Shown here piece after piece: positions 1-51,452 of a stretch of DNA of 51,452 nt (positions are counted from its first letter, which is position 1; the number at the start of each line of letters is the position of its first letter). The translations under genes and the position numbers were made by a program. Source of the DNA: Bacteroidales bacterium (GTDB taxonomy: Bacteria; Bacteroidota; Bacteroidia; Bacteroidales; Marinilabiliaceae); assembly GCA_024401295.1 (NCBI GenBank), contig JAKSLG010000019.1, positions 1 to 51,452 on the forward strand, read 5' to 3'. The notes beneath the pieces were generated by a model, which was given only the letters and a program-made list of their open reading frames with translations, searched no databases and was not told where the DNA came from.

Positions 1-1177
1 TCTCCAACTTTTTGGCTGCTGTTTTGTGGCTTGTATGGATATAGCGCATTGATGTCTCTATCTCTCCGTGTCCCAGCACACTCATGATGACGAAAGGATT
101 GTCCGCTCGCTCAGCCAACTGCGAAGCACAAGTGTGACGAGCGACATGGAAAGTCAGTGGAAATGGTATGTTAAGCATCTTTTCAATACGATGCAGGTGT
201 CTTTGGATAACATTCTTGTCTATCTTGGGAAAGACTAAAACCCTGTCTTCGTCTTGCATATACTTGTCAACAATGAGTTGCGGTTTGCCGTTGAACAAAG
301 AGTATAATGGCAGTGTGACTTCAATGCCAGTCTTTAGAGTCTTTTTGTGTATAACCATGCCATGAGGATCCTTGCTGACGTGCTCTTTCTTTAGGGTTGA
401 TACGTCACTATATCTCAGTCCTGTATAGCAGGCGAACAAGAACATATCCAGAACTTGTTCATATATGCGATATTTCGGCAATTCATTCCTGTCAATGTTT
501 TCTATCATCACAAGCTGGTCTAAAGTCAATGCTTGTCTTGTGTCGTTCTCGTAGAAGATGAGATCAAATTGGTCGTAAGGATTACTGCCTATCAGTCCCT
601 CTTTTACAGCACGACGGAAGCATTTGCGCATATCTGCATGTATAGAAGATGCTGTACTAGGTGCATATCGCTCCATAAAGTACAGATCCATGGCCTTTAT
701 GATAGTGATTGACACCTCGCCGAAGTACAATGTTGCAGCCTCATTTTTCTTGTAGTGCTTGATGAATTTATGAACCATTTTGAGATACACTCGTTTGCCG
801 TCTTTAGTGCTCTCCTTGATGTTTTTTTCCTCGTCTATATATTTTGCAAAGACTTCAAATACGTCTTCGCCTTTGGCCATCTGACTCTTCGCTGCTACTT
901 TTATGGCTTCAGGAGTAAGAGCAATGCCTCGTTTCTCGGTATTGTCCTCTAGCTCGATAATCTTGTCGATCATCTGACGAATGTAGCTGTTGTACTTCTC
1001 GGCATTGCTGTTCTTGATTATCATTTGACGGGCGTTGTCCCATTGCTTCTCGCTCTCCAATACGATGCCAGTTGAGATAAGCACACGACATTCTGCTCCA
1101 GCATATACCTCAAGTTCCAGGTTTAGAGGGTAGTTCTTGCGTCTGCCAAGTATGAGTTTGAATTTTGCCTTTGCCAT
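1..1177 (-). CDS. tyrosine-type site-specific recombinase (3' end off the window)
   Basis: Integrase of the phage/transposon tyrosine-recombinase family, which cuts and rejoins DNA through a 3'-phosphotyrosine. The frame is open from ATG at 1177 to the left edge (392 residues visible). An N-terminal Arm-type region (GRRKNYPLN, residues 11-19) is followed by a SAM-like core-binding domain (about 105-205) and the catalytic domain. The catalytic set is visible: R255 in YTGLR, H344-x-x-R347 in HVARH, H370 in LGH and Y379 in MRYIH. It starts one base after the stop of the paralogous recombinase at 1179-2606, so the two are probably co-translated. Whether the C-terminus is complete cannot be seen. 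The target site and element are unknown. Confidence 0.9.
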   Translation of the reverse strand, partial: MAKAKFKLILGRRKNYPLNLELEVYAGAECRVLISTGIVLESEKQWDNARQMIIKNSNAEKYNSYIRQMIDKIIELEDNTEKRGIALTPEAIKVAAKSQMAKGEDVFEVFAKYIDEEKNIKESTKDGKRVYLKMVHKFIKHYKKNEAATLYFGEVSITIIKAMDLYFMERYAPSTASSIHADMRKCFRRAVKEGLIGSNPYDQFDLIFYENDTRQALTLDQLVMIENIDRNELPKYRIYEQVLDMFLFACYTGLRYSDVSTLKKEHVSKDPHGMVIHKKTLKTGIEVTLPLYSLFNGKPQLIVDKYMQDEDRVLVFPKIDKNVIQRHLHRIEKMLNIPFPLTFHVARHTCASQLAERADNPFVIMSVLGHGEIETSMRYIHTSHKTAAKKLE

Positions 1178-1178
1178 A

Positions 1179-2606
1179 TTACAATGTGTTGAAGAGGGTT
1201 TGAAGTTTGGTGTCTATAGTCTCTTCTGAGATTTCTTTCGCTGATATTGTTTCGACCCACGACTTTAGAATCTGAAACTTATCTGGATTCTGCATCAGGT
1301 TGCCAATGACGATGTAAGTCTGACTCATCGTGAAGCCTTGTGCCTTGCAAAGCTTGCACAGTTCGTTTCTCTTTAGAGTGATGCTGTCATTCTTGTTGTC
1401 CTGCCCATCCCATTTGATTGTCGCAAGTTTCCTTTCAGCAGTCTTGTGGCTTTGATTGATATACTTCATCGAAGTCTTCATTGCCACGTGCCCCAACACA
1501 TCCCTTATGACAAAAGGATCGTTTACCTTCTCAGCCAATAGAGAGGCGCATGTATGACGAGTTGCGTGGAAAGTATAATTTTCGGGTATGCCAACAAGCT
1601 TGAATAAACGCTTCAGTTTATAGTCTCTTCCAGAGCGACCCATGTATGGGAATAGTAAATCGTCCACAGGATTGTGGTCCAAATACTTCTGAGCAATCCG
1701 TTCGGGCTTTCCATCAAACAACAGATATAAAGGTAGTGCTATGTGTTGTTCGGTCTTGATAGTTGTGAACTGTAAGGTGAGGCCTTTCTCGTCGTGACAG
1801 ACATCACATTTCCTAAGAGCCAAACTGTCACTAATACGCAGGCCTGTATAACAAGAGAACAAAACTCTATCTCGCAATACATCATATTGAATACCCATGC
1901 CTTCAAGAACCTTATCTGGAATGTTCTCCAGTGCGGTGACTTGCTCTTGGGTTAGCGCAGGCTTTTTCTTATTGCCATCCAAGTGTGGAATCTCAAAATC
2001 TTCATAAGGGTTGTATTTGATTAGGCCATCCTTCTGTGCCTTATACAAAAGTTTCTTCAGAGAGAAGTGTATATGCGATCGAGAAATATCTTTAAGTGAT
2101 TCGCATAGACACTTGTCGAAGTCCTTCAGGAACGCAAGCGTAAATTCCTTGAAATATAGCTTGGATCCCTTCTGACCTTTATATATGTCGACAAACGACT
2201 GAAGTCTCTTGACGTGAGTGTTCTCAACGCGCATTGTCCCTTCCTTCCAGGTCTTCTTCTCGGAAATATACTCCCTAAACTTATCCATCACATTGAGCTC
2301 TTCAAATATGGTGTCGTTCTTGGCTGCCAGTCTGATGAGATCTTTAGTAAAGGCAACCTGTCTTTCCTCGGCTTCAAGCTCAGCACGCTCGATATTGAGA
2401 ACTAACGTTTTCAGGTAGTGGTTATATGCAGCAGCGTTACTATTGCGCAGAATTAGCTGGCGACTCTCGTCCCATTGTCTTTCGTTGTCTAACACAACGC
2501 CAGTAGATATAAAGACTCGGCAGTCAGCACCCTTGTAAACCTCCAGTTCGATGTTCAAGGGATAATTCTTACGTCTTCCGAGTAACAATTTGTATTTAGC
2601 CTTCAT
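1179..2606 (-). CDS. tyrosine-type site-specific recombinase
   Basis: Second integrase of the pair, 475 residues. The N-terminus closely matches its neighbour (GRRKNYPLN at 10-18, then ELEVY and the CRVxISTG motif). Catalytic residues are R257 (YTGLR), H347-x-x-R350 (HATRH), H373 (LGH) and Y382 (MKYI). About 90 residues follow the tyrosine, a longer tail than usual for the family. An upstream in-frame start at 2675 is unlikely because a Bacteroidetes -7 element (TAGTTTTG) lies at 2663-2670; ATG 2606 also aligns with the paralogue's start. Tandem tyrosine recombinases are common in mobilizable elements and invertible loci of Bacteroidales, but no other mobility gene is visible here. Confidence 0.92.
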   Translation of the reverse strand: MKAKYKLLLGRRKNYPLNIELEVYKGADCRVFISTGVVLDNERQWDESRQLILRNSNAAAYNHYLKTLVLNIERAELEAEERQVAFTKDLIRLAAKNDTIFEELNVMDKFREYISEKKTWKEGTMRVENTHVKRLQSFVDIYKGQKGSKLYFKEFTLAFLKDFDKCLCESLKDISRSHIHFSLKKLLYKAQKDGLIKYNPYEDFEIPHLDGNKKKPALTQEQVTALENIPDKVLEGMGIQYDVLRDRVLFSCYTGLRISDSLALRKCDVCHDEKGLTLQFTTIKTEQHIALPLYLLFDGKPERIAQKYLDHNPVDDLLFPYMGRSGRDYKLKRLFKLVGIPENYTFHATRHTCASLLAEKVNDPFVIRDVLGHVAMKTSMKYINQSHKTAERKLATIKWDGQDNKNDSITLKRNELCKLCKAQGFTMSQTYIVIGNLMQNPDKFQILKSWVETISAKEISEETIDTKLQTLFNTL

Positions 2607-2662
2607 GGTTTTGCCCTTTATCTGCGGTACTTTTTGTGTACCATATTTGTAACAAGATGTAG

Positions 2663-2670
2663 CAAAACTA
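2663..2670 (-). promoter_or_regulatory. -7 promoter element of the recombinase pair
   Basis: TAGTTTTG on the minus strand, matching TAnnTTTG, about 57 bases before the chosen ATG at 2606. It rules out the longer reading frame that begins at 2675. Confidence 0.6.
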
Positions 2671-2723
2671 CGCACTTTTTCTGAAAAGAAGTGAATTTTG
2701 AATGTTAAAAATCAAAAAGGCTT

Positions 2724-3308
2724 TTGGCGGTTAATGCATTGAGTGTAAATGTGTTATGTTCGTTTTGTTTCGCTTCTTCTTCGCTGTGTTTCGATATTGG
2801 GAAAGTGGATTGGATTGGCGACTATTTTGCATGGGGCGAGACGTTCCCTAAAAGCAACTACAACTGGAGTACATATTTTGACACTAATGACGGTGGTGAC
2901 ACGTTCGTAAAGTACAAGAACAATGGTGGTAAGACCGAACTTGACGATGCCGACGACGTAGCCGTTCAGACATGGGGCGGAGCGTGGAGGATGCCTACCA
3001 AGACACAGCAGGACGAACTCCGTAAAGAGTGCGACTGGGAATGGACCTCAATAAACGGTGTCAATGGCTATAAGGTAAAGAGCCGCGTGAACGACAACTT
3101 TATTTTCCTTCCTGCCGCGGGCAGCCGCTGGGATGCGGGTCTCGACGGCGTGGGCAGCCGCGGCTTCTACTGGTCGCGTTCGCTCGGCACGTTCAACTCC
3201 GGCGGCGCGTACCGCTTGTACTTCAGCTCGAGCTACGTGGATCGGGGCTACGACTTCAACCGCGGCTTCGGGTTCTCGGTTCGCCCTGTCTGCCCTGGAA
3301 CAAAATAA
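2724..3308 (+). CDS. FISUMP-domain protein, 5'-truncated, with hypervariable C-terminal region
   Basis: FISUMP (Fibrobacter succinogenes major paralogous, TIGR02145-like) domain protein. From about 2814 (GDYFAWGE) it aligns with the intact gene at 25941-26819, sharing ELDDADDVAVQTWGGAW and the stretch ending in IFLPAAG. It lacks the signal peptide and the NGHEYVDLGLTSG segment of the other copies; the first 30 residues look unrelated. The frame opens with TTG, so the true start is uncertain and the gene may be a non-secreted remnant. The last 60 codons (3120-3290) are GC-rich, adenine-poor and diverge from the other copy mainly at first and second codon positions. It also lacks the C-terminal tail seen on the 26.8 kb copy, ending RPVCPGTK. 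The truncation point lies close to the recombinase genes, suggesting a recombination junction. Confidence 0.7.
   Translation: MAVNALSVNVLCSFCFASSSLCFDIGKVDWIGDYFAWGETFPKSNYNWSTYFDTNDGGDTFVKYKNNGGKTELDDADDVAVQTWGGAWRMPTKTQQDELRKECDWEWTSINGVNGYKVKSRVNDNFIFLPAAGSRWDAGLDGVGSRGFYWSRSLGTFNSGGAYRLYFSSSYVDRGYDFNRGFGFSVRPVCPGTK
3120..3290 (+). other. putative DGR-type variable region of the FISUMP gene
   Basis: C-terminal cassette encoding G-S-RW...YWSRSL...AY...GFSVRPV. Compared with the copy at 26078-26248, 17 of the first 35 codons differ by amino acid, nearly always by changes at codon positions 1 and 2 with position 3 kept as C or T (agc/tac, gat/ttt, ttc/cgc, ggc/tac). Invariant codons between them (TGG, TCG-CGT-TCG-CTC, ACG, TCC, GCG-TAC) are preserved. 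The 60 codons just upstream show the opposite pattern, mostly synonymous differences. This is what adenine-specific mutagenic homing onto AAC/AAT codons would leave; the mechanism is inferred. Confidence 0.55.
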
Positions 3309-3331
3309 TGATGTAATGTCATGAATAGCAT

Positions 3332-3360
3332 AAGGCTGTCCGTTTGGGCGGCCTTTTTTT
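3332..3360 (+). terminator. rho-independent terminator after the FISUMP gene
   Basis: Stem AAGGCTGTCC / GGGCGGCCTT with G-U pairs, then a run of T. The block from about 3315 is very similar to the one downstream of the chemoreceptor gene at 43259-43305. Confidence 0.75.
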
Positions 3361-3409
3361 GTGGCACAGTAGTTGAAAAACAAAATAAAAATTCTTTGTT
3401 AGTGTTTTT

Positions 3410-3461
3410 GCAAGGCGGGAGCCTTGCTTTTAGGTGCGACGTAGGCAGAGCCTACGCCGAA
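3410..3461. repeat. bipartite REP-like palindrome, copy 1
   Basis: Two hairpins in a row: GCAAGGC-GGGA-GCCTTGC (3410-3427) and CGACGTAGGC-AGA-GCCTACGCCG (3437-3459). The same pair in the opposite orientation is found at 19733-19788 and, degenerate, at 27120-27165. A lone arm GTGAAACGTCTCTAC follows near 3487 and matches one arm of the inverted repeat at 22998-23046. No coding role is visible. Confidence 0.65.
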
Positions 3462-3537
3462 CAAAGTTCGTTCGGGACGCGTTGTCGTGAAACGTCTCTA
3501 CGAGTTCCATTTGTTTGTCGACTCTAAATGCTTTTTT

Positions 3538-4272
3538 TCAGAAACGTCCTTTGCTGATCCAGAAGGCAAAGAATTTGATGGCGATAGGAATGTGGTGCAT
3601 CACAGTGGAGAGCAATCCGTAGTGGTGCATCATTATTCTGAAGCGTTCGCGCAGTCCGGGAATGATATTTTGCTTTGTGATGCCGCCGTCGAGAAAACGG
3701 GCGAGCGTCATGTGCGAATTTTTGATTTCTGAGGATTTTTTCATGATTCTGATGCACCAGTCAAAATCGGCAGAAAAACGGAAATTAAGGTCATATTCGC
3801 CGCAAAGCGAGCGTCTGGCGACGAACGCCTGATGACTTACGAGCATTCCATCCTTGAAGCTTTTCCAATCGAGTTTTTCCGGAGGCGTCAGTCGCCTGTT
3901 GCCAATGACATTTCCGTCCATGTCGGTCATGATGGTGTCGCCATAAATTATGTCGGCATCGGTATTGATGAATCTGCTGACGGTTGAAGGCTCTGCGATC
4001 TCGTCGCCGGCATTGATGAACCAGACATAGTCGCCCGTTGCCATGCGCAGACCTTTGTTCATCGCGTCGTAGAGACCTTTGTCGGGTTCGCTGACCCATT
4101 TGCTGACAATGGCTTCGTGCCTGTGCACAATAGCCATTGTTCCATCGGTCGATCTGCCATCGACGATGATGTATTCAATATCTTTAAAATCTTGATTTTC
4201 AATGCTCTCGATGGTACGTTCAAGTGTTGCTTCGGCGTTGAACGTAATGGTGATTATCGACAGGCGAGCCAT
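3538..4272 (-). CDS. family 2 glycosyltransferase
   Basis: GT-A fold glycosyltransferase of 244 residues, resembling the WcaA/colanic-acid group that transfers a sugar from a nucleotide donor during surface polysaccharide synthesis. Visible features are the N-terminal nucleotide-binding strand ITITFNAEATLERT, the motif EYIIVDGRSTDGT (about residues 32-45), and GDYVWFINAGDE (about 81-92), where the aspartate would take part in metal/donor binding. No membrane segment is apparent, so it is probably cytosolic or peripheral. It starts 3 bases after the GT4 gene (4276-5532), forming a two-gene operon. Donor and acceptor cannot be told from the sequence. Confidence 0.88.
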   Translation of the reverse strand: MARLSIITITFNAEATLERTIESIENQDFKDIEYIIVDGRSTDGTMAIVHRHEAIVSKWVSEPDKGLYDAMNKGLRMATGDYVWFINAGDEIAEPSTVSRFINTDADIIYGDTIMTDMDGNVIGNRRLTPPEKLDWKSFKDGMLVSHQAFVARRSLCGEYDLNFRFSADFDWCIRIMKKSSEIKNSHMTLARFLDGGITKQNIIPGLRERFRIMMHHYGLLSTVMHHIPIAIKFFAFWISKGRF

Positions 4273-4275
4273 CGT

Positions 4276-5532
4276 TTAGTGGAGCAGTTTGTTATAGACG
4301 TCGATATATTGTTGCGCAACTTTCGTCTCCTCGAACATTTCAATAGCTTTTTCGCGAACGTCATTGCGCTGGTCAGGCGTGAAGAAGAGCATGTTGTAGA
4401 TGCCGTTGGCAAGACTGAGCGAATTCTTAACCTCGGCCAGGAATCCGGTCTTCATGTGGGTGATCATCTCAGGAATACCGCCGATGCCGAATCCGACGAC
4501 AGGCGTGCCGCAGCAAAGACTCTCAACGACAGTGTTTGGAAGGTTATCCTGGAGCGAAGGAAGGATGAACGTATCGGCTGCGTTATAGAGTTTTACGAGT
4601 TTTTCCGGATCCGAGATGAAGTCCATCGCGTGGATCTTGAACGAGAAACGGTTCACCCAGTTCTTGTCGAGCTTACCAAATACGACAAGTTCAATCCTGT
4701 TTGAGATGGCAGGGAAGTTATCTTGTATGATTGTCAGTGCCTCTTCGAGATAGCGGAAGCCCTTGCGCACATCAAGGATCTTTGCTGCGCCGAAAAGAAT
4801 GAGTTTTTTGTCGAGCGGCAATCCAAGTTCCTCGCGACATTTCTTCTGATCCATAGGACGATAGAAGTTCGTGTCGATTGGATTTGGAATGGTTGTCACA
4901 TTTGCATTGCGCATCATCGAGCTACTCTTTGCCATCGTTGCCAGCCATCGGCTACAAGTGACAACAGAGAGGTTGCTCTTGGCATAGATTGCCTTTTTCT
5001 TGATGTATGTCTTGTATGAAAGGTCGTCTTTCTTAGGCTTGTTGAGGAATGGGCAGAAACCGCAATGCTCGTTGAATTCGCAGCAAGTGCCGGCATAGTG
5101 ACATCCGCCTGTGAAAGGCCACATGTCGTGGAGAGTCCAGACGATAGGCTTGCCGAGATTGAAGAGGGCTTCGAGTCCGTCGAGCGAGATGAATCCCTGG
5201 TTAATCCAGTGGAGATGGATGATGTCGGCATCGCGAACGACAGGATTGTCTGCAAGATTCTGACCCGTATTGGCAATGGAGAAATAGTAGCGCATTCCAG
5301 CCTCTTTCTCGTGAGGCAGAATGGTCAGACGCTCTTTCACAAAACGCCAGAAGTTGCCAGCGTTATAGGTAAAACCCTGACCAACAACATGCTCGTTGGC
5401 CTCGCTTCGCTTCTGTTCCTGAACGAGAATATGCGAATCGACGCCAGCTCTGATGAGCGAACGATGAATTCTCAGAGCGGCAACAGCAGCTCCGCCTCCT
5501 GCGTCTGTCTTATTTATGTGAACTACTTTCAC
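4276..5532 (-). CDS. family 4 (GT-B) glycosyltransferase
   Basis: Retaining GT-B glycosyltransferase of 418 residues. The N-terminal domain opens with KVVHINKTDAGGGAAVAALR, a glycine-rich loop typical of the acceptor domain. The C-terminal GT1 domain has the donor-binding signature FILPSLQDNLPNTVVE followed by GTPVVGFGIGGIPEMI (roughly residues 330-365), including the E-x7-E type acidic positions. A cysteine-rich stretch (HYAGTCCEFNEHCGFCPF) lies near residue 150 and is common in this GT4 subgroup. The start is GTG at 5532; a -7-like TATATTCG is at 5559-5566. It is probably co-transcribed with the downstream GT2 gene for surface glycan assembly. Confidence 0.88.
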   Translation of the reverse strand: MKVVHINKTDAGGGAAVAALRIHRSLIRAGVDSHILVQEQKRSEANEHVVGQGFTYNAGNFWRFVKERLTILPHEKEAGMRYYFSIANTGQNLADNPVVRDADIIHLHWINQGFISLDGLEALFNLGKPIVWTLHDMWPFTGGCHYAGTCCEFNEHCGFCPFLNKPKKDDLSYKTYIKKKAIYAKSNLSVVTCSRWLATMAKSSSMMRNANVTTIPNPIDTNFYRPMDQKKCREELGLPLDKKLILFGAAKILDVRKGFRYLEEALTIIQDNFPAISNRIELVVFGKLDKNWVNRFSFKIHAMDFISDPEKLVKLYNAADTFILPSLQDNLPNTVVESLCCGTPVVGFGIGGIPEMITHMKTGFLAEVKNSLSLANGIYNMLFFTPDQRNDVREKAIEMFEETKVAQQYIDVYNKLLH

Positions 5533-5558
5533 GTCTTCTATTTCCTCTTTTCAGTTTG

Positions 5559-5566
5559 CGAATATA
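5559..5566 (-). promoter_or_regulatory. -7-like element of the glycosyltransferase pair
   Basis: TATATTCG on the minus strand, one mismatch to TAnnTTTG, 27 bases before the GTG start at 5532. Confidence 0.4.
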
Positions 5567-5664
5567 GCAGTTTCGTTCGAACAAACCATTATTAATGCAA
5601 ACTAATTGTAAAAAAATGTTATTTTCTGCGGCAGAAAACAGATTGAATCTGCGTCTGGCGGGTC

Positions 5665-6636
5665 CTATTTTTCTCTTTTCGTATTGTAATCGACAATGGC
5701 AGCGAGTGCCGTCTTTGCATCTGAATCCGGTAGCGAGTCGAGGCAATCCTTGGCTTTCTGTGCGTATTCGAGCATCATCTTTCGAGCATATTCGATGCCT
5801 CCATGCTGTTGCGCGAAAGCAATCACTTCGGCCGCCGTTTTGTCCTCTTTGCAGTGCTTGTCGATGAGCTTGAGCATACGTTTGCGCTCGTCGGGCTGAG
5901 ACTGTGCGAGAGCGTAGATTATCGGCAGAGTCATCTTTCGTTCCTTGATGTCGTTGCCCGAAGGCTTGCCGAGAAGCGAACTCTTTTCGTAGTCGAAGAT
6001 ATCGTCGCGGATCTGGAATGCGATACCAAGATTCAAACCGAACTGATGCATTTTTCCGATGATTTCATCGCTTGCTTTGGCCGAATAGGCGCCCGACTTT
6101 GTGCAAGCGGCGATGAGCGTTGCCGTCTTCTTGCGGATCACCTCGAAATAAGTCTCTTCGGTGATGTCGAGTTTATTGGCATGTTCAATCTGTATGAGCT
6201 CGCCTTCGCTGATTTCTCCGACGGCATCCGAAACGATTCGCAGAATGTCGTATTGATTGGTACTCAGCGCGATATCGAGACCACGGGCGAGGAAAAAGTC
6301 GCCAACGAGAACAGCCATTTTCGAGTTCCAGATGGCATTGACGCTGAACTGTCCGCGTCGCTGGTATGTCTCATCGACCACGTCGTCGTGGACGAGTGTT
6401 GCAGTGTGTAGCAGCTCGATCAGCGTTGCGGCAGCATACGAAGCTTCGCTTGTGCCGCCGGTGGCTTTGGCCGAGAGGAAGACGAGCATAGGGCGCATCT
6501 GCTTGCCCTTGCGTCGCAATATGTAGTTGGTGATGACCGACAGCAGCGCGTTCGGCGATTTCAGCTGAGCCTTGAAGTAAGGCTCAAAATCGCGCATTTC
6601 GCTGTCAACCACTTTCCTTATCTCGTCGATAGACAT
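5665..6636 (-). CDS. polyprenyl diphosphate synthase (trans-isoprenyl diphosphate synthase)
   Basis: All-alpha class I prenyltransferase of 323 residues that condenses isopentenyl diphosphate with an allylic diphosphate to make the long chain of quinones (octaprenyl/IspB type) . First aspartate-rich motif DDVVD at 84-88, second DDIFD at 211-215, and the KGKQMRPM substrate-binding segment at 43-50. ATG 6636 (MSIDEIRKVV) is chosen because a -7 element TATCTTTG lies at 6653-6660, inside the longer frame that would begin at 6708. Monocistronic as far as can be seen. Chain length cannot be set from sequence alone. Confidence 0.9.
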   Translation of the reverse strand: MSIDEIRKVVDSEMRDFEPYFKAQLKSPNALLSVITNYILRRKGKQMRPMLVFLSAKATGGTSEASYAAATLIELLHTATLVHDDVVDETYQRRGQFSVNAIWNSKMAVLVGDFFLARGLDIALSTNQYDILRIVSDAVGEISEGELIQIEHANKLDITEETYFEVIRKKTATLIAACTKSGAYSAKASDEIIGKMHQFGLNLGIAFQIRDDIFDYEKSSLLGKPSGNDIKERKMTLPIIYALAQSQPDERKRMLKLIDKHCKEDKTAAEVIAFAQQHGGIEYARKMMLEYAQKAKDCLDSLPDSDAKTALAAIVDYNTKREK

Positions 6637-6652
6637 TTCTCTTATTTTTCTG

Positions 6653-6660
6653 CAAAGATA
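6653..6660 (-). promoter_or_regulatory. -7 element of the polyprenyl synthase gene
   Basis: TATCTTTG on the minus strand, 17 bases before ATG 6636. It implies a very short leader and decides the start. Confidence 0.6.
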
Positions 6661-6694
6661 GTCATTCTGTGTCATATTCAGCACAGCAGTGCCG

Positions 6695-6820
6695 AAATAA
6701 ACAGCCACTCAATGTGCGTCTCACAACATTGAGTGGCATAACCAGAATATAAGCAATATTTATTTGAAAAAAGACTTCAAAACCTTTATGTCAAACGCTC
6801 CGATTATCTCTCTGCTTTTG
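6695..6820 (-). ncRNA. candidate small RNA
   Basis: A -7 element at 6827-6834 on the minus strand would start a transcript near 6820. It contains no start codon with a useful frame and ends in a strong 12-bp hairpin (6704-6737) followed by a U-rich stretch (TGTTTATTT). The gene downstream has its own promoter after the hairpin, so this would be a separate RNA of about 115 nt. No known family is recognised; it is inferred only from the promoter and terminator-like pair. Confidence 0.25.
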
Positions 6821-7074
6821 ACAATACAAATATACAACTAATACTTTAAATAACAATGGATAATCGAAAGAAAATCAGATGATAATCAAAGAAAATTCAT
6901 ATCCAAATTTTACGCCACATTTTTATCAACAAACAACTGAAAACACATCAATTTTTATCGGAAAAACGACTCATTTCTGTCGGCAGATTCATCTTTTTTT
7001 GAATACAGCAGATTATTTTTTTCATTAATTTCGCATGTCGAATTTTTTTGACGGGAAAACAACAGCATAGACAG

Positions 7075-7671
7075 ATGAACTATTTGGCGCATTTGGCACT
7101 TTCGCACGACAATTCAGACGTGATGGTTGGCAACTTTATTGGCGACTTCGTCAAGGGAAGCAACTATACGCGTTATTCGCCACGTGTGCGCACAGGCATT
7201 CTGCTCCACAGAAAAATCGACGACTTCACAGACAGTCATCCCATCGTGCGCGAGACGACGGCTCTGTTCAAAGAGTCGTTTGGCCGCTACGCCGGTGTCT
7301 TCACCGATGTTTTCTATGATCATTTTCTGGCAACGCAGTGGAGCGATTTTCATCCGTCGCAGACACTTCCGAAATTTGTGAGCCGTGTTCACAGAATTCT
7401 CCTTTTCAACTATCTGCGCTTGCCGGGCGAGGCCAAGAAGATGCTGCCTTTTCTCATCAAGAGTCGCCGACTCGAAAATTATGCGAACTTTTCAGGTCTG
7501 AGCCGTGCTCTCAACATCATGGCACGCAACACGTCGCTCCCGCAAAATACGCAGGATGCGATAAAGATTCTGAAAGATAATTATGAAACGATCAATGCTC
7601 AGTTCACGGCATTCTATCCGCAGGTCGTGGCTCTCGTAAACGAAGAGCTGAAAGATGTCTATGCAGACTGA
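7075..7671 (+). CDS. acyl carrier protein phosphodiesterase-like protein (AcpH/DUF479 family)
   Basis: Protein of 198 residues of the AcpH family, HD-like hydrolases that remove 4'-phosphopantetheine from holo-ACP. The family N-terminus MNYLAHLALS is intact, followed by VGNFIGDFVKG (about 20-30) and the RKIDDFTDSHP segment (about 49-59), whose histidine and aspartates would bind the metal, and YDHFLA (about 83-88). ATG 7075 is chosen over the in-frame TTG at 7048 because the family begins MNYLAH. A -7-like TAATTTCG lies at about 7026-7033. It ends 2 bases before the convergent prmC stop. Many Bacteroidales members have no tested activity. Confidence 0.82.
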   Translation: MNYLAHLALSHDNSDVMVGNFIGDFVKGSNYTRYSPRVRTGILLHRKIDDFTDSHPIVRETTALFKESFGRYAGVFTDVFYDHFLATQWSDFHPSQTLPKFVSRVHRILLFNYLRLPGEAKKMLPFLIKSRRLENYANFSGLSRALNIMARNTSLPQNTQDAIKILKDNYETINAQFTAFYPQVVALVNEELKDVYAD

Positions 7672-7673
7672 GA

Positions 7674-8513
7674 TCAGGCAGGCATCGTTGCGATGCTGAA
7701 GCGTTCTTTACCGTAGAAATCGTTGACAATCTGAATATCCACAAAGCCTTCGGCAGCCAGCATTTCCTTCATCTGGTATCCCATCTTTTCGTTGATTTCA
7801 AAGAAGAGTTTTCCGCCTTTTGCGAGCATTTCTTTGCGGCAATGGCGGGCAATTGTCCTGTAGAAAAGCAGAGGGTCGTTGTCGGGCACGAAAAGCGCCA
7901 GATGTGGCTCATACGAAAGGACGTTTTCCTCCATCGAAGATTTCTCGCTTTGCATGATATATGGCGGATTGCTGACGACGATGTCAAACGTGCCCAGATT
8001 GACGTTTGTCTGAAGGATGTCGCATTGGGTCAGCGTGACGTTTGCATCCAGTTTTTCGGCGTTTTTTTGTGCGATTGCGAGAGCATCGGCCGAGATGTCA
8101 ACGGCGGTGACTTTGGCGTCGGGAAGGGCTAATTTAAGCGAAATTGCAATGCATCCTGTGCCTGTGCCGATGTCGATGATGCTTCCGGTGTTTTTTTCAT
8201 TGATGATGAGGTTGACAAGTTCGGCTGTTTCGGGGCGGGGAATGAGTGCTCCGGGAGCGGCAATAAATTCGTGGCCACAAAAATATGCCTTGCCACAGAC
8301 ATACTGAAGAGGTTCGCCATTGGCCACACGTTGTGCCTTTTCAATAATCAGGCTGGCTCCGTCGATGAGGTCGTCGGAGCGTGTGAGAAGTTGTGTTTGT
8401 GTGATGTCAAGAAGATCGCAGATGAGCATGCGTGAAGCCTGCTGCGCATCGCCGATAAATTTCGAGGTCGCCAGGATTGCGGCCACATTGCGCCTGAGTT
8501 CGCCAAGTTTCAC
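7674..8513 (-). CDS. prmC: peptide chain release factor N5-glutamine methyltransferase
   Basis: SAM-dependent methyltransferase (HemK/PrmC) that methylates the glutamine of the GGQ motif in RF1/RF2. Visible are the SAM-binding loop DIGTGTGCIA (about 114-123) and the catalytic NPPY in VVSNPPYI (182-185). A helical substrate-binding domain comes first. GTG 8513 is chosen (279 residues, VKLGELRRNV), 13 bases after the panD stop. An upstream in-frame ATG at 8564 would overlap panD by 38 bases and add 17 residues without family likeness. Last gene of the panC-panD-prmC run. Confidence 0.88.
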   Translation of the reverse strand: MKLGELRRNVAAILATSKFIGDAQQASRMLICDLLDITQTQLLTRSDDLIDGASLIIEKAQRVANGEPLQYVCGKAYFCGHEFIAAPGALIPRPETAELVNLIINEKNTGSIIDIGTGTGCIAISLKLALPDAKVTAVDISADALAIAQKNAEKLDANVTLTQCDILQTNVNLGTFDIVVSNPPYIMQSEKSSMEENVLSYEPHLALFVPDNDPLLFYRTIARHCRKEMLAKGGKLFFEINEKMGYQMKEMLAAEGFVDIQIVNDFYGKERFSIATMPA

Positions 8514-8526
8514 AGCGCCTCGTGTG

Positions 8527-8877
8527 TCAGATGAGTTTGTTCGATGCCGTGTCGGGGAAGACAAATCGAGGCTTGAAAGTCTTGGCCTCTTCGTAGTCGA
8601 TCATCGCATATGCAATGATGATAACAACATCGCCGACGGCAACCTTGCGTGCAGCAGCTCCGTTGAGGCAGATAACGCCAGAGCCGCGTTCACCTTTGAT
8701 GACGTAGGTCTCGAAACGTTCGCCGTTATTGTTGTTGACAACCTGAACCTTCTCGTTTTCGAGAATGTTGGCAGCGTCCATGAGGTCCTCGTCGATAGTG
8801 ATGCTTCCGATATAGTTGAGGTCTGACTCGGTTACGTGGACGTTATGGAGCTTCGATTTGACAACGTGAATCATCAT
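8527..8877 (-). CDS. panD: aspartate 1-decarboxylase
   Basis: Pyruvoyl-dependent enzyme making beta-alanine from aspartate for pantothenate synthesis. 116 residues, the usual proenzyme length. The self-cleavage site Gly-Ser is in YIGSITID (about residues 23-30); after cleavage the serine becomes the pyruvoyl group. [12 protein letters not shown] is the conserved C-terminal block. Start is ATG 8877, with a second ATG directly after it. It follows panC by 6 bases, so both enzymes needed for the final pantothenate condensation are made together. Confidence 0.95.
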
Positions 8878-8883
8878 GGCGCT

Positions 8884-9732
8884 TTAGTATTTATATGTGA
8901 TGTTATCGATGAGGCGAACTTTGCCTGCATAGACAGTGATGCAACCAACAACATAATCAGTATCGTCCCACGATTCGATATCCTGCAAAGTCAAGCCATC
9001 AACAATGCTATAGTATTCAACTTCAAGATTGCCGTAGTTGTTAATCTTGCGACATACCCACTCGATAGTCTCTTGCGGCGTCATTGTCGACATTTTCTCA
9101 ACTGACTTGCGAAGTGTCTCTTGAATGAAAGGTGCAACAGCGCGGAATTCGTCTGTTAGGAGTGTATTGCGAGAGCTGACAGCCAAACCATCGTCTTCAC
9201 GAACAATCGGGCATGGAATGATCTCGATGTTCATGGCCAGATCTTTCACCATCTGGCGGATGATGGCCAACTGCTGAAAATCTTTCTCGCCGAAGAATGC
9301 CTTGTCTGGTTCAACAAACATGAAAAGTTTGCTGACAATCTGTGCAACGCCGTTGAAATGGCCTGGACGATATTTGCCTTCCATCACTTCGGCAAGCGGG
9401 CCGAACGAGAACTGGCGAGTGTCAGGCTCCGGATAAACCTCTTCTACGGTTGGAGCAAAGACAACGTCGGCATTAGTATTGTCGGCAAGCAGTCTGGTGT
9501 CTGCTTCGAGAGTGCGCGGATATGTGCGGAGGTCCTCCGGATTGTTGAATTGCGTAGGGTTGACAAAGATGCTAACCACAACAAACTGACATTCGCTGCA
9601 TGCCTTGTTGACGAGCGAAAGGTGGCCTTTGTGGAGCGCACCCATAGTCGGCACGAGACCGACGATTTTGTTCTGCTTGCGAGCTTCGGCCGTTGCGGCT
9701 TTCAGTTCGGCTATGGTTGAAACAATTTTCAT
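8884..9732 (-). CDS. panC: pantothenate synthetase (pantoate-beta-alanine ligase)
   Basis: Adenylate-forming ligase of 282 residues joining pantoate and beta-alanine with ATP. HIGH-like nucleotide motif [10 protein letters not shown] at 28-37, pantoate/ATP-binding [21 protein letters not shown] and the C-terminal SSRNTLL. ATG 9732 ([10 protein letters not shown]) is chosen since the longer frame to 9771 adds residues without family likeness. First gene of the panC-panD-prmC operon. panB is not in the window. Confidence 0.95.
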
Positions 9733-9861
9733 TGTCGCAAATGATGTTTTAAAACGAGGCAAATTTATCAAAAAGAATTAAGAATCATTTCAGAATAAGG
9801 CCTTATTACCATTTAAGGTATCGTTTTTGTTTATTTTAAGAAAAAAAACATTCCCGAAATA

Positions 9862-10635
9862 TCATTTCTTTCTCTTCCAGATGAGGTATGCAAGTGCAAC
9901 GGCGATGGCTCCGAGGAGTCCTGCTGCGCCTTTATAGATGTAGTTCGCTGTGGCATTGCGGGCATATCGGGCCTCGTCGAAAGCCACAAAATAGAATTCT
10001 GTGAAGGTGTCTTCAGTAGCCGAAGCGATTGACGCAAGCTTCTCATTTGTCGGGCGCATCATGGCAATCGGCAATTCGCCAGCCACGGCATCCTCTTCTT
10101 CGATGGCAACGAGTGCATGACCTTTGTTGACAAGCGTTGCAAGATAGATTGGCATGTATTTTTCAGCCTTGTCGCCCGGATTGCGCGTGATATCAAACAT
10201 ATTGCGCGTATGGCGGATGACCTCTTTCTCATTGTCGTTCTGTTCAACCGTGCGCTGCGTATCGTCAAATCCGATTGGATTCTTTGTTCTGAAAAAGCCT
10301 GTTGGCGTCAGTTCGCTGACCTGCAGGGCATAATAGAGTCCGCCGTTGTCGTCCGATGGTCCAGCAAATCGTGTGATGTCTTTGCCGGCTTTTCGTCCGG
10401 CGATGCATCCCGAACGGCCATCTTCCATCGAGGCTTCACCCTCATACCACTGCCAGAAACGATGCGGATTGAAAAGGCTGAAAGTGATGACGAAGACCAC
10501 GACGCCACCAAAGAGCGCGATGAGCTTTGCCACATTGATGCTGCCGTTCTTCTGCTGCTTGTTGATGATGAGGCGACCAACGAGTGCCAACACGGCAATG
10601 ACAACGATGGCCAAAAGAAGTTTGCTGTTATCCAT
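9862..10635 (-). CDS. uncharacterised membrane protein
   Basis: 257 residues, no family recognised. Three hydrophobic helices are predicted by eye: 5-24, about 36-55 and about 233-252, the last followed by the basic end IWKRKK. The long segment between helices 2 and 3 is polar and acidic and would sit on one side of the membrane. The start overlaps the end of the deoxynucleoside kinase gene by 8 bases, so translation is probably coupled. It is the last gene of the long minus-strand run beginning at ftsX. A 14-bp palindrome AATAAGGCCTTATT lies downstream at about 9795-9808. Confidence 0.75.
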   Translation of the reverse strand: MDNSKLLLAIVVIAVLALVGRLIINKQQKNGSINVAKLIALFGGVVVFVITFSLFNPHRFWQWYEGEASMEDGRSGCIAGRKAGKDITRFAGPSDDNGGLYYALQVSELTPTGFFRTKNPIGFDDTQRTVEQNDNEKEVIRHTRNMFDITRNPGDKAEKYMPIYLATLVNKGHALVAIEEEDAVAGELPIAMMRPTNEKLASIASATEDTFTEFYFVAFDEARYARNATANYIYKGAAGLLGAIAVALAYLIWKRKK

Positions 10636-11263
10636 TATTGTCTTTTTTCTTGTCGGCGTTAGTCTTTATTGTGCGTGCAATGATGTCGAGCGTCTTGCGT
10701 CGGTCGGCTTCGCAGTTGGCAAAGTCGAGACCATCGACGTCGATGACGAGAAGTTCGCCTTTATAGTTTTCGATCCACGACTCATAGCGTTCGTTGAGCT
10801 GTCGCAGATAGTCTGGCGAAATGCCTGTTTCATAGCTGCGGTTGCGCATTCTTATCTGTTTCATGAGCGTAGGAACTGTTGCACGGATGTAAATCAACAG
10901 ATCTGGCGGCGTAAGAAACGAGTTCATGATTTTGAAGAGCTCCATATACGCGTTGTAGTCGCGTTCGTCGATAAGGTTCATGTGGTAGAGGTTATCGGCA
11001 AAGATAAAGGCATCTTCATAGATCGTGCGGTCCTGAACGACGGTTTCGCCCGACCAGCGAATGCGCTGAATGCTCTGGAAACGCTGTGTCAGAAAATAGA
11101 CCTGAAGGTTGAAAGCCCATCGGCGCATGTCGGCATAGAAATCTGCAAGAAACGGATTAGTCTCGGCAGTCTCATAGTGTGCCTTCCAACCAAATGTCTC
11201 TGTAAGAATCTGTGTCAGCGTTGTCTTTCCGCATCCGATATTTCCTGCAATGCCGATATACAT
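10628..11263 (-). CDS. deoxynucleoside kinase
   Basis: P-loop kinase of the dNK/dCK/dGK family, 211 residues, which phosphorylates deoxyadenosine, deoxyguanosine or deoxycytidine for salvage. Walker A GNIGCGKTT at 7-15, DRT motif at 78-80 (QDRTIYED) carrying the conserved arginine that contacts the 5'-OH side, and an arginine-rich LID region (RIRMRNRSYE). It is 12 bases after the GH3-fold gene and overlaps the next gene. Substrate preference is not readable from sequence. Confidence 0.9.
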   Translation of the reverse strand: MYIGIAGNIGCGKTTLTQILTETFGWKAHYETAETNPFLADFYADMRRWAFNLQVYFLTQRFQSIQRIRWSGETVVQDRTIYEDAFIFADNLYHMNLIDERDYNAYMELFKIMNSFLTPPDLLIYIRATVPTLMKQIRMRNRSYETGISPDYLRQLNERYESWIENYKGELLVIDVDGLDFANCEADRRKTLDIIARTIKTNADKKKDNNG

Positions 11264-11275
11264 GGTCGTTATGTC

Positions 11276-12775
11276 TTAGTTTAGTTTCAAAAGTGAGTCA
11301 ATATATTCACGAGTGTTTGAGAGTCGTGGAACTTTGTTTTGTCCGCCGAGTTTGCCATTGGCTTTCATCCAGTCGAAGAAGAGTCCGTTGCGTCCGACAA
11401 CCACGCGAGGGCGGCCCAACGTGATGTCGCGATAGCGTTTTGCATCATAGTCCGAATTGACTTCGCGCAGCGCATTGTCGAGTTCTGTCGTGAAGGCTTC
11501 AATCGACGAAGGCTGCTTGCTGAACTCGATGAGCCATTCGTGGCAGCCCTGTGTCTTGATGTCCATGAAGACAGGCGCAGCCGTATATTCGGCAATGGCG
11601 GCATTGGTTGCTTCGCAGGCTTTTTGAAGCGCTTTTTCGGCATTGTCAATCATCAGTTCCTCGCCGAAGGCATTGATGTAATGCTTTGTACGTCCGCTGA
11701 TTATGAATCTGTGTGGCGCGAGCGACGTGAAGCGGATCGTATCGCCGATCATGTATCGCCAAAGGCCGCCATTCGTCGTTATGACCATCGCATAGTCAAC
11801 GCCAGTCTCGACATTGGCGATGGTGCGAGCCTTCGGATGCTCGCTGCCGATCTCGCTGAGCGGGACGAACTCATAGAAGATGCCATAGTCGAGCATCAGT
11901 TGCATGTCGTGGCCTTCTTTGGTCTGAATGCCAAAGAAACCTTCGCTTGCGTTGTATGTCTCGACAAAGTTGATGCCTTTAGGGCAAAGCTGGCAATATT
12001 GCTGTCTGTATGGCGTGAAGTTGATGCCGCCATGCATGAACAATTCAAGGTTTGGCCAGATTTCGTGCAAGTTGTTCTTGCCCGTTGTCTCAAGAATATG
12101 CTTGAGCAGAATGAGAAACCAGCTCGGCACGCCTGCAAGCGAAGTAACATTCTGTCTCACAGTCGCTTGGGTTATCTTGTCGAGTTTCTCTTCCCATTTC
12201 GAGAGAAGTGCAATGTCGCGTTGCGGTGTTTTTGCCAGGTTGGCCCACCATGGAGAATTGCCAATCAGGATTGCCGACAGGTCGCCTGTCTGGATCTGAT
12301 GTCCTATGTTGCTTATCTCCTTGCTTCCGCCCAATGTGAGGCATTTGCCACTGAGCATTTTGCTTTCAGGATGATTTGCCAGATAGGTCAGGACAGAGTC
12401 TTTTGCGCCGCGATAGTGACAATCGTTGAGCGCATCGAGGCTGACGGGAATAAATTTGCTTTTGGCATCCGTCGTGCCCGACGACTTGGCGAACCAGCGT
12501 ATTTTTTCGGGCCAGCATACATTGCTCTCGCCTTGCTTCATGCGCTCTACGTATGGCGCAAAGGCAACATAGTCGCGAACAGCCACGCGTTCTGCAAATT
12601 GTTCGTAGTTGCGGATTTCGCCGAACGAATTTTCCTTGCCGAACGATGTCTGACCAGCCTTGCCAATGAGGCCCATAAGCTGCTTCTGCTGAATCTCTTC
12701 GGCATTCGAAGCAAAGGACTCAATAGCCCTCAAGCGACTCTCGCTATAGCGGTTGACTATGCTATTTATCAGCGA
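11276..12775 (-). CDS. GH3-like acyl-adenylate-forming protein
   Basis: 499 residues of the GH3 family (plant auxin-amido synthetase fold, ANL superfamily). The ATP/AMP loop SSGTTDAKSKFIP is near residue 100, and ETYNASEGFFGIQ (about 285-297) matches the A4/A5 adenylate-binding region. The C-terminal lysine-bearing subdomain is present. Bacterial members are widespread in Bacteroidota and their substrate is unknown; acyl-amino-acid formation is only an analogy. The start is ATG 12775 (MSLINSIVNR), with ATG 12790 as an alternative. Between queA and the deoxynucleoside kinase in the same run. Confidence 0.85.
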   Translation of the reverse strand, partial: SLINSIVNRYSESRLRAIESFASNAEEIQQKQLMGLIGKAGQTSFGKENSFGEIRNYEQFAERVAVRDYVAFAPYVERMKQGESNVCWPEKIRWFAKSSGTTDAKSKFIPVSLDALNDCHYRGAKDSVLTYLANHPESKMLSGKCLTLGGSKEISNIGHQIQTGDLSAILIGNSPWWANLAKTPQRDIALLSKWEEKLDKITQATVRQNVTSLAGVPSWFLILLKHILETTGKNNLHEIWPNLELFMHGGINFTPYRQQYCQLCPKGINFVETYNASEGFFGIQTKEGHDMQLMLDYGIFYEFVPLSEIGSEHPKARTIANVETGVDYAMVITTNGGLWRYMIGDTIRFTSLAPHRFIISGRTKHYINAFGEELMIDNAEKALQKACEATNAAIAEYTAAPVFMDIKTQGCHEWLIEFSKQPSSIEAFTTELDNALREVNSDYDAKRYRDITLGRPRVVVGRNGLFFDWMKANGKLGGQNKVPRLSNTREYIDSLLKLN

Positions 12776-12814
12776 CATTTTCTTGAGCAATCTTCTTTGT
12801 TCCGGCTCTTGTTT

Positions 12815-13867
12815 TTAGTCAATGATCAACATCGCATCGCCGTATGGACCGATGTTGTAGCCCTCTTTCATCGCCTCGTTATATGCGTTCATCACCTGCT
12901 TGTAGCCACCGAATGCGCATACGAGCATGAGCATTGTCGAGAATGGCTCGTGGAAGTTGGTGATCATGCTGTTGCCAACTTGGAATTCGTATGGAGGGAA
13001 GATGAATTTGTTAGTCCACCCTTCATATGGCTTGATATGTCCGCGTGTCGAGCAGGCTGTTTCGACGGCGCGGGCTGTTGTCGTTCCGACGAGGCAAATT
13101 CTGCGGCGCTCGTCTTTTGCCTTGTTCACGATTTCGCAGGCCTTGTCGTCGATGAAGATCTGCTCGCTCTCCATCTTATGCTTCGTGAGGTCTTCAACGT
13201 CAACCGAACGGAAGTTTCCAAGGCCGACGTGCGAAGTGATATGTGCAAAGTCGATGCCCATGATCTCAAGGCGCTTGAGAAGTTGCTTGCTGAAGTGGAG
13301 TCCGGCAGCAGGCGCAGCCACGGCACCTTCGTTCTTGGCATAGATTGTCTGATAGCCATCGACATCGCAAGGCTCAGCTTCGCGCTTGATGCACTCTGGG
13401 AGTGGCGTCATGCCGAGGCTGTAGAGTGATTTCTTGAATTCTTCAGAATCGCCGTCGAAGAGGAAACGCAATGTGCGTCCGCGCGACGTAGTGTTGTCGA
13501 TGACTTCGGCAACCATCGAGTTGTCTTCGCCAAAATAGAGCTTATTGCCTATGCGGATCTTGCGGGCAGGATCAACGAGAACATCCCACAAGTGCTGCTC
13601 GTGGTTGAGTTCGCGGAGGAGGAACACCTCGATGCGCGCGCCTGTCTTTTCCTTGTTGCCATAGAGTCGGGCAGGGAACACCTTTGTGTCGTTGAACACC
13701 AACACGTCTTTGTCATCGAGATAGTCGAGCAAATCGCGGAATGTCTTGTGCTCTATTTCGCCTGTTGTTCTGTGGAGCACGAGCATGCGTGCAGATTCGC
13801 GGTCTTCAATTGGATATTGTGCCACGCGATTTTCGGGCAGCTGATATTCAAATTCAGATAATTTCAT
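12815..13867 (-). CDS. queA: S-adenosylmethionine:tRNA ribosyltransferase-isomerase
   Basis: 350 residues; forms epoxyqueuosine on tRNA from preQ1 using the ribosyl part of SAM. Family N-terminus [19 protein letters not shown], then [25 protein letters not shown] and the [10 protein letters not shown] block (about 195-205). The stop is followed 40 bases later by the GH3-fold gene; upstream truB ends directly adjacent at 13868. queD is in the same window at 31347, but not linked. Confidence 0.96.
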
Positions 13868-14599
13868 TTATATGCCTCCGTTTATGTTATTTTCTGCGGC
13901 CTGGGCCACAATCATTTTTTCTATTTCTTCCATTGTCATGCAATCCTTTTCGGTTGCATCGCCCGAAGCAGTGCGTCTGAGAGCCACGAGATGAGCTCCC
14001 GAGCCGGCGGCCTCGCCAAGGTCGCGTGCAATCGAACGTATGTATGTGCCTTTCGAGCAGCGTATGCGGGCCGTGACGTCCGGCATTTCGAACTTCTCGA
14101 TTTCGAAGTTCATGATGCTGATCTGTCTGCTCTTCAGCTCGACATTGTCGGTCTTGCCTTTGCGAGCCAGTTCATAGGCTCGCTTTCCATCAACACGTAT
14201 GGCCGAGAACATCGGCGGAACTTGTTCGATGGTGCCAGTGAAGTTGTCGGCGATCACCTTTTCGAGCATTTCGCGCGTGATGTGTTCCGTCGGGTAATTG
14301 CCCTCAGGCTCTGTCTCAAGGTCGTATGAAGGCGTCGTCTGCCCGAAGCGGAATGTTGCCACATACTCCTTGTCATGGTTCATCAGCGATTCAAGTGTCT
14401 TGGTCTTCTTGCCGGTGCAGACGACGACAATGCCTGTCGCAAGTGGATCGAGAGTGCCGGCGTGTCCGACTTTTATCTTTTTGATGCCCAAGTGGTTGCG
14501 AAACATCAGGCGTATTTTGTTGACCACGTCGAACGATGTCCACTTGAGTGGCTTATCGACAATCAGCATTTCGCCCGCCAGAAAATCTCTCTCCATCAT
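13868..14599 (-). CDS. truB: tRNA pseudouridine-55 synthase
   Basis: 243 residues; isomerises U55 in the T-loop of tRNAs. Catalytic Asp51 in VGHAGTLDPLATG, preceded by the family start LIVDKPLKWTSF. Later blocks TGTIEQVPPMFSAI and SKGTYIRSIARDLG match the family. The start at 14599 overlaps the uppP stop by one base (TGATG), so translation is likely coupled. The frame is open up to 14704, but that part lies inside uppP. Confidence 0.95.
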   Translation of the reverse strand: MMERDFLAGEMLIVDKPLKWTSFDVVNKIRLMFRNHLGIKKIKVGHAGTLDPLATGIVVVCTGKKTKTLESLMNHDKEYVATFRFGQTTPSYDLETEPEGNYPTEHITREMLEKVIADNFTGTIEQVPPMFSAIRVDGKRAYELARKGKTDNVELKSRQISIMNFEIEKFEMPDVTARIRCSKGTYIRSIARDLGEAAGSGAHLVALRRTASGDATEKDCMTMEEIEKMIVAQAAENNINGGI

Positions 14600-15432
14600 C
14601 AGAGCAGAATAAGCGTTAGCAGACCAACAATTGCGCAGTAGATTGCAAAATATATCAGCTTGCCTTTGCGCACGAGGCCGATCATCCATTTGCATGCCAG
14701 ACAACCCGAAACGAATGCCGCTACGAAACCAACGATAAGCGACGTTGTCGGAAGGCCGTTGAGCGCAGCTTCAACACCCACCTTGGCCATCTTCAAGCCA
14801 TCGAGAAGCGCTTCGCCAACGATTGGCGGAATGACCATGAGGAACGAGAACTGAGCTAGCGTCTCCTTTTTGTTGCCGAGCATCAGACCTGTGGCAATCG
14901 TCGAACCCGAGCGCGACAAGCCAGGCAGACATGCAGCGGCCTGGGCCAAGCCGATCACAAATGCATCGCGCAAGGTCACGTGTTCGCGCTGGCGAGGTTT
15001 AGCATAGTATGAAACAGCAAGCAGAGCTGCCGTCAGCAACAGGCAGCAGCCAACGACAGTCAGGCCCTCAAAAGCCTCTTCGATATAATCCTTGAAGCAG
15101 AAACCGACGATGCCGACCGGAATCATCGAGACGATGATGCTCAGCGCATAGTTCTGCTCATCGTTGAGCCAGCCGATGCTGCCCTCGTATGTGCTGCGAG
15201 CATTCTTGAAGTTGAACAGGTTGGTGAATATCCAGACAATCTCTTTCCACAAAATCACGAGCGTGCTGAGAACCGTTGCCACGTGAACGGCAATGGTAAA
15301 CGGCAATATCGTGTCGGGATCGGTGATGCCGAAAATACGGCCAGCTATGGCCAGATGGCCACTACTGCTGACTGGCAAATATTCGGTGAGGCCTTGCACA
15401 AGGCCGAGCAACAGTGCTTCTATCCAATCCAT
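14599..15432 (-). CDS. uppP: undecaprenyl-diphosphatase
   Basis: BacA/UppP integral membrane phosphatase of 277 residues that recycles undecaprenyl diphosphate for peptidoglycan and glycan synthesis. Signature 1 [11 protein letters not shown] (about 17-27) and signature 2 [12 protein letters not shown] (about 171-182) hold the catalytic Glu, Ser and Arg residues. Several hydrophobic helices run through the sequence. Follows DUF3098 by 6 bases and overlaps truB. Confidence 0.95.
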
Positions 15433-15438
15433 CTTCTC

Positions 15439-15681
15439 CTAGCGTTTCATGATTGCATAAATCTCGAAGATGAAGCCCGAAAGCACCACCATCGGAGCCA
15501 ATGTGATATGCTGGAAATTATAGATGCTCTCGTCGAAAACATTCGGATCATCGCTGCCGCCGCCAATCATCAGGACGAAGCCCAAGACGATAATCGCAAA
15601 GCCGATGGCCATCAGAATATAGTTCTTCTTGTTGAGCGCAAAGTCAAAATCGCTCTTCTTATCGGTCGTGTTATTTGCCAT
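15439..15681 (-). CDS. DUF3098 family small membrane protein
   Basis: 80 residues with two hydrophobic helices (about 22-40 and 59-77) joined by a polar loop GGGSDDPNVFDESIYNF. DUF3098 proteins are found almost only in Bacteroidota, between ftsX and uppP as here. Function unknown; the constant position next to ftsX hints at an envelope role, which is inference. Confidence 0.85.
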   Translation of the reverse strand: MANNTTDKKSDFDFALNKKNYILMAIGFAIIVLGFVLMIGGGSDDPNVFDESIYNFQHITLAPMVVLSGFIFEIYAIMKR

Positions 15682-15708
15682 TGTTATTGAGTGTAATTTC
15701 TATGGATT

Positions 15709-16587
15709 TTATACGTAGAGATCGGCTGTGCGCACGTTCAAATAACGGTTGACAGCCACAAGTGTCGATATCAGTGTCAGTATGATGCCGAGGATGAAGA
15801 CGATGGCGAAAAGTGCAACAACAACCATGATGTTGTCGAAACCAATCACGCCATGAAGTTCGCGTGCCGACAAGAAGATGACGCCCGCAATCAGCAGGTT
15901 TGCAATCAGACCGCCGATGATGCCCTGAGCAACGCTCTGTCCGATGAACGGACGGCGGATAAATCCGTTGGTTGCACCTACGAGCTGCATCGTGCGTATC
16001 AGGAATCGACGTGAATAGACCATGAGGCGGACAGTGTTGTTGATGAGCGTGATGGCCACGAGCAGCATGACAGCTGAGAAACAGAGCAGGACAATCGAAA
16101 TCTTGTTGACATTGCTGTGGATGAGGTTGACCATGTCCTTCTGATAGTGGACATCCTTGACTTCAGGATAGTCGATAACCATCTTCTCGATGCGTTCCAT
16201 GCCGTCTTCTGTCGCATAGTCGGCATAGAGTTTCACGTCGATCGACGAAAGCAAAGGATTATAGCCCAGAAACTCGACGAAATCTTCGCCAAGCTCTTCC
16301 TGAAGCTTTTCAGCAGCCTGTTCCTTGTTGAGATATGTGACCGACTTGACGATTGCCGAAGCCGACAGAGCCTTTTCTATCTTCTTGACTTCCGCATCTT
16401 TAGCATCGTTTTCAAGCATGATAGTGAGACCAAGATTCTCTTTCACGTAGTTCGATATGCGGTTTGCATTCAGCATCAGCAATCCGATGATGCCGAGCAG
16501 AAAGAGAACCAGCGCAATGCTGACCGTTGTCGTGAAATATGAACTGCGCAATTTGCGCGTAGCCATTCTGTTATTTTGCCTTGCCAT
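15709..16587 (-). CDS. ftsX: cell division protein FtsX-like permease
   Basis: 292 residues. N-terminal helix (about 19-44), a periplasmic domain (about 45-170) and three C-terminal helices, the FtsX topology. FtsX works with the ATPase FtsE to activate peptidoglycan hydrolases at division; ftsE is not adjacent in this window. A -7 element TATTTTTG lies at 16609-16616, so this is the likely first gene of the run down to about 9862. Confidence 0.88.
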   Translation of the reverse strand: MARQNNRMATRKLRSSYFTTTVSIALVLFLLGIIGLLMLNANRISNYVKENLGLTIMLENDAKDAEVKKIEKALSASAIVKSVTYLNKEQAAEKLQEELGEDFVEFLGYNPLLSSIDVKLYADYATEDGMERIEKMVIDYPEVKDVHYQKDMVNLIHSNVNKISIVLLCFSAVMLLVAITLINNTVRLMVYSRRFLIRTMQLVGATNGFIRRPFIGQSVAQGIIGGLIANLLIAGVIFLSARELHGVIGFDNIMVVVALFAIVFILGIILTLISTLVAVNRYLNVRTADLYV

Positions 16588-16608
16588 ATAGTTATCCTAT
16601 GTTAGTTG

Positions 16609-16616
16609 CAAAAATA
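16609..16616 (-). promoter_or_regulatory. -7 element before ftsX
   Basis: TATTTTTG on the minus strand, 22 bases before ATG 16587. It probably drives the whole ftsX-to-membrane-protein run. Confidence 0.55.
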
Positions 16617-16741
16617 GTCACTTCTTTTGTATGTTTCATAATCTTAATGAATTTTAACGCGTGCAATATTACATTGGCGCGATGTTTCCAACGTGAGCAA
16701 AAAATGCGATATTTGCAGAGTTTTTGAAACGAAATGTACCA

Positions 16742-17452
16742 ATGACCGACATTCTCTACAAAAAGATCAAAGATCTGGCCGAGCAGGACCGACCGCGCGA
16801 AAAGCTTATCACACAAGGCCCGAGAGCGCTGACCGATTCCGAATTGCTTGGCATCATCATCGGTTCGGGAACAAAAAATTGCTCGTCGGTCGATCTGGCT
16901 CGCCAGATTCTTGACCGCTACAACAACAACCTTGGCGAGCTGGGCAATGCCACATTCAGCGACCTCTGTTCGTTCAAAGGCATCGGACCCGCGCGAGCCA
17001 TCGACATTTTGACTTTTCTCGAACTTGGCCGACGCTATTCTGCCGCAGGTCCGACCGAGAAAGATGCCATCTCCGGCAGCGACGATGCCTTTGCTGTCCT
17101 TTACCCTCACCTGGCCGATCTCGACCACGAGGAGATGTGGATGCTTCTGCTCGACAAACGCAATAAAGTCATTGGTAAAGAACAACTTAGCGGCGGCGGA
17201 CGCTCTTCGACAATCGTCGATGTCTCGCTTGCCATGAAGAAGGCCATCATCGCTTCAGCAAGTTCATGCATCATCGCCCACAATCATCCTTCGGGCAATA
17301 CGGTGCCAAGTCAGCAGGACAAGCAGATAACAACGTCATTCTGCGAGGCCGGCAAGCTGCTCAACATACCTCTGCGCGACCATCTCATCATCGGGCGTGG
17401 CGGATTCAGACTCAAGAACTACTACAGTTTTCACGATAATGGCTGTCTGTGA
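16742..17452 (+). CDS. radC: RadC family JAB-domain protein
   Basis: 236 residues: an N-terminal helix-hairpin-helix region (SFKGIGPARAIDIL, about 78-91) and a C-terminal JAB/MPN domain. The JAMM zinc motif is HNHPSG at 180-185, with S190 and D193 downstream and the upstream glutamate in DHEEMW. The DNA-repair name is historical and the biochemical role is unsettled. ATG 16742 (MTDILYKKIK) is chosen over the in-frame TTG at 16724. A terminator follows at 17483-17518. Confidence 0.93.
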   Translation: MTDILYKKIKDLAEQDRPREKLITQGPRALTDSELLGIIIGSGTKNCSSVDLARQILDRYNNNLGELGNATFSDLCSFKGIGPARAIDILTFLELGRRYSAAGPTEKDAISGSDDAFAVLYPHLADLDHEEMWMLLLDKRNKVIGKEQLSGGGRSSTIVDVSLAMKKAIIASASSCIIAHNHPSGNTVPSQQDKQITTSFCEAGKLLNIPLRDHLIIGRGGFRLKNYYSFHDNGCL

Positions 17453-17482
17453 ATGCCCCCCATTTGGGGGTGTTGCATAAAT

Positions 17483-17518
17483 GTGGCATCTTGCCCTCTG
17501 ATGCCACGTCTCTTTTTT
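17483..17518 (+). terminator. rho-independent terminator after radC
   Basis: GTGGCATC / GATGCCAC hairpin followed by a T run. A smaller CCCCC/GGGGG hairpin sits just before it (about 17456-17471). Confidence 0.75.
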
Positions 17519-17551
17519 GGGTTAAAATGAAATCTATTCGTCGCAGATAAT

Positions 17552-17559
17552 TAAATTTG
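17552..17559 (+). promoter_or_regulatory. -7 element before upp
   Basis: TAAATTTG, 27 bases before ATG 17587; probably serves upp and radA. Confidence 0.55.
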
Positions 17560-17586
17560 CATCTGATAACCATGTTTTAAAATGCT

Positions 17587-18240
17587 ATGGAAATAAACAT
17601 ACTCGACCATCAGAATACGGTCATCAACAACTATTTGGCCGACATGCGCAATATCGCAGTCCAAAACGATTCGATGCGATTCCGTCGCAACATCGAGCGC
17701 ATTGGTTCGCTCATGGCCTATGAGGTCAGCAAGACACTCGATTATGCATCGAATGCTATCACGACTCCGCTCGGCGTTGCACAAGTCAATCAGCCATCTG
17801 ACTCAATTGTTGTCGGCTCGATTCTTCGTGCCGGATTGCCGATGCATAATGGCGTTCTCGATACATTCGACCGTGCCGAAAACTGCTTCGTCTCGGCATT
17901 TAGAAAATATAGTTCCAAAGAAGAGTTTAGCATTGAACTTCAATATGTTGCAACGCCTGATCTCAACAATAAGATTTTGCTTTTGTGCGATCCGATGCTT
18001 GCGACAGGTTTGAGCATGGCGCAGACCTTTGAAGCTCTTAAACGTTTTGGTCAGCCTAAACATACTCACGTAATGAGCATCATAGGCTCTGAGCAGGGTG
18101 TTGAACATCTGAAAAAGACTCTCGGAAACGACAATGTTACGCTCTGGGTGGCTTCGGTCGATGCACAGCTCGATGCACATAAATACATCGTGCCAGGTCT
18201 TGGCGATGCGGGCGACCTCGCCTTTGGATGCAAGTTGTAG
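17587..18240 (+). CDS. upp: uracil phosphoribosyltransferase
   Basis: 217 residues; makes UMP from uracil and PRPP. The PRPP-binding motif is ILLLCDPMLATGLSM (about 137-151), a DPMLATG variant of the usual type I signature, and GLGDAGDLAFG near the C-terminus binds uracil. The ILRAGLPMHNG block (about 79-89) also matches. radA follows 30 bases later on the same strand. Confidence 0.94.
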   Translation: MEINILDHQNTVINNYLADMRNIAVQNDSMRFRRNIERIGSLMAYEVSKTLDYASNAITTPLGVAQVNQPSDSIVVGSILRAGLPMHNGVLDTFDRAENCFVSAFRKYSSKEEFSIELQYVATPDLNNKILLLCDPMLATGLSMAQTFEALKRFGQPKHTHVMSIIGSEQGVEHLKKTLGNDNVTLWVASVDAQLDAHKYIVPGLGDAGDLAFGCKL

Positions 18241-18270
18241 AATCATAAAATCAGGAAAAACAAGATAGCT

Positions 18271-19644
18271 ATGGCTCTGAAAGTCAAGACCGTATATGTC
18301 TGCCGCGAGTGTGGCGCCGAATCGCCGAAATGGATGGGACGTTGTTCACAGTGTGGCGAGTGGAACACCTTTGTTGAAGAGCAGGTGACTGTGGGACCAC
18401 AGAAATCACAGCTTGCCCAACCGGTCATCACACAGGCTACAATCACTCCTATGCCACTCGCAAGTATACAGGTGAGCGAGATTGGTCGCACATCGACAGC
18501 CAACGGCGAACTCGACCGCGTTCTGGGTGGCGGCATCGTGCCCGGCGCCCTCATTCTCATTGGTGGTGAGCCTGGCATCGGCAAGTCAACACTCGTGCTC
18601 CAGATGGCTCTCTCCATCCCTGATCGCAAAGTCCTCTACGTCTCGGGCGAGGAGAGTACGCAACAGATCAAGATCAGAGCCGAACGACTCAAAAGCGTCT
18701 CGACGGACAACTGCATGGTTGTCAGCGACACTTCGATCGACCGACTACAAAGCCATATCGAAGCATCAAAACCCGACATCATCGTCATCGACTCCATACA
18801 GACAATGGAGACCGAGCGTGTCGAATCTTTCCAGGGCAGCATCTCGCAAATCAAGGAGTGCACGTCGATGCTCATGCATATCGCAAAGTCAACGGGATTG
18901 CCAATCATACTCATCGGACACATCAACAAGGATGGACAAATTGCAGGACCAAAAATCCTTGAACACATGGTCGATGTCGTGCTCCAATTCGAGGGCGACC
19001 GCAACCACATGTATCGCATCTTGAGATCCATCAAAAACCGATTCGGCTCAACCAATGAAATTGGCATCTTCGAAATGCTTGGCGACGGATTGCGCGAAGT
19101 AACCAATCCAAGCGAAATGCTCCTCAACGAATACTCACAGTCGCTCAGCGGCGTGGCCGTTGCTGCCGCCATGGAAGGCATGCGACCTTTCCTCATCGAA
19201 GTGCAGGCACTTGCCAGCACTGCCGCCTATGGAACTCCGCAACGCTCAGCCACCGGTTTCGACGTGCGCCGACTCAACATGCTTCTCGCTGTGCTCGAAA
19301 AACGTGCCGGATTCAAGCTCGCTGCCAAAGACGTATTCCTCAACATAGCCGGAGGCATCAAAGTTGCAGACCCTGCCATAGACCTCGCTGTCGCTGCATC
19401 AATCCTCTCATCAAATGCCGACATCGCCATCAACAACGGAATATGTCTTGCCGGAGAAATCGGACTCAGCGGAGAAATAAGACCTGTCAACCGAATTGAA
19501 CAAAGAGTTGGAGAAGCCGCAAAACTCGGATTCAAGAGCATCATAATCCCAAAATACGGACCACGAACCAACTTCAAGAAATTCGACATCGAAGTGCATC
19601 AAGTATGCCGTCTCGACGAAGCATTCCGACTGCTCTTCTCATAA
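18271..19644 (+). CDS. radA: DNA repair protein RadA
   Basis: 457 residues; a RecA-like branch-migration ATPase. N-terminal C4 zinc finger C11-x2-C14...C25-x2-C28, Walker A GGEPGIGKST at 98-107, the RadA-specific KNRFGSTNE motif (about 252-260) and a C-terminal Lon-protease-like domain (roughly 300-457). Downstream of upp by 30 bases, likely an operon. The next gene is convergent; no clear plus-strand terminator is seen, though the shared hairpin at 19875-19899 may serve. Confidence 0.96.
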   Translation: MALKVKTVYVCRECGAESPKWMGRCSQCGEWNTFVEEQVTVGPQKSQLAQPVITQATITPMPLASIQVSEIGRTSTANGELDRVLGGGIVPGALILIGGEPGIGKSTLVLQMALSIPDRKVLYVSGEESTQQIKIRAERLKSVSTDNCMVVSDTSIDRLQSHIEASKPDIIVIDSIQTMETERVESFQGSISQIKECTSMLMHIAKSTGLPIILIGHINKDGQIAGPKILEHMVDVVLQFEGDRNHMYRILRSIKNRFGSTNEIGIFEMLGDGLREVTNPSEMLLNEYSQSLSGVAVAAAMEGMRPFLIEVQALASTAAYGTPQRSATGFDVRRLNMLLAVLEKRAGFKLAAKDVFLNIAGGIKVADPAIDLAVAASILSSNADIAINNGICLAGEIGLSGEIRPVNRIEQRVGEAAKLGFKSIIIPKYGPRTNFKKFDIEVHQVCRLDEAFRLLFS

Positions 19645-19732
19645 GAGTTATAAGTGGTAAGTTTTAAAGTAGTAAGTTTAGAGCTGAGAGTTTTATAGCT
19701 TAAAACCTATAGCAAGAAACTTAAAACCAATA

Positions 19733-19788
19733 TGTTCGGCGTAGGCTTCTGCCTACGTCGTTGTTAGATGCGAGGCTCCCGCCTCGCT
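19733..19788. repeat. bipartite REP-like palindrome, copy 2
   Basis: TTCGGCGTAGGC-TTCT-GCCTACGTCG (19735-19760) followed by GCGAGGCTCCCGCCTCGC (19770-19787), the inverse orientation of the copy at 3410-3461. A third, weaker hairpin (GCAAGGCTCCAGCCTGTGC) lies at about 19825-19843. This intergenic block (19645-19925) holds no gene. Confidence 0.65.
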
Positions 19789-19869
19789 GAAAATGCATTG
19801 TACTATGTTGTTCAAGTAAGTCTTGCAAGGCTCCAGCCTGTGCCGAAATAATAAAAAAACTAATAAATG

Positions 19870-19899
19870 AAAAAGGCTCAGACCAAAACGGTCTGAGCC
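19870..19899 (-). terminator. rho-independent terminator of the 948-residue secreted protein gene
   Basis: On the minus strand GGCTCAGACC-GTTTT-GGTCTGAGCC is followed by TTTTT. The same block with changes is at 27184-27212 after another minus-strand gene. Confidence 0.8.
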
Positions 19900-19925
19900 C
19901 ATATTGTCACTATAACGTGAATTGA

Positions 19926-22772
19926 TTATTCAACCTTTCTGCCACTCAAATCGAATTTCTCACCATTCTTGATGATGACAACCTTGCCGTTCTCGATGGT
20001 CTTGATTGTCTTTGCAGCCTTCTCGGCATTGACATCCTTAATGTCTGTACTAAGATCCTTGCCTACTACAACTTCACTGCCATTAGCAATCATCTTGGCA
20101 CCTGTGACAGCTGCTGAAGTAATGTTGGTTGGCACTACTTCAACGTTTTCGCCCTTGAAGATGTATCCTTCATCGACTAGCTGAAGCACTACTATGCTGT
20201 TGGCGCTGATGGCGTCGTTCTCTTCAATGTAGACCACACCTTCCTTCTCATTTGCACTGCCTATATGATAAGTCGTCATGCCCTCATCAATGTCGTCTGG
20301 CATGAATGGAAGATATGCCGATGACCACTCCGATTCGCCACGTTTTACAGCTATTGATACAGCGTCTACTGCTGTAAAGCCCTCTTTGATAAATGGAACC
20401 TGACCGCTCCTGATCTCAAGCAACTGGCATACGTAGTTGTCTGGGTCGGTGATGTCAACAATATTAGGTACAATTTCCTTTACCTCTTCACCATACTCAT
20501 CTGTATATGTATAAATATACTCTGGATCTTCTGGATCTACAGGGAGATAGATCAATGCTGCTGAAGACGAACCGAACACTGACATTGCATCATTCCTAGC
20601 TTCAAAGAATGTTGTTGCGCCATTTGGCCATGTAATATAGCAGAAGTATTTAGGAAGAGGTGTCGACTCTGACAGTGGCGACTGCGTGAAAATCTTGTGT
20701 CCCGTTGTCGATGTACCTGCACTATATGTTACTGTACCATTGGTTGAAGTTATATTGCTCAAACCATAAGCGCCAGATGGATTTGAGTCGCCTACGCCAA
20801 CTGTGATATCTATGTCATCTGCTCCAGTAATATCGTGACCGTTGCAGTATGACAAGCGACCATTAGTGCTGATTGTAATCCCTTTGCCTGCTTTGATTGT
20901 CGATGGGCTACTCAAAAGGGCAGTTGAAACGCTACAGTCATCAGTAATCTCAATATCACCCGAACATTCAATTTTTGCAGGACTGCCAAAAACTGGTGTA
21001 GGGGTGTTACTTTTTGTTGCTATAGATACATTGTTGGCACCAGTCAACGTGAATGGAGCTGAGGCTATCATATAGCCTGTCTGTTCGAGGGTAAAATCAC
21101 CGCCGCTTAGTGCAAATGTTGTTAGATTTGTGAAAATAGGGGCACTTGTACTGCTTACCATCTTAAAATCTTTGCATTTAGCATCTACAAGTCCGTCAAA
21201 GAATCCATGACCACTGTTGATTGTCAACTTATTGTTAGCATCTATAGTGGTAGATTTCGCTCCGATAAACGAAGATGGCTTGCTATTACTATTTATTGTA
21301 ATATTATTGCCCTTGAGGTAGATGTCTTCTTGGCTAAACAAACATTGGCATCCTCCTGCATTATCTATCAAGAGGTCGCCTGTGACCTCAGCAGAGATTG
21401 TTTTATTGCTGTTAAGAATAGGATCGACACTTCCGTTGCCTTTTACAGACAGATTGTCAGCCCCGATGCGAATGCCATTAATACAACTTGCTACCGCGCT
21501 ATTACCCTTGTTCTCAATGGCAACATCCAAAGCTTTGATGTCGAGTGTCGCGCCCGTAATCAGAGAGTTCTTCCCATTCGTATTGCCGCTGATTTTCAGA
21601 TTTCCACATTCTATATCTATTTGTGAATATTCGCCATATAAAACCTGAGCTCCGGAAGGGGCTTCAAAAGAGAGGTCGCCCGTAGTCACAAATTTCATCG
21701 TAGAGTTGTATGTGTAGAACATTGGCGCACCTGTAGAAGTGGTTTTTACTGACATGCTTTTAGCTGAAGCTTCAAACGGACCGTCCGAAACTATCATATC
21801 ACCTCCACCATCAATAACTACGTCACCAGTAGCAGCTATTTTTACTGCTTTTGAAAATAATGGTGAACCGTCACTACTTGCTTTTGTAATATTGATATTT
21901 TTTGCCGTCAGATTAGTATTATATCCGACATAAAACAAAATGCTTTTTATATTAGCTGTAATATCGCCCTTAACGTTGATATCAACGTAATCTGCAATTA
22001 CGCATGGAACATAATCCTCCATTTCAAGGACTAAACCACCATCGCCATTGATATCCAACTTGTCTACATTAGATGTTATAGGGGAAGTACCTCCGTGCAA
22101 CACAATGTCGCCTTTTATGTTTTTGAACGTTACAGTATTGTCGCTTCCTGTAGGGAAATAAAAAATCGGAGTCGAACACATCGACGCTGAGATATTAACA
22201 GAGTTGTTGCCAACAAATATAGCATTAGGTGATTTAACAGGGACGCAATGACTGCATTTTGCTACAATGGAAACCGAGCCAGTGTTGCTGAATGTAATGC
22301 CTGAAATACATTTGACAATAGGCATGTCTATTGTACAATCCGAACCATTCAATGTAATGCTACCAGGGCCAGCAATTGTTACCATCGCGCTGGTTTCACC
22401 CTGCTCAATGCATACATCATCAGGTGCTGCGGTGATTGTATTCTCACCTCTTACTTTGATTGGAGCATCACAGTTGACTATCAGCTTCTGAATCGAAATA
22501 TCCTGAAGAAGCAATTCAGTGTTGGCAGGCATTCCATCAACCTCAATGGTAGTGCTGTTGGCACCTTCTATCTTGAGTGTACCGCTGAAAGGTATCGCCG
22601 ATGGCGTTGCAGCATCAGCAGTGTAGATTGTGTATCCACTTTCAGAGATGACACAAGTAACTACATTCTGCGACTTGACATCGACTACGGGATTTTCTAC
22701 CGTGGCAGGAAGTGCCAAGGCATTCGACAATGCCGTCAGTGTTGCCAAAAAAGTAAATAGTGTTTTCTTCAT
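19926..22772 (-). CDS. large secreted repeat protein, probable beta-helix, with shared C-terminal tail
   Basis: 948 residues, no named family recognised. N-terminal signal peptide (MKKTLFTFLATLTALSNALA). Residues about 60-700 are short, Asn/Gly/Ser/Thr-rich strands with recurring I-x-G-D/N and D-I-x-I units (for example VDINVKGDITANIKS, DNLSVKGNGSV), as expected of a parallel beta-helix. A less repetitive region follows (about 700-900). The C-terminus NGKVVIIKNGEKFDLSGRKV is shared with the proteins at 23056 and 25941 and recalls the end of Bacteroidetes sorting domains cut after the LSGRKV strand; a sorting role is a guess. A four-site LytTR-like array and -7 element lie upstream. Confidence 0.8.
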   Translation of the reverse strand: MKKTLFTFLATLTALSNALALPATVENPVVDVKSQNVVTCVISESGYTIYTADAATPSAIPFSGTLKIEGANSTTIEVDGMPANTELLLQDISIQKLIVNCDAPIKVRGENTITAAPDDVCIEQGETSAMVTIAGPGSITLNGSDCTIDMPIVKCISGITFSNTGSVSIVAKCSHCVPVKSPNAIFVGNNSVNISASMCSTPIFYFPTGSDNTVTFKNIKGDIVLHGGTSPITSNVDKLDINGDGGLVLEMEDYVPCVIADYVDINVKGDITANIKSILFYVGYNTNLTAKNINITKASSDGSPLFSKAVKIAATGDVVIDGGGDMIVSDGPFEASAKSMSVKTTSTGAPMFYTYNSTMKFVTTGDLSFEAPSGAQVLYGEYSQIDIECGNLKISGNTNGKNSLITGATLDIKALDVAIENKGNSAVASCINGIRIGADNLSVKGNGSVDPILNSNKTISAEVTGDLLIDNAGGCQCLFSQEDIYLKGNNITINSNSKPSSFIGAKSTTIDANNKLTINSGHGFFDGLVDAKCKDFKMVSSTSAPIFTNLTTFALSGGDFTLEQTGYMIASAPFTLTGANNVSIATKSNTPTPVFGSPAKIECSGDIEITDDCSVSTALLSSPSTIKAGKGITISTNGRLSYCNGHDITGADDIDITVGVGDSNPSGAYGLSNITSTNGTVTYSAGTSTTGHKIFTQSPLSESTPLPKYFCYITWPNGATTFFEARNDAMSVFGSSSAALIYLPVDPEDPEYIYTYTDEYGEEVKEIVPNIVDITDPDNYVCQLLEIRSGQVPFIKEGFTAVDAVSIAVKRGESEWSSAYLPFMPDDIDEGMTTYHIGSANEKEGVVYIEENDAISANSIVVLQLVDEGYIFKGENVEVVPTNITSAAVTGAKMIANGSEVVVGKDLSTDIKDVNAEKAAKTIKTIENGKVVIIKNGEKFDLSGRKVE

Positions 22773-22811
22773 ATTATTTGATTTTGTTTATAATTTCCCA
22801 TGATAACAAAG

Positions 22812-22819
22812 CAAATATA
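22812..22819 (-). promoter_or_regulatory. -7 element of the 948-residue secreted protein gene
   Basis: TATATTTG on the minus strand, 40 bases before ATG 22772 and 41 bases from the nearest site of the array at 22860-22943. Confidence 0.6.
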
Positions 22820-22859
22820 ATTTATCTATTGCAAATGACACAGGAAAACAGCCAGTTTT

Positions 22860-22943
22860 TGACGAACGGTAGAAAATCAGTGACGAACGTCGATTTTTTC
22901 GCCCCAACTGGTGACGAACGGCACCCGAGGTGGTGACGAACGG
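22860..22943 (-). promoter_or_regulatory. LytTR-like four-site direct-repeat array, copy 1
   Basis: Four copies of CCGTTCGTCA (minus strand; TGACGAACGG on plus) start at 22860, 22881, 22912 and 22934, giving steps of 21, 31 and 22 bp. The core CCGTTCGT fits eight of nine positions of the published LytTR-site consensus [TA][AC][CA]GTTN[AG][TG], whose half-sites are 21-22 bp apart. It lies directly upstream of the promoter for the gene ending at 19926. The regulator is not in the window. Confidence 0.55.
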
Positions 22944-22981
22944 CAAAAGAAAACGGACACCCCCAACTGGAGATGCCCGTT
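22944..22981 (-). terminator. rho-independent terminator of the GLUG-like gene
   Basis: On the minus strand, AACGGGCATCTCC / GGGTGTCCGTT pairs and is followed by TTCTTTT. Identical to the terminator at 25829-25866. Confidence 0.7.
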
Positions 22982-22997
22982 CCCATATCATTTTATT

Positions 22998-23046
22998 GTA
23001 GAGACGTTTCATGACTGTGAAACTGACCGGAGGTAAACGTCTCTAC
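22998..23046. repeat. inverted-repeat unit GTAGAGACGTTT / AAACGTCTCTAC, copy 1
   Basis: Perfect 12-bp arms 25 bases apart, present again at 25883-25931. One arm alone is found near 3487. Possibly a small non-coding repeat of the REP kind. Confidence 0.6.
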
Positions 23047-23055
23047 GCCACATGA

Positions 23056-25329
23056 TTACAATTTTCTGCCCGCAAGGTCGTATTTCTCACCATCGCGGAT
23101 AATCACTACTTTACCATCCTCGATTGTCTTGATTGCCTTTTCTCTCTTGTCAGCGTTGATGTTCTTAACGGCTGTTGGGATAGAAGGGGCGTTTACATAG
23201 TTCTCGCCATCAAGGATTACGACATCCTTTGATGTGAAGTTTGGAGCGACAACGCTTCCGTCGAGGTTCTGATGGTAAACAATCTTGCTCTGGTCGCCAT
23301 TGAGCTTGTAGCATATCTCGCCGCTTGCGAACTGCTCGGCTGTGGCAGCCTCCACTACACCTTCTGAGTCACTGCCGTTGCCTATACCGCCACTCACCTC
23401 GCCGGAATTCAAAGCCGAGCCTTCGAGATAATAGCAGTTCTCAACTTTTGCTGTAGATTCTCCAAGAATGCTGCCAGTTTTTCCGTTTCCGGAAATCTCA
23501 CCATAGTTGAAGCAGTTGCTGATGGTAGTGGTTGCTGTACAATAACCGGTTATTCCACCTACACAAGCACCACTGCTTTTAGTGGAACTTATTGTTCCAA
23601 GGTTGTAGCAGTTGGTTATGTGACTCTCTGCACTGCTCCAAGAACCACCAAGTATGCCGCTAATATCGAAATCTGCAGCATCAATACGACCGTCGAACCA
23701 ACAATTTTCTATTGCAAATACAAAGTATTGCCTATCATAAGCACAGAAACCAGCGATGCCACCTGACTTTTGATAGCATTTGAAATAGGTGTCGGTAACG
23801 CCCAGATTCTTGATTGTCGCATTGCCAATGTGGCCGAAGAAACCTGTCAAGCTTTTTCCCTGGTTATTGAAAAGGCCGCTAACGGTGTGGCCCTGACCGT
23901 CGAAAGTGCCATGATAAGGATTGTTGTCTGTTCCGATAGGGCTCCACTGGGTGAACTCGCCACTGTTGAGCACATGGTCAGTAAGCACGTTCGCGTTGAC
24001 TACGATGTCGGCAGTGAGCACAGCGTTGAGAGTTGTCCAACCATTGTTGACCTTCTCTGCGAAAGTGTACAGGTCGTCGAGTGTAGCAATTTCATAAATG
24101 AATTTGCTGTCGTGTTGGTGACATACAGAACATTCACCATCAACAAAGTCGTGAAGACACAACGATTCACTATTTAGAGGTGTTTTTCCATCAGCATCGG
24201 CAAATAGGGCATTGCAGACCGAACATTCGTAGTAGGCAGCAACGCCATGTGACACGCCACTGACTGGTGCGGTTTCAGCCACCAATATAATATTGTGCAT
24301 TCTCTCCTCGTCGGTTGCCTCTGCAGGATTGTTTGTGTATGTTGAGCATCCAGTATGGCTTCTATATACAACTGCATCTGATGTCAACGAAGGAAGTCCC
24401 GAACCATGGATCTGACCGAAGGCGATAGAAGACTGGTCGCCATTGAGCTTGTAGCATATCTCGCCGCTTGCGAACTGCTCGGCTGTGGCAGCCTCCACTA
24501 CACCTTCTGAGTCACTGCCGTTGCCTATACCGCCACTCACCTCGCCGGAATTCAAAGCCGAGCCTTCGAGATAATAGCAGTTCTCAACTTTTGCTGTAGA
24601 TTCTCCAAGAATGCTGCCAGTTTTTCCGTTTCCGGAAATCTCACCATAGTTGAAGCAGTTGCTGATGGTAGTGGTTGCTGTACAATAACCGGTTATTCCA
24701 CCTACACAAGCACCACTGCTTTTAGTGGAACTTATTGTTCCAAGGTTGTAGCAGTTGGTTATGTGACTCTCTGCACTGCTCCAAGAACCACCAAGTATGC
24801 CGCTAATATCGAAATCTGCAGCATCAATACGACCGTCGAACCAACAATTTTCTATTGCAAATACAAAGTATTGCCTATCATAAGCACAGAAACCAGCGAT
24901 GCCACCTGACTTTTGATAGCATTTGAAATAGGTGTCGGTAACGCCCAGATTCTTGATTGTCGCATTGCCAATGTGGCCGAAGAAACCTGTCAAGCTTTTT
25001 CCCTGGTTATTGAAAAGGCCGCTAACGGTGTGGCCCTGACCGTCGAAAGTGCCATGATAAGGATTGTTGTCTGTTCCGATAGGGCTCCACTGGGTGAACT
25101 CGCCACTGTTGAGCACATGGTCAGTAAGCACGTTCTCGTTGACTACGATGTCGGCAGTGAGCACTGCGTTGGCGCTGGTGTTGCCTGCGTTCACGTGGCT
25201 TGCGAACCAAATCAGTTCGCTGGCTGTGGAGATCTGGTATACATCGTCCACGACCTTAGGTTCTGTGTCTTCCGCCCATGCGCAGATGGTGAGCAGGGCA
25301 GAGAACAAAAGAGTAAGTGTCCTCTTCAT
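23056..25329 (-). CDS. secreted GLUG-like repeat protein with an internal 731-bp duplication
   Basis: 757 residues. Signal peptide MKRTLTLLFSALLTICAWA. Two copies of a 244-residue module (23290-24020 and 24433-25163) carry GLUG-like units (IGNATIKNLGVTDTYF, GGIAGFCAYDRQYF, ITNCYNLGTI, ISNCFNYGEI, VENCYYLEG), typical of bacterial surface proteins with a beta-helical fold. Between them lies a cysteine-rich segment (YYECSVCNALFAD, then ECSVCHQH), a frequent linker in gut surface proteins. The C-terminal tail DGKVVIIRDGEKYDLAGRKL is shared with two neighbours. A -7 element TACATTTG is at 25422-25429. Ligand unknown. Confidence 0.85.
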   Translation of the reverse strand: MKRTLTLLFSALLTICAWAEDTEPKVVDDVYQISTASELIWFASHVNAGNTSANAVLTADIVVNENVLTDHVLNSGEFTQWSPIGTDNNPYHGTFDGQGHTVSGLFNNQGKSLTGFFGHIGNATIKNLGVTDTYFKCYQKSGGIAGFCAYDRQYFVFAIENCWFDGRIDAADFDISGILGGSWSSAESHITNCYNLGTISSTKSSGACVGGITGYCTATTTISNCFNYGEISGNGKTGSILGESTAKVENCYYLEGSALNSGEVSGGIGNGSDSEGVVEAATAEQFASGEICYKLNGDQSSIAFGQIHGSGLPSLTSDAVVYRSHTGCSTYTNNPAEATDEERMHNIILVAETAPVSGVSHGVAAYYECSVCNALFADADGKTPLNSESLCLHDFVDGECSVCHQHDSKFIYEIATLDDLYTFAEKVNNGWTTLNAVLTADIVVNANVLTDHVLNSGEFTQWSPIGTDNNPYHGTFDGQGHTVSGLFNNQGKSLTGFFGHIGNATIKNLGVTDTYFKCYQKSGGIAGFCAYDRQYFVFAIENCWFDGRIDAADFDISGILGGSWSSAESHITNCYNLGTISSTKSSGACVGGITGYCTATTTISNCFNYGEISGNGKTGSILGESTAKVENCYYLEGSALNSGEVSGGIGNGSDSEGVVEAATAEQFASGEICYKLNGDQSKIVYHQNLDGSVVAPNFTSKDVVILDGENYVNAPSIPTAVKNINADKREKAIKTIEDGKVVIIRDGEKYDLAGRKL
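23290..24020 (-). repeat. 731-bp in-gene tandem repeat, C-terminal copy
   Basis: Matches 24433-25163 at a constant offset of 1143 with one difference seen by eye (Ala/Glu codon, near 23992). The two copies are in frame and separated by 412 bases. Confidence 0.9.
24433..25163 (-). repeat. 731-bp in-gene tandem repeat, N-terminal copy
   Basis: Partner of 23290-24020. Near-identity including synonymous positions points to recent duplication or ongoing gene conversion. Confidence 0.9.
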
Positions 25330-25421
25330 GTTATTTGTTTTTAATTAATAAATATGTTCTTTGCAAAAAAGGATTCAGTCTCAGTTTCGGGATTTGAGGG
25401 ATGATTTCTTTTTGTGCTTTG

Positions 25422-25429
25422 CAAATGTA
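25422..25429 (-). promoter_or_regulatory. -7 element of the GLUG-like gene
   Basis: TACATTTG on the minus strand, 93 bases before ATG 25329. The LytTR-like array is 316 bases further upstream, unlike the 41-base spacing at the other two loci. Confidence 0.5.
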
Positions 25430-25744
25430 TTTTTTTTGTGGGAATTTAGAAAACAATTGGAGAAGTTTTTCTTCTTCATTTTCATTTTCTTTTTTCAACT
25501 TCTTTTTCATTTTTCTTTTGGCCATCAGAAGAAAAACGAAACAAAAAGAAGACTCGTCGCCGTGATCTCTTTGCCTAAATTTGTGTCCGAGGGCAATGCC
25601 CCGGTTGCTCATTCGTCCGATTCGTCCGATTCGTGTTTAAGCGGTAGCGTCCGAAAGATTCGTGCACAAAACAGAACGGACATCCCCAAAGTGGAGACGT
25701 CCGTTTCCTTGTCATTTGGTATATTCCCAAGGCTCCAATCTTTT

Positions 25745-25828
25745 TGACGAAAGTGCCGGTTTAATTGACGAACGGCGTTTTTTTCGCCCCAACTGGTGAC
25801 GAACGGCGCATGAGGTGGTGACGAACGG
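25745..25828 (-). promoter_or_regulatory. LytTR-like four-site array, copy 2 (orphan)
   Basis: Sites start at 25745 (degenerate TGACGAAAGT), 25766, 25797 and 25819, steps 21, 31 and 22, the same as copy 1. No TAnnTTTG lies at the 41-base distance; a hairpin (25674-25706) is there instead, so the gene it once served seems lost or replaced. Confidence 0.5.
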
Positions 25829-25866
25829 CAAAAGAAAACGGACACCCCCAACTGGAGATGCCCGTT
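25829..25866 (-). terminator. rho-independent terminator of the FISUMP gene
   Basis: Same hairpin as at 22944-22981, with a T-rich tail on the minus strand. Confidence 0.7.
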
Positions 25867-25882
25867 CCCATATCATTTTATT

Positions 25883-25931
25883 GTAGAGACGTTTCATGAC
25901 TGTGAAACTGACCGGAGGTAAACGTCTCTAC
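25883..25931. repeat. inverted-repeat unit GTAGAGACGTTT / AAACGTCTCTAC, copy 2
   Basis: Identical to 22998-23046, 12-bp arms with a 25-base loop. Confidence 0.6.
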
Positions 25932-25940
25932 GCCACATGA

Positions 25941-26819
25941 TTACAATTTTCTGCCACTCAAATCGAATTTCTCGCCATTGCGGATGATGACAACCTTGCC
26001 GTTTTCGATGGTCTTGATTACCTTCTGAGCCTTGTCGGCATTGATAGACTCGATGGCTGTTGGAGTGCTTTCTACCATGAAGACAGGGCGAACAGAGAAC
26101 CCGTTGTCGCGGTTGTTGTAGTTGTACGAAACAACGCCCGAACGGAAGAGCAGGCCGTACGCGCTGTCGGAGCCGTCCGTGTAGAGCGAACGCGACCAAT
26201 AGCGGCCGGCGTCGCCTGCGTAGCCGAGATCCGTAAACCAGCGGTAGCCAGCGGCAGGGAGGAAAATAAAGTTGTCGTTCACGCGGCTCTTTACCTTATA
26301 GCCATTGACACCGTTTATTGATGTCCACTCCCAGTCACACTCGTTGCGTAGTTCGTCCTGCTGACCCTTGGTCGGCATTTTCCACGCTCCACCCCATGTC
26401 TGAACGGCCACGTCGTCGGCATCGTCAAGTTCTCTTTTGTTGTCGCCGATGAAGTTGCCTTCTGAGTCGTACCATACACCGCTTGTCTGACCATCTGCAA
26501 AGGTGTATTTTGTACAGCCTTCCCATGAATCCTTGCTGTGGTCCATATACTTGTATGTACTCCAATTGTAGCCAGCCGAATAGCCATCCTTCCATGTAGG
26601 GCTGTCGGTATTGCCACCTGCTGAATAGTGGGTAGTTACTTCGCCCCACGCGTAGTAGTCGCCATAGCTTTCAGGAGCATCTGCACCAACGTTGCAAGTT
26701 GCCCATTTTGTGCCACTCGTCAAGCCAAGGTCAACATATTCGTGACCATTCTCCATGTTCTGCGCCCATGCACCTGCGGCAATGAATGCAGAAGATAAAA
26801 GTGTAAGAATTTTCTTCAT
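25941..26819 (-). CDS. secreted FISUMP-domain protein with hypervariable region and shared C-terminal tail
   Basis: 292 residues. Signal peptide MKKILTLLSSAFIAAGAWA, then the FISUMP start NGHEYVDLGLTSGTKWATCN, the conserved ELDDADDVAVQTWGGAW and MPTKGQQDELRNECDWEW, the constant stretch ending FIFLPAAG, and a variable stretch (about 191-247) ending GFSVRPV. The fold of such domains is thought to be C-type-lectin-like (related to DUF1566), the usual scaffold of DGR targets. The tail NGKVVIIRNGEKFDLSGRKL is shared with the two neighbouring secreted proteins. The leader holds a G8 tract and a terminator-like hairpin. Ligand binding at the surface is a plausible role but not shown. Confidence 0.85.
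   Translation of the reverse strand: MKKILTLLSSAFIAAGAWAQNMENGHEYVDLGLTSGTKWATCNVGADAPESYGDYYAWGEVTTHYSAGGNTDSPTWKDGYSAGYNWSTYKYMDHSKDSWEGCTKYTFADGQTSGVWYDSEGNFIGDNKRELDDADDVAVQTWGGAWKMPTKGQQDELRNECDWEWTSINGVNGYKVKSRVNDNFIFLPAAGYRWFTDLGYAGDAGRYWSRSLYTDGSDSAYGLLFRSGVVSYNYNNRDNGFSVRPVFMVESTPTAIESINADKAQKVIKTIENGKVVIIRNGEKFDLSGRKL
26078..26248 (-). other. putative DGR-type variable region of the second FISUMP gene
   Basis: Counterpart of 3120-3290. Codons at the variable positions are mostly NNC (TAC, GAC, GGC, CGC, CTC, AAC, GCC), including a run TAC-AAC-TAC-AAC-AAC near the end that may preserve unmutated template codons. Fixed codons TGG, TCG-CGT-TCG-CTC, GCG-TAC and the ending GTT-CGC-CCT-GTC are shared with the first copy. 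One codon fewer than the first copy between positions 36 and 50. Confidence 0.55.
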
Positions 26820-26851
26820 ACTAGTTATTGATTAAATTAGTTCCATAAACG

Positions 26852-26892
26852 AAAAATGCCTTCCGAAGATGCTCAATGCATCCTCAGAAGGC
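26852..26892 (-). terminator. terminator-like hairpin in the FISUMP leader (possible attenuator)
   Basis: On the minus strand, GCCTTCTGAGGATGC / GCATCTTCGGAAGGC with two mismatches and loop ATTGA, followed by ATTTTTC. It lies 33 bases before ATG 26819 and downstream of the only clear promoter, so readthrough would be needed for expression. Confidence 0.5.
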
Positions 26893-27025
26893 TATGATTA
26901 TTTGATAAGTAAACACTTAGTGGAGCAAAATACCCCCCCCTAAAATGTTGTATATCAATGTTTTATACATATTATTAACTTATTCGATATTGTTGGTGTT
27001 TATGAATATGTACAGATGTACTTTG

Positions 27026-27033
27026 CAAATATA
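27026..27033 (-). promoter_or_regulatory. -7 element upstream of the FISUMP gene
   Basis: TATATTTG on the minus strand, about 207 bases before ATG 26819; would give a leader of about 200 nt. Confidence 0.4.
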
Positions 27034-27119
27034 TCAAAATTGGTTTGTAAGGAATGCAGAAAACATCAAGTTTTTGACTGACAACGTGTAATTCATACGG
27101 TTATGGTAGGGTTATTCTT

Positions 27120-27165
27120 GGTTCGGCGTAGGTTCTAGCCTACGTCGGAGCCTTGCATCTAATAA
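27120..27165. repeat. bipartite REP-like palindrome, copy 3 (degenerate)
   Basis: TTCGGCGTAGG-TTCTAG-CCTACGTCG with a shortened second part GGAGCCTTGC, same orientation as the copy at 19733. Followed, as there, by CTAATAAATGAAAA and a related terminator. Confidence 0.6.
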
Positions 27166-27183
27166 CGGAAAAACTAATAAATG

Positions 27184-27212
27184 AAAAGACCCAGACCGTT
27201 TTGGCCTGAGCC
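27184..27212 (-). terminator. rho-independent terminator of the outer-membrane protein gene
   Basis: On the minus strand, GGCTCAGGCC / GGTCTGGGTC followed by TTTTC; a diverged copy of the terminator at 19870-19899. Confidence 0.65.
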
Positions 27213-27287
27213 TATATTGTCACTATAACGTGAAGTGATTATTCACACGTTGTGAAAAACACAGCCATAAGGCAATGTCCGAAAAAG

Positions 27288-28421
27288 TCATTTCTTTCGG
27301 AATGTCCATGATGGTGTCAGGACAAGATCTGCGTGATACGAATAGTCGAGCTGAGAAGCACGTGTATCAAGATACATCTTGCCGCCGATTGCAAAACGCA
27401 AGATATCGCTAATCGAATGGAAGAAATCGGCTTCGGCAGTCAGCAAGGAGCGACGTTTCGCATAGACGTCCGACTTGTAGTTCGAAAGCGACATGAACGT
27501 CGGATTGCCATAAAGCGAGAAGAAGTTGCGGGCATTCCAAAAGCCGACGGAAGCGCCGATGTTTTTTGTCTGTAGGCCAATTTTTGGGAAGAGCGCGCTG
27601 CCATCGGAGAACGGACGGACACCGCCATCAACCATTGCATGAAAAAACTGTGCGTTGATATCAACATAGACCTTACGCATGTAGCTGCCATGCCACTTTC
27701 GTGCAATGACAAGAGAGAGCGATCCATTGGCAAGACTTTGCATGCGTTCGCTGAAGTCGCTTATCTGTCCGCCTACGTGCGAGACAAGAAGTCGCACCGG
27801 TATTTCAATGCCCCATTGACTGTTGGCGTCCGATGGCATGATATCGGCACGAAGACCAAAAGTGAATTTTTCTGGAATGGTGTCGCCACGTTTGATGAAC
27901 TGTTGCCAGTTGAGCCACAATTCACCATCGAGATGTCTGCGATTAAACTTTACCTGAATGCCCATTTCCGGCTTGTCGGTGAACTGGCGTTCGGGCTCCC
28001 ACATCGTTTCGGGCAATCTGTGTGCAAGGTGTCCATCAATCATGCCCATCGTGAGATTCCACGTCGGATTAATCTGCCACTGTGCAGTAACGATAGGGCA
28101 GACGTTGTCTGTACGCGTCGTTCCACCATACTGGCGTATGCGGGCTCCAGCCTCAAGGACAATATTTTTGCGTATGTACGCGGCAAGCGTCGGACGCAAC
28201 TGATAGCCAACAAGCGTATATCCTTCGATATAATCGCTAAAATATTCGTCGTTTTTCAAAAACGTCTCGCCACCGATGTGCAGGACAATGTCGCCATCGG
28301 CATGTGTTGTGTCAATTGCCTGAAAGACATTGACATACGTCTCGCTTAGTTGTGCAAAAGCCGTCGCATGGCTGAAGCATACGGCGGCAATTACAATAAA
28401 TATGTTTCTGAATAGAATCAT
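27288..28421 (-). CDS. probable outer-membrane beta-barrel protein, unknown function
   Basis: 377 residues. Signal peptide ending near SHATAFAQ (about residue 23). The mature part is made of alternating amphipathic strands (GDIVLHIGGETFL, WNLTMGMIDGHL, HLDGELWLNWQQFI, LRFAIGGKMYLDTRA) and ends in an aromatic strand ADLVLTPSWTFRKK, consistent with a beta-barrel. No named family recognised. Its ATG overlaps the stop of the DUF4197 lipoprotein by 4 bases (ATGA), so the two are coupled. Terminator at 27184-27212. Confidence 0.75.
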   Translation of the reverse strand: MILFRNIFIVIAAVCFSHATAFAQLSETYVNVFQAIDTTHADGDIVLHIGGETFLKNDEYFSDYIEGYTLVGYQLRPTLAAYIRKNIVLEAGARIRQYGGTTRTDNVCPIVTAQWQINPTWNLTMGMIDGHLAHRLPETMWEPERQFTDKPEMGIQVKFNRRHLDGELWLNWQQFIKRGDTIPEKFTFGLRADIMPSDANSQWGIEIPVRLLVSHVGGQISDFSERMQSLANGSLSLVIARKWHGSYMRKVYVDINAQFFHAMVDGGVRPFSDGSALFPKIGLQTKNIGASVGFWNARNFFSLYGNPTFMSLSNYKSDVYAKRRSLLTAEADFFHSISDILRFAIGGKMYLDTRASQLDYSYHADLVLTPSWTFRKK

Positions 28422-29173
28422 CTATGTCCAAAGACCTTTTGAAGCAAAGCTGTTGTACGAGCCGAAGCATTTTTGCGAATGTTTGTCTCCTGTTCGCCGA
28501 TCTTTGTATAGAGTCCATCGACGGCTTTGTCTGTCAAAAAGTCGTTGAGGTCAGTCTTGACAGTCTTGAGACCAGCAGCACGGCCAACTACAGAGCCAGC
28601 CACGTGGTTCCAGTCTGTTGTCAGTTCGTTCCATGACGATGAGCAAGAGATGTCGCCAATAATCTTCTTGTCAATAGATGTCTTTATATATCCCGAGAAA
28701 AGATTCTTGAGACCAGTCTTTGTCTTGCCCTTGAAATATGTCGTTGCAGCCGTGTTATTTCCCTTGAGGATATTTGCTGCATCACTGATAGTCATCTCTT
28801 TAATAGCCGTTGTGAATATTGGCGTCGCGTTGACCACAGCATCTGTTGCAGCCGCGTTGATGCGCTTGATTGTATTTGTGACAAGAGTCTGTCCGCCAGG
28901 CAGTTTTGCAATGTTTTGCGTAATAATGGCAGCCTCGCTTGGCAAGCCGATACGCACGGCAAGGTCATTATAATAGCCATTCGAAGCAGCAAGTTTCTTC
29001 ACGCCAATGCCAACGCCTGTCGTAAGAGCCTCTTTGAGACCCGCTGTTATCTCGGCCGATGTCAACGGAACACTGCCGACACCGCTTGCCGATGCAAGTG
29101 CTGTAAGGTCGCCACAGGCCGTCAACGAAGCAGCCACCGAAAGGGCGAATGTTGCTATAAATGTCTTTCTCAT
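28418..29173 (-). CDS. DUF4197 family lipoprotein
   Basis: 251 residues. Signal peptide with lipobox LTAC, acylated cysteine C20. The rest matches DUF4197: LTSAEITAGLKEALTTGVGIGV, then IPLP-like block RIGLPSEA and the C-terminal VDGLYTKIGEQETNIRKN. Function unknown; such proteins are probably periplasmic or on the inner face of the outer membrane. ATG 29173 is set by the -7 element TATCTTTG at 29210-29217, which lies in the longer frame. Coupled to the downstream beta-barrel gene. Confidence 0.88.
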   Translation of the reverse strand: MRKTFIATFALSVAASLTACGDLTALASASGVGSVPLTSAEITAGLKEALTTGVGIGVKKLAASNGYYNDLAVRIGLPSEAAIITQNIAKLPGGQTLVTNTIKRINAAATDAVVNATPIFTTAIKEMTISDAANILKGNNTAATTYFKGKTKTGLKNLFSGYIKTSIDKKIIGDISCSSSWNELTTDWNHVAGSVVGRAAGLKTVKTDLNDFLTDKAVDGLYTKIGEQETNIRKNASARTTALLQKVFGHR

Positions 29174-29209
29174 CAGTACAAAATTAATGTCGTTATGTCT
29201 ATTTGTGTA

Positions 29210-29217
29210 CAAAGATA
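29210..29217 (-). promoter_or_regulatory. -7 element before the DUF4197 gene
   Basis: TATCTTTG on the minus strand, 37 bases before ATG 29173. Confidence 0.55.
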
Positions 29218-29358
29218 CGTTTTCTGAAGAAAAAAGCCCACTATTGTGTGAGCGAGCTGTCTCCTATTTCCTCACTCTTTCTACGCACGAATCGCGACAA
29301 AGTTCTGAATATATGGATGAAAACAACGACTATCCGATAAAAAGACAACAAAAGTGGT

Positions 29359-29366
29359 TAAATTTG
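29359..29366 (+). promoter_or_regulatory. -7 element before the clan GH-A-like gene
   Basis: TAAATTTG, 24 bases before ATG 29390. Confidence 0.55.
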
Positions 29367-29389
29367 CAAATACAATAGATTAAGTTTAC

Positions 29390-31264
29390 ATGAAAAGATT
29401 TTTATCAATAGTATTTTTGTTCACGCTGAGTTTGTGTGAAAGCTCAGCCCAATTCACAAAAGAAACTCCAGTGTTCGAAGCATCTCCAATGCTGGAAAAA
29501 CCGTATGGTATATGTGCTCATGTCACATTTCCTGGAAGAGAAAACTACGATTCGCGCATAAAGACATTGGAACTGGCTTCTGATATCGGCGTGAATTTTA
29601 TTCGTGCAGATATGTTATCCTCGTTATTCTACAAAAATGGCGTGTTTAACTCAAAGACGGTAGATGTCCTGGCAAACGATTTCAAGACGCACAACATTAG
29701 TCTGCTCCCGTTGTTGGATAGATCCGTCGTAGGTGTATATGGATGGAATGACATTTCTCTCTACACGAAATATGTGGACAGCCTGATAACAAGATATCCA
29801 CAGTACGACTATTGGGAGTTGATGAACGAGGTTGATCTGATAAACAATGCCGGTTCGCAGGAAGATTTGGCACATAAATATCTGTCAGTCATAAAAGAGG
29901 TATGCAAGGTTGTGCATAAACACGGGAAAAAGATTGTTTTTGGTGGTGTTGCTCGTGTAGATGCAAAATTCACAAAAGCTTTTTTTGACAATGGTGGTGC
30001 GCAATATGTGGATGTTTTTAACTTTCACTCATACAGCAACGGAGAGTCTCCAGAATTTTTCTTGGAGAGAGACATGAAAATATTGTTGCCATACATAGAC
30101 AAAAACAAAGAGATATGGTTGACAGAAACAGGATATCACAATGATGAGCCTAACAAATATATAAGCCAGTTTTTCTGCAATATCTTGCCAAGAGCTCTTT
30201 CGAAGGTGAATGTCAATGAAGGCGATACAATAGCTGTATTGAGAACAGCTGGTGAGCAGTTGCAGGAGTATTTGCTATCAATGAAATATCACATCAAGTA
30301 TATTGATTTTGACGATGTTGAAGAATTAGATATAAAACAGATTCGTGCAATGTTGCCATGCAGTGGAGAAATATTTCCTTCTGAGCATTTTTCGAAAATA
30401 TTGTCATATGTGAGCAAAGGAGGAACGATTATTTTGCCAAATGGCGTTCCATTCTATTATGACATTGCCGCTGATGGAAAGACTTTTGTCAATTCGAAAT
30501 CATACGACTGTAGAAGCAAGTTGCATATGTCTGTCGAGTTATGGTGGTCATCGTCTTTTGCGTCAACTGGATTACCTAAAAATCCTACTGTCGTGAAATA
30601 TAATCCTGAGTATTCAGACATAAAGTGTACGTGGGTAAGCAGAGGAGATGGTACAACACGTTATGTGAGTGGAAGACTTTTGAAAGACGGCGATAGTCTT
30701 GAGCCAATCATTTCGGTAGGTGACAGTACAACACAAGCACCAATATGTGGTATATTTCATTATGGTAGCGATTTGAAGGGAAAATGTATTTTCAATACCT
30801 ATATAGATGAAATACGTTCAGTTCCTGAGGATCTAAAGGCAAAACGATTGGCGCGTTCGTACATATATGGATTTTCAATGGGTCTATCAAAAATATTCTG
30901 GTATGAACTCAGAAATGGTGGAACCAATAAGCATGAGCCAGAGCATCATTTTGGTATTGTAGAGGTTGATAATACACTTTTCCCAGCATACGCAGTGTAC
31001 AAGAACACTGTCAAGATGATGCCAGATGGTTCAACACGTCCGGAATTGAGTTACGACAGCAAAGTCAAAGTATATAAGGCTTCGTGGAGGCGACCAGATA
31101 GAAAGGTTGTCGATGCTTATTGGACAACGCAAAGCGAGACAAAAGTTGCAATAAAGAAGAGAAGATCAACAAAGGTTTATGATTATGCCGGAAACGAGAT
31201 AACTCTGAGTGGTAAGACTTTAGATGTTGATAATGGCGTTGTCTATGTCGTAAAGAGACGTTGA
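29390..31264 (+). CDS. secreted glycoside hydrolase-like protein, clan GH-A fold
   Basis: 624 residues. Signal peptide MKRFLSIVFLFTLSLCESSA. The TIM-barrel part (about 38-260) has the clan GH-A pair: acid/base E147 in WELMNEVD and nucleophile E246 in IWLTETGYH, with the GH39-like histidine in NFHSYS between. The remaining 360 residues include a Ser/Thr-rich beta region and a C-terminal beta domain, possibly for sugar binding. Substrate and exact GH family are not certain. Codons are more A/T-rich at third positions than in flanking housekeeping genes, hinting at a different origin. Stand-alone gene with a strong terminator. Confidence 0.75.
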   Translation: MKRFLSIVFLFTLSLCESSAQFTKETPVFEASPMLEKPYGICAHVTFPGRENYDSRIKTLELASDIGVNFIRADMLSSLFYKNGVFNSKTVDVLANDFKTHNISLLPLLDRSVVGVYGWNDISLYTKYVDSLITRYPQYDYWELMNEVDLINNAGSQEDLAHKYLSVIKEVCKVVHKHGKKIVFGGVARVDAKFTKAFFDNGGAQYVDVFNFHSYSNGESPEFFLERDMKILLPYIDKNKEIWLTETGYHNDEPNKYISQFFCNILPRALSKVNVNEGDTIAVLRTAGEQLQEYLLSMKYHIKYIDFDDVEELDIKQIRAMLPCSGEIFPSEHFSKILSYVSKGGTIILPNGVPFYYDIAADGKTFVNSKSYDCRSKLHMSVELWWSSSFASTGLPKNPTVVKYNPEYSDIKCTWVSRGDGTTRYVSGRLLKDGDSLEPIISVGDSTTQAPICGIFHYGSDLKGKCIFNTYIDEIRSVPEDLKAKRLARSYIYGFSMGLSKIFWYELRNGGTNKHEPEHHFGIVEVDNTLFPAYAVYKNTVKMMPDGSTRPELSYDSKVKVYKASWRRPDRKVVDAYWTTQSETKVAIKKRRSTKVYDYAGNEITLSGKTLDVDNGVVYVVKRR

Positions 31265-31285
31265 AACGACAATAATTTAGATATA

Positions 31286-31322
31286 AAAAAGTCCCTCGAT
31301 CAAAATGGTCGAGGGACTTTTT
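31286..31322. terminator. bidirectional rho-independent terminator
   Basis: AAAAAGTCCCTCGA-TCAAAATGG-TCGAGGGACTTTTT, shared by the converging genes at 29390 (+) and 31347 (-). Confidence 0.85.
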
Positions 31323-31346
31323 GTGTCGTGTGGTATTGATTGTTTT

Positions 31347-31790
31347 TCAGATATTGTCAGAAGCATACCATTCGGCGAACGAAGTTGCTGTCTCATGTAG
31401 CTTGACACTGAAGAGTTTGACGCCTTGCGGAAGGCGTTTCATGATGCGCTCGGCAAAACGCGTCACCATGTTTTCGCATGTAGGCTGATAATCGACTTCA
31501 ATGATGCGTCCGCCCATTTTGCGGAGCAGTGGCGCATGTTCCGACGTGCTGCTGATGAGCATTGCATGATCGAGCTGGTCAACAATCTCTTCCTTGACAA
31601 TTTTCTTAAGAATGCTGAAGTCCATTACCATGCCTTGTTTTGGTGATTGCGGATTCTGATCGGGCTCGCCCGCAACAGTCACGAAAAGACGATAGGAATG
31701 ACCATGCATATTACTGCATAGGCCATCATAGTGATCGAGCATGTGAGCCATCTCGAATGAAAACTCCTTTGTCAGACGAATTATTGCCAT
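31347..31790 (-). CDS. queD: 6-carboxytetrahydropterin synthase (QueD/PTPS family)
   Basis: 147 residues; converts dihydroneopterin triphosphate to 6-carboxytetrahydropterin in queuosine/7-deazaguanine synthesis. Zinc ligands H16 (EMAHML), H29 and H31 (MHGHSY), catalytic Cys25 in LCSNMHGH, and a C-terminal Glu in KLHETATSFAEW. ATG 31790 is fixed by a -7 element TAAGTTTG at 31803-31810, excluding the in-frame ATG at 31805. Other queuosine genes, apart from queA, are not near. Confidence 0.9.
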   Translation of the reverse strand: MAIIRLTKEFSFEMAHMLDHYDGLCSNMHGHSYRLFVTVAGEPDQNPQSPKQGMVMDFSILKKIVKEEIVDQLDHAMLISSTSEHAPLLRKMGGRIIEVDYQPTCENMVTRFAERIMKRLPQGVKLFSVKLHETATSFAEWYASDNI

Positions 31791-31802
31791 ATCTTTTTTG
31801 TG

Positions 31803-31810
31803 CAAACTTA
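31803..31810 (-). promoter_or_regulatory. -7 element before queD
   Basis: TAAGTTTG on the minus strand, 13 bases before ATG 31790. It decides the start codon. Confidence 0.55.
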
Positions 31811-31824
31811 CGTTTTTATTTTTC

Positions 31825-32562
31825 TCAGTGTTTCTTTGTCACATGTTTGCGCACACCAAAATGAAGACCGACGACGGCTTCGAAACTGTTTTGGTTGCCA
31901 TGTGGATTGACAACTACAATACGTTCCTGAAACGTGTATTTGTCTTGCGTAATCATTGTCTCTTTGCTCAAGAACGGGATGATGTTCATTCTTGCACATA
32001 TCGAGACGAACGAACTCTTGCCCATATCGAAGAAGATGCCGGCCTCGGCAGCAAAACCCGGTTTTACGTTTCTCGAAGTGTAGCGCACAGTCTCATCTTG
32101 TGCCGTACCCATATAGTTCGATGTGAAATCGAGTTTGTTGGTCAGCATGTGTGCATTTGCGCCAATGCCAAAGAATGGTTTGACGACAGCCGAACCACCA
32201 GTCAGACGGCCGGTCAGTCCGAGGCTGATATCGCGATATGAAGCCTCAAACGATCCTCTGTTTTGCAATGTTTGCCAAAAAGGCTGGTTGTATGGAAACG
32301 TGTTGAAGCAGAATTCTGCACCAACACCGATATTGGAACTGGCCATCCACATGCCATCGCCTTTCAGTGCAAAGCCAACTCGTGCAACATCTTTGAATGA
32401 TATCTCATCGGCCGAGCGTCCAAGCGACAGAGGTATGCCTGCGCCAATGCGAACTCCTGCATAGACTTGGCCTGCATCGAGTCCCGACTTCATTTTCCGT
32501 CCAGCGGCGGAGATGTCGAGCATGTTGACCAACAGCAATATGGCTAAGAGAAATTTTTTCAT
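31825..32562 (-). CDS. outer-membrane beta-barrel protein, OmpA-barrel/porin-like
   Basis: 245 residues. Signal peptide MKKFLLAILLLVNMLDISAA. The mature part is eight or more amphipathic strands (YAGVRIGAGIPLSLG, VARVGFALKGDGMWM, NIGVGAEFCFNTFP, FVSICARMNIIPFL) and ends NSFEAVVGLHFGVRK, the pattern of a small barrel of the PorT/outer-membrane protein beta-barrel type. Exact family is not certain. It lies downstream of the tRNA-Leu gene and its terminator; no own -7 element is obvious. Confidence 0.75.
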   Translation of the reverse strand: MKKFLLAILLLVNMLDISAAGRKMKSGLDAGQVYAGVRIGAGIPLSLGRSADEISFKDVARVGFALKGDGMWMASSNIGVGAEFCFNTFPYNQPFWQTLQNRGSFEASYRDISLGLTGRLTGGSAVVKPFFGIGANAHMLTNKLDFTSNYMGTAQDETVRYTSRNVKPGFAAEAGIFFDMGKSSFVSICARMNIIPFLSKETMITQDKYTFQERIVVVNPHGNQNSFEAVVGLHFGVRKHVTKKH

Positions 32563-32580
32563 GGCCGAGTTGTTTAAAAG

Positions 32581-32610
32581 AAGAAAAGCCAAGCATTATC
32601 TGCTTGGCTT
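32581..32610 (-). terminator. terminator after tRNA-Leu
   Basis: On the minus strand AAGCCAAGCA-GATAA-TGCTTGGCTT followed by TTCTTCTTTT. Confidence 0.75.
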
Positions 32611-32613
32611 CAG

Positions 32614-32695
32614 TACCCGGAGCCGGGATCGAACCGGCACGCCTTGCAGCATTGGTGTTTGAGACCAACGCGTCTACCAATTCCGCCATCCGGGC
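32614..32695 (-). tRNA. tRNA-Leu (anticodon CAA)
   Basis: Full cloverleaf with 7-bp acceptor stem (GCCCGGA / TCCGGGT), D-arm, anticodon stem TTGGT / ACCAA with loop CTCAAAC, a long variable arm as in class II tRNAs, and T-arm with GGTTCGATCC. CCA is not encoded. A -7 element TACCTTTG lies at 32706-32713. Confidence 0.95.
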
Positions 32696-32705
32696 ATTGC
32701 GAGCG

Positions 32706-32713
32706 CAAAGGTA
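32706..32713 (-). promoter_or_regulatory. promoter of tRNA-Leu
   Basis: TACCTTTG on the minus strand, preceded at 20 bases by a TTTTG -33 element; 11 bases before the tRNA 5' end. Confidence 0.65.
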
Positions 32714-32765
32714 GAACTATTTTTGCGAATATGCAAAACTAAATATCTATTTTTTTACAAGTGAT

Positions 32766-32805
32766 GTCAGATGCCGCTCTTTTTCATAAAGAGGCTACAT
32801 CTGAC
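32766..32805. other. hairpin after deoC
   Basis: GTCAGATG / CATCTGAC outer stem with an inner GCCTCTTT / AAAGAGcGGC stem. No U-run follows on the minus strand, so it may end or protect the deoC transcript without being a classical intrinsic terminator. Confidence 0.5.
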
Positions 32806-32816
32806 GCCATGCGTCC

Positions 32817-33707
32817 TTAGAAGTATTTGACATCGGCTGTTGATCCGGTTGTCACCTTCAAAATCTGAGACAAAAGTGCGTTTGCCAAGCCACTTGCGCC
32901 AATGCGGAACATCTTTGGTCCACGCCAAGAGTCGCCAAGAACTTCACGAACAATGTTGAAATAGAGAGAGGCATCTTCAACTGTTCGTACGCCGCCGGCT
33001 GGCTTGAATCCTACGTTGCGACCGTTTTTCTCTGCAAAGACCTTGATGGCATTGCACATTATGAATGCTGCCTCTGGTGTTGCACCGACGCCATTCTTGC
33101 CTGTCGAAGTTTTGATCATATCGGCGCCACATTCCATCGCAATGATGCTGGCAGCCCAAATGTCTTCAGTCGTCGGCAATGAGCCTGTTTCGAGAATCAC
33201 TTTGAGACGTGCCTTGCCGCATGCCTCGCGAATCTGGCTCAATTCTTCAGCAACAAATTCATAGTTGCCGGCAAGCAATTCGCCAACGGAAATGACCACG
33301 TCAATCTCGTTTGCACCAAAATCGACGGCTTTGCGTACTTCGGCACATTTGATGTCAGCAAAAGTCTGCGACGATGGGAAGCAGGCAGCAACAACGGCTT
33401 TGAAAACGCCATCGACCTTCAATGTTGATGCAAGCACAGGTGCAAAGACGGGATAGACACAGATGCCTCCGACATTTTTCAGCGATGGATAGTCGTTTGC
33501 AAAAGTGTTGACTTTGCTTACAAAAGCCTTAACGCTTTCGGCAGAATCTGTTGTCGAAAGGGTAGTGAGGTCGATGCTGTTGAACATCTCCTGAAGTGCG
33601 TCAGCGTCGTTATAGAATTTGGTCGAGCTTTTTCTGATAGCTTCGATTGATACAGGAATGTTCTTGAGGACATCAGGCATCGGATATTGGCTAAACAAAT
33701 CGTTCAT
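32817..33707 (-). CDS. deoC: deoxyribose-phosphate aldolase
   Basis: Class I aldolase of 296 residues that splits 2-deoxyribose 5-phosphate into glyceraldehyde 3-phosphate and acetaldehyde. Schiff-base lysine K199 in IKTSTGKNG, aspartate D136 in NEIDVVI, and the phosphate-binding FKPAGGVRT near 240. Slightly longer than the E. coli type, as in other Bacteroidales. Last of the minus-strand run from cmk. Confidence 0.94.
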   Translation of the reverse strand: MNDLFSQYPMPDVLKNIPVSIEAIRKSSTKFYNDADALQEMFNSIDLTTLSTTDSAESVKAFVSKVNTFANDYPSLKNVGGICVYPVFAPVLASTLKVDGVFKAVVAACFPSSQTFADIKCAEVRKAVDFGANEIDVVISVGELLAGNYEFVAEELSQIREACGKARLKVILETGSLPTTEDIWAASIIAMECGADMIKTSTGKNGVGATPEAAFIMCNAIKVFAEKNGRNVGFKPAGGVRTVEDASLYFNIVREVLGDSWRGPKMFRIGASGLANALLSQILKVTTGSTADVKYF

Positions 33708-33718
33708 ATAATTACTTT

Positions 33719-34072
33719 TTACTTGTTATTATTCAAGAGTTTAGGATTGTTTTTATGTCGATTGATGTCTCGCGATGTTTTCTTCTCAAGATTCTTGCGA
33801 AAAGCATCCGTCAGGTCAACTCCGGTTTGGTTGGCCATGCACATCAACACCCATAAAACGTCGGCCATTTCGTCAGCCAGATCAAGTTTCTCTCCCTCTT
33901 TTGCACTTTGGTCGCCATAGCGTCGGGCAACGATTCGTGCAAGTTCACCGACTTCTTCGGTCAGAATGGCCATGTTGGTCAGTTCGGAGAAATAGCGAAC
34001 TCCAATTGTCTTTATCCAATTATCGACAATTGTCTGTGCTTCACTTATGCTTATGTTATTATCTTGATTCAT
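33719..34072 (-). CDS. MazG-like nucleotide pyrophosphohydrolase
   Basis: 117 residues, all-alpha NTP-PPase superfamily. The metal-binding EExxE...DExxD signature is present as EEVGE (about 39-43) and DEMAD (about 68-72). Such enzymes remove pyrophosphate from non-canonical or excess (d)NTPs; the substrate is unknown here. Lies 11 bases upstream of deoC and 6 bases after dtd in one transcription run. Confidence 0.87.
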   Translation of the reverse strand: MNQDNNISISEAQTIVDNWIKTIGVRYFSELTNMAILTEEVGELARIVARRYGDQSAKEGEKLDLADEMADVLWVLMCMANQTGVDLTDAFRKNLEKKTSRDINRHKNNPKLLNNNK

Positions 34073-34078
34073 AGATTT

Positions 34079-34534
34079 CTATAAATCTTTATTTAAAGTA
34101 TCAATTATGATTGTTGTCGGGCCATCGTTGACAAGCGAGACCTGCATGTCGGCACCAAAAGTTCCGGTTTTTACATCTTTGCCCAAAGCGACTGAGAGGC
34201 GTTTCACAAAGTCGTTGTAGACAGGTTCGGCAATGTCTCCTTTTGCCGAATCGATATACGAAGGGCGATTGCCTTTTTTTGTCTTGGCATAGAGAGTGAA
34301 TTGGCTGACGACAAGAATTTCACCGTTTTCATCGAGTACTGAGCGGTTCATCACGCCGTCGGCATCTTCGAAAATACGCAGATTGACTATTTTCTGAACC
34401 AGCCAATCCATGTCTGCAAGATTGTCGTTGGCATTGACGGCAAAAAGAATCATAAGTCCTTTGTTGATAGAACTTTTAACAGTGCCATCTATTGTGACAC
34501 TTGATGATTTGACTTTTTGAATAACAACTCGCAT
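34079..34534 (-). CDS. dtd: D-aminoacyl-tRNA deacylase
   Basis: 151 residues; removes D-amino acids (and glycine from tRNA-Ala) from mischarged tRNAs. Family N-terminus MRVVIQKV, catalytic block SQFTLYA, KGNRPSY and the C-terminal NDGPTT with the Gly-cisPro-type proline. ATG 34534 is chosen; the longer frame to 34567 runs into the glycosyltransferase gene. Starts 13 bases after that gene's stop. Confidence 0.95.
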   Translation of the reverse strand: MRVVIQKVKSSSVTIDGTVKSSINKGLMILFAVNANDNLADMDWLVQKIVNLRIFEDADGVMNRSVLDENGEILVVSQFTLYAKTKKGNRPSYIDSAKGDIAEPVYNDFVKRLSVALGKDVKTGTFGADMQVSLVNDGPTTIIIDTLNKDL

Positions 34535-34547
34535 TTGTTGTGATTTT

Positions 34548-35456
34548 TTATGATTTAATGCCGGCAATATATTGCCAGCGTTTCAGCATGTTGATTGTTT
34601 GTCGGAAGAGTGAGCAGTTGTATGTCTTGCGGAATGATTTCAAGATCCGTTCGTCAATACTCTTGTCGTTGATGAATGCTTTTGCATCGATATAATCAAC
34701 AGTTTTTGATTCGTAGCGATGTGTTTTGTTGACGTTTGTTCCGCTGCCGTCAGCTCCCCCGTTTATGATGAGTGATTTTATCGGATAGACAGTTGGTTCG
34801 CCATGTTTGAAGCCTGCGTAGCAGAAGCGGATTGACCATGAACCTATTTCGCCTTTGTGTTGGCGTAAAAGCATTGCTGTCAAGTCGTTGCCAGCTTTAT
34901 TGAAAGCTTTACATTCGTCTTGGTCTCGTATGAAATCATCAAAATCTGCAACTTGCCAGTCTGTCTTTTCCCATTTCTTGCGCCATGTTGCCCAACCCCA
35001 TGAACAGTTGCGGCTCATCATGTATGTCGAGAATTTGTATCCGGGTGGAAAATCTACGTCAGGAGTGTATCCAGCTATTGAAAAGATGTTTTTGTCACGA
35101 TAGAATTCAAGCGCATTGTTCATGTATTTCAGGAAACCCTTCGAGACGATGAGGTCGTCTTCGAGAACAATCACGCTTTCGTTGTTTTTCAGCACATCTG
35201 AAACGCCGCCAATGATGTTTTGTGCAAGGCCGATATTGTTTTTTCGGCAAACGATTTCAACAGATTTGAACTTGCTGATATTTCGTGCAATATCTATCGT
35301 CTTCTGAACCGATGCTTCATCTCCTTTTCGAGCTCCATCAATGAAAATATGCAAGTCTGTTTCTTCTGCTCCGTCGGCAAGTGCCAATGCATCGACCGTC
35401 TGCTGAAAATGTGCAGGCCGATTATAGGCAAATATGACGACAGGAGTGTTATTCAT
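34548..35456 (-). CDS. GT-A glycosyltransferase (GNT-I/GT2-like)
   Basis: 302 residues. N-terminal VVIFAYNRPAHFQQTVDAL, then HIFIDGARKGDE and the acidic donor/metal motif ESVIVLEDDLIVSKGFL (about 96-112), as in sugar transferases with a GNT-I-like core. No membrane segment is seen. Its start overlaps thiE by 8 bases, so it is part of the cmk-thiE-...-deoC run; a link to thiamine or tRNA functions is not implied. Donor and acceptor unknown. Confidence 0.83.
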   Translation of the reverse strand: MNNTPVVIFAYNRPAHFQQTVDALALADGAEETDLHIFIDGARKGDEASVQKTIDIARNISKFKSVEIVCRKNNIGLAQNIIGGVSDVLKNNESVIVLEDDLIVSKGFLKYMNNALEFYRDKNIFSIAGYTPDVDFPPGYKFSTYMMSRNCSWGWATWRKKWEKTDWQVADFDDFIRDQDECKAFNKAGNDLTAMLLRQHKGEIGSWSIRFCYAGFKHGEPTVYPIKSLIINGGADGSGTNVNKTHRYESKTVDYIDAKAFINDKSIDERILKSFRKTYNCSLFRQTINMLKRWQYIAGIKS

Positions 35457-36045
35457 AGTCGAAAAGCGATGTTTTCATGAAGTTATCAATGGCGTTTCCA
35501 ATGGCGCGTGTCGATAGTTCCTGCCAGGCATAACCTAAAATTGCAACTCCGCCAAAATGCTGGTTATTAAGCCATTGAACTTTGTCCGGTGTTATGCCGC
35601 CAAGAGCTATTGTTTGTGGTGTGATAATGCCTTCGAGCGCAGCTTTTTCGATGTCGGCCTGTGAGAATGCTGATGCATAGCCTTTTTTTGAAACGCTGTT
35701 GAATATCGGGCTGAGGAAATGATAGTCGCATGTGCATTGTTGTGCCTCTTTGAGCGAGTGGCACGACTGGCTCAGTCTTCCGCCCCAGTTGTCGGGTGGC
35801 GTTGGTGCGATACTGTTGAGGTGAAGTCCGCCGGTCTGCATCTTTACGGCCACGTCGTGATGGTTGTGGACGCACAGACGACTGCGGAAATCGTTTCCGA
35901 CCTGCTCTATAAGCCTGCACACATCGCTCGATTTTGCATTTGGTTTTCTGATGTGAACATAGGTTGCGCCGTGTTCGAGAACCGTTCGAATGAGCGAAGC
36001 CTCATTGCTGACAAAAGTAGGTAATGTTATGACTATCAGCTTCAT
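35449..36045 (-). CDS. thiE: thiamine phosphate synthase-like protein (ThiE/TenI)
   Basis: 198 residues, TIM-barrel of the ThiE/TenI family. KLIVITLP start, YVHIRKPNAKSSD (HIRKP as in pyrophosphate-binding strand), LCVHNHHDVAV, GGLHLNS, SCHS and HFLSPIFNSVSKKGYAS (the family FGPIFxTxSK block), IALGGITPDKV. Shorter than full ThiE, so it could be the TenI aminohydrolase-like form; other thi genes are not here. ATG 36045 (MKLIVITLP) is chosen. Overlaps neighbours in the cmk run. Confidence 0.8.
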   Translation of the reverse strand: MKLIVITLPTFVSNEASLIRTVLEHGATYVHIRKPNAKSSDVCRLIEQVGNDFRSRLCVHNHHDVAVKMQTGGLHLNSIAPTPPDNWGGRLSQSCHSLKEAQQCTCDYHFLSPIFNSVSKKGYASAFSQADIEKAALEGIITPQTIALGGITPDKVQWLNNQHFGGVAILGYAWQELSTRAIGNAIDNFMKTSLFDYE

Positions 36046-36053
36046 ATATCCTA

Positions 36054-36749
36054 TCAGATGAGGTTGCGTTCGCGGAGACGTTCCATAATCCACTCGAACT
36101 GTTCGCCCATTGTCATGTTGCTATTGTCGAGCAGCAATGCGTCGTCGGCTTTGCGGAGTGGACTCTCGGCGCGTGTCGAGTCGATGCGGTCGCGTTCGCG
36201 GACGTTGTTGAGTATTTCGTCCATCGAGACTTTTTCGCCTTTGGCTGTGAGTTCGTCGAATCGGCGTTGTGCGCGTACTTCATCAGATGCTGTCATGAAG
36301 ATTTTAAGGTCGGCATTTGGGAATACAACGGTACCAATGTCGCGGCCGTCCATGACGAGGCTTGTGTCTTTGCCCATCTGGCGCTGCCATTCGACGAGCT
36401 GCTTTCTGACGGCTCCGATGGCGCTGACGAGGCTGACGTGCGAACTCACTTCCATGTTGCGAATCTCTTTTTCGATGCTTTCGCCGTTCATGAATGTCTC
36501 GTTGCGCTTTTCAGACGCGTTGAATGCAAATGTCACATTGATGTTGCCAAGCGCGGCAATGAGCTTCTCTTCATCAACTTTACCGTTGATAATCAGATTG
36601 TTGCGAAGTGCATACAGCGTTACCGAACGATACATTGCGCCCGTATCGACGTAGGCTATCGAGAGAGCTTTGGCCAAATCTTTGGCAACTGTGCTTTTGC
36701 CACACGACGAGTGTCCGTCGATGGCTATTATGAATTTTTCTTTTCCCAT
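36054..36749 (-). CDS. cmk: cytidylate kinase
   Basis: 231 residues; phosphorylates CMP/dCMP. P-loop GHSSCGKST (about 12-20), YVDTGAMYRS, then DGRDIGTVVFPNADLKIFM and the lid RAQRR. First gene of the run cmk-thiE-GT-dtd-MazG-deoC. -7 element TACATTTG at 36773-36780. Confidence 0.95.
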   Translation of the reverse strand: MGKEKFIIAIDGHSSCGKSTVAKDLAKALSIAYVDTGAMYRSVTLYALRNNLIINGKVDEEKLIAALGNINVTFAFNASEKRNETFMNGESIEKEIRNMEVSSHVSLVSAIGAVRKQLVEWQRQMGKDTSLVMDGRDIGTVVFPNADLKIFMTASDEVRAQRRFDELTAKGEKVSMDEILNNVRERDRIDSTRAESPLRKADDALLLDNSNMTMGEQFEWIMERLRERNLI

Positions 36750-36772
36750 GTTTCTGTCAAATGTTCTGTCTG

Positions 36773-36780
36773 CAAATGTA
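36773..36780 (-). promoter_or_regulatory. -7 element before cmk
   Basis: TACATTTG on the minus strand, 24 bases before ATG 36749. Confidence 0.6.
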
Positions 36781-36864
36781 ACGAAAAAAATGGAGCTTGG
36801 TCAATTAATCATACTGCCTTTCAATATGATTTTGGGTAATACCCGAATTATCAAAATATTAAAT

Positions 36865-36872
36865 TATTTTTG
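36865..36872 (+). promoter_or_regulatory. -7 element before the MATE gene
   Basis: TATTTTTG only 9 bases before ATG 36881, so the leader would be almost absent. Drives the MATE, DUF3737, PatB unit. Confidence 0.5.
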
Positions 36873-36880
36873 CGGTTGCA

Positions 36881-38329
36881 ATGGACAATAACATATTCAG
36901 AAATATCATTGATCGCACGCAGAATCTTCTCCAGAAGATACGCAATGGCGAGTCGATGACACGTCGCAGCAAGATTGCTCTGGCGGCTTGGCTGAGTCTG
37001 CCGTCAATGCTTGCGCAGCTTTCGACCATCATCATGGAATATATTGATGCGTCGATGGTTGGCAGTCTTGGTGCCGAAGCCTCTGCATCGATTGGTCTGG
37101 TATCGACGACGTTGTGGCTTTTTGGAGGCGTAATATCATCTGTTTCAACAGGTTTCTATGTTCAGGTGGCGCATCGCATCGGTGCGGCCGACGACGAGGG
37201 AGCGCGCGATGTTCTCCGCCAGTCGCTTGTTGCGGCGCTGATGGCCGGAATTTCCATTGCCGCCGTTGGTGTTCTCATTAGCGGACAATTGCCGCATTGG
37301 TTGGGAGGCGACGAGCTCGTTTGTGACGATGCCTCGGCCTATTTCTTTATTTTCTGCCTCTCGCTTCCGATATTGCAGATCAATTCGCTCTGTGGAGGAA
37401 TGCTTCGCAGCAGTGGCAACATGCATGTTCCGAGTGCACTCAACGTGATTATGTGTGCGCTGGATGTGCTTTTCAACTGGCTGTTTATCTTCCCCGACCG
37501 CGAAATTTCGCTTTTCGGCTTTGGAATGACCATTCCTGGTTTCGACATGGGCGTGCGCGGTGCGGCTTTAGCCACTCTTCTTGCCACGGCGGTGACGGCT
37601 TCGGCCATGCTCTGTTTCCTGCTTTTCAAATCGAATACGCTTCGTCTCAAGGGTCATCCGGGCAGTTTTCGTCCGACGCGCCAGATAATTGCAAAGGCAC
37701 TCCACATTGGTCTGCCGATGGGCATCGAACATGCGGTGTTCTGCGGTGCGCAGATTATGAGCACGATTATAGTGGCGCCGCTTGGAACAGCTGCCATCGC
37801 GGCCAATTCGTTTGGCATCATCGTCGAGAGTCTTTGTTATATGCCGGGCTATGGCATTGCCGAATCGGCGACGACGCTTGTCGGTCAGAGTCTTGGCGCA
37901 CGTCGTTCCGACCTGGCGTCGAGCTTTGCACGCATTACCGTTGCCATGGGCATTGGCGTGATGACTCTCATGGGCATCATCATGTACATCATGGCGCCAT
38001 TTGTGATGAGTTTCATGACGCCCGATGCGCATGTTGCCGCGTTGTCGGTCAGCGCATTGCGCATCGAAGCCTTTGCCGAGCCGATGTTTGCCGCATCGAT
38101 TGTGGCTTATGGAGTCTTCGTCGGTGCTGGCGATACGCTCATTCCGTGCATCATGAATCTGGTCAGCATTTGGGCTGTGCGCATTTCGCTGGCAGCATTG
38201 CTGGCATCGTCGATGGGACTCAACGGCGTCTGGCTGGCCATGTGTATCGAATTGTGTTTCAGGGGAATAATATTCCTTATTCGCCTCGTTTGGGGCAAAT
38301 GGCAAAAAATGCCTGTGCACAATCAATAA
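36881..38329 (+). CDS. MATE family efflux transporter
   Basis: 482 residues with about 12 hydrophobic helices. MATE proteins export organic cations or drugs using Na+ or H+ gradients. Typical blocks are SLPSMLAQLSTIIMEYIDASMVG (helix 1) and the repeated second half starting GLPMGIEHAVFCGAQIM. Probably first gene of a unit with DUF3737 (58 bases) and PatB. Substrate unknown. Confidence 0.9.
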   Translation: MDNNIFRNIIDRTQNLLQKIRNGESMTRRSKIALAAWLSLPSMLAQLSTIIMEYIDASMVGSLGAEASASIGLVSTTLWLFGGVISSVSTGFYVQVAHRIGAADDEGARDVLRQSLVAALMAGISIAAVGVLISGQLPHWLGGDELVCDDASAYFFIFCLSLPILQINSLCGGMLRSSGNMHVPSALNVIMCALDVLFNWLFIFPDREISLFGFGMTIPGFDMGVRGAALATLLATAVTASAMLCFLLFKSNTLRLKGHPGSFRPTRQIIAKALHIGLPMGIEHAVFCGAQIMSTIIVAPLGTAAIAANSFGIIVESLCYMPGYGIAESATTLVGQSLGARRSDLASSFARITVAMGIGVMTLMGIIMYIMAPFVMSFMTPDAHVAALSVSALRIEAFAEPMFAASIVAYGVFVGAGDTLIPCIMNLVSIWAVRISLAALLASSMGLNGVWLAMCIELCFRGIIFLIRLVWGKWQKMPVHNQ

Positions 38330-38387
38330 TCAAGTTCATACGTATGTATATTTTGAGAATATGGTAAGAACCAATACAGACAACACT

Positions 38388-39230
38388 ATGAAAATAATTG
38401 AAAATCAAGAATATAGCGGCGAACGTCCACTATATCACACAAGCGACCTGCATCTGCGCAATGTGACAATTCACGCCGGCGAATCGGCTCTCAAGGAGAC
38501 GAAAAACATTGTGGCCGAGAATTGCCGTTTCGAGGGCAAATATCCATTCTGGATCACCGATGGTTTCCGCGTGAGCGACTGCCTCTTCACCGAAGGCGCA
38601 CGCGCTGCTCTCTGGTATTCCAACGATCTCGTGATGAAAAACACGCGCGTCGAAGCTCCAAAGATGTTTCGCGAAATGCAGCGACTTGAACTCGAAAATG
38701 TTGAGTTGCCTAATGCCGATGAGACATTCTGGCATTGTTCGGACATCAAACTCAACAATGTCAAGGTCGAGAATGCACCATATCTCTTCATGCATTGCAA
38801 CAATATCCAGATCAACAACTATAGCCAGGTTGGCAATTATTCGTTTCAGTATTGCAGGAATGTCGAAATTCGCAATGCAAAAATCTATTCGAAAGATGCC
38901 TTTTGGAATTCAGAAAACGTCACAGTCTATGACTCTGAAATCATCGGCGAATATCTGGCATGGCACTCGAAAAACGTGCGCTTTGTCAATTGCCTGATTG
39001 GTGAGACACAGCCACTTTGCTATGCTGAAAATCTGGTGCTCGAGAACTGTCGTTTCCGTGAAGACGCCGACCTTTCATTTGAATATTCCGATGTGATTGC
39101 CGACATTCATGGCAACGTGACGAGCGTCAAGAATCCTCGTTCAGGACAGATTGTTGCCGATTCGTATGGCGAGATTATCATCGACGAAAACATCAAGCAG
39201 CCTGCCAACTGCAAAATATTGACACGCTGA
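38388..39230 (+). CDS. DUF3737 family protein, probable right-handed beta-helix
   Basis: 280 residues. Family start MKIIENQEYSGERPLY, followed by short strands of the type xVxNCxFxG repeated about every 20 residues (VAENCRFEGKYPFW, VSDCLFTEG, VEIRNAKIYSKDAFWNSENV, VRFVNCLIGETQPL), as expected of a beta-helix. Cytosolic: no signal peptide. Function unknown; it is repeatedly found next to PatB-like lyases. ATG 38388 is chosen over ATG 38361, which adds nine unlike residues. Confidence 0.85.
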   Translation: MKIIENQEYSGERPLYHTSDLHLRNVTIHAGESALKETKNIVAENCRFEGKYPFWITDGFRVSDCLFTEGARAALWYSNDLVMKNTRVEAPKMFREMQRLELENVELPNADETFWHCSDIKLNNVKVENAPYLFMHCNNIQINNYSQVGNYSFQYCRNVEIRNAKIYSKDAFWNSENVTVYDSEIIGEYLAWHSKNVRFVNCLIGETQPLCYAENLVLENCRFREDADLSFEYSDVIADIHGNVTSVKNPRSGQIVADSYGEIIIDENIKQPANCKILTR

Positions 39231-39243
39231 TATTTACAACAAT

Positions 39244-40398
39244 ATGAAATACGATTTTTCGCAGATTGTCAATCGTCGCAACACAGGCTCATACAAATGG
39301 GACCATGCAGCCGAAGGCATTTTGCCTTTGTGGGTAGCCGACATGGATTTTCCAACGGCTCCATGCGTTCGTCAGGCTGTTGAACGCCGTGCTGCACATG
39401 GCATTTTCGGCTATGTCAGTGTGCCCGATCGCTATTATGAGGCCATAACATCGTGGTTCATGCGTCGCCATAACTGGCATGTCGATCGCCAGAATATTAT
39501 CTACACAATTGGCGTCGTACCGGCCATTTCGGCCATCATCAAGGCAATGACAGATCCGGGCGACAAGGTGCTTGTCAACACGCCTGTCTACAACTGTTTC
39601 TTCTCTTCGATACGCAACAACGGATGTCAAATCGAAGCGAGTCCTCTTGTCTTCGAAAACAATACTTATCATATTGATTTTGAAGATTTTGAACGCCGTT
39701 GTGCCGATCCTCTGACAAAGGTTTTTCTGCTCTGCAATCCTCATAATCCTGCAGGTCGTGTGTGGACACGCGACGAGTTGATGAAAATGGCAGAAATATG
39801 TATGCGCCACGACGTCTTTGTGATAAGCGACGAAATCCACTGCGAAATTGTCATGCCTGGCCATCGCTATACGCCGTACGCAACGCTCGGAAGCGAATTT
39901 GAACGTCGTGCCGCCATCTGCATCTCGCCAAGCAAGGCTTTCAACATTGCTGGTCTGCAGATTGCCAACATTTCGGCCATCGATGAAGACATACGCCGGC
40001 GCATCGACAAGGCCATCAACATCAACGAAGTTTGTGATGTCAACCCGTTTGGTGTCGAAGCACTCATCGCGGCCTATTCCGAAGAGGGCGAGGAATGGCT
40101 AAGGCAACTCAATGCGTATATCTACGATAACTATCTCTATGCCAAGGAGATAATCGAACAACGTTGCCATCTTCAGACGGCAACTCTCGAAGGAACATAT
40201 CTCTTATGGGTCGAAATGAGTCGTTTTGGAATGACTTCAGAAGAACTCGAAGAGGCCATGAAAGAGAAAGTCAAGCTATGGCTCAACGCTGGTTCAATGT
40301 ATGGCGACGACCGCTTCATGCGCATCAATCTCGCATGCCCGCGTCCGACGCTCGAAGAGGCTCTCCGCCGATTCGAACAATTCTGCCGAATATCATAG
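39244..40398 (+). CDS. PLP-dependent cystathionine beta-lyase (MalY/PatB type)
   Basis: 384 residues, aminotransferase class I/II fold. PLP lysine K231 in SPSKAFNIAGLQ; other cofactor contacts NPHNPAGRVW (about 165-174) and SDEIHCE. The MalY/PatB opening YKWD and WVADMDFPTAP (31-41) is clear. Family members cleave cystathionine or other C-S bonds. It follows DUF3737 by 13 bases. A terminator lies at 40427-40459. Confidence 0.9.
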   Translation: MKYDFSQIVNRRNTGSYKWDHAAEGILPLWVADMDFPTAPCVRQAVERRAAHGIFGYVSVPDRYYEAITSWFMRRHNWHVDRQNIIYTIGVVPAISAIIKAMTDPGDKVLVNTPVYNCFFSSIRNNGCQIEASPLVFENNTYHIDFEDFERRCADPLTKVFLLCNPHNPAGRVWTRDELMKMAEICMRHDVFVISDEIHCEIVMPGHRYTPYATLGSEFERRAAICISPSKAFNIAGLQIANISAIDEDIRRRIDKAININEVCDVNPFGVEALIAAYSEEGEEWLRQLNAYIYDNYLYAKEIIEQRCHLQTATLEGTYLLWVEMSRFGMTSEELEEAMKEKVKLWLNAGSMYGDDRFMRINLACPRPTLEEALRRFEQFCRIS

Positions 40399-40426
40399 AT
40401 CAATACTTTTGATATCAATGAAAAAA

Positions 40427-40459
40427 ATGGAGAGACGAGGTTTTCCGCATCTCTCCATT
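40427..40459. terminator. bidirectional terminator between PatB and the LRR gene
   Basis: ATGGAGAGA / TCTCTCCAT hairpin. On the minus strand it is followed by TTTTTTT; on the plus strand by a weaker T-rich tail. Confidence 0.75.
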
Positions 40460-40524
40460 CATATTTTTGACAATCAGTGTCTTACGTCAAAATTTCAGTT
40501 CGCTGAACATCTTGCGTTCAAATC

Positions 40525-41067
40525 TCATTTTGTGTATTTCACCGATTTGCAATTCGTGAACGAATCATACTGAACACGAACATTTTTCTTAGAATTCTCG
40601 ATTACGAGATCGAGTTTTTTACATCCGCCAAATGCCGAATTGCCGATGTTGTTGACGCTTTCAGGAACAACAATATTTGTCAGACTCATGCATCCCGCAA
40701 ACGCACCAAGGTCAATGCTGCTCACTTTCGAGGGAATTGCAACGTTTGAAAGGCTCTTGCAATTGTAAAAGGCAGAATTGCCTATTTCGGTCAGGCATGA
40801 AGGCAACTCGATGTTTTTCAGCGATTTGCATTTTGCAAATGCGTTTCTGTCGATGGCCGTCACGCTATACTCCTTTCCTCCGATCGTCACCTTTTCCGGA
40901 ATGACAACCGACTCCAGATTCTTATAGGATTTGTCTTTAATCACCTTTGCAGTCGTTTCTGAAGTAGCCTTGAATTTCAGAGGCGTTTCAGATTCATCTG
41001 TGCCAGCGGCAAATGCGCTTGAGGCAAACAATATCGCCATCAATGCAAATAATAAAATCTTCTTCAT
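40525..41067 (-). CDS. small secreted leucine-rich-repeat protein (BspA/LRR_5 type)
   Basis: 180 residues. Signal peptide MKKILLFALMAILFASSAFAA. Four LRR_5-like units of about 23 residues: KSLKNIELPSCLTEIGNSAF, CKSLSNVAIPSKVSSIDLGAF and relatives, each with the I-x-x-x-A-F-x-x-C signature. BspA-type proteins often mediate adhesion to host or matrix, but many are uncharacterised. ATG 41067 is taken; ATG 41076 is possible. Only a signal peptide plus LRRs, with no obvious anchor. Confidence 0.85.
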   Translation of the reverse strand: MKKILLFALMAILFASSAFAAGTDESETPLKFKATSETTAKVIKDKSYKNLESVVIPEKVTIGGKEYSVTAIDRNAFAKCKSLKNIELPSCLTEIGNSAFYNCKSLSNVAIPSKVSSIDLGAFAGCMSLTNIVVPESVNNIGNSAFGGCKKLDLVIENSKKNVRVQYDSFTNCKSVKYTK

Positions 41068-41425
41068 AAGGCTCATTTTTTAAAATGGAACATTTTTTTG
41101 ATGTGCATCTCAAATGTATGAATAAAAAACAAGATTTCAAAAATGAACGAATAGAAAAATATCTGTGTTTGTGCAGTCAATATGGGTTTTGAGCCATATT
41201 TACGTTTGAAAATAGATATACGAAAACACCCAAAAAGACGTAGCCGTGCAGTTATGGGGCGGAGCATGGAACATGCCGACATACGAGCAACAGACCGAGC
41301 TTCGTAATGAGTGCTACTGGGAACGGACGGCAATCTAAGCAGATGTCAAAATAATCAACTCTTCATGAACCTTTATATATTACTCGTCGTAAACATTGAC
41401 ATGTTGGTAGTTTAGAATATCTTCT
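41068..41425. other. intergenic region with FISUMP remnant
   Basis: 358 bases. AT-rich leader of the LRR gene, a 102-base FISUMP fragment (41237-41338), then AT-rich sequence before the chemoreceptor gene. No complete gene seen. Confidence 0.6.
41237..41338 (+). pseudogene. FISUMP-domain gene remnant
   Basis: Encodes DVAVQLWGGAWNMPTYEQQ then TELRNECYWERTAI and a stop, clearly homologous to the FISUMP block DVAVQTWGGAWKMPTKGQQ plus DELRNECDWEWTSI of the other copies. The frame has a stop a few codons upstream (TAG near 41213), and nothing before or after belongs to the domain. A broken leftover of a fourth locus. Confidence 0.8.
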
Positions 41426-43201
41426 ATGGAAAAACGTTGGAATGAATTGACCACACTGATAATGGCTCCTGTTATTGGTGCAATTGCAATATTTTTAGGG
41501 CTCCTTGTAGCCAATTACTTTGTAGTAAAATCAGACATCAAAGAATTGTCGTTGGCAGATTTGCACTCGAAGGCAGGTGTTTTTGGCAATGCGTTTTTCC
41601 ATCATGGCCAGGCGCTAGCACAGGTCAACGAAGCGTTGAATGACAACTATACAGAACTTCACGAGAAGATACGCGAAAGAGACATGGAATACCTTAATAC
41701 AGAAATGGAGTGGTATAGGAAGGTATCGAAACTATATGCGTATATACTTACAGACACAGAAGGAGAGCTCATAATAGCCTCGCAGGACAACATCAACACA
41801 GAGACACTTTCGGGGATTGCGGCTGCAGTAAAAGAGCGAGGACAGGTATCTGGTATGGACCCAATATTTGAAAATCAATATTGTACGTTCAATGCAGATT
41901 ATATAAGAGATGACAATGATGAGCCAGTAGCCATATATGTAGCAGTAGGCATGAATACGAGCATAAAAGGGCAAATGGCATTAGGTGTTGATATAGTAGG
42001 TGCAACATCATTATTGTTTGACACGACACATTGCATAGCGTCAACCCATCTGGATGAGAGTGAATATACGCACATTCCAACACCTCAAATAATCATAGAC
42101 ACCTGTTTCATTGGGGGGAAGGGTCCGGTAATGGAGTTTGAGATTAACAATGTATATGGGTACTATTTTTGCACTCCTATTCGTAGCTACAAAGGGAACG
42201 TATCGGCAACGGTAACAGTCCATGCGTTTATGCAGAAGACAGAAGACGTAGTGTCGAAGCAAGGTATTATATTGGCAATGTGTACCTTTGTTGCTATATG
42301 TGTATGTCTGCTTTTGATATTCCTTTTGAGGTATCGACTGATAAATCCGGTAAAGCGATTTGTAGGAAAGATGAAGAATCTGGCAGATGGTGATTTAACG
42401 TGCGATGTGGTAATAAACGACTCATGTACTGAAATAATCGCGATAAGCGAGAGTGCTCAAGCGATGAAAGACAACATCAGGAGCGTGTTAGTGCCGATAA
42501 TAGAGAAGACAAAAGAGACAAGCCAAAACACGAGCAAACTGGCCCAGATGTCGATTGTAGTATCAGAAGCGGCAGGCAACCAGGCGGCAGCACTGGAGGA
42601 GATTTCCAGCACGATGGAGGAGATGAATTCAAATTCGGAGCAGAACAGCTACAATGCAAAGAATGCCAATGAACTGGCCAAGAGTATTGGTCAGGAGATG
42701 AAGGTTGTTGGAGAGTCTTCAGCGAGCAGTTCTGAGTCGATTTCTCGTATAGCCAGCAATATTCAGGCTATTAATGACCTCGTGAATCAGACAAACATCT
42801 TGTCGCTAAATGCATCAGTTGAGGCAGCCAGAGCGGGAGAGCAGGGTAAGGGCTTTGCTGTTGTAGCCAAGGAAGTCGGTCGTTTGGCAGAACAGACAAG
42901 AGAGACCGCAGAAGGCATAACGCAGAATGCCAATAGCAGTATTAAGGAAGTTGACGGCACCAATGAGCGAATCAAGGAGATAGTTCCGAAGATTGAGCAG
43001 ATAGTGTCGCAGATGAACGAGATTGCTGCAGCCAGCATAGAACAAAACGCAGGTGCGGCACAAGTCAATTCAGTTATTGTCGAATTGAACCGTATTACAC
43101 AAGAGAATGCTGCTTCGGCAGAAGAGATGGCATCGCGTACTGCTGAGATTCAGAAGATGGTAGCTGACATTGGCGAGGCGATAAAGGTATTCAAGGTATA
43201 G
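41426..43201 (+). CDS. methyl-accepting chemotaxis-like transmembrane receptor
   Basis: 591 residues. Helix about 10-33, extracytoplasmic sensor (about 34-275, with a Cache-like strand AYILTDTEGELIIASQ), helix about 280-302, HAMP (about 303-355) and an MCP signalling domain to the C-terminus. The CheA/CheW-binding hairpin tip is intact: NQTNILSLNASVEAARAGEQ followed by GKGFAVVAKEVGRLAEQ. No che gene is nearby and no motility gene is in the window, so its output partner is unclear. Third codon positions are A/T-richer in the sensor part than in neighbours. A terminator follows at 43276-43305. Confidence 0.9.
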   Translation: MEKRWNELTTLIMAPVIGAIAIFLGLLVANYFVVKSDIKELSLADLHSKAGVFGNAFFHHGQALAQVNEALNDNYTELHEKIRERDMEYLNTEMEWYRKVSKLYAYILTDTEGELIIASQDNINTETLSGIAAAVKERGQVSGMDPIFENQYCTFNADYIRDDNDEPVAIYVAVGMNTSIKGQMALGVDIVGATSLLFDTTHCIASTHLDESEYTHIPTPQIIIDTCFIGGKGPVMEFEINNVYGYYFCTPIRSYKGNVSATVTVHAFMQKTEDVVSKQGIILAMCTFVAICVCLLLIFLLRYRLINPVKRFVGKMKNLADGDLTCDVVINDSCTEIIAISESAQAMKDNIRSVLVPIIEKTKETSQNTSKLAQMSIVVSEAAGNQAAALEEISSTMEEMNSNSEQNSYNAKNANELAKSIGQEMKVVGESSASSSESISRIASNIQAINDLVNQTNILSLNASVEAARAGEQGKGFAVVAKEVGRLAEQTRETAEGITQNANSSIKEVDGTNERIKEIVPKIEQIVSQMNEIAAASIEQNAGAAQVNSVIVELNRITQENAASAEEMASRTAEIQKMVADIGEAIKVFKV

Positions 43202-43275
43202 TTCGCCATCCGTTTGGCTAAGGCTCCAATCTACGCGAGCGAAAATAAGTAACCATGCAATGTCATGAATCACAT

Positions 43276-43305
43276 AAGGCTGCCCATTGGGTGGTCTTTT
43301 TTTTT
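43276..43305 (+). terminator. rho-independent terminator of the chemoreceptor gene
   Basis: AAGGCTGCCC-ATT-GGGTGGTCTT with G-U pairs, then T9. It shares AATGTCATGAAT and the hairpin with the block at 3315-3360. Confidence 0.75.
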
Positions 43306-43399
43306 GATTTCATTGGGGCGACGGATGTCGCATAACTCATTATGTCCACATTTTGAGAAAAAAGTGCGTCAAGTGCTTGCAAGTTTGAAAAACAAGCAG

Positions 43400-43407
43400 T
43401 ACCTTTG
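43400..43407 (+). promoter_or_regulatory. promoter of tRNA-Asn
   Basis: TACCTTTG with a TTG -33 element 20 bases upstream (43377-43379); the tRNA starts at 43439. Confidence 0.6.
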
Positions 43408-43438
43408 CACCGTCTTAGAAAAAAGGCGTTATAAACAC

Positions 43439-43512
43439 TCTCCAGTGGCTCAGTTGGTTAGAGCGGCGGACTGTTAATCCGTAGGTCGTAGGTTCAAGTC
43501 CTACCTGGAGAG
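43439..43512 (+). tRNA. tRNA-Asn (anticodon GTT)
   Basis: Acceptor stem TCTCCAG / CTGGAGA, D-arm GCTC...GAGC, anticodon loop CTGTTAA, T-arm GGTTCAAGTCC. 74 nt without CCA. Confidence 0.96.
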
Positions 43513-43520
43513 CACACAAG

Positions 43521-43549
43521 AAGCTTCACAGAAATGTGGAGCTTTTTTT
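43521..43549 (+). terminator. terminator after tRNA-Asn
   Basis: AAGCTTCAC / GTGGAGCTT hairpin followed by T7. Confidence 0.7.
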
Positions 43550-43581
43550 GTTTCTATTGATGGCCGGATATTGTCTGCCGG

Positions 43582-44466
43582 CTATGCTTTTCTCTTCAGA
43601 TGGCAGAAGTATGAAAGCTTGTAGATGTTGAAGATGAAATGGCTTGGCTTGTTCGACAACAGATTGAGTTCCATTGGTTTATGCATGACAGGAAAGAGCA
43701 TGCCGACAAGTGTCGACATCTTGAAGGCATCGATTTTTCGATATGTCTTTATGATGCGCGAATAGTCGCCAAGCTTGTCTTCGATGAGCAATAGGTTTTC
43801 TGTTGCGGCGCGTGTTTTCGAAAGAAAATCGCTGCTGTTCTCGCCGTTATCGTGAAAAACGGCATTGTCGATATGCGCAATCGAGATGGCGTTTTCTTCG
43901 AGACATTTTCCGAAAAGAACATCTTCGTAGCCATATTTGAACAGCGATTCGTCGAATTGGACTTTTTCAAAGATGTTTTTCTTCACCATGAAATTGGATG
44001 ATATGAAGCACTTGTATGGTGCTTTCGATCGTGAATCGGCTGTCTGCGACTCCGAATCGCATCCTACGACATATCGGAGTTTTCCGATTTTCACTGGTCC
44101 GTCCAGTCTGTATTTCATGCCTCCGCACACGGTATCAGCCATGCAAGATGCTTTGGCATAGTAACTTACAAAATCGCCATGTGTCGGGAAGACATCTGCA
44201 TCGAGAAAGACGAGAGTTGGAAATTGCGCTGTTTCAGCAAGTTTGTTTCTTATTCGCGAGCGGCCTATGTTTTTGTTGTTGCGAATGAATCGGCAATGTT
44301 CGAAAGAGTCGATGCAGGCGTTGTCGGCCAATGAATCGGCATTTGTCGAACCATCGTCCATGACGATGACTTCGGCTTCGATTTTCGAGGCCGAAATCTG
44401 TTGCGAGAGTTCCTTGGCGAGTGCCTTGCAGGAAAGGTTATAGGTCGGAATGAGAAACGAAAGCAT
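43582..44466 (-). CDS. family 2 glycosyltransferase
   Basis: 294 residues, GT-A fold. N-terminal LSFLIPTYNLSCKALAKEL, then VIVMDDGSTNADS (about 34-46) and LVFLDADVFPTHGDFV (about 90-105) with the DxD metal motif DAD. A second conserved region KYGYEDVLFGKCLEE (about 188-202) holds the ED motif of family 2. No membrane helix. It follows trxA by 15 bases. Substrate unknown; probably surface glycan synthesis. Confidence 0.86.
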   Translation of the reverse strand: MLSFLIPTYNLSCKALAKELSQQISASKIEAEVIVMDDGSTNADSLADNACIDSFEHCRFIRNNKNIGRSRIRNKLAETAQFPTLVFLDADVFPTHGDFVSYYAKASCMADTVCGGMKYRLDGPVKIGKLRYVVGCDSESQTADSRSKAPYKCFISSNFMVKKNIFEKVQFDESLFKYGYEDVLFGKCLEENAISIAHIDNAVFHDNGENSSDFLSKTRAATENLLLIEDKLGDYSRIIKTYRKIDAFKMSTLVGMLFPVMHKPMELNLLSNKPSHFIFNIYKLSYFCHLKRKA

Positions 44467-44481
44467 GCAGCTCTCTTTTAT

Positions 44482-44796
44482 TTAGAGAAGAGAGTTGATT
44501 TTTTCGCTGAGCTTGCCTTTAGCCACCAGTCCTGTTGACTTGTCGACGAGTTCGCCGTTTTTGAAGAACAGGAGTGTTGGTATGTTGCGGACGCCGAATT
44601 GTGCGAGGATATCTGTGCCGCCTTCGACGTCATATTTTGCGACTTTGAGCTTGCCCTGATATTCGGCAGCGATTTCTTCTACGATTGGAGCGAGCGAACG
44701 GCAAGGTCCGCACCATACGGCCCAGAAATCGACCATTACGAGTCCTTCGGCTTTAAGAACTTCGGCTTCGAAGTTGTTGTCGTTGAGTTCTATCAT
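44482..44796 (-). CDS. trxA: thioredoxin
   Basis: 104 residues; the general protein disulphide reductase. Active site WCGPC at 28-32, cis-proline block NIPTLLFFKNGE (about 72-83). A -7 element TAATTTTG lies at 44816-44823. Cytosolic: no signal peptide. The downstream glycosyltransferase may be on the same transcript. Confidence 0.96.
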   Translation of the reverse strand: MIELNDNNFEAEVLKAEGLVMVDFWAVWCGPCRSLAPIVEEIAAEYQGKLKVAKYDVEGGTDILAQFGVRNIPTLLFFKNGELVDKSTGLVAKGKLSEKINSLL

Positions 44797-44815
44797 AATC
44801 CAGAAATTTATTGTG

Positions 44816-44823
44816 CAAAATTA
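44816..44823 (-). promoter_or_regulatory. -7 element before trxA
   Basis: TAATTTTG on the minus strand, 20 bases before ATG 44796. Confidence 0.55.
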
Positions 44824-44841
44824 CGATTCTTGTTGCGATTA

Positions 44842-45348
44842 TCAAACAGAAGGTGATGTAGCCCAGACGTCGGCGGTGTCGGGACATTCATCAAGCAGTG
44901 TCTGCATCTCTTTCATGAAAACAGGGTGTTTCCATTCTTTCCATTTTTCGCAAAGCGGGACAAGTGTGAAACGGCGCAGATGGAGTCGCGGATGCGGAAT
45001 GACGAGTTGTGGCTGCTTGATTATCAGGTTATTGCAGAATAGTATGTCGATGTCGATTGTGCGCGAAGCATATCCGCCATCTGTGCTTTTCTTTGTGCGT
45101 CCAGACAAGCGTTCGAGCGTCTTGAGTTCTTCGAGCATCTCTGATGGAGCAAGATGCGAATGAAGTTCGACGACGGCATTGCGGAAGATGTCGTCGGACT
45201 CGAATCCCCATGCACGGCTGTAGTATATGGCCGACTTTTGGCCGACGATGCCGAGGGACGCCAGCCTGCCGACGACATCGTCGAAGGTGGCTTCGACATT
45301 GCCGAGATTGCCGCCAAGCAAAAGCAGATAACGAAAAGTGCCGTTCAT
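44842..45348 (-). CDS. folK: 6-hydroxymethyl-7,8-dihydropterin pyrophosphokinase
   Basis: 168 residues; transfers pyrophosphate from ATP to the pterin in folate synthesis. LLLLGGNLGNVEATF start, RAWGF pterin contact, and the metal/substrate block RTIDIDILFCNN followed by IPHPRLHLRRFTLVPL. It overlaps the kinase gene at 45345 by 4 bases (ATGA). Confidence 0.94.
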   Translation of the reverse strand: MNGTFRYLLLLGGNLGNVEATFDDVVGRLASLGIVGQKSAIYYSRAWGFESDDIFRNAVVELHSHLAPSEMLEELKTLERLSGRTKKSTDGGYASRTIDIDILFCNNLIIKQPQLVIPHPRLHLRRFTLVPLCEKWKEWKHPVFMKEMQTLLDECPDTADVWATSPSV

Positions 45349-45956
45349 CGTCCTGTCTTTTCGATATAGTCAATAATCATCGAGGCGCAGTCATCGAGGC
45401 TCATGCGCGAACTGTTGATGCACAGATGATATGACGAAGCGACGCCCCATCGTTTGCTGGTGAAAAGGTTGTAATATTCGGCACGTGCTTTTTCGAGGCT
45501 GGCAATGCGTTTGCGTGCCTCGTCGGCGCTGATCTTGAAATATTCAGATGCGCGTGCAATGCGGTCGTCGAGATCTGCCGTGATGAAGATGTCGGTGCGA
45601 TTGTCAAAATCGCGCAGGATATAGTCTGAGCAGCGGCCAACGAAAACCGAGCCACCCTCTTCAGCGGCCTTGCGAATGGCATCGCTCTGGTATTTGAAGA
45701 GGTTTTCAGATGCCAGGCAGCTGTTGCCAACCGATGTGGCAGCCGACATTGTGAAATAGCTTGTCAGACGATGGACGAAGGTATTTTTTTCGTCGTTTGT
45801 CTCGAAAAATTCGTCACGGATGCCGCTCTCCTGTGCCGCACGGCTCAGGATTTCACGGTCATAGAATGCAAGTCCGAGTCTGTCGGCCACGATGCGACCG
45901 ATAAGTCTTCCGCCGCTGCCTACTTGTCGGCCAATGGTTATGATTCTATTGCTCAT
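45345..45956 (-). CDS. cytidylate kinase-like family protein
   Basis: 203 residues of the AAA_26/cytidylate-kinase-like family: P-loop IGRQVGSGGRLIGRIVADR (about 7-25), FYDREIL, VGRCSDYIL (about 103-111) and a lid-like region with arginines. True cmk is elsewhere in the window (36054), so this is a paralogous group whose substrate is unknown. -7 element TATCTTTG at 45977-45984. Coupled to folK. Confidence 0.87.
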   Translation of the reverse strand: MSNRIITIGRQVGSGGRLIGRIVADRLGLAFYDREILSRAAQESGIRDEFFETNDEKNTFVHRLTSYFTMSAATSVGNSCLASENLFKYQSDAIRKAAEEGGSVFVGRCSDYILRDFDNRTDIFITADLDDRIARASEYFKISADEARKRIASLEKARAEYYNLFTSKRWGVASSYHLCINSSRMSLDDCASMIIDYIEKTGR

Positions 45957-45976
45957 ATCATTTGTTTTGTCAAAGC

Positions 45977-45984
45977 CAAAGATA
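45977..45984 (-). promoter_or_regulatory. -7 element before the kinase-folK pair
   Basis: TATCTTTG on the minus strand, 21 bases before ATG 45956. Confidence 0.55.
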
Positions 45985-46069
45985 CGCCATATTTTGCCAA
46001 AAAGCTAATGACAGCATTGCTTTTTTGTGAAACTGTTATTTGTGCGGCTTATTATCATGTTTCCATAAA

Positions 46070-46101
46070 AAAAAGAGCCCATGCTTGACGCAAAGGCTCT
46101 T
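46070..46101 (-). terminator. terminator of the hemicellulase operon
   Basis: On the minus strand AGAGCC / GGGCTCT hairpin followed by T8. Confidence 0.75.
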
Positions 46102-46126
46102 GTGTATGTATGAGTGAAACTCTCCG

Positions 46127-48208
46127 TTATTCGCCCCGATAGCCCTTAGGGGCACATTCGTAGTTTGTGATGTTGATGTGGAAATCCATCATGTTGTCGA
46201 GTGAATAGATTGTCTTCTGGGCGATAGGTTCTCCGCTGAAAGTCTGGAAATAGAGCAGACAAGCGTCATGCCACCAGCGAGCGTCATCGCGCTGGATTTC
46301 GAGTTTTTTGTTGACGTCGCTCCAAAGTCTGCCATCGACATAAGGCTTGATGCGTCGCCATGATGCTACGAAATGTCCCGTCATGGCCATGCCCTTGTCG
46401 TAGTGGAGGCAGAGCTCGTTCCAGAGTGTCTGGCCCGATTGCATGCGATGGTTCCAATCAACATGGTGGAACCAGAGGATATATTTCTCCGGGCAAGTGT
46501 TGATGTCGGCAAATTGCGATGCCAGTGGCTCGTTATATTGTGCTGTGGCATTGCTTCCGCTTGGGCTTCTGTCCGAACCGAGTCCGGCCGAGTCGGCCTT
46601 GTGGTAGTAGCGAGGCATCCAGTCTTCACGTGCGCCAGGAATGTCGCACCAAGGCTCAGGTCCGTAATGGTGGCCCCACGCAAATATATGGTGCAGACCG
46701 AGTGGCATCATGTAGTCGACGACAGCTTCACGCGACTCCATCATCATGTCTTTGAGCGTATTTTCAGCATGCAAAGGAACGGCAGGCATTGTCTGTCTGA
46801 TCCACTCTTCGGCAATGCTGTCAGGAGTGATTGACGTGTTCCATGCCATACGGCCAAATGCATACCAGTTGGCCTGTGCCATTGGATGGCCACACCAGTT
46901 GCTGTCGTCGCCGATGTTTGCAACACCGGCAATTGCCGACTTCTTGACATTAGCCGCTTTACTGGTTGTCAGCTTGGCAATTGTCGAGCCTTCGCCGTCG
47001 CGATATGTGTCATCTTCGAGTGTCTCGGCCCACATCGTTGCGAGATAGCAGAGATGGTTGCTTGCACCTGTATATTCCTGTGTAATCTGAAGCTCGGCAG
47101 CCATCTGCGTCTTCTTGAGTGCGCCAAAGAGTGGGCTGAAAGGCTCGCGAGGCTGGAAGTCGATAGGTCCGTTTTTGATCTGTATGATGACGTTGTCTGC
47201 AAATTGTCCGTCGTATGGCTGGAATTCAAGATAAGCCTGTTTTGCACGGTCGGCATCGGTTGGCGAATATACGAATGCACGCCACAGCACAACGCCATTG
47301 TGAGGTGCAAGTGCCTCTGCAAGCATGTTCGCTCCATCAACATGAGTGCGGCCATAGTCGAGCGGACCAGGCAGACCTTCGCTGTTGGCCTTCACGAGGA
47401 AACCTCCGAAATCAGGAATCATACCATAGATTTCGTCGGCCTTGTCTTTCCACCAGCTGCGGACCTCGGCTCTCAGCGGATCGGCATCAACTGTGCCGGC
47501 AAGCTTGATTGGCGATGAAAAATTGACCGAAAGGAATGTCTTGATGCCGTATGGACGAAGAATGTCGGCAATCTCGGCAACACGTTTCAGGATATCTTCC
47601 GAGAGCATCTCTGGCGATGCATTGACGTTATTGATAACGGTTGCATTGATGCCTATCGACGCATTTGCCTTGGCATAGAGTTCATAACGCTTGCGGTCGG
47701 CTTCGTTTATCGAATCGCCATCCCAGTGCCAAATTGATTTTCCGGCATAACCGCGTTCAACTGTTCCGTCAAGATTGTCCCAATGGTTGAGCATTCGGAG
47801 GTCATAGGCTGGCGTCTCACGACGGCTGACGATCTGCTTGCCATTGCTCTTCTGATCGCGCAAAACGGCATAAGCGCCATAAAGGAGACCTGTCTCCGTC
47901 TGAGCCGTGATGCTTGCAATCCTGCCCTCGGCCTTGATCTCGAAACCTTCGTTTCCGAGCTGCTGATCTTCGGCAAGACGAACAATCACGCTGTCGGCAA
48001 TCGTGAGTTGCTTGAGTTCTTCGCGAACAATTTTCAATGTTGCCGTGCTGTCTTCAATTGCAATGCCTGTTTTCGAGTCGTTTGCCATGTTCTGAAACCA
48101 TAGCATCTCGCCGTCATACGATGGCACTTTGACTTGCTGACATGCAGCAAGCGCCATTACACCGGCTGCCCATACCGCTTTTCGCATATTCCACATGATA
48201 TATTTCAT
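46127..48208 (-). CDS. alpha-glucuronidase, GH67, lipoprotein
   Basis: 693 residues. Removes (4-O-methyl)glucuronic acid from the non-reducing end of xylo-oligosaccharides. Lipobox LAAC with acylated C23. Residues by comparison with the Cellvibrio enzyme: general acid E278 in KANSEGLPG, and D350 (NGPIDFQPREP) and E378 (ITQEY), at the spacing 72 and 28 seen in the family. The N-terminal beta domain (about 30-150) precedes the TIM barrel. Start is ATG 48208, with ATG 48187 a possible shorter choice. It lies 12 bases after the mannanase gene, giving a two-gene hemicellulose unit. Confidence 0.93.
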   Translation of the reverse strand: MKYIMWNMRKAVWAAGVMALAACQQVKVPSYDGEMLWFQNMANDSKTGIAIEDSTATLKIVREELKQLTIADSVIVRLAEDQQLGNEGFEIKAEGRIASITAQTETGLLYGAYAVLRDQKSNGKQIVSRRETPAYDLRMLNHWDNLDGTVERGYAGKSIWHWDGDSINEADRKRYELYAKANASIGINATVINNVNASPEMLSEDILKRVAEIADILRPYGIKTFLSVNFSSPIKLAGTVDADPLRAEVRSWWKDKADEIYGMIPDFGGFLVKANSEGLPGPLDYGRTHVDGANMLAEALAPHNGVVLWRAFVYSPTDADRAKQAYLEFQPYDGQFADNVIIQIKNGPIDFQPREPFSPLFGALKKTQMAAELQITQEYTGASNHLCYLATMWAETLEDDTYRDGEGSTIAKLTTSKAANVKKSAIAGVANIGDDSNWCGHPMAQANWYAFGRMAWNTSITPDSIAEEWIRQTMPAVPLHAENTLKDMMMESREAVVDYMMPLGLHHIFAWGHHYGPEPWCDIPGAREDWMPRYYHKADSAGLGSDRSPSGSNATAQYNEPLASQFADINTCPEKYILWFHHVDWNHRMQSGQTLWNELCLHYDKGMAMTGHFVASWRRIKPYVDGRLWSDVNKKLEIQRDDARWWHDACLLYFQTFSGEPIAQKTIYSLDNMMDFHINITNYECAPKGYRGE

Positions 48209-48220
48209 TTTTTTATAAGA

Positions 48221-49537
48221 TTATCTTGTTATGGCTATAATCTTGGCATTTGCATCGCGGATGACAGCCATCGTGCTGTCACTTGCAAACACCGAGTTGA
48301 GACCTTGTTCCTCCTGTGCCGGATCGCCTGTATAGTCATCACCTGCACACCAGAAGACATGTTCCGACGACGGAACGGCGCTTCCGCCCCATGCCCAGAA
48401 ATTGCATCCCGCAAGGTTGCCTTTTTGTGCCGCCTGATTGATAACCTGCTCAAAGACAAAGTCATAGTACGAATCGCGAGCCGTTGTCGTGCTCTCGCGC
48501 GAGAAAGCATAGCCATCGCGCGGATAGCCGAATTCTTCAATCACAAGAGGCTTGCCATGCTTCTCGGCAATGGCAAGATGCTGCTCGATATACTGAAGAG
48601 TATTCGTCTTTGCAACATCCAGTTTATCAGCCAGATTATCCTTGTTCACCCATGTCCAGTTCAATGGCCATATATGAATGTTCATATAGTCTATATTCGG
48701 ATCGGAGTGTATATCCTCGAAAAGGTTGATGTCGCCTTCGCAGCCTTGCAGACCTTCGTTGCCCGACGAAACAAGATGGTTTTTGTCCAGACTCTTGATG
48801 AGCGCCGTGCAGTTCTGCATCCACTCGACAAAGGCATCCTTGTTGTCATCGGCAAAGCATCTCGGCTCGTTGCCTATCTGCCATGTCATGATCGTAGGGT
48901 CATCGGCATATGCGACATTCGTATATCGGTTTGTACGGCCAATGATGAATCGCACATGATTGGCAAACATCTCTTTCGCCTCGTCGCATTTCATGAACAT
49001 TTTGACATAGTCCATGTATACAGGCCATCCGTCAACGCTCGGAATAGGAGCGCGGCCTTTGCCTGCCCACTGCAGATAAACCGAATAGCCACCCGACCAC
49101 TCCCATGAATTATTAAGGTAGAGAACGGCCTTCATATTGCGCTTGCCCATCTCGGCAAGCAGATAATCCAGTCCGTCAAGAATCGTATCGTTATATACGC
49201 CAGGCTCCGTCTGGAGCGTAGGCTGAACCCTTGATGGCAGACCATTCTCACCGTCTGCTCCAACGAGTATTCTGAGATTATCGACGCCAATGCTCTCGAG
49301 CGAATCAAGCTCCACAGCCAGACGTGCACGATTGCCGCCCTGACCCTCAGACGCCAGAATTGCTCCATACCAGAAATTTGCTCCAACATAATAATACGGC
49401 TGATCGTCGCAGACGAAATGACCGTCTTCGATGCTCACGAATCGTCCGTCGGCAACATAAGACGTAGGTGCCTGGCCACACGATGTCATGAATGCAACTG
49501 CAACGCCAGCAAGAACGCCAAATGCGCTTCTTTTCAT
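48221..49537 (-). CDS. beta-mannanase-like GH5 lipoprotein (GH5_7 type)
   Basis: 438 residues. Lipobox MTSC with C20, so anchored to the outer membrane or periplasmic face. TIM barrel with acid/base E224 in WQIGNEPR and nucleophile E335 in LVIEEFGYP, the GH5_7 mannan endo-1,4-beta-mannosidase pattern. ATG 49537 is set by the -7 element TATCTTTG at 49571-49578, which excludes the in-frame ATG at 49573. First gene of the operon with the GH67 gene. Beta-mannan as substrate is inferred from the family. Confidence 0.92.
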   Translation of the reverse strand: MKRSAFGVLAGVAVAFMTSCGQAPTSYVADGRFVSIEDGHFVCDDQPYYYVGANFWYGAILASEGQGGNRARLAVELDSLESIGVDNLRILVGADGENGLPSRVQPTLQTEPGVYNDTILDGLDYLLAEMGKRNMKAVLYLNNSWEWSGGYSVYLQWAGKGRAPIPSVDGWPVYMDYVKMFMKCDEAKEMFANHVRFIIGRTNRYTNVAYADDPTIMTWQIGNEPRCFADDNKDAFVEWMQNCTALIKSLDKNHLVSSGNEGLQGCEGDINLFEDIHSDPNIDYMNIHIWPLNWTWVNKDNLADKLDVAKTNTLQYIEQHLAIAEKHGKPLVIEEFGYPRDGYAFSRESTTTARDSYYDFVFEQVINQAAQKGNLAGCNFWAWGGSAVPSSEHVFWCAGDDYTGDPAQEEQGLNSVFASDSTMAVIRDANAKIIAITR

Positions 49538-49570
49538 ATATTGTATTTTGGTTTTTGGCATAATTGACTG

Positions 49571-49578
49571 CAAAGATA
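49571..49578 (-). promoter_or_regulatory. -7 element of the hemicellulase operon
   Basis: TATCTTTG on the minus strand, 34 bases before ATG 49537. Confidence 0.6.
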
Positions 49579-49655
49579 GTTATTTGAATTTTAACATTTA
49601 TATACTATCTCTTCAATTATTTTGCAAATAGCAACAATCTCGATAAAAACGACGC

Positions 49656-50525
49656 CTACAGATTCTCGTAGCTTACAGAGAATGTATCGCCATCGCTGAA
49701 TCTGCCGTTTTTCAAGCCCTTCTTCAGCCAGCGCTGACGCTGTGCCGACGTGCCATGGTTGAACGACTCTGGAACAGTATAGCCCTTGGCCTTCTTCTGC
49801 AAATAGTCATCGCCAATGACCGAAGCCGTATTGATTGCCTCGTCGATGTCGCCATCTTCAAGCGAGCCGTATGACGCATTCTCATGATAGCCCCAGAAAC
49901 CTGCATAGAAATCGGCCTGAAGCTCAATCTGAACACTCACCTTGTTGGCCTCAGCCTCGCTCATGCGTGCCATGCGGTTATGGGCCTTGTCAAGATCGCC
50001 AAGCAGATACTGAACATGATGTCCGACTTCGTGCGCAATGACATAGGCGTATGCAAAATCGCCACCCGCACCAAGCTGCTTCTTCATCGTCGTGAAAAAC
50101 GACAAATCGACATACACACTCTGGTCGGCCGAGCAATAGAACGGACCCGACGAAGCCGTTGCACCACCACAGCCCGAGTTGACACTGCCGTGGAACAAGA
50201 CAAGTTTCGGAGCCTTATATGTCTTGCCCATCTTCTTGAATTCTGCTGTCCACACATCTTCTGTCGATGCAAGAATCTGGCTCGAGAACTTTGCCAGGCT
50301 CTCCTCTTCAGCTGTTGGAGTATATGACTCGGTCTGCTGACCTGTGAGGCCGCCAAGTGCACCGCTCTGCGCAACCTGTCCAATGAACGATGAGAAGTCA
50401 CCGCCCGACAGCCACGTCATGAGCGCTATGACAACGATACTGCCTATTCCTAATGATGCCTTTGCGCCGCCGCTCTTTCTGCGGTCATCCACATTCGAGC
50501 TCTCTCTTCTTCCTGTGAGTTTCAT
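49656..50525 (-). CDS. YpfJ-type putative neutral zinc metallopeptidase
   Basis: 289 residues. N-terminal helix (about 26-40) as membrane anchor, then Gly/Ser-rich linker and the metallopeptidase domain. Zincin motif HEVGHH at 165-170; SGCGGATASSGPFYC and the ELQADFYAGFWG block (third ligand) follow the family. The long KLTGRRESSNVDDRR head before the helix is typical of the YpfJ group. Substrate unknown. Short intergenic gaps to neighbours, its own transcript. Confidence 0.88.
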   Translation of the reverse strand: MKLTGRRESSNVDDRRKSGGAKASLGIGSIVVIALMTWLSGGDFSSFIGQVAQSGALGGLTGQQTESYTPTAEEESLAKFSSQILASTEDVWTAEFKKMGKTYKAPKLVLFHGSVNSGCGGATASSGPFYCSADQSVYVDLSFFTTMKKQLGAGGDFAYAYVIAHEVGHHVQYLLGDLDKAHNRMARMSEAEANKVSVQIELQADFYAGFWGYHENASYGSLEDGDIDEAINTASVIGDDYLQKKAKGYTVPESFNHGTSAQRQRWLKKGLKNGRFSDGDTFSVSYENL

Positions 50526-50604
50526 TTCTATAATTTTATTTGGTTACGCCTCGTTCTACGTATGAATATCAATTTTAGTTTGACAGTTTAGCGCCATAAA
50601 TTTT

Positions 50605-50687
50605 CCGTTCGTCACCAGTTTTTTGCCGTTCGTCACCAGTTTGGACGAAAAAATCGCCGTTCGTCACCGATTTTGCGCCGTTCGTCA
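50605..50687 (+). promoter_or_regulatory. LytTR-like four-site array, copy 3
   Basis: CCGTTCGTCA starts at 50605, 50626, 50657 and 50678 (steps 21, 31, 21). The last site ends 41 bases before the -7 element TACCTTTG at 50728. Same strand relation to its gene as copies 1 and 2. Confidence 0.55.
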
Positions 50688-50727
50688 AAAATTTCAAAAT
50701 TTCATTTGGCACATAATCCTTTCTCTC

Positions 50728-50735
50728 TACCTTTG
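50728..50735 (+). promoter_or_regulatory. -7 element of the small secreted protein gene
   Basis: TACCTTTG with a TTTGG -33-like element about 19 bases upstream; 26 bases before ATG 50761. Rules out the longer frame starting at 50623. Confidence 0.6.
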
Positions 50736-50760
50736 CTCTCGGAAGAAGGAAATAAAGATT

Positions 50761-51009
50761 ATGAAGAACATTTTAATCACATTCTCGCTCTCCGTAATTC
50801 TCATAAGCGCAATTGCTTCTTATGACATGTTCGGAAAAGTAAATACAAAGTCTGTTGACTGTGTTGATCTGAGTGTCGACAATGGACAACTTCACGACAT
50901 GGTCTTCGACGCAAATGGTAATCTTCTCAGCGAAACCACTTACGCCTGGAACAACGAGAAGGATTGTCGAGGAGATGTGATCAGTTCTAACATATATAAT
51001 ATGGATTAA
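50761..51009 (+). CDS. small secreted protein, unknown
   Basis: 82 residues. Signal-peptide-like N-terminus MKNILITFSLSVILISAIAS; the mature part is acidic and polar with two cysteines (C33, C69), ending NIYNMD. No family recognised. The LytTR-like array and promoter in front of it match those before the large secreted protein at 22772, so it may be under the same control. Terminator at 51098-51134. Confidence 0.65.
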   Translation: MKNILITFSLSVILISAIASYDMFGKVNTKSVDCVDLSVDNGQLHDMVFDANGNLLSETTYAWNNEKDCRGDVISSNIYNMD

Positions 51010-51097
51010 GGAATTTCATTTCATGACATAAAGGTATAACGTTAAGAAAATTCAAGTTGACTAAATAAGAAGAATCCCTACCAACCAAATTTGATGT

Positions 51098-51134
51098 AAA
51101 AAGCGAAGTTATGAGGTTATCTTCGCTTTTTTTT
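51098..51134 (+). terminator. terminator after the small secreted protein
   Basis: AAAGCGAAG / CTTCGCTTT hairpin followed by T8. Confidence 0.8.
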
Positions 51135-51219
51135 ATGCCCATACGTCAACGATTTCAGTGTGTCATATTCCCATCAAAAAACCTCCTCATCTCCTGCGTC
51201 CAAAACAATCCAATTTTTA

Positions 51220-51227
51220 TATATTTG
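51220..51227 (+). promoter_or_regulatory. -7 element of the last FISUMP gene
   Basis: TATATTTG, 39 bases before ATG 51266. No LytTR-like site nearby and no long leader, unlike the copy at 26.8 kb. Confidence 0.55.
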
Positions 51228-51265
51228 CAAAGTACATTGTAATTAATAATAAATCATAACTATAT

Positions 51266-51452
51266 ATGAATAGAGCCTTTACTTTATTTGTTTCTACTAT
51301 CCTTGCCACAGGCGCATGGGCGCAGAACACACACAATGGTCACGAATATGTCGACCTCGGCCTCACAAGCGGCACAATGTGGGCAACTTGTAATGTCGGT
51401 GCAGATGCTCCGGAAAAGGCTGGTTTTTACTACGCATGGGGCGAGACAGAAA
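51266..51452 (+). CDS. secreted FISUMP-domain protein (3' end off the window)
   Basis: 62 residues visible. Signal peptide MNRAFTLFVSTILATGAWA, then NGHEYVDLGLTSGTMWATCN and VGADAPEKAGFYYAWGE, close to the copy at 26819. It runs off the right edge before the variable region, so whether it carries one cannot be seen. An own promoter at 51220-51227. Confidence 0.88.
   Translation, partial: MNRAFTLFVSTILATGAWAQNTHNGHEYVDLGLTSGTMWATCNVGADAPEKAGFYYAWGETE

Follow-up and report, generated by a model that had tools for sequence, protein, structure and literature searches.

The window (the whole stretch of 51,452 nucleotides analysed here, which is contig C11; the 40 contigs of the assembly total 2.30 Mb and its completeness is 75%) carries two genes, a and b, whose variable stretches are almost certainly variable repeats written by a diversity-generating retroelement (DGR). 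In such systems, a template repeat is transcribed into RNA, from which an adenine-misreading reverse transcriptase makes cDNA; this cDNA then takes the place of the corresponding 3' part of a target gene. Genes a and b show the adenine-specific pattern, template and enzyme are found in sister species, and the same pattern recurs in dispersed targets. The copies in the window appear to have been written remotely, by an element that has since been lost or that the assembly has missed. Each round of writing would redraw codon positions 1 and 2 at around 23 codons, leaving the scaffold codons and the third bases untouched; the restriction to positions 1 and 2 would follow from the template, which spells the exposed positions AAC or AAT. 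The resulting protein would be lectin-like, and its binding face would be new.

Table 1. Coordinates of the target genes and related features in the window.
Feature	Position	Strand	Description and basis
Gene a	2724..3308	+	Open reading frame; 5'-truncated target gene
Variable repeat of gene a	3102..3290	+	Template comparison; match to the template goes on to 3298
Gene b	25941..26819	-	Complete target gene: hydrophobic N-terminus, putative lectin-like domain, variable repeat, C-terminal tail
Variable repeat of gene b	26082..26267	-	Template comparison
Control stretch of gene a	2943..3122	+	Conserved 60 codons 5' of the boundary, compared with gene b
Control stretch of gene b	26247..26426	-	The same 60 codons; codon comparison with gene a
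Third target gene, 5' end	51266..51452	+	Runs off the window; last 55 bases are the first 55 of contig C10
Related-gene remnant	41231..41338	+	Residues 134-169 of b, with a stop; protein match

When genes a and b are compared codon by codon, a boundary appears before position 3123 of gene a; in gene b it lies at 26246. In the 60 codons upstream, 13 differ, 10 of them synonymously, and the base changes are distributed over codon positions 1, 2 and 3 as 1/2/13; in the 35 codons downstream, 20 differ, of which 2 are synonymous and 18 residue-changing, and the distribution is 15/14/3 (Fisher p = 1.3e-6 for positions 1 and 2 versus 3, upstream versus downstream). Ordinary coding divergence resembles the upstream part, and the downstream part is its reverse. 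A preliminary description of the same DNA had reported the copies as near-identical before the codons GCC-GCx-GGC, with about 13 of 60 codons differing (10 synonymously), which is exactly what was counted; its estimate of about 19 of 35 differing codons downstream, about 17 of them residue-changing, came within one of the recount. The concentration of downstream changes on codon positions 1 and 2 that it had noticed was likewise borne out, and the invariant codons that it named are present in the alignment. Its upstream near-identity holds for around 62 codons, back to the GAACTTGACGATGCC motif, and does not extend beyond, where gene a is truncated. Chance sharing of the invariant motif can be dismissed: the window has two hits with at most three mismatches, shuffled sequences have a mean of 0.04, and none of 100 shuffles reached two.

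Homology of gene a to its closest paralog (C10:32k) starts only at position 2816; upstream of this point there is neither an in-frame ATG nor a signal peptide. Directly upstream of the truncated gene lies a tyrosine recombinase gene (1179-2675, minus strand; Phage_integrase and Phage_int_SAM_5), which may be the sign of an insertion that took away the 5' end of gene a. Both variable repeats are located at the 3' end of the coding region, which is typical of DGR targets. Gene a stops five residues past the repeat (CPGTK), and the cassette targets of sister species finish in CPGVQE; in gene b, 46 further residues follow. The tail of gene b recurs on 12 open frames that have no variable stretch. 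It is shared by two large proteins without a Pfam match, encoded at 23056-25329 and 19926-22772 (both minus strand). The related-gene remnant listed in Table 1 precedes a chemotaxis-receptor gene (41426-43201).

No Pfam model matched gene a or gene b at E 0.001, and a search of both genes against NCBIfam gave chance-level matches only. The nearest Pfam models for the protein group are Lcl_C/DUF1566 (E 0.0016 for gene b), which match, at E <= 1, 11 of the 12 proteins in alignment A2; Fib_succ_major matches five of the 12. The label 'FISUMP' given to the two genes in the preliminary description is therefore an approximation. A sequence search of the target profile against solved structures retrieved no relevant match, and Foldseek returned nothing from the PDB at E <= 0.001; a second comparison, with VIA-align, gives a hint of a lectin-like fold. 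The targets are probably exported to the cell surface and may bind some ligand. A search of a phage collection yielded seven distant records, six of which belong to Lak phages of Prevotella.

Decisive evidence for the DGR comes from comparing the two genes with a template of the sister genome G011. Gene a differs from it at 34 of 53 adenines and at 5 of 141 other bases (p = 3.9e-19), and gene b at 30 of 53 adenines and 18 of 136 other bases (p = 4.0e-9), so that the differences of both genes are concentrated on template adenines, as is characteristic of DGR targets. The 18 changes of gene b at non-adenine bases suggest that this gene has also drifted or was written from a slightly different template. 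At the AAC/AAT codons of the template, the third base is kept at 23 of 23 positions in gene a and at 21 of 23 in gene b. The codon usage of the other long open reading frames in the window predicts a retention of about 10.6 and 10.3, respectively (binomial p 2e-8 and 4e-6); this expectation is approximate, as codons ending in C were counted, though one template codon is AAT. Among the five templates compared, T1 fits both genes best.

Template and enzyme were sought in 15 genomes of the genus, comprising the genome that holds the window and 14 others. The template-type spelling of the conserved motif, AAYAAYGGNAAYTAYTGGTC, has one exact match each in G002, G010 and G011, and the reversed pattern, which served as control, has one match in all 15 genomes. 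The reverse transcriptase model PF00078 matches in seven of the 15 genomes, a count that includes RVT_1 matches in G012, G009 (C69), G008 (C4) and G003 left unsorted as to DGR type. With the G011 enzyme as query (RVT_1 E 1e-15), near full-length relatives are found exclusively in G002, G010 and G011, two of them in G011, and G003 has a weak internal match. Thus, 3 of the 14 other genomes carry a full-length DGR-type reverse transcriptase beside an AAC-rich template, and in all three the enzyme gene starts at most about 50 bases from the template. DGR reverse transcriptases usually carry the motif (I/V/L)GxxxSQ, and the sister-species enzymes read GNLTSQ in the enzyme alignment. Fragments covering solely the C-terminal part of the enzyme occur at G011:C25:30583-30723, G009:C22:34666-34938 and G008:C6:19906-20046 and may be what is left of lost elements.

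In G010 and G011, the cassette is arranged as target gene, accessory gene, template and reverse transcriptase. The accessory position of these first-type cassettes is occupied by a gene of 185 residues with a weak match to MutS domain I, and a second cassette of G011 has a bAvd-like gene. Between the template and the target next to it, G010 has differences at 24 of 54 adenines and none of 147 other bases, and G011 at 24 of 54 and 1 of 147 (rows L107 and L108, which are self-aligned to the template, were excluded). Both genomes therefore have a complete DGR with reverse transcriptase, template and target together and with adenine-specific changes. Compared with each other, the two cassette repeats differ at 27 of 54 template-A columns and at 1 of 147 others, and 19 of the 468 coding bases in front of them differ. 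The pattern extends to targets away from the cassettes: relative to the template, the target on C15 of G011 differs at 31 of 54 adenines and none of 147 other bases, and those of G010 at 22 of 53 and 2 of 139 (C11) and at 27 of 52 and 6 of 127 (C7). When more than half of the mismatches were required to fall on A, an adenine-biased repeat pair was present in 11 of the 12 named enzyme loci, the exception being L128. Inverted repeats that may form the hairpin expected after a variable repeat are found 3' of the cassette targets in L126, L127 and L132. A 211-base template stretch (L054, L055) is 100% identical between G010 and G011; at the protein level, the two enzymes share 92% identity.

With the protein of gene b as query, 48 matches were obtained in its own genome. 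In the loci retrieved, the variable stretch could be read in 16 copies, spread over 14 genes: a, b, C34, C36, C10 (two genes), C39, C1 (two domains), C18, C22, C15, C40 (two domains), C24 and C16. Two matches to Fib_succ_major, on C13 and C14, do not have the motif of the variable stretch and are not included. The 16 copies are graded from a perfect signature down to background. Of 23 third bases, gene a keeps 23 relative to T1, C36 22, gene b and C34 21, C10:32k and the second C1 domain 20, C22 19, the copy at the start of C10 and C39 17, and C15 and the first C40 domain 16; the first C1 domain and C18 keep 17 of 22 each. C24 (11 of 23), the second C40 domain (10) and C16 (9) lie at background or close to it and act as an internal control for the family. 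Each copy was compared with five of seven templates (all except L131 and L130). For the copy on C15, the second G011 template is a far better fit than the first (29 of 53 adenines and 7 of 130 other bases differ, 20 of 21 third bases kept), which indicates that genes of this lineage have been written by two or more elements; for C22, C24 and both C40 domains, the best template is also one other than T1, with weak fits. The earlier suggestion that a single element was responsible thus agrees with genes a and b, which both fit T1 best, and does not cover C15.

Some copies carry a further C-terminal tail past the variable repeat. The third target gene of the window is linked by the 55 identical bases to contig C10, which holds one of the 16 variable stretches at C10:418-609; a contig break inside a target gene is expected when near-repeats stop the assembler. 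At G000:C10:31642-31827 and G000:C22:21315-21503 (G000 is the genome of the window), and likewise in the G010 cassette (L054:10157-10669), the gene just 5' of a target encodes a small protein whose sorting domain is of type IX (PF18962). This protein is a possible partner of the targets.

The pattern might also have arisen by ordinary divergence of lectin-like paralogs under diversifying selection on surface residues, with no DGR involved. Drifted copies indeed show an excess of changes at A as well (C39: 23/53 versus 32/136), since template adenines sit where such proteins may vary anyway, and C16 and C24 are near background. However, selection on residues would not keep the third base unchanged at 23 of 23 codons, against an expectation of about 10.6, nor would it confine changes to template adenines (34/53 versus 5/141). 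These counts refute ordinary divergence for gene a; it stands for the weakest copies, and for the pattern as a whole it is very improbable. Gene conversion among the copies, or a chimeric assembly, has been considered as the origin of the sharp boundary, and contigs do break inside target genes, as the 55 bases shared by the window end and the start of C10 illustrate. Neither process, however, puts differences on the template adenines of another species, and genes a and b lie well inside their contig. The template-adenine and third-base counts refute both as the cause of the pattern, and we regard their part in the boundary as scarcely credible.

The preliminary description had predicted a template with AAC/AAT at the varying codons and a DGR reverse transcriptase. 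Both exist in sister species, whereas neither was found in the 75% complete assembly of the genome itself: there is no DGR reverse transcriptase and no exact match to AAYAAYGGNAAYTAYTGGTC, and all nine matches to the G011 template as DNA query are located at coding copies. The MutS-like accessory gene had no match in the same assembly either, and a search for Avd in the window and the fetched loci of this genome gave one chance-level match (E 0.6). At this completeness, the absence of enzyme, template and accessory gene does not prove loss.

Two accounts of the present state of the element were weighed. It is an even call whether the lineage has lost its DGRs, so that the copies are orphans of different ages, with decaying signatures, which now change by point mutation and recombination among copies only. 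Enzyme, template and accessory gene are missing from the assembly, yet traces of two templates persist, and the third-base signature is graded from 23/23 to 9/23. Loss is further suggested by the short enzyme fragments in G008, in G009 and on C25 of G011, and by the sister genome G007 (91% complete), which has five template matches and no RVT_1 or DGR enzyme match; its four tested copies differ at 30-32 of 51-52 adenines and at 21-23 of 136-137 other bases. However, the completeness of the assembly is no more than 75%, loci of this kind may be lost in binning, and gene a is so clean (5/141) that its last writing must be recent. The low number of non-adenine changes in gene a and the completeness of 75% would also be in line with the other account, whose chances we place a little under even: a live DGR, located in the quarter of the genome that is missing from the assembly or carried by a phage or plasmid, continues to write gene a and its sister copies remotely. 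Template columns 6, 15 and 84 are C instead of T in five, four and five, respectively, of six copies of this genome, as if these had been written by its own template with those bases. Moreover, viral contigs often encode related enzymes (242 confirmed, 80 kept). In the 80 viral loci (L138-L217), an adenine-biased repeat pair of 60-400 bases, with at least 6 mismatches and at least 75% of them at A, was found in 58 and not in 22, and a loose expression detected no target of this protein group among them. A live element is harder to reconcile with traces of two kinds of template when neither enzyme was found, and gene a, which has no 5' end, may not be expressed.

We tentatively propose, as a possibility that we hold to be rather unlikely in its full form, that the copies constitute a genome-wide repertoire of lectin-like, probably exported proteins, which was written remotely by at least two DGRs and is still duplicated and used after element loss. 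It would then be a standing, partly fossil repertoire rather than one live cassette. Because third bases are retained at varying codons, paralogs alone suffice to recognise DGR targets, and neither template nor enzyme is needed; surveys that seek a variable repeat beside the enzyme miss such genes. If orphan repertoires are common in Bacteroidales of the herbivore gut, hypervariable proteins outnumber what counts of DGR enzymes suggest. The graded copies also offer a way to ask when the element last wrote each gene.

DGR targets of this protein group are already in print: targets with Fib_succ_major and DUF1566 domains (9 and 47 proteins, respectively) have been described in human microbiomes, and targets were also sought on contigs without an enzyme gene (PMC4159848). 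What is unusual here is the dispersed orphan target set; of interest are the number of dispersed copies without a visible element, their graded decay and the traces of two templates. A literature search for DGRs together with FISUMP returned nothing, and in the text retrieved by a search for DGR, 'orphan' and 'variable repeat', 'orphan' was used in another sense only. One survey states that its own approach would not detect remote targets (PMC8144416). Like the proteins of the human microbiomes described in PMC4159848, the targets analysed here have a C-terminal variable repeat, belong to the same domain group and vary adenine-specifically; unlike them, they comprise 16 readable copies in one genome, some of them tailed, with at least two templates and an enzyme that was not found. 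Multiple variable repeats are present in 271 of 948 DGRs, DUF1566-domain proteins among them (PMC6642488). As in these multi-repeat systems, one template serves several genes, but in the present genome the copies are spread over many contigs, their signature fades, and the element is not seen in the assembly, which sets them apart from those systems. Template, reverse transcriptase, C-terminal variable repeat and adenine-specific change are shared with the DGR of Bordetella phage BPP-1 with its Avd protein, as outlined in PMC6642488, and the bAvd-like gene of the second G011 cassette resembles Avd. In contrast, the first-type cassettes of G010 and G011 carry the 185-residue gene with the weak match to MutS domain I in the place of Avd, and the targets are chromosomal bacterial genes, whereas that of BPP-1 encodes a phage tail protein.
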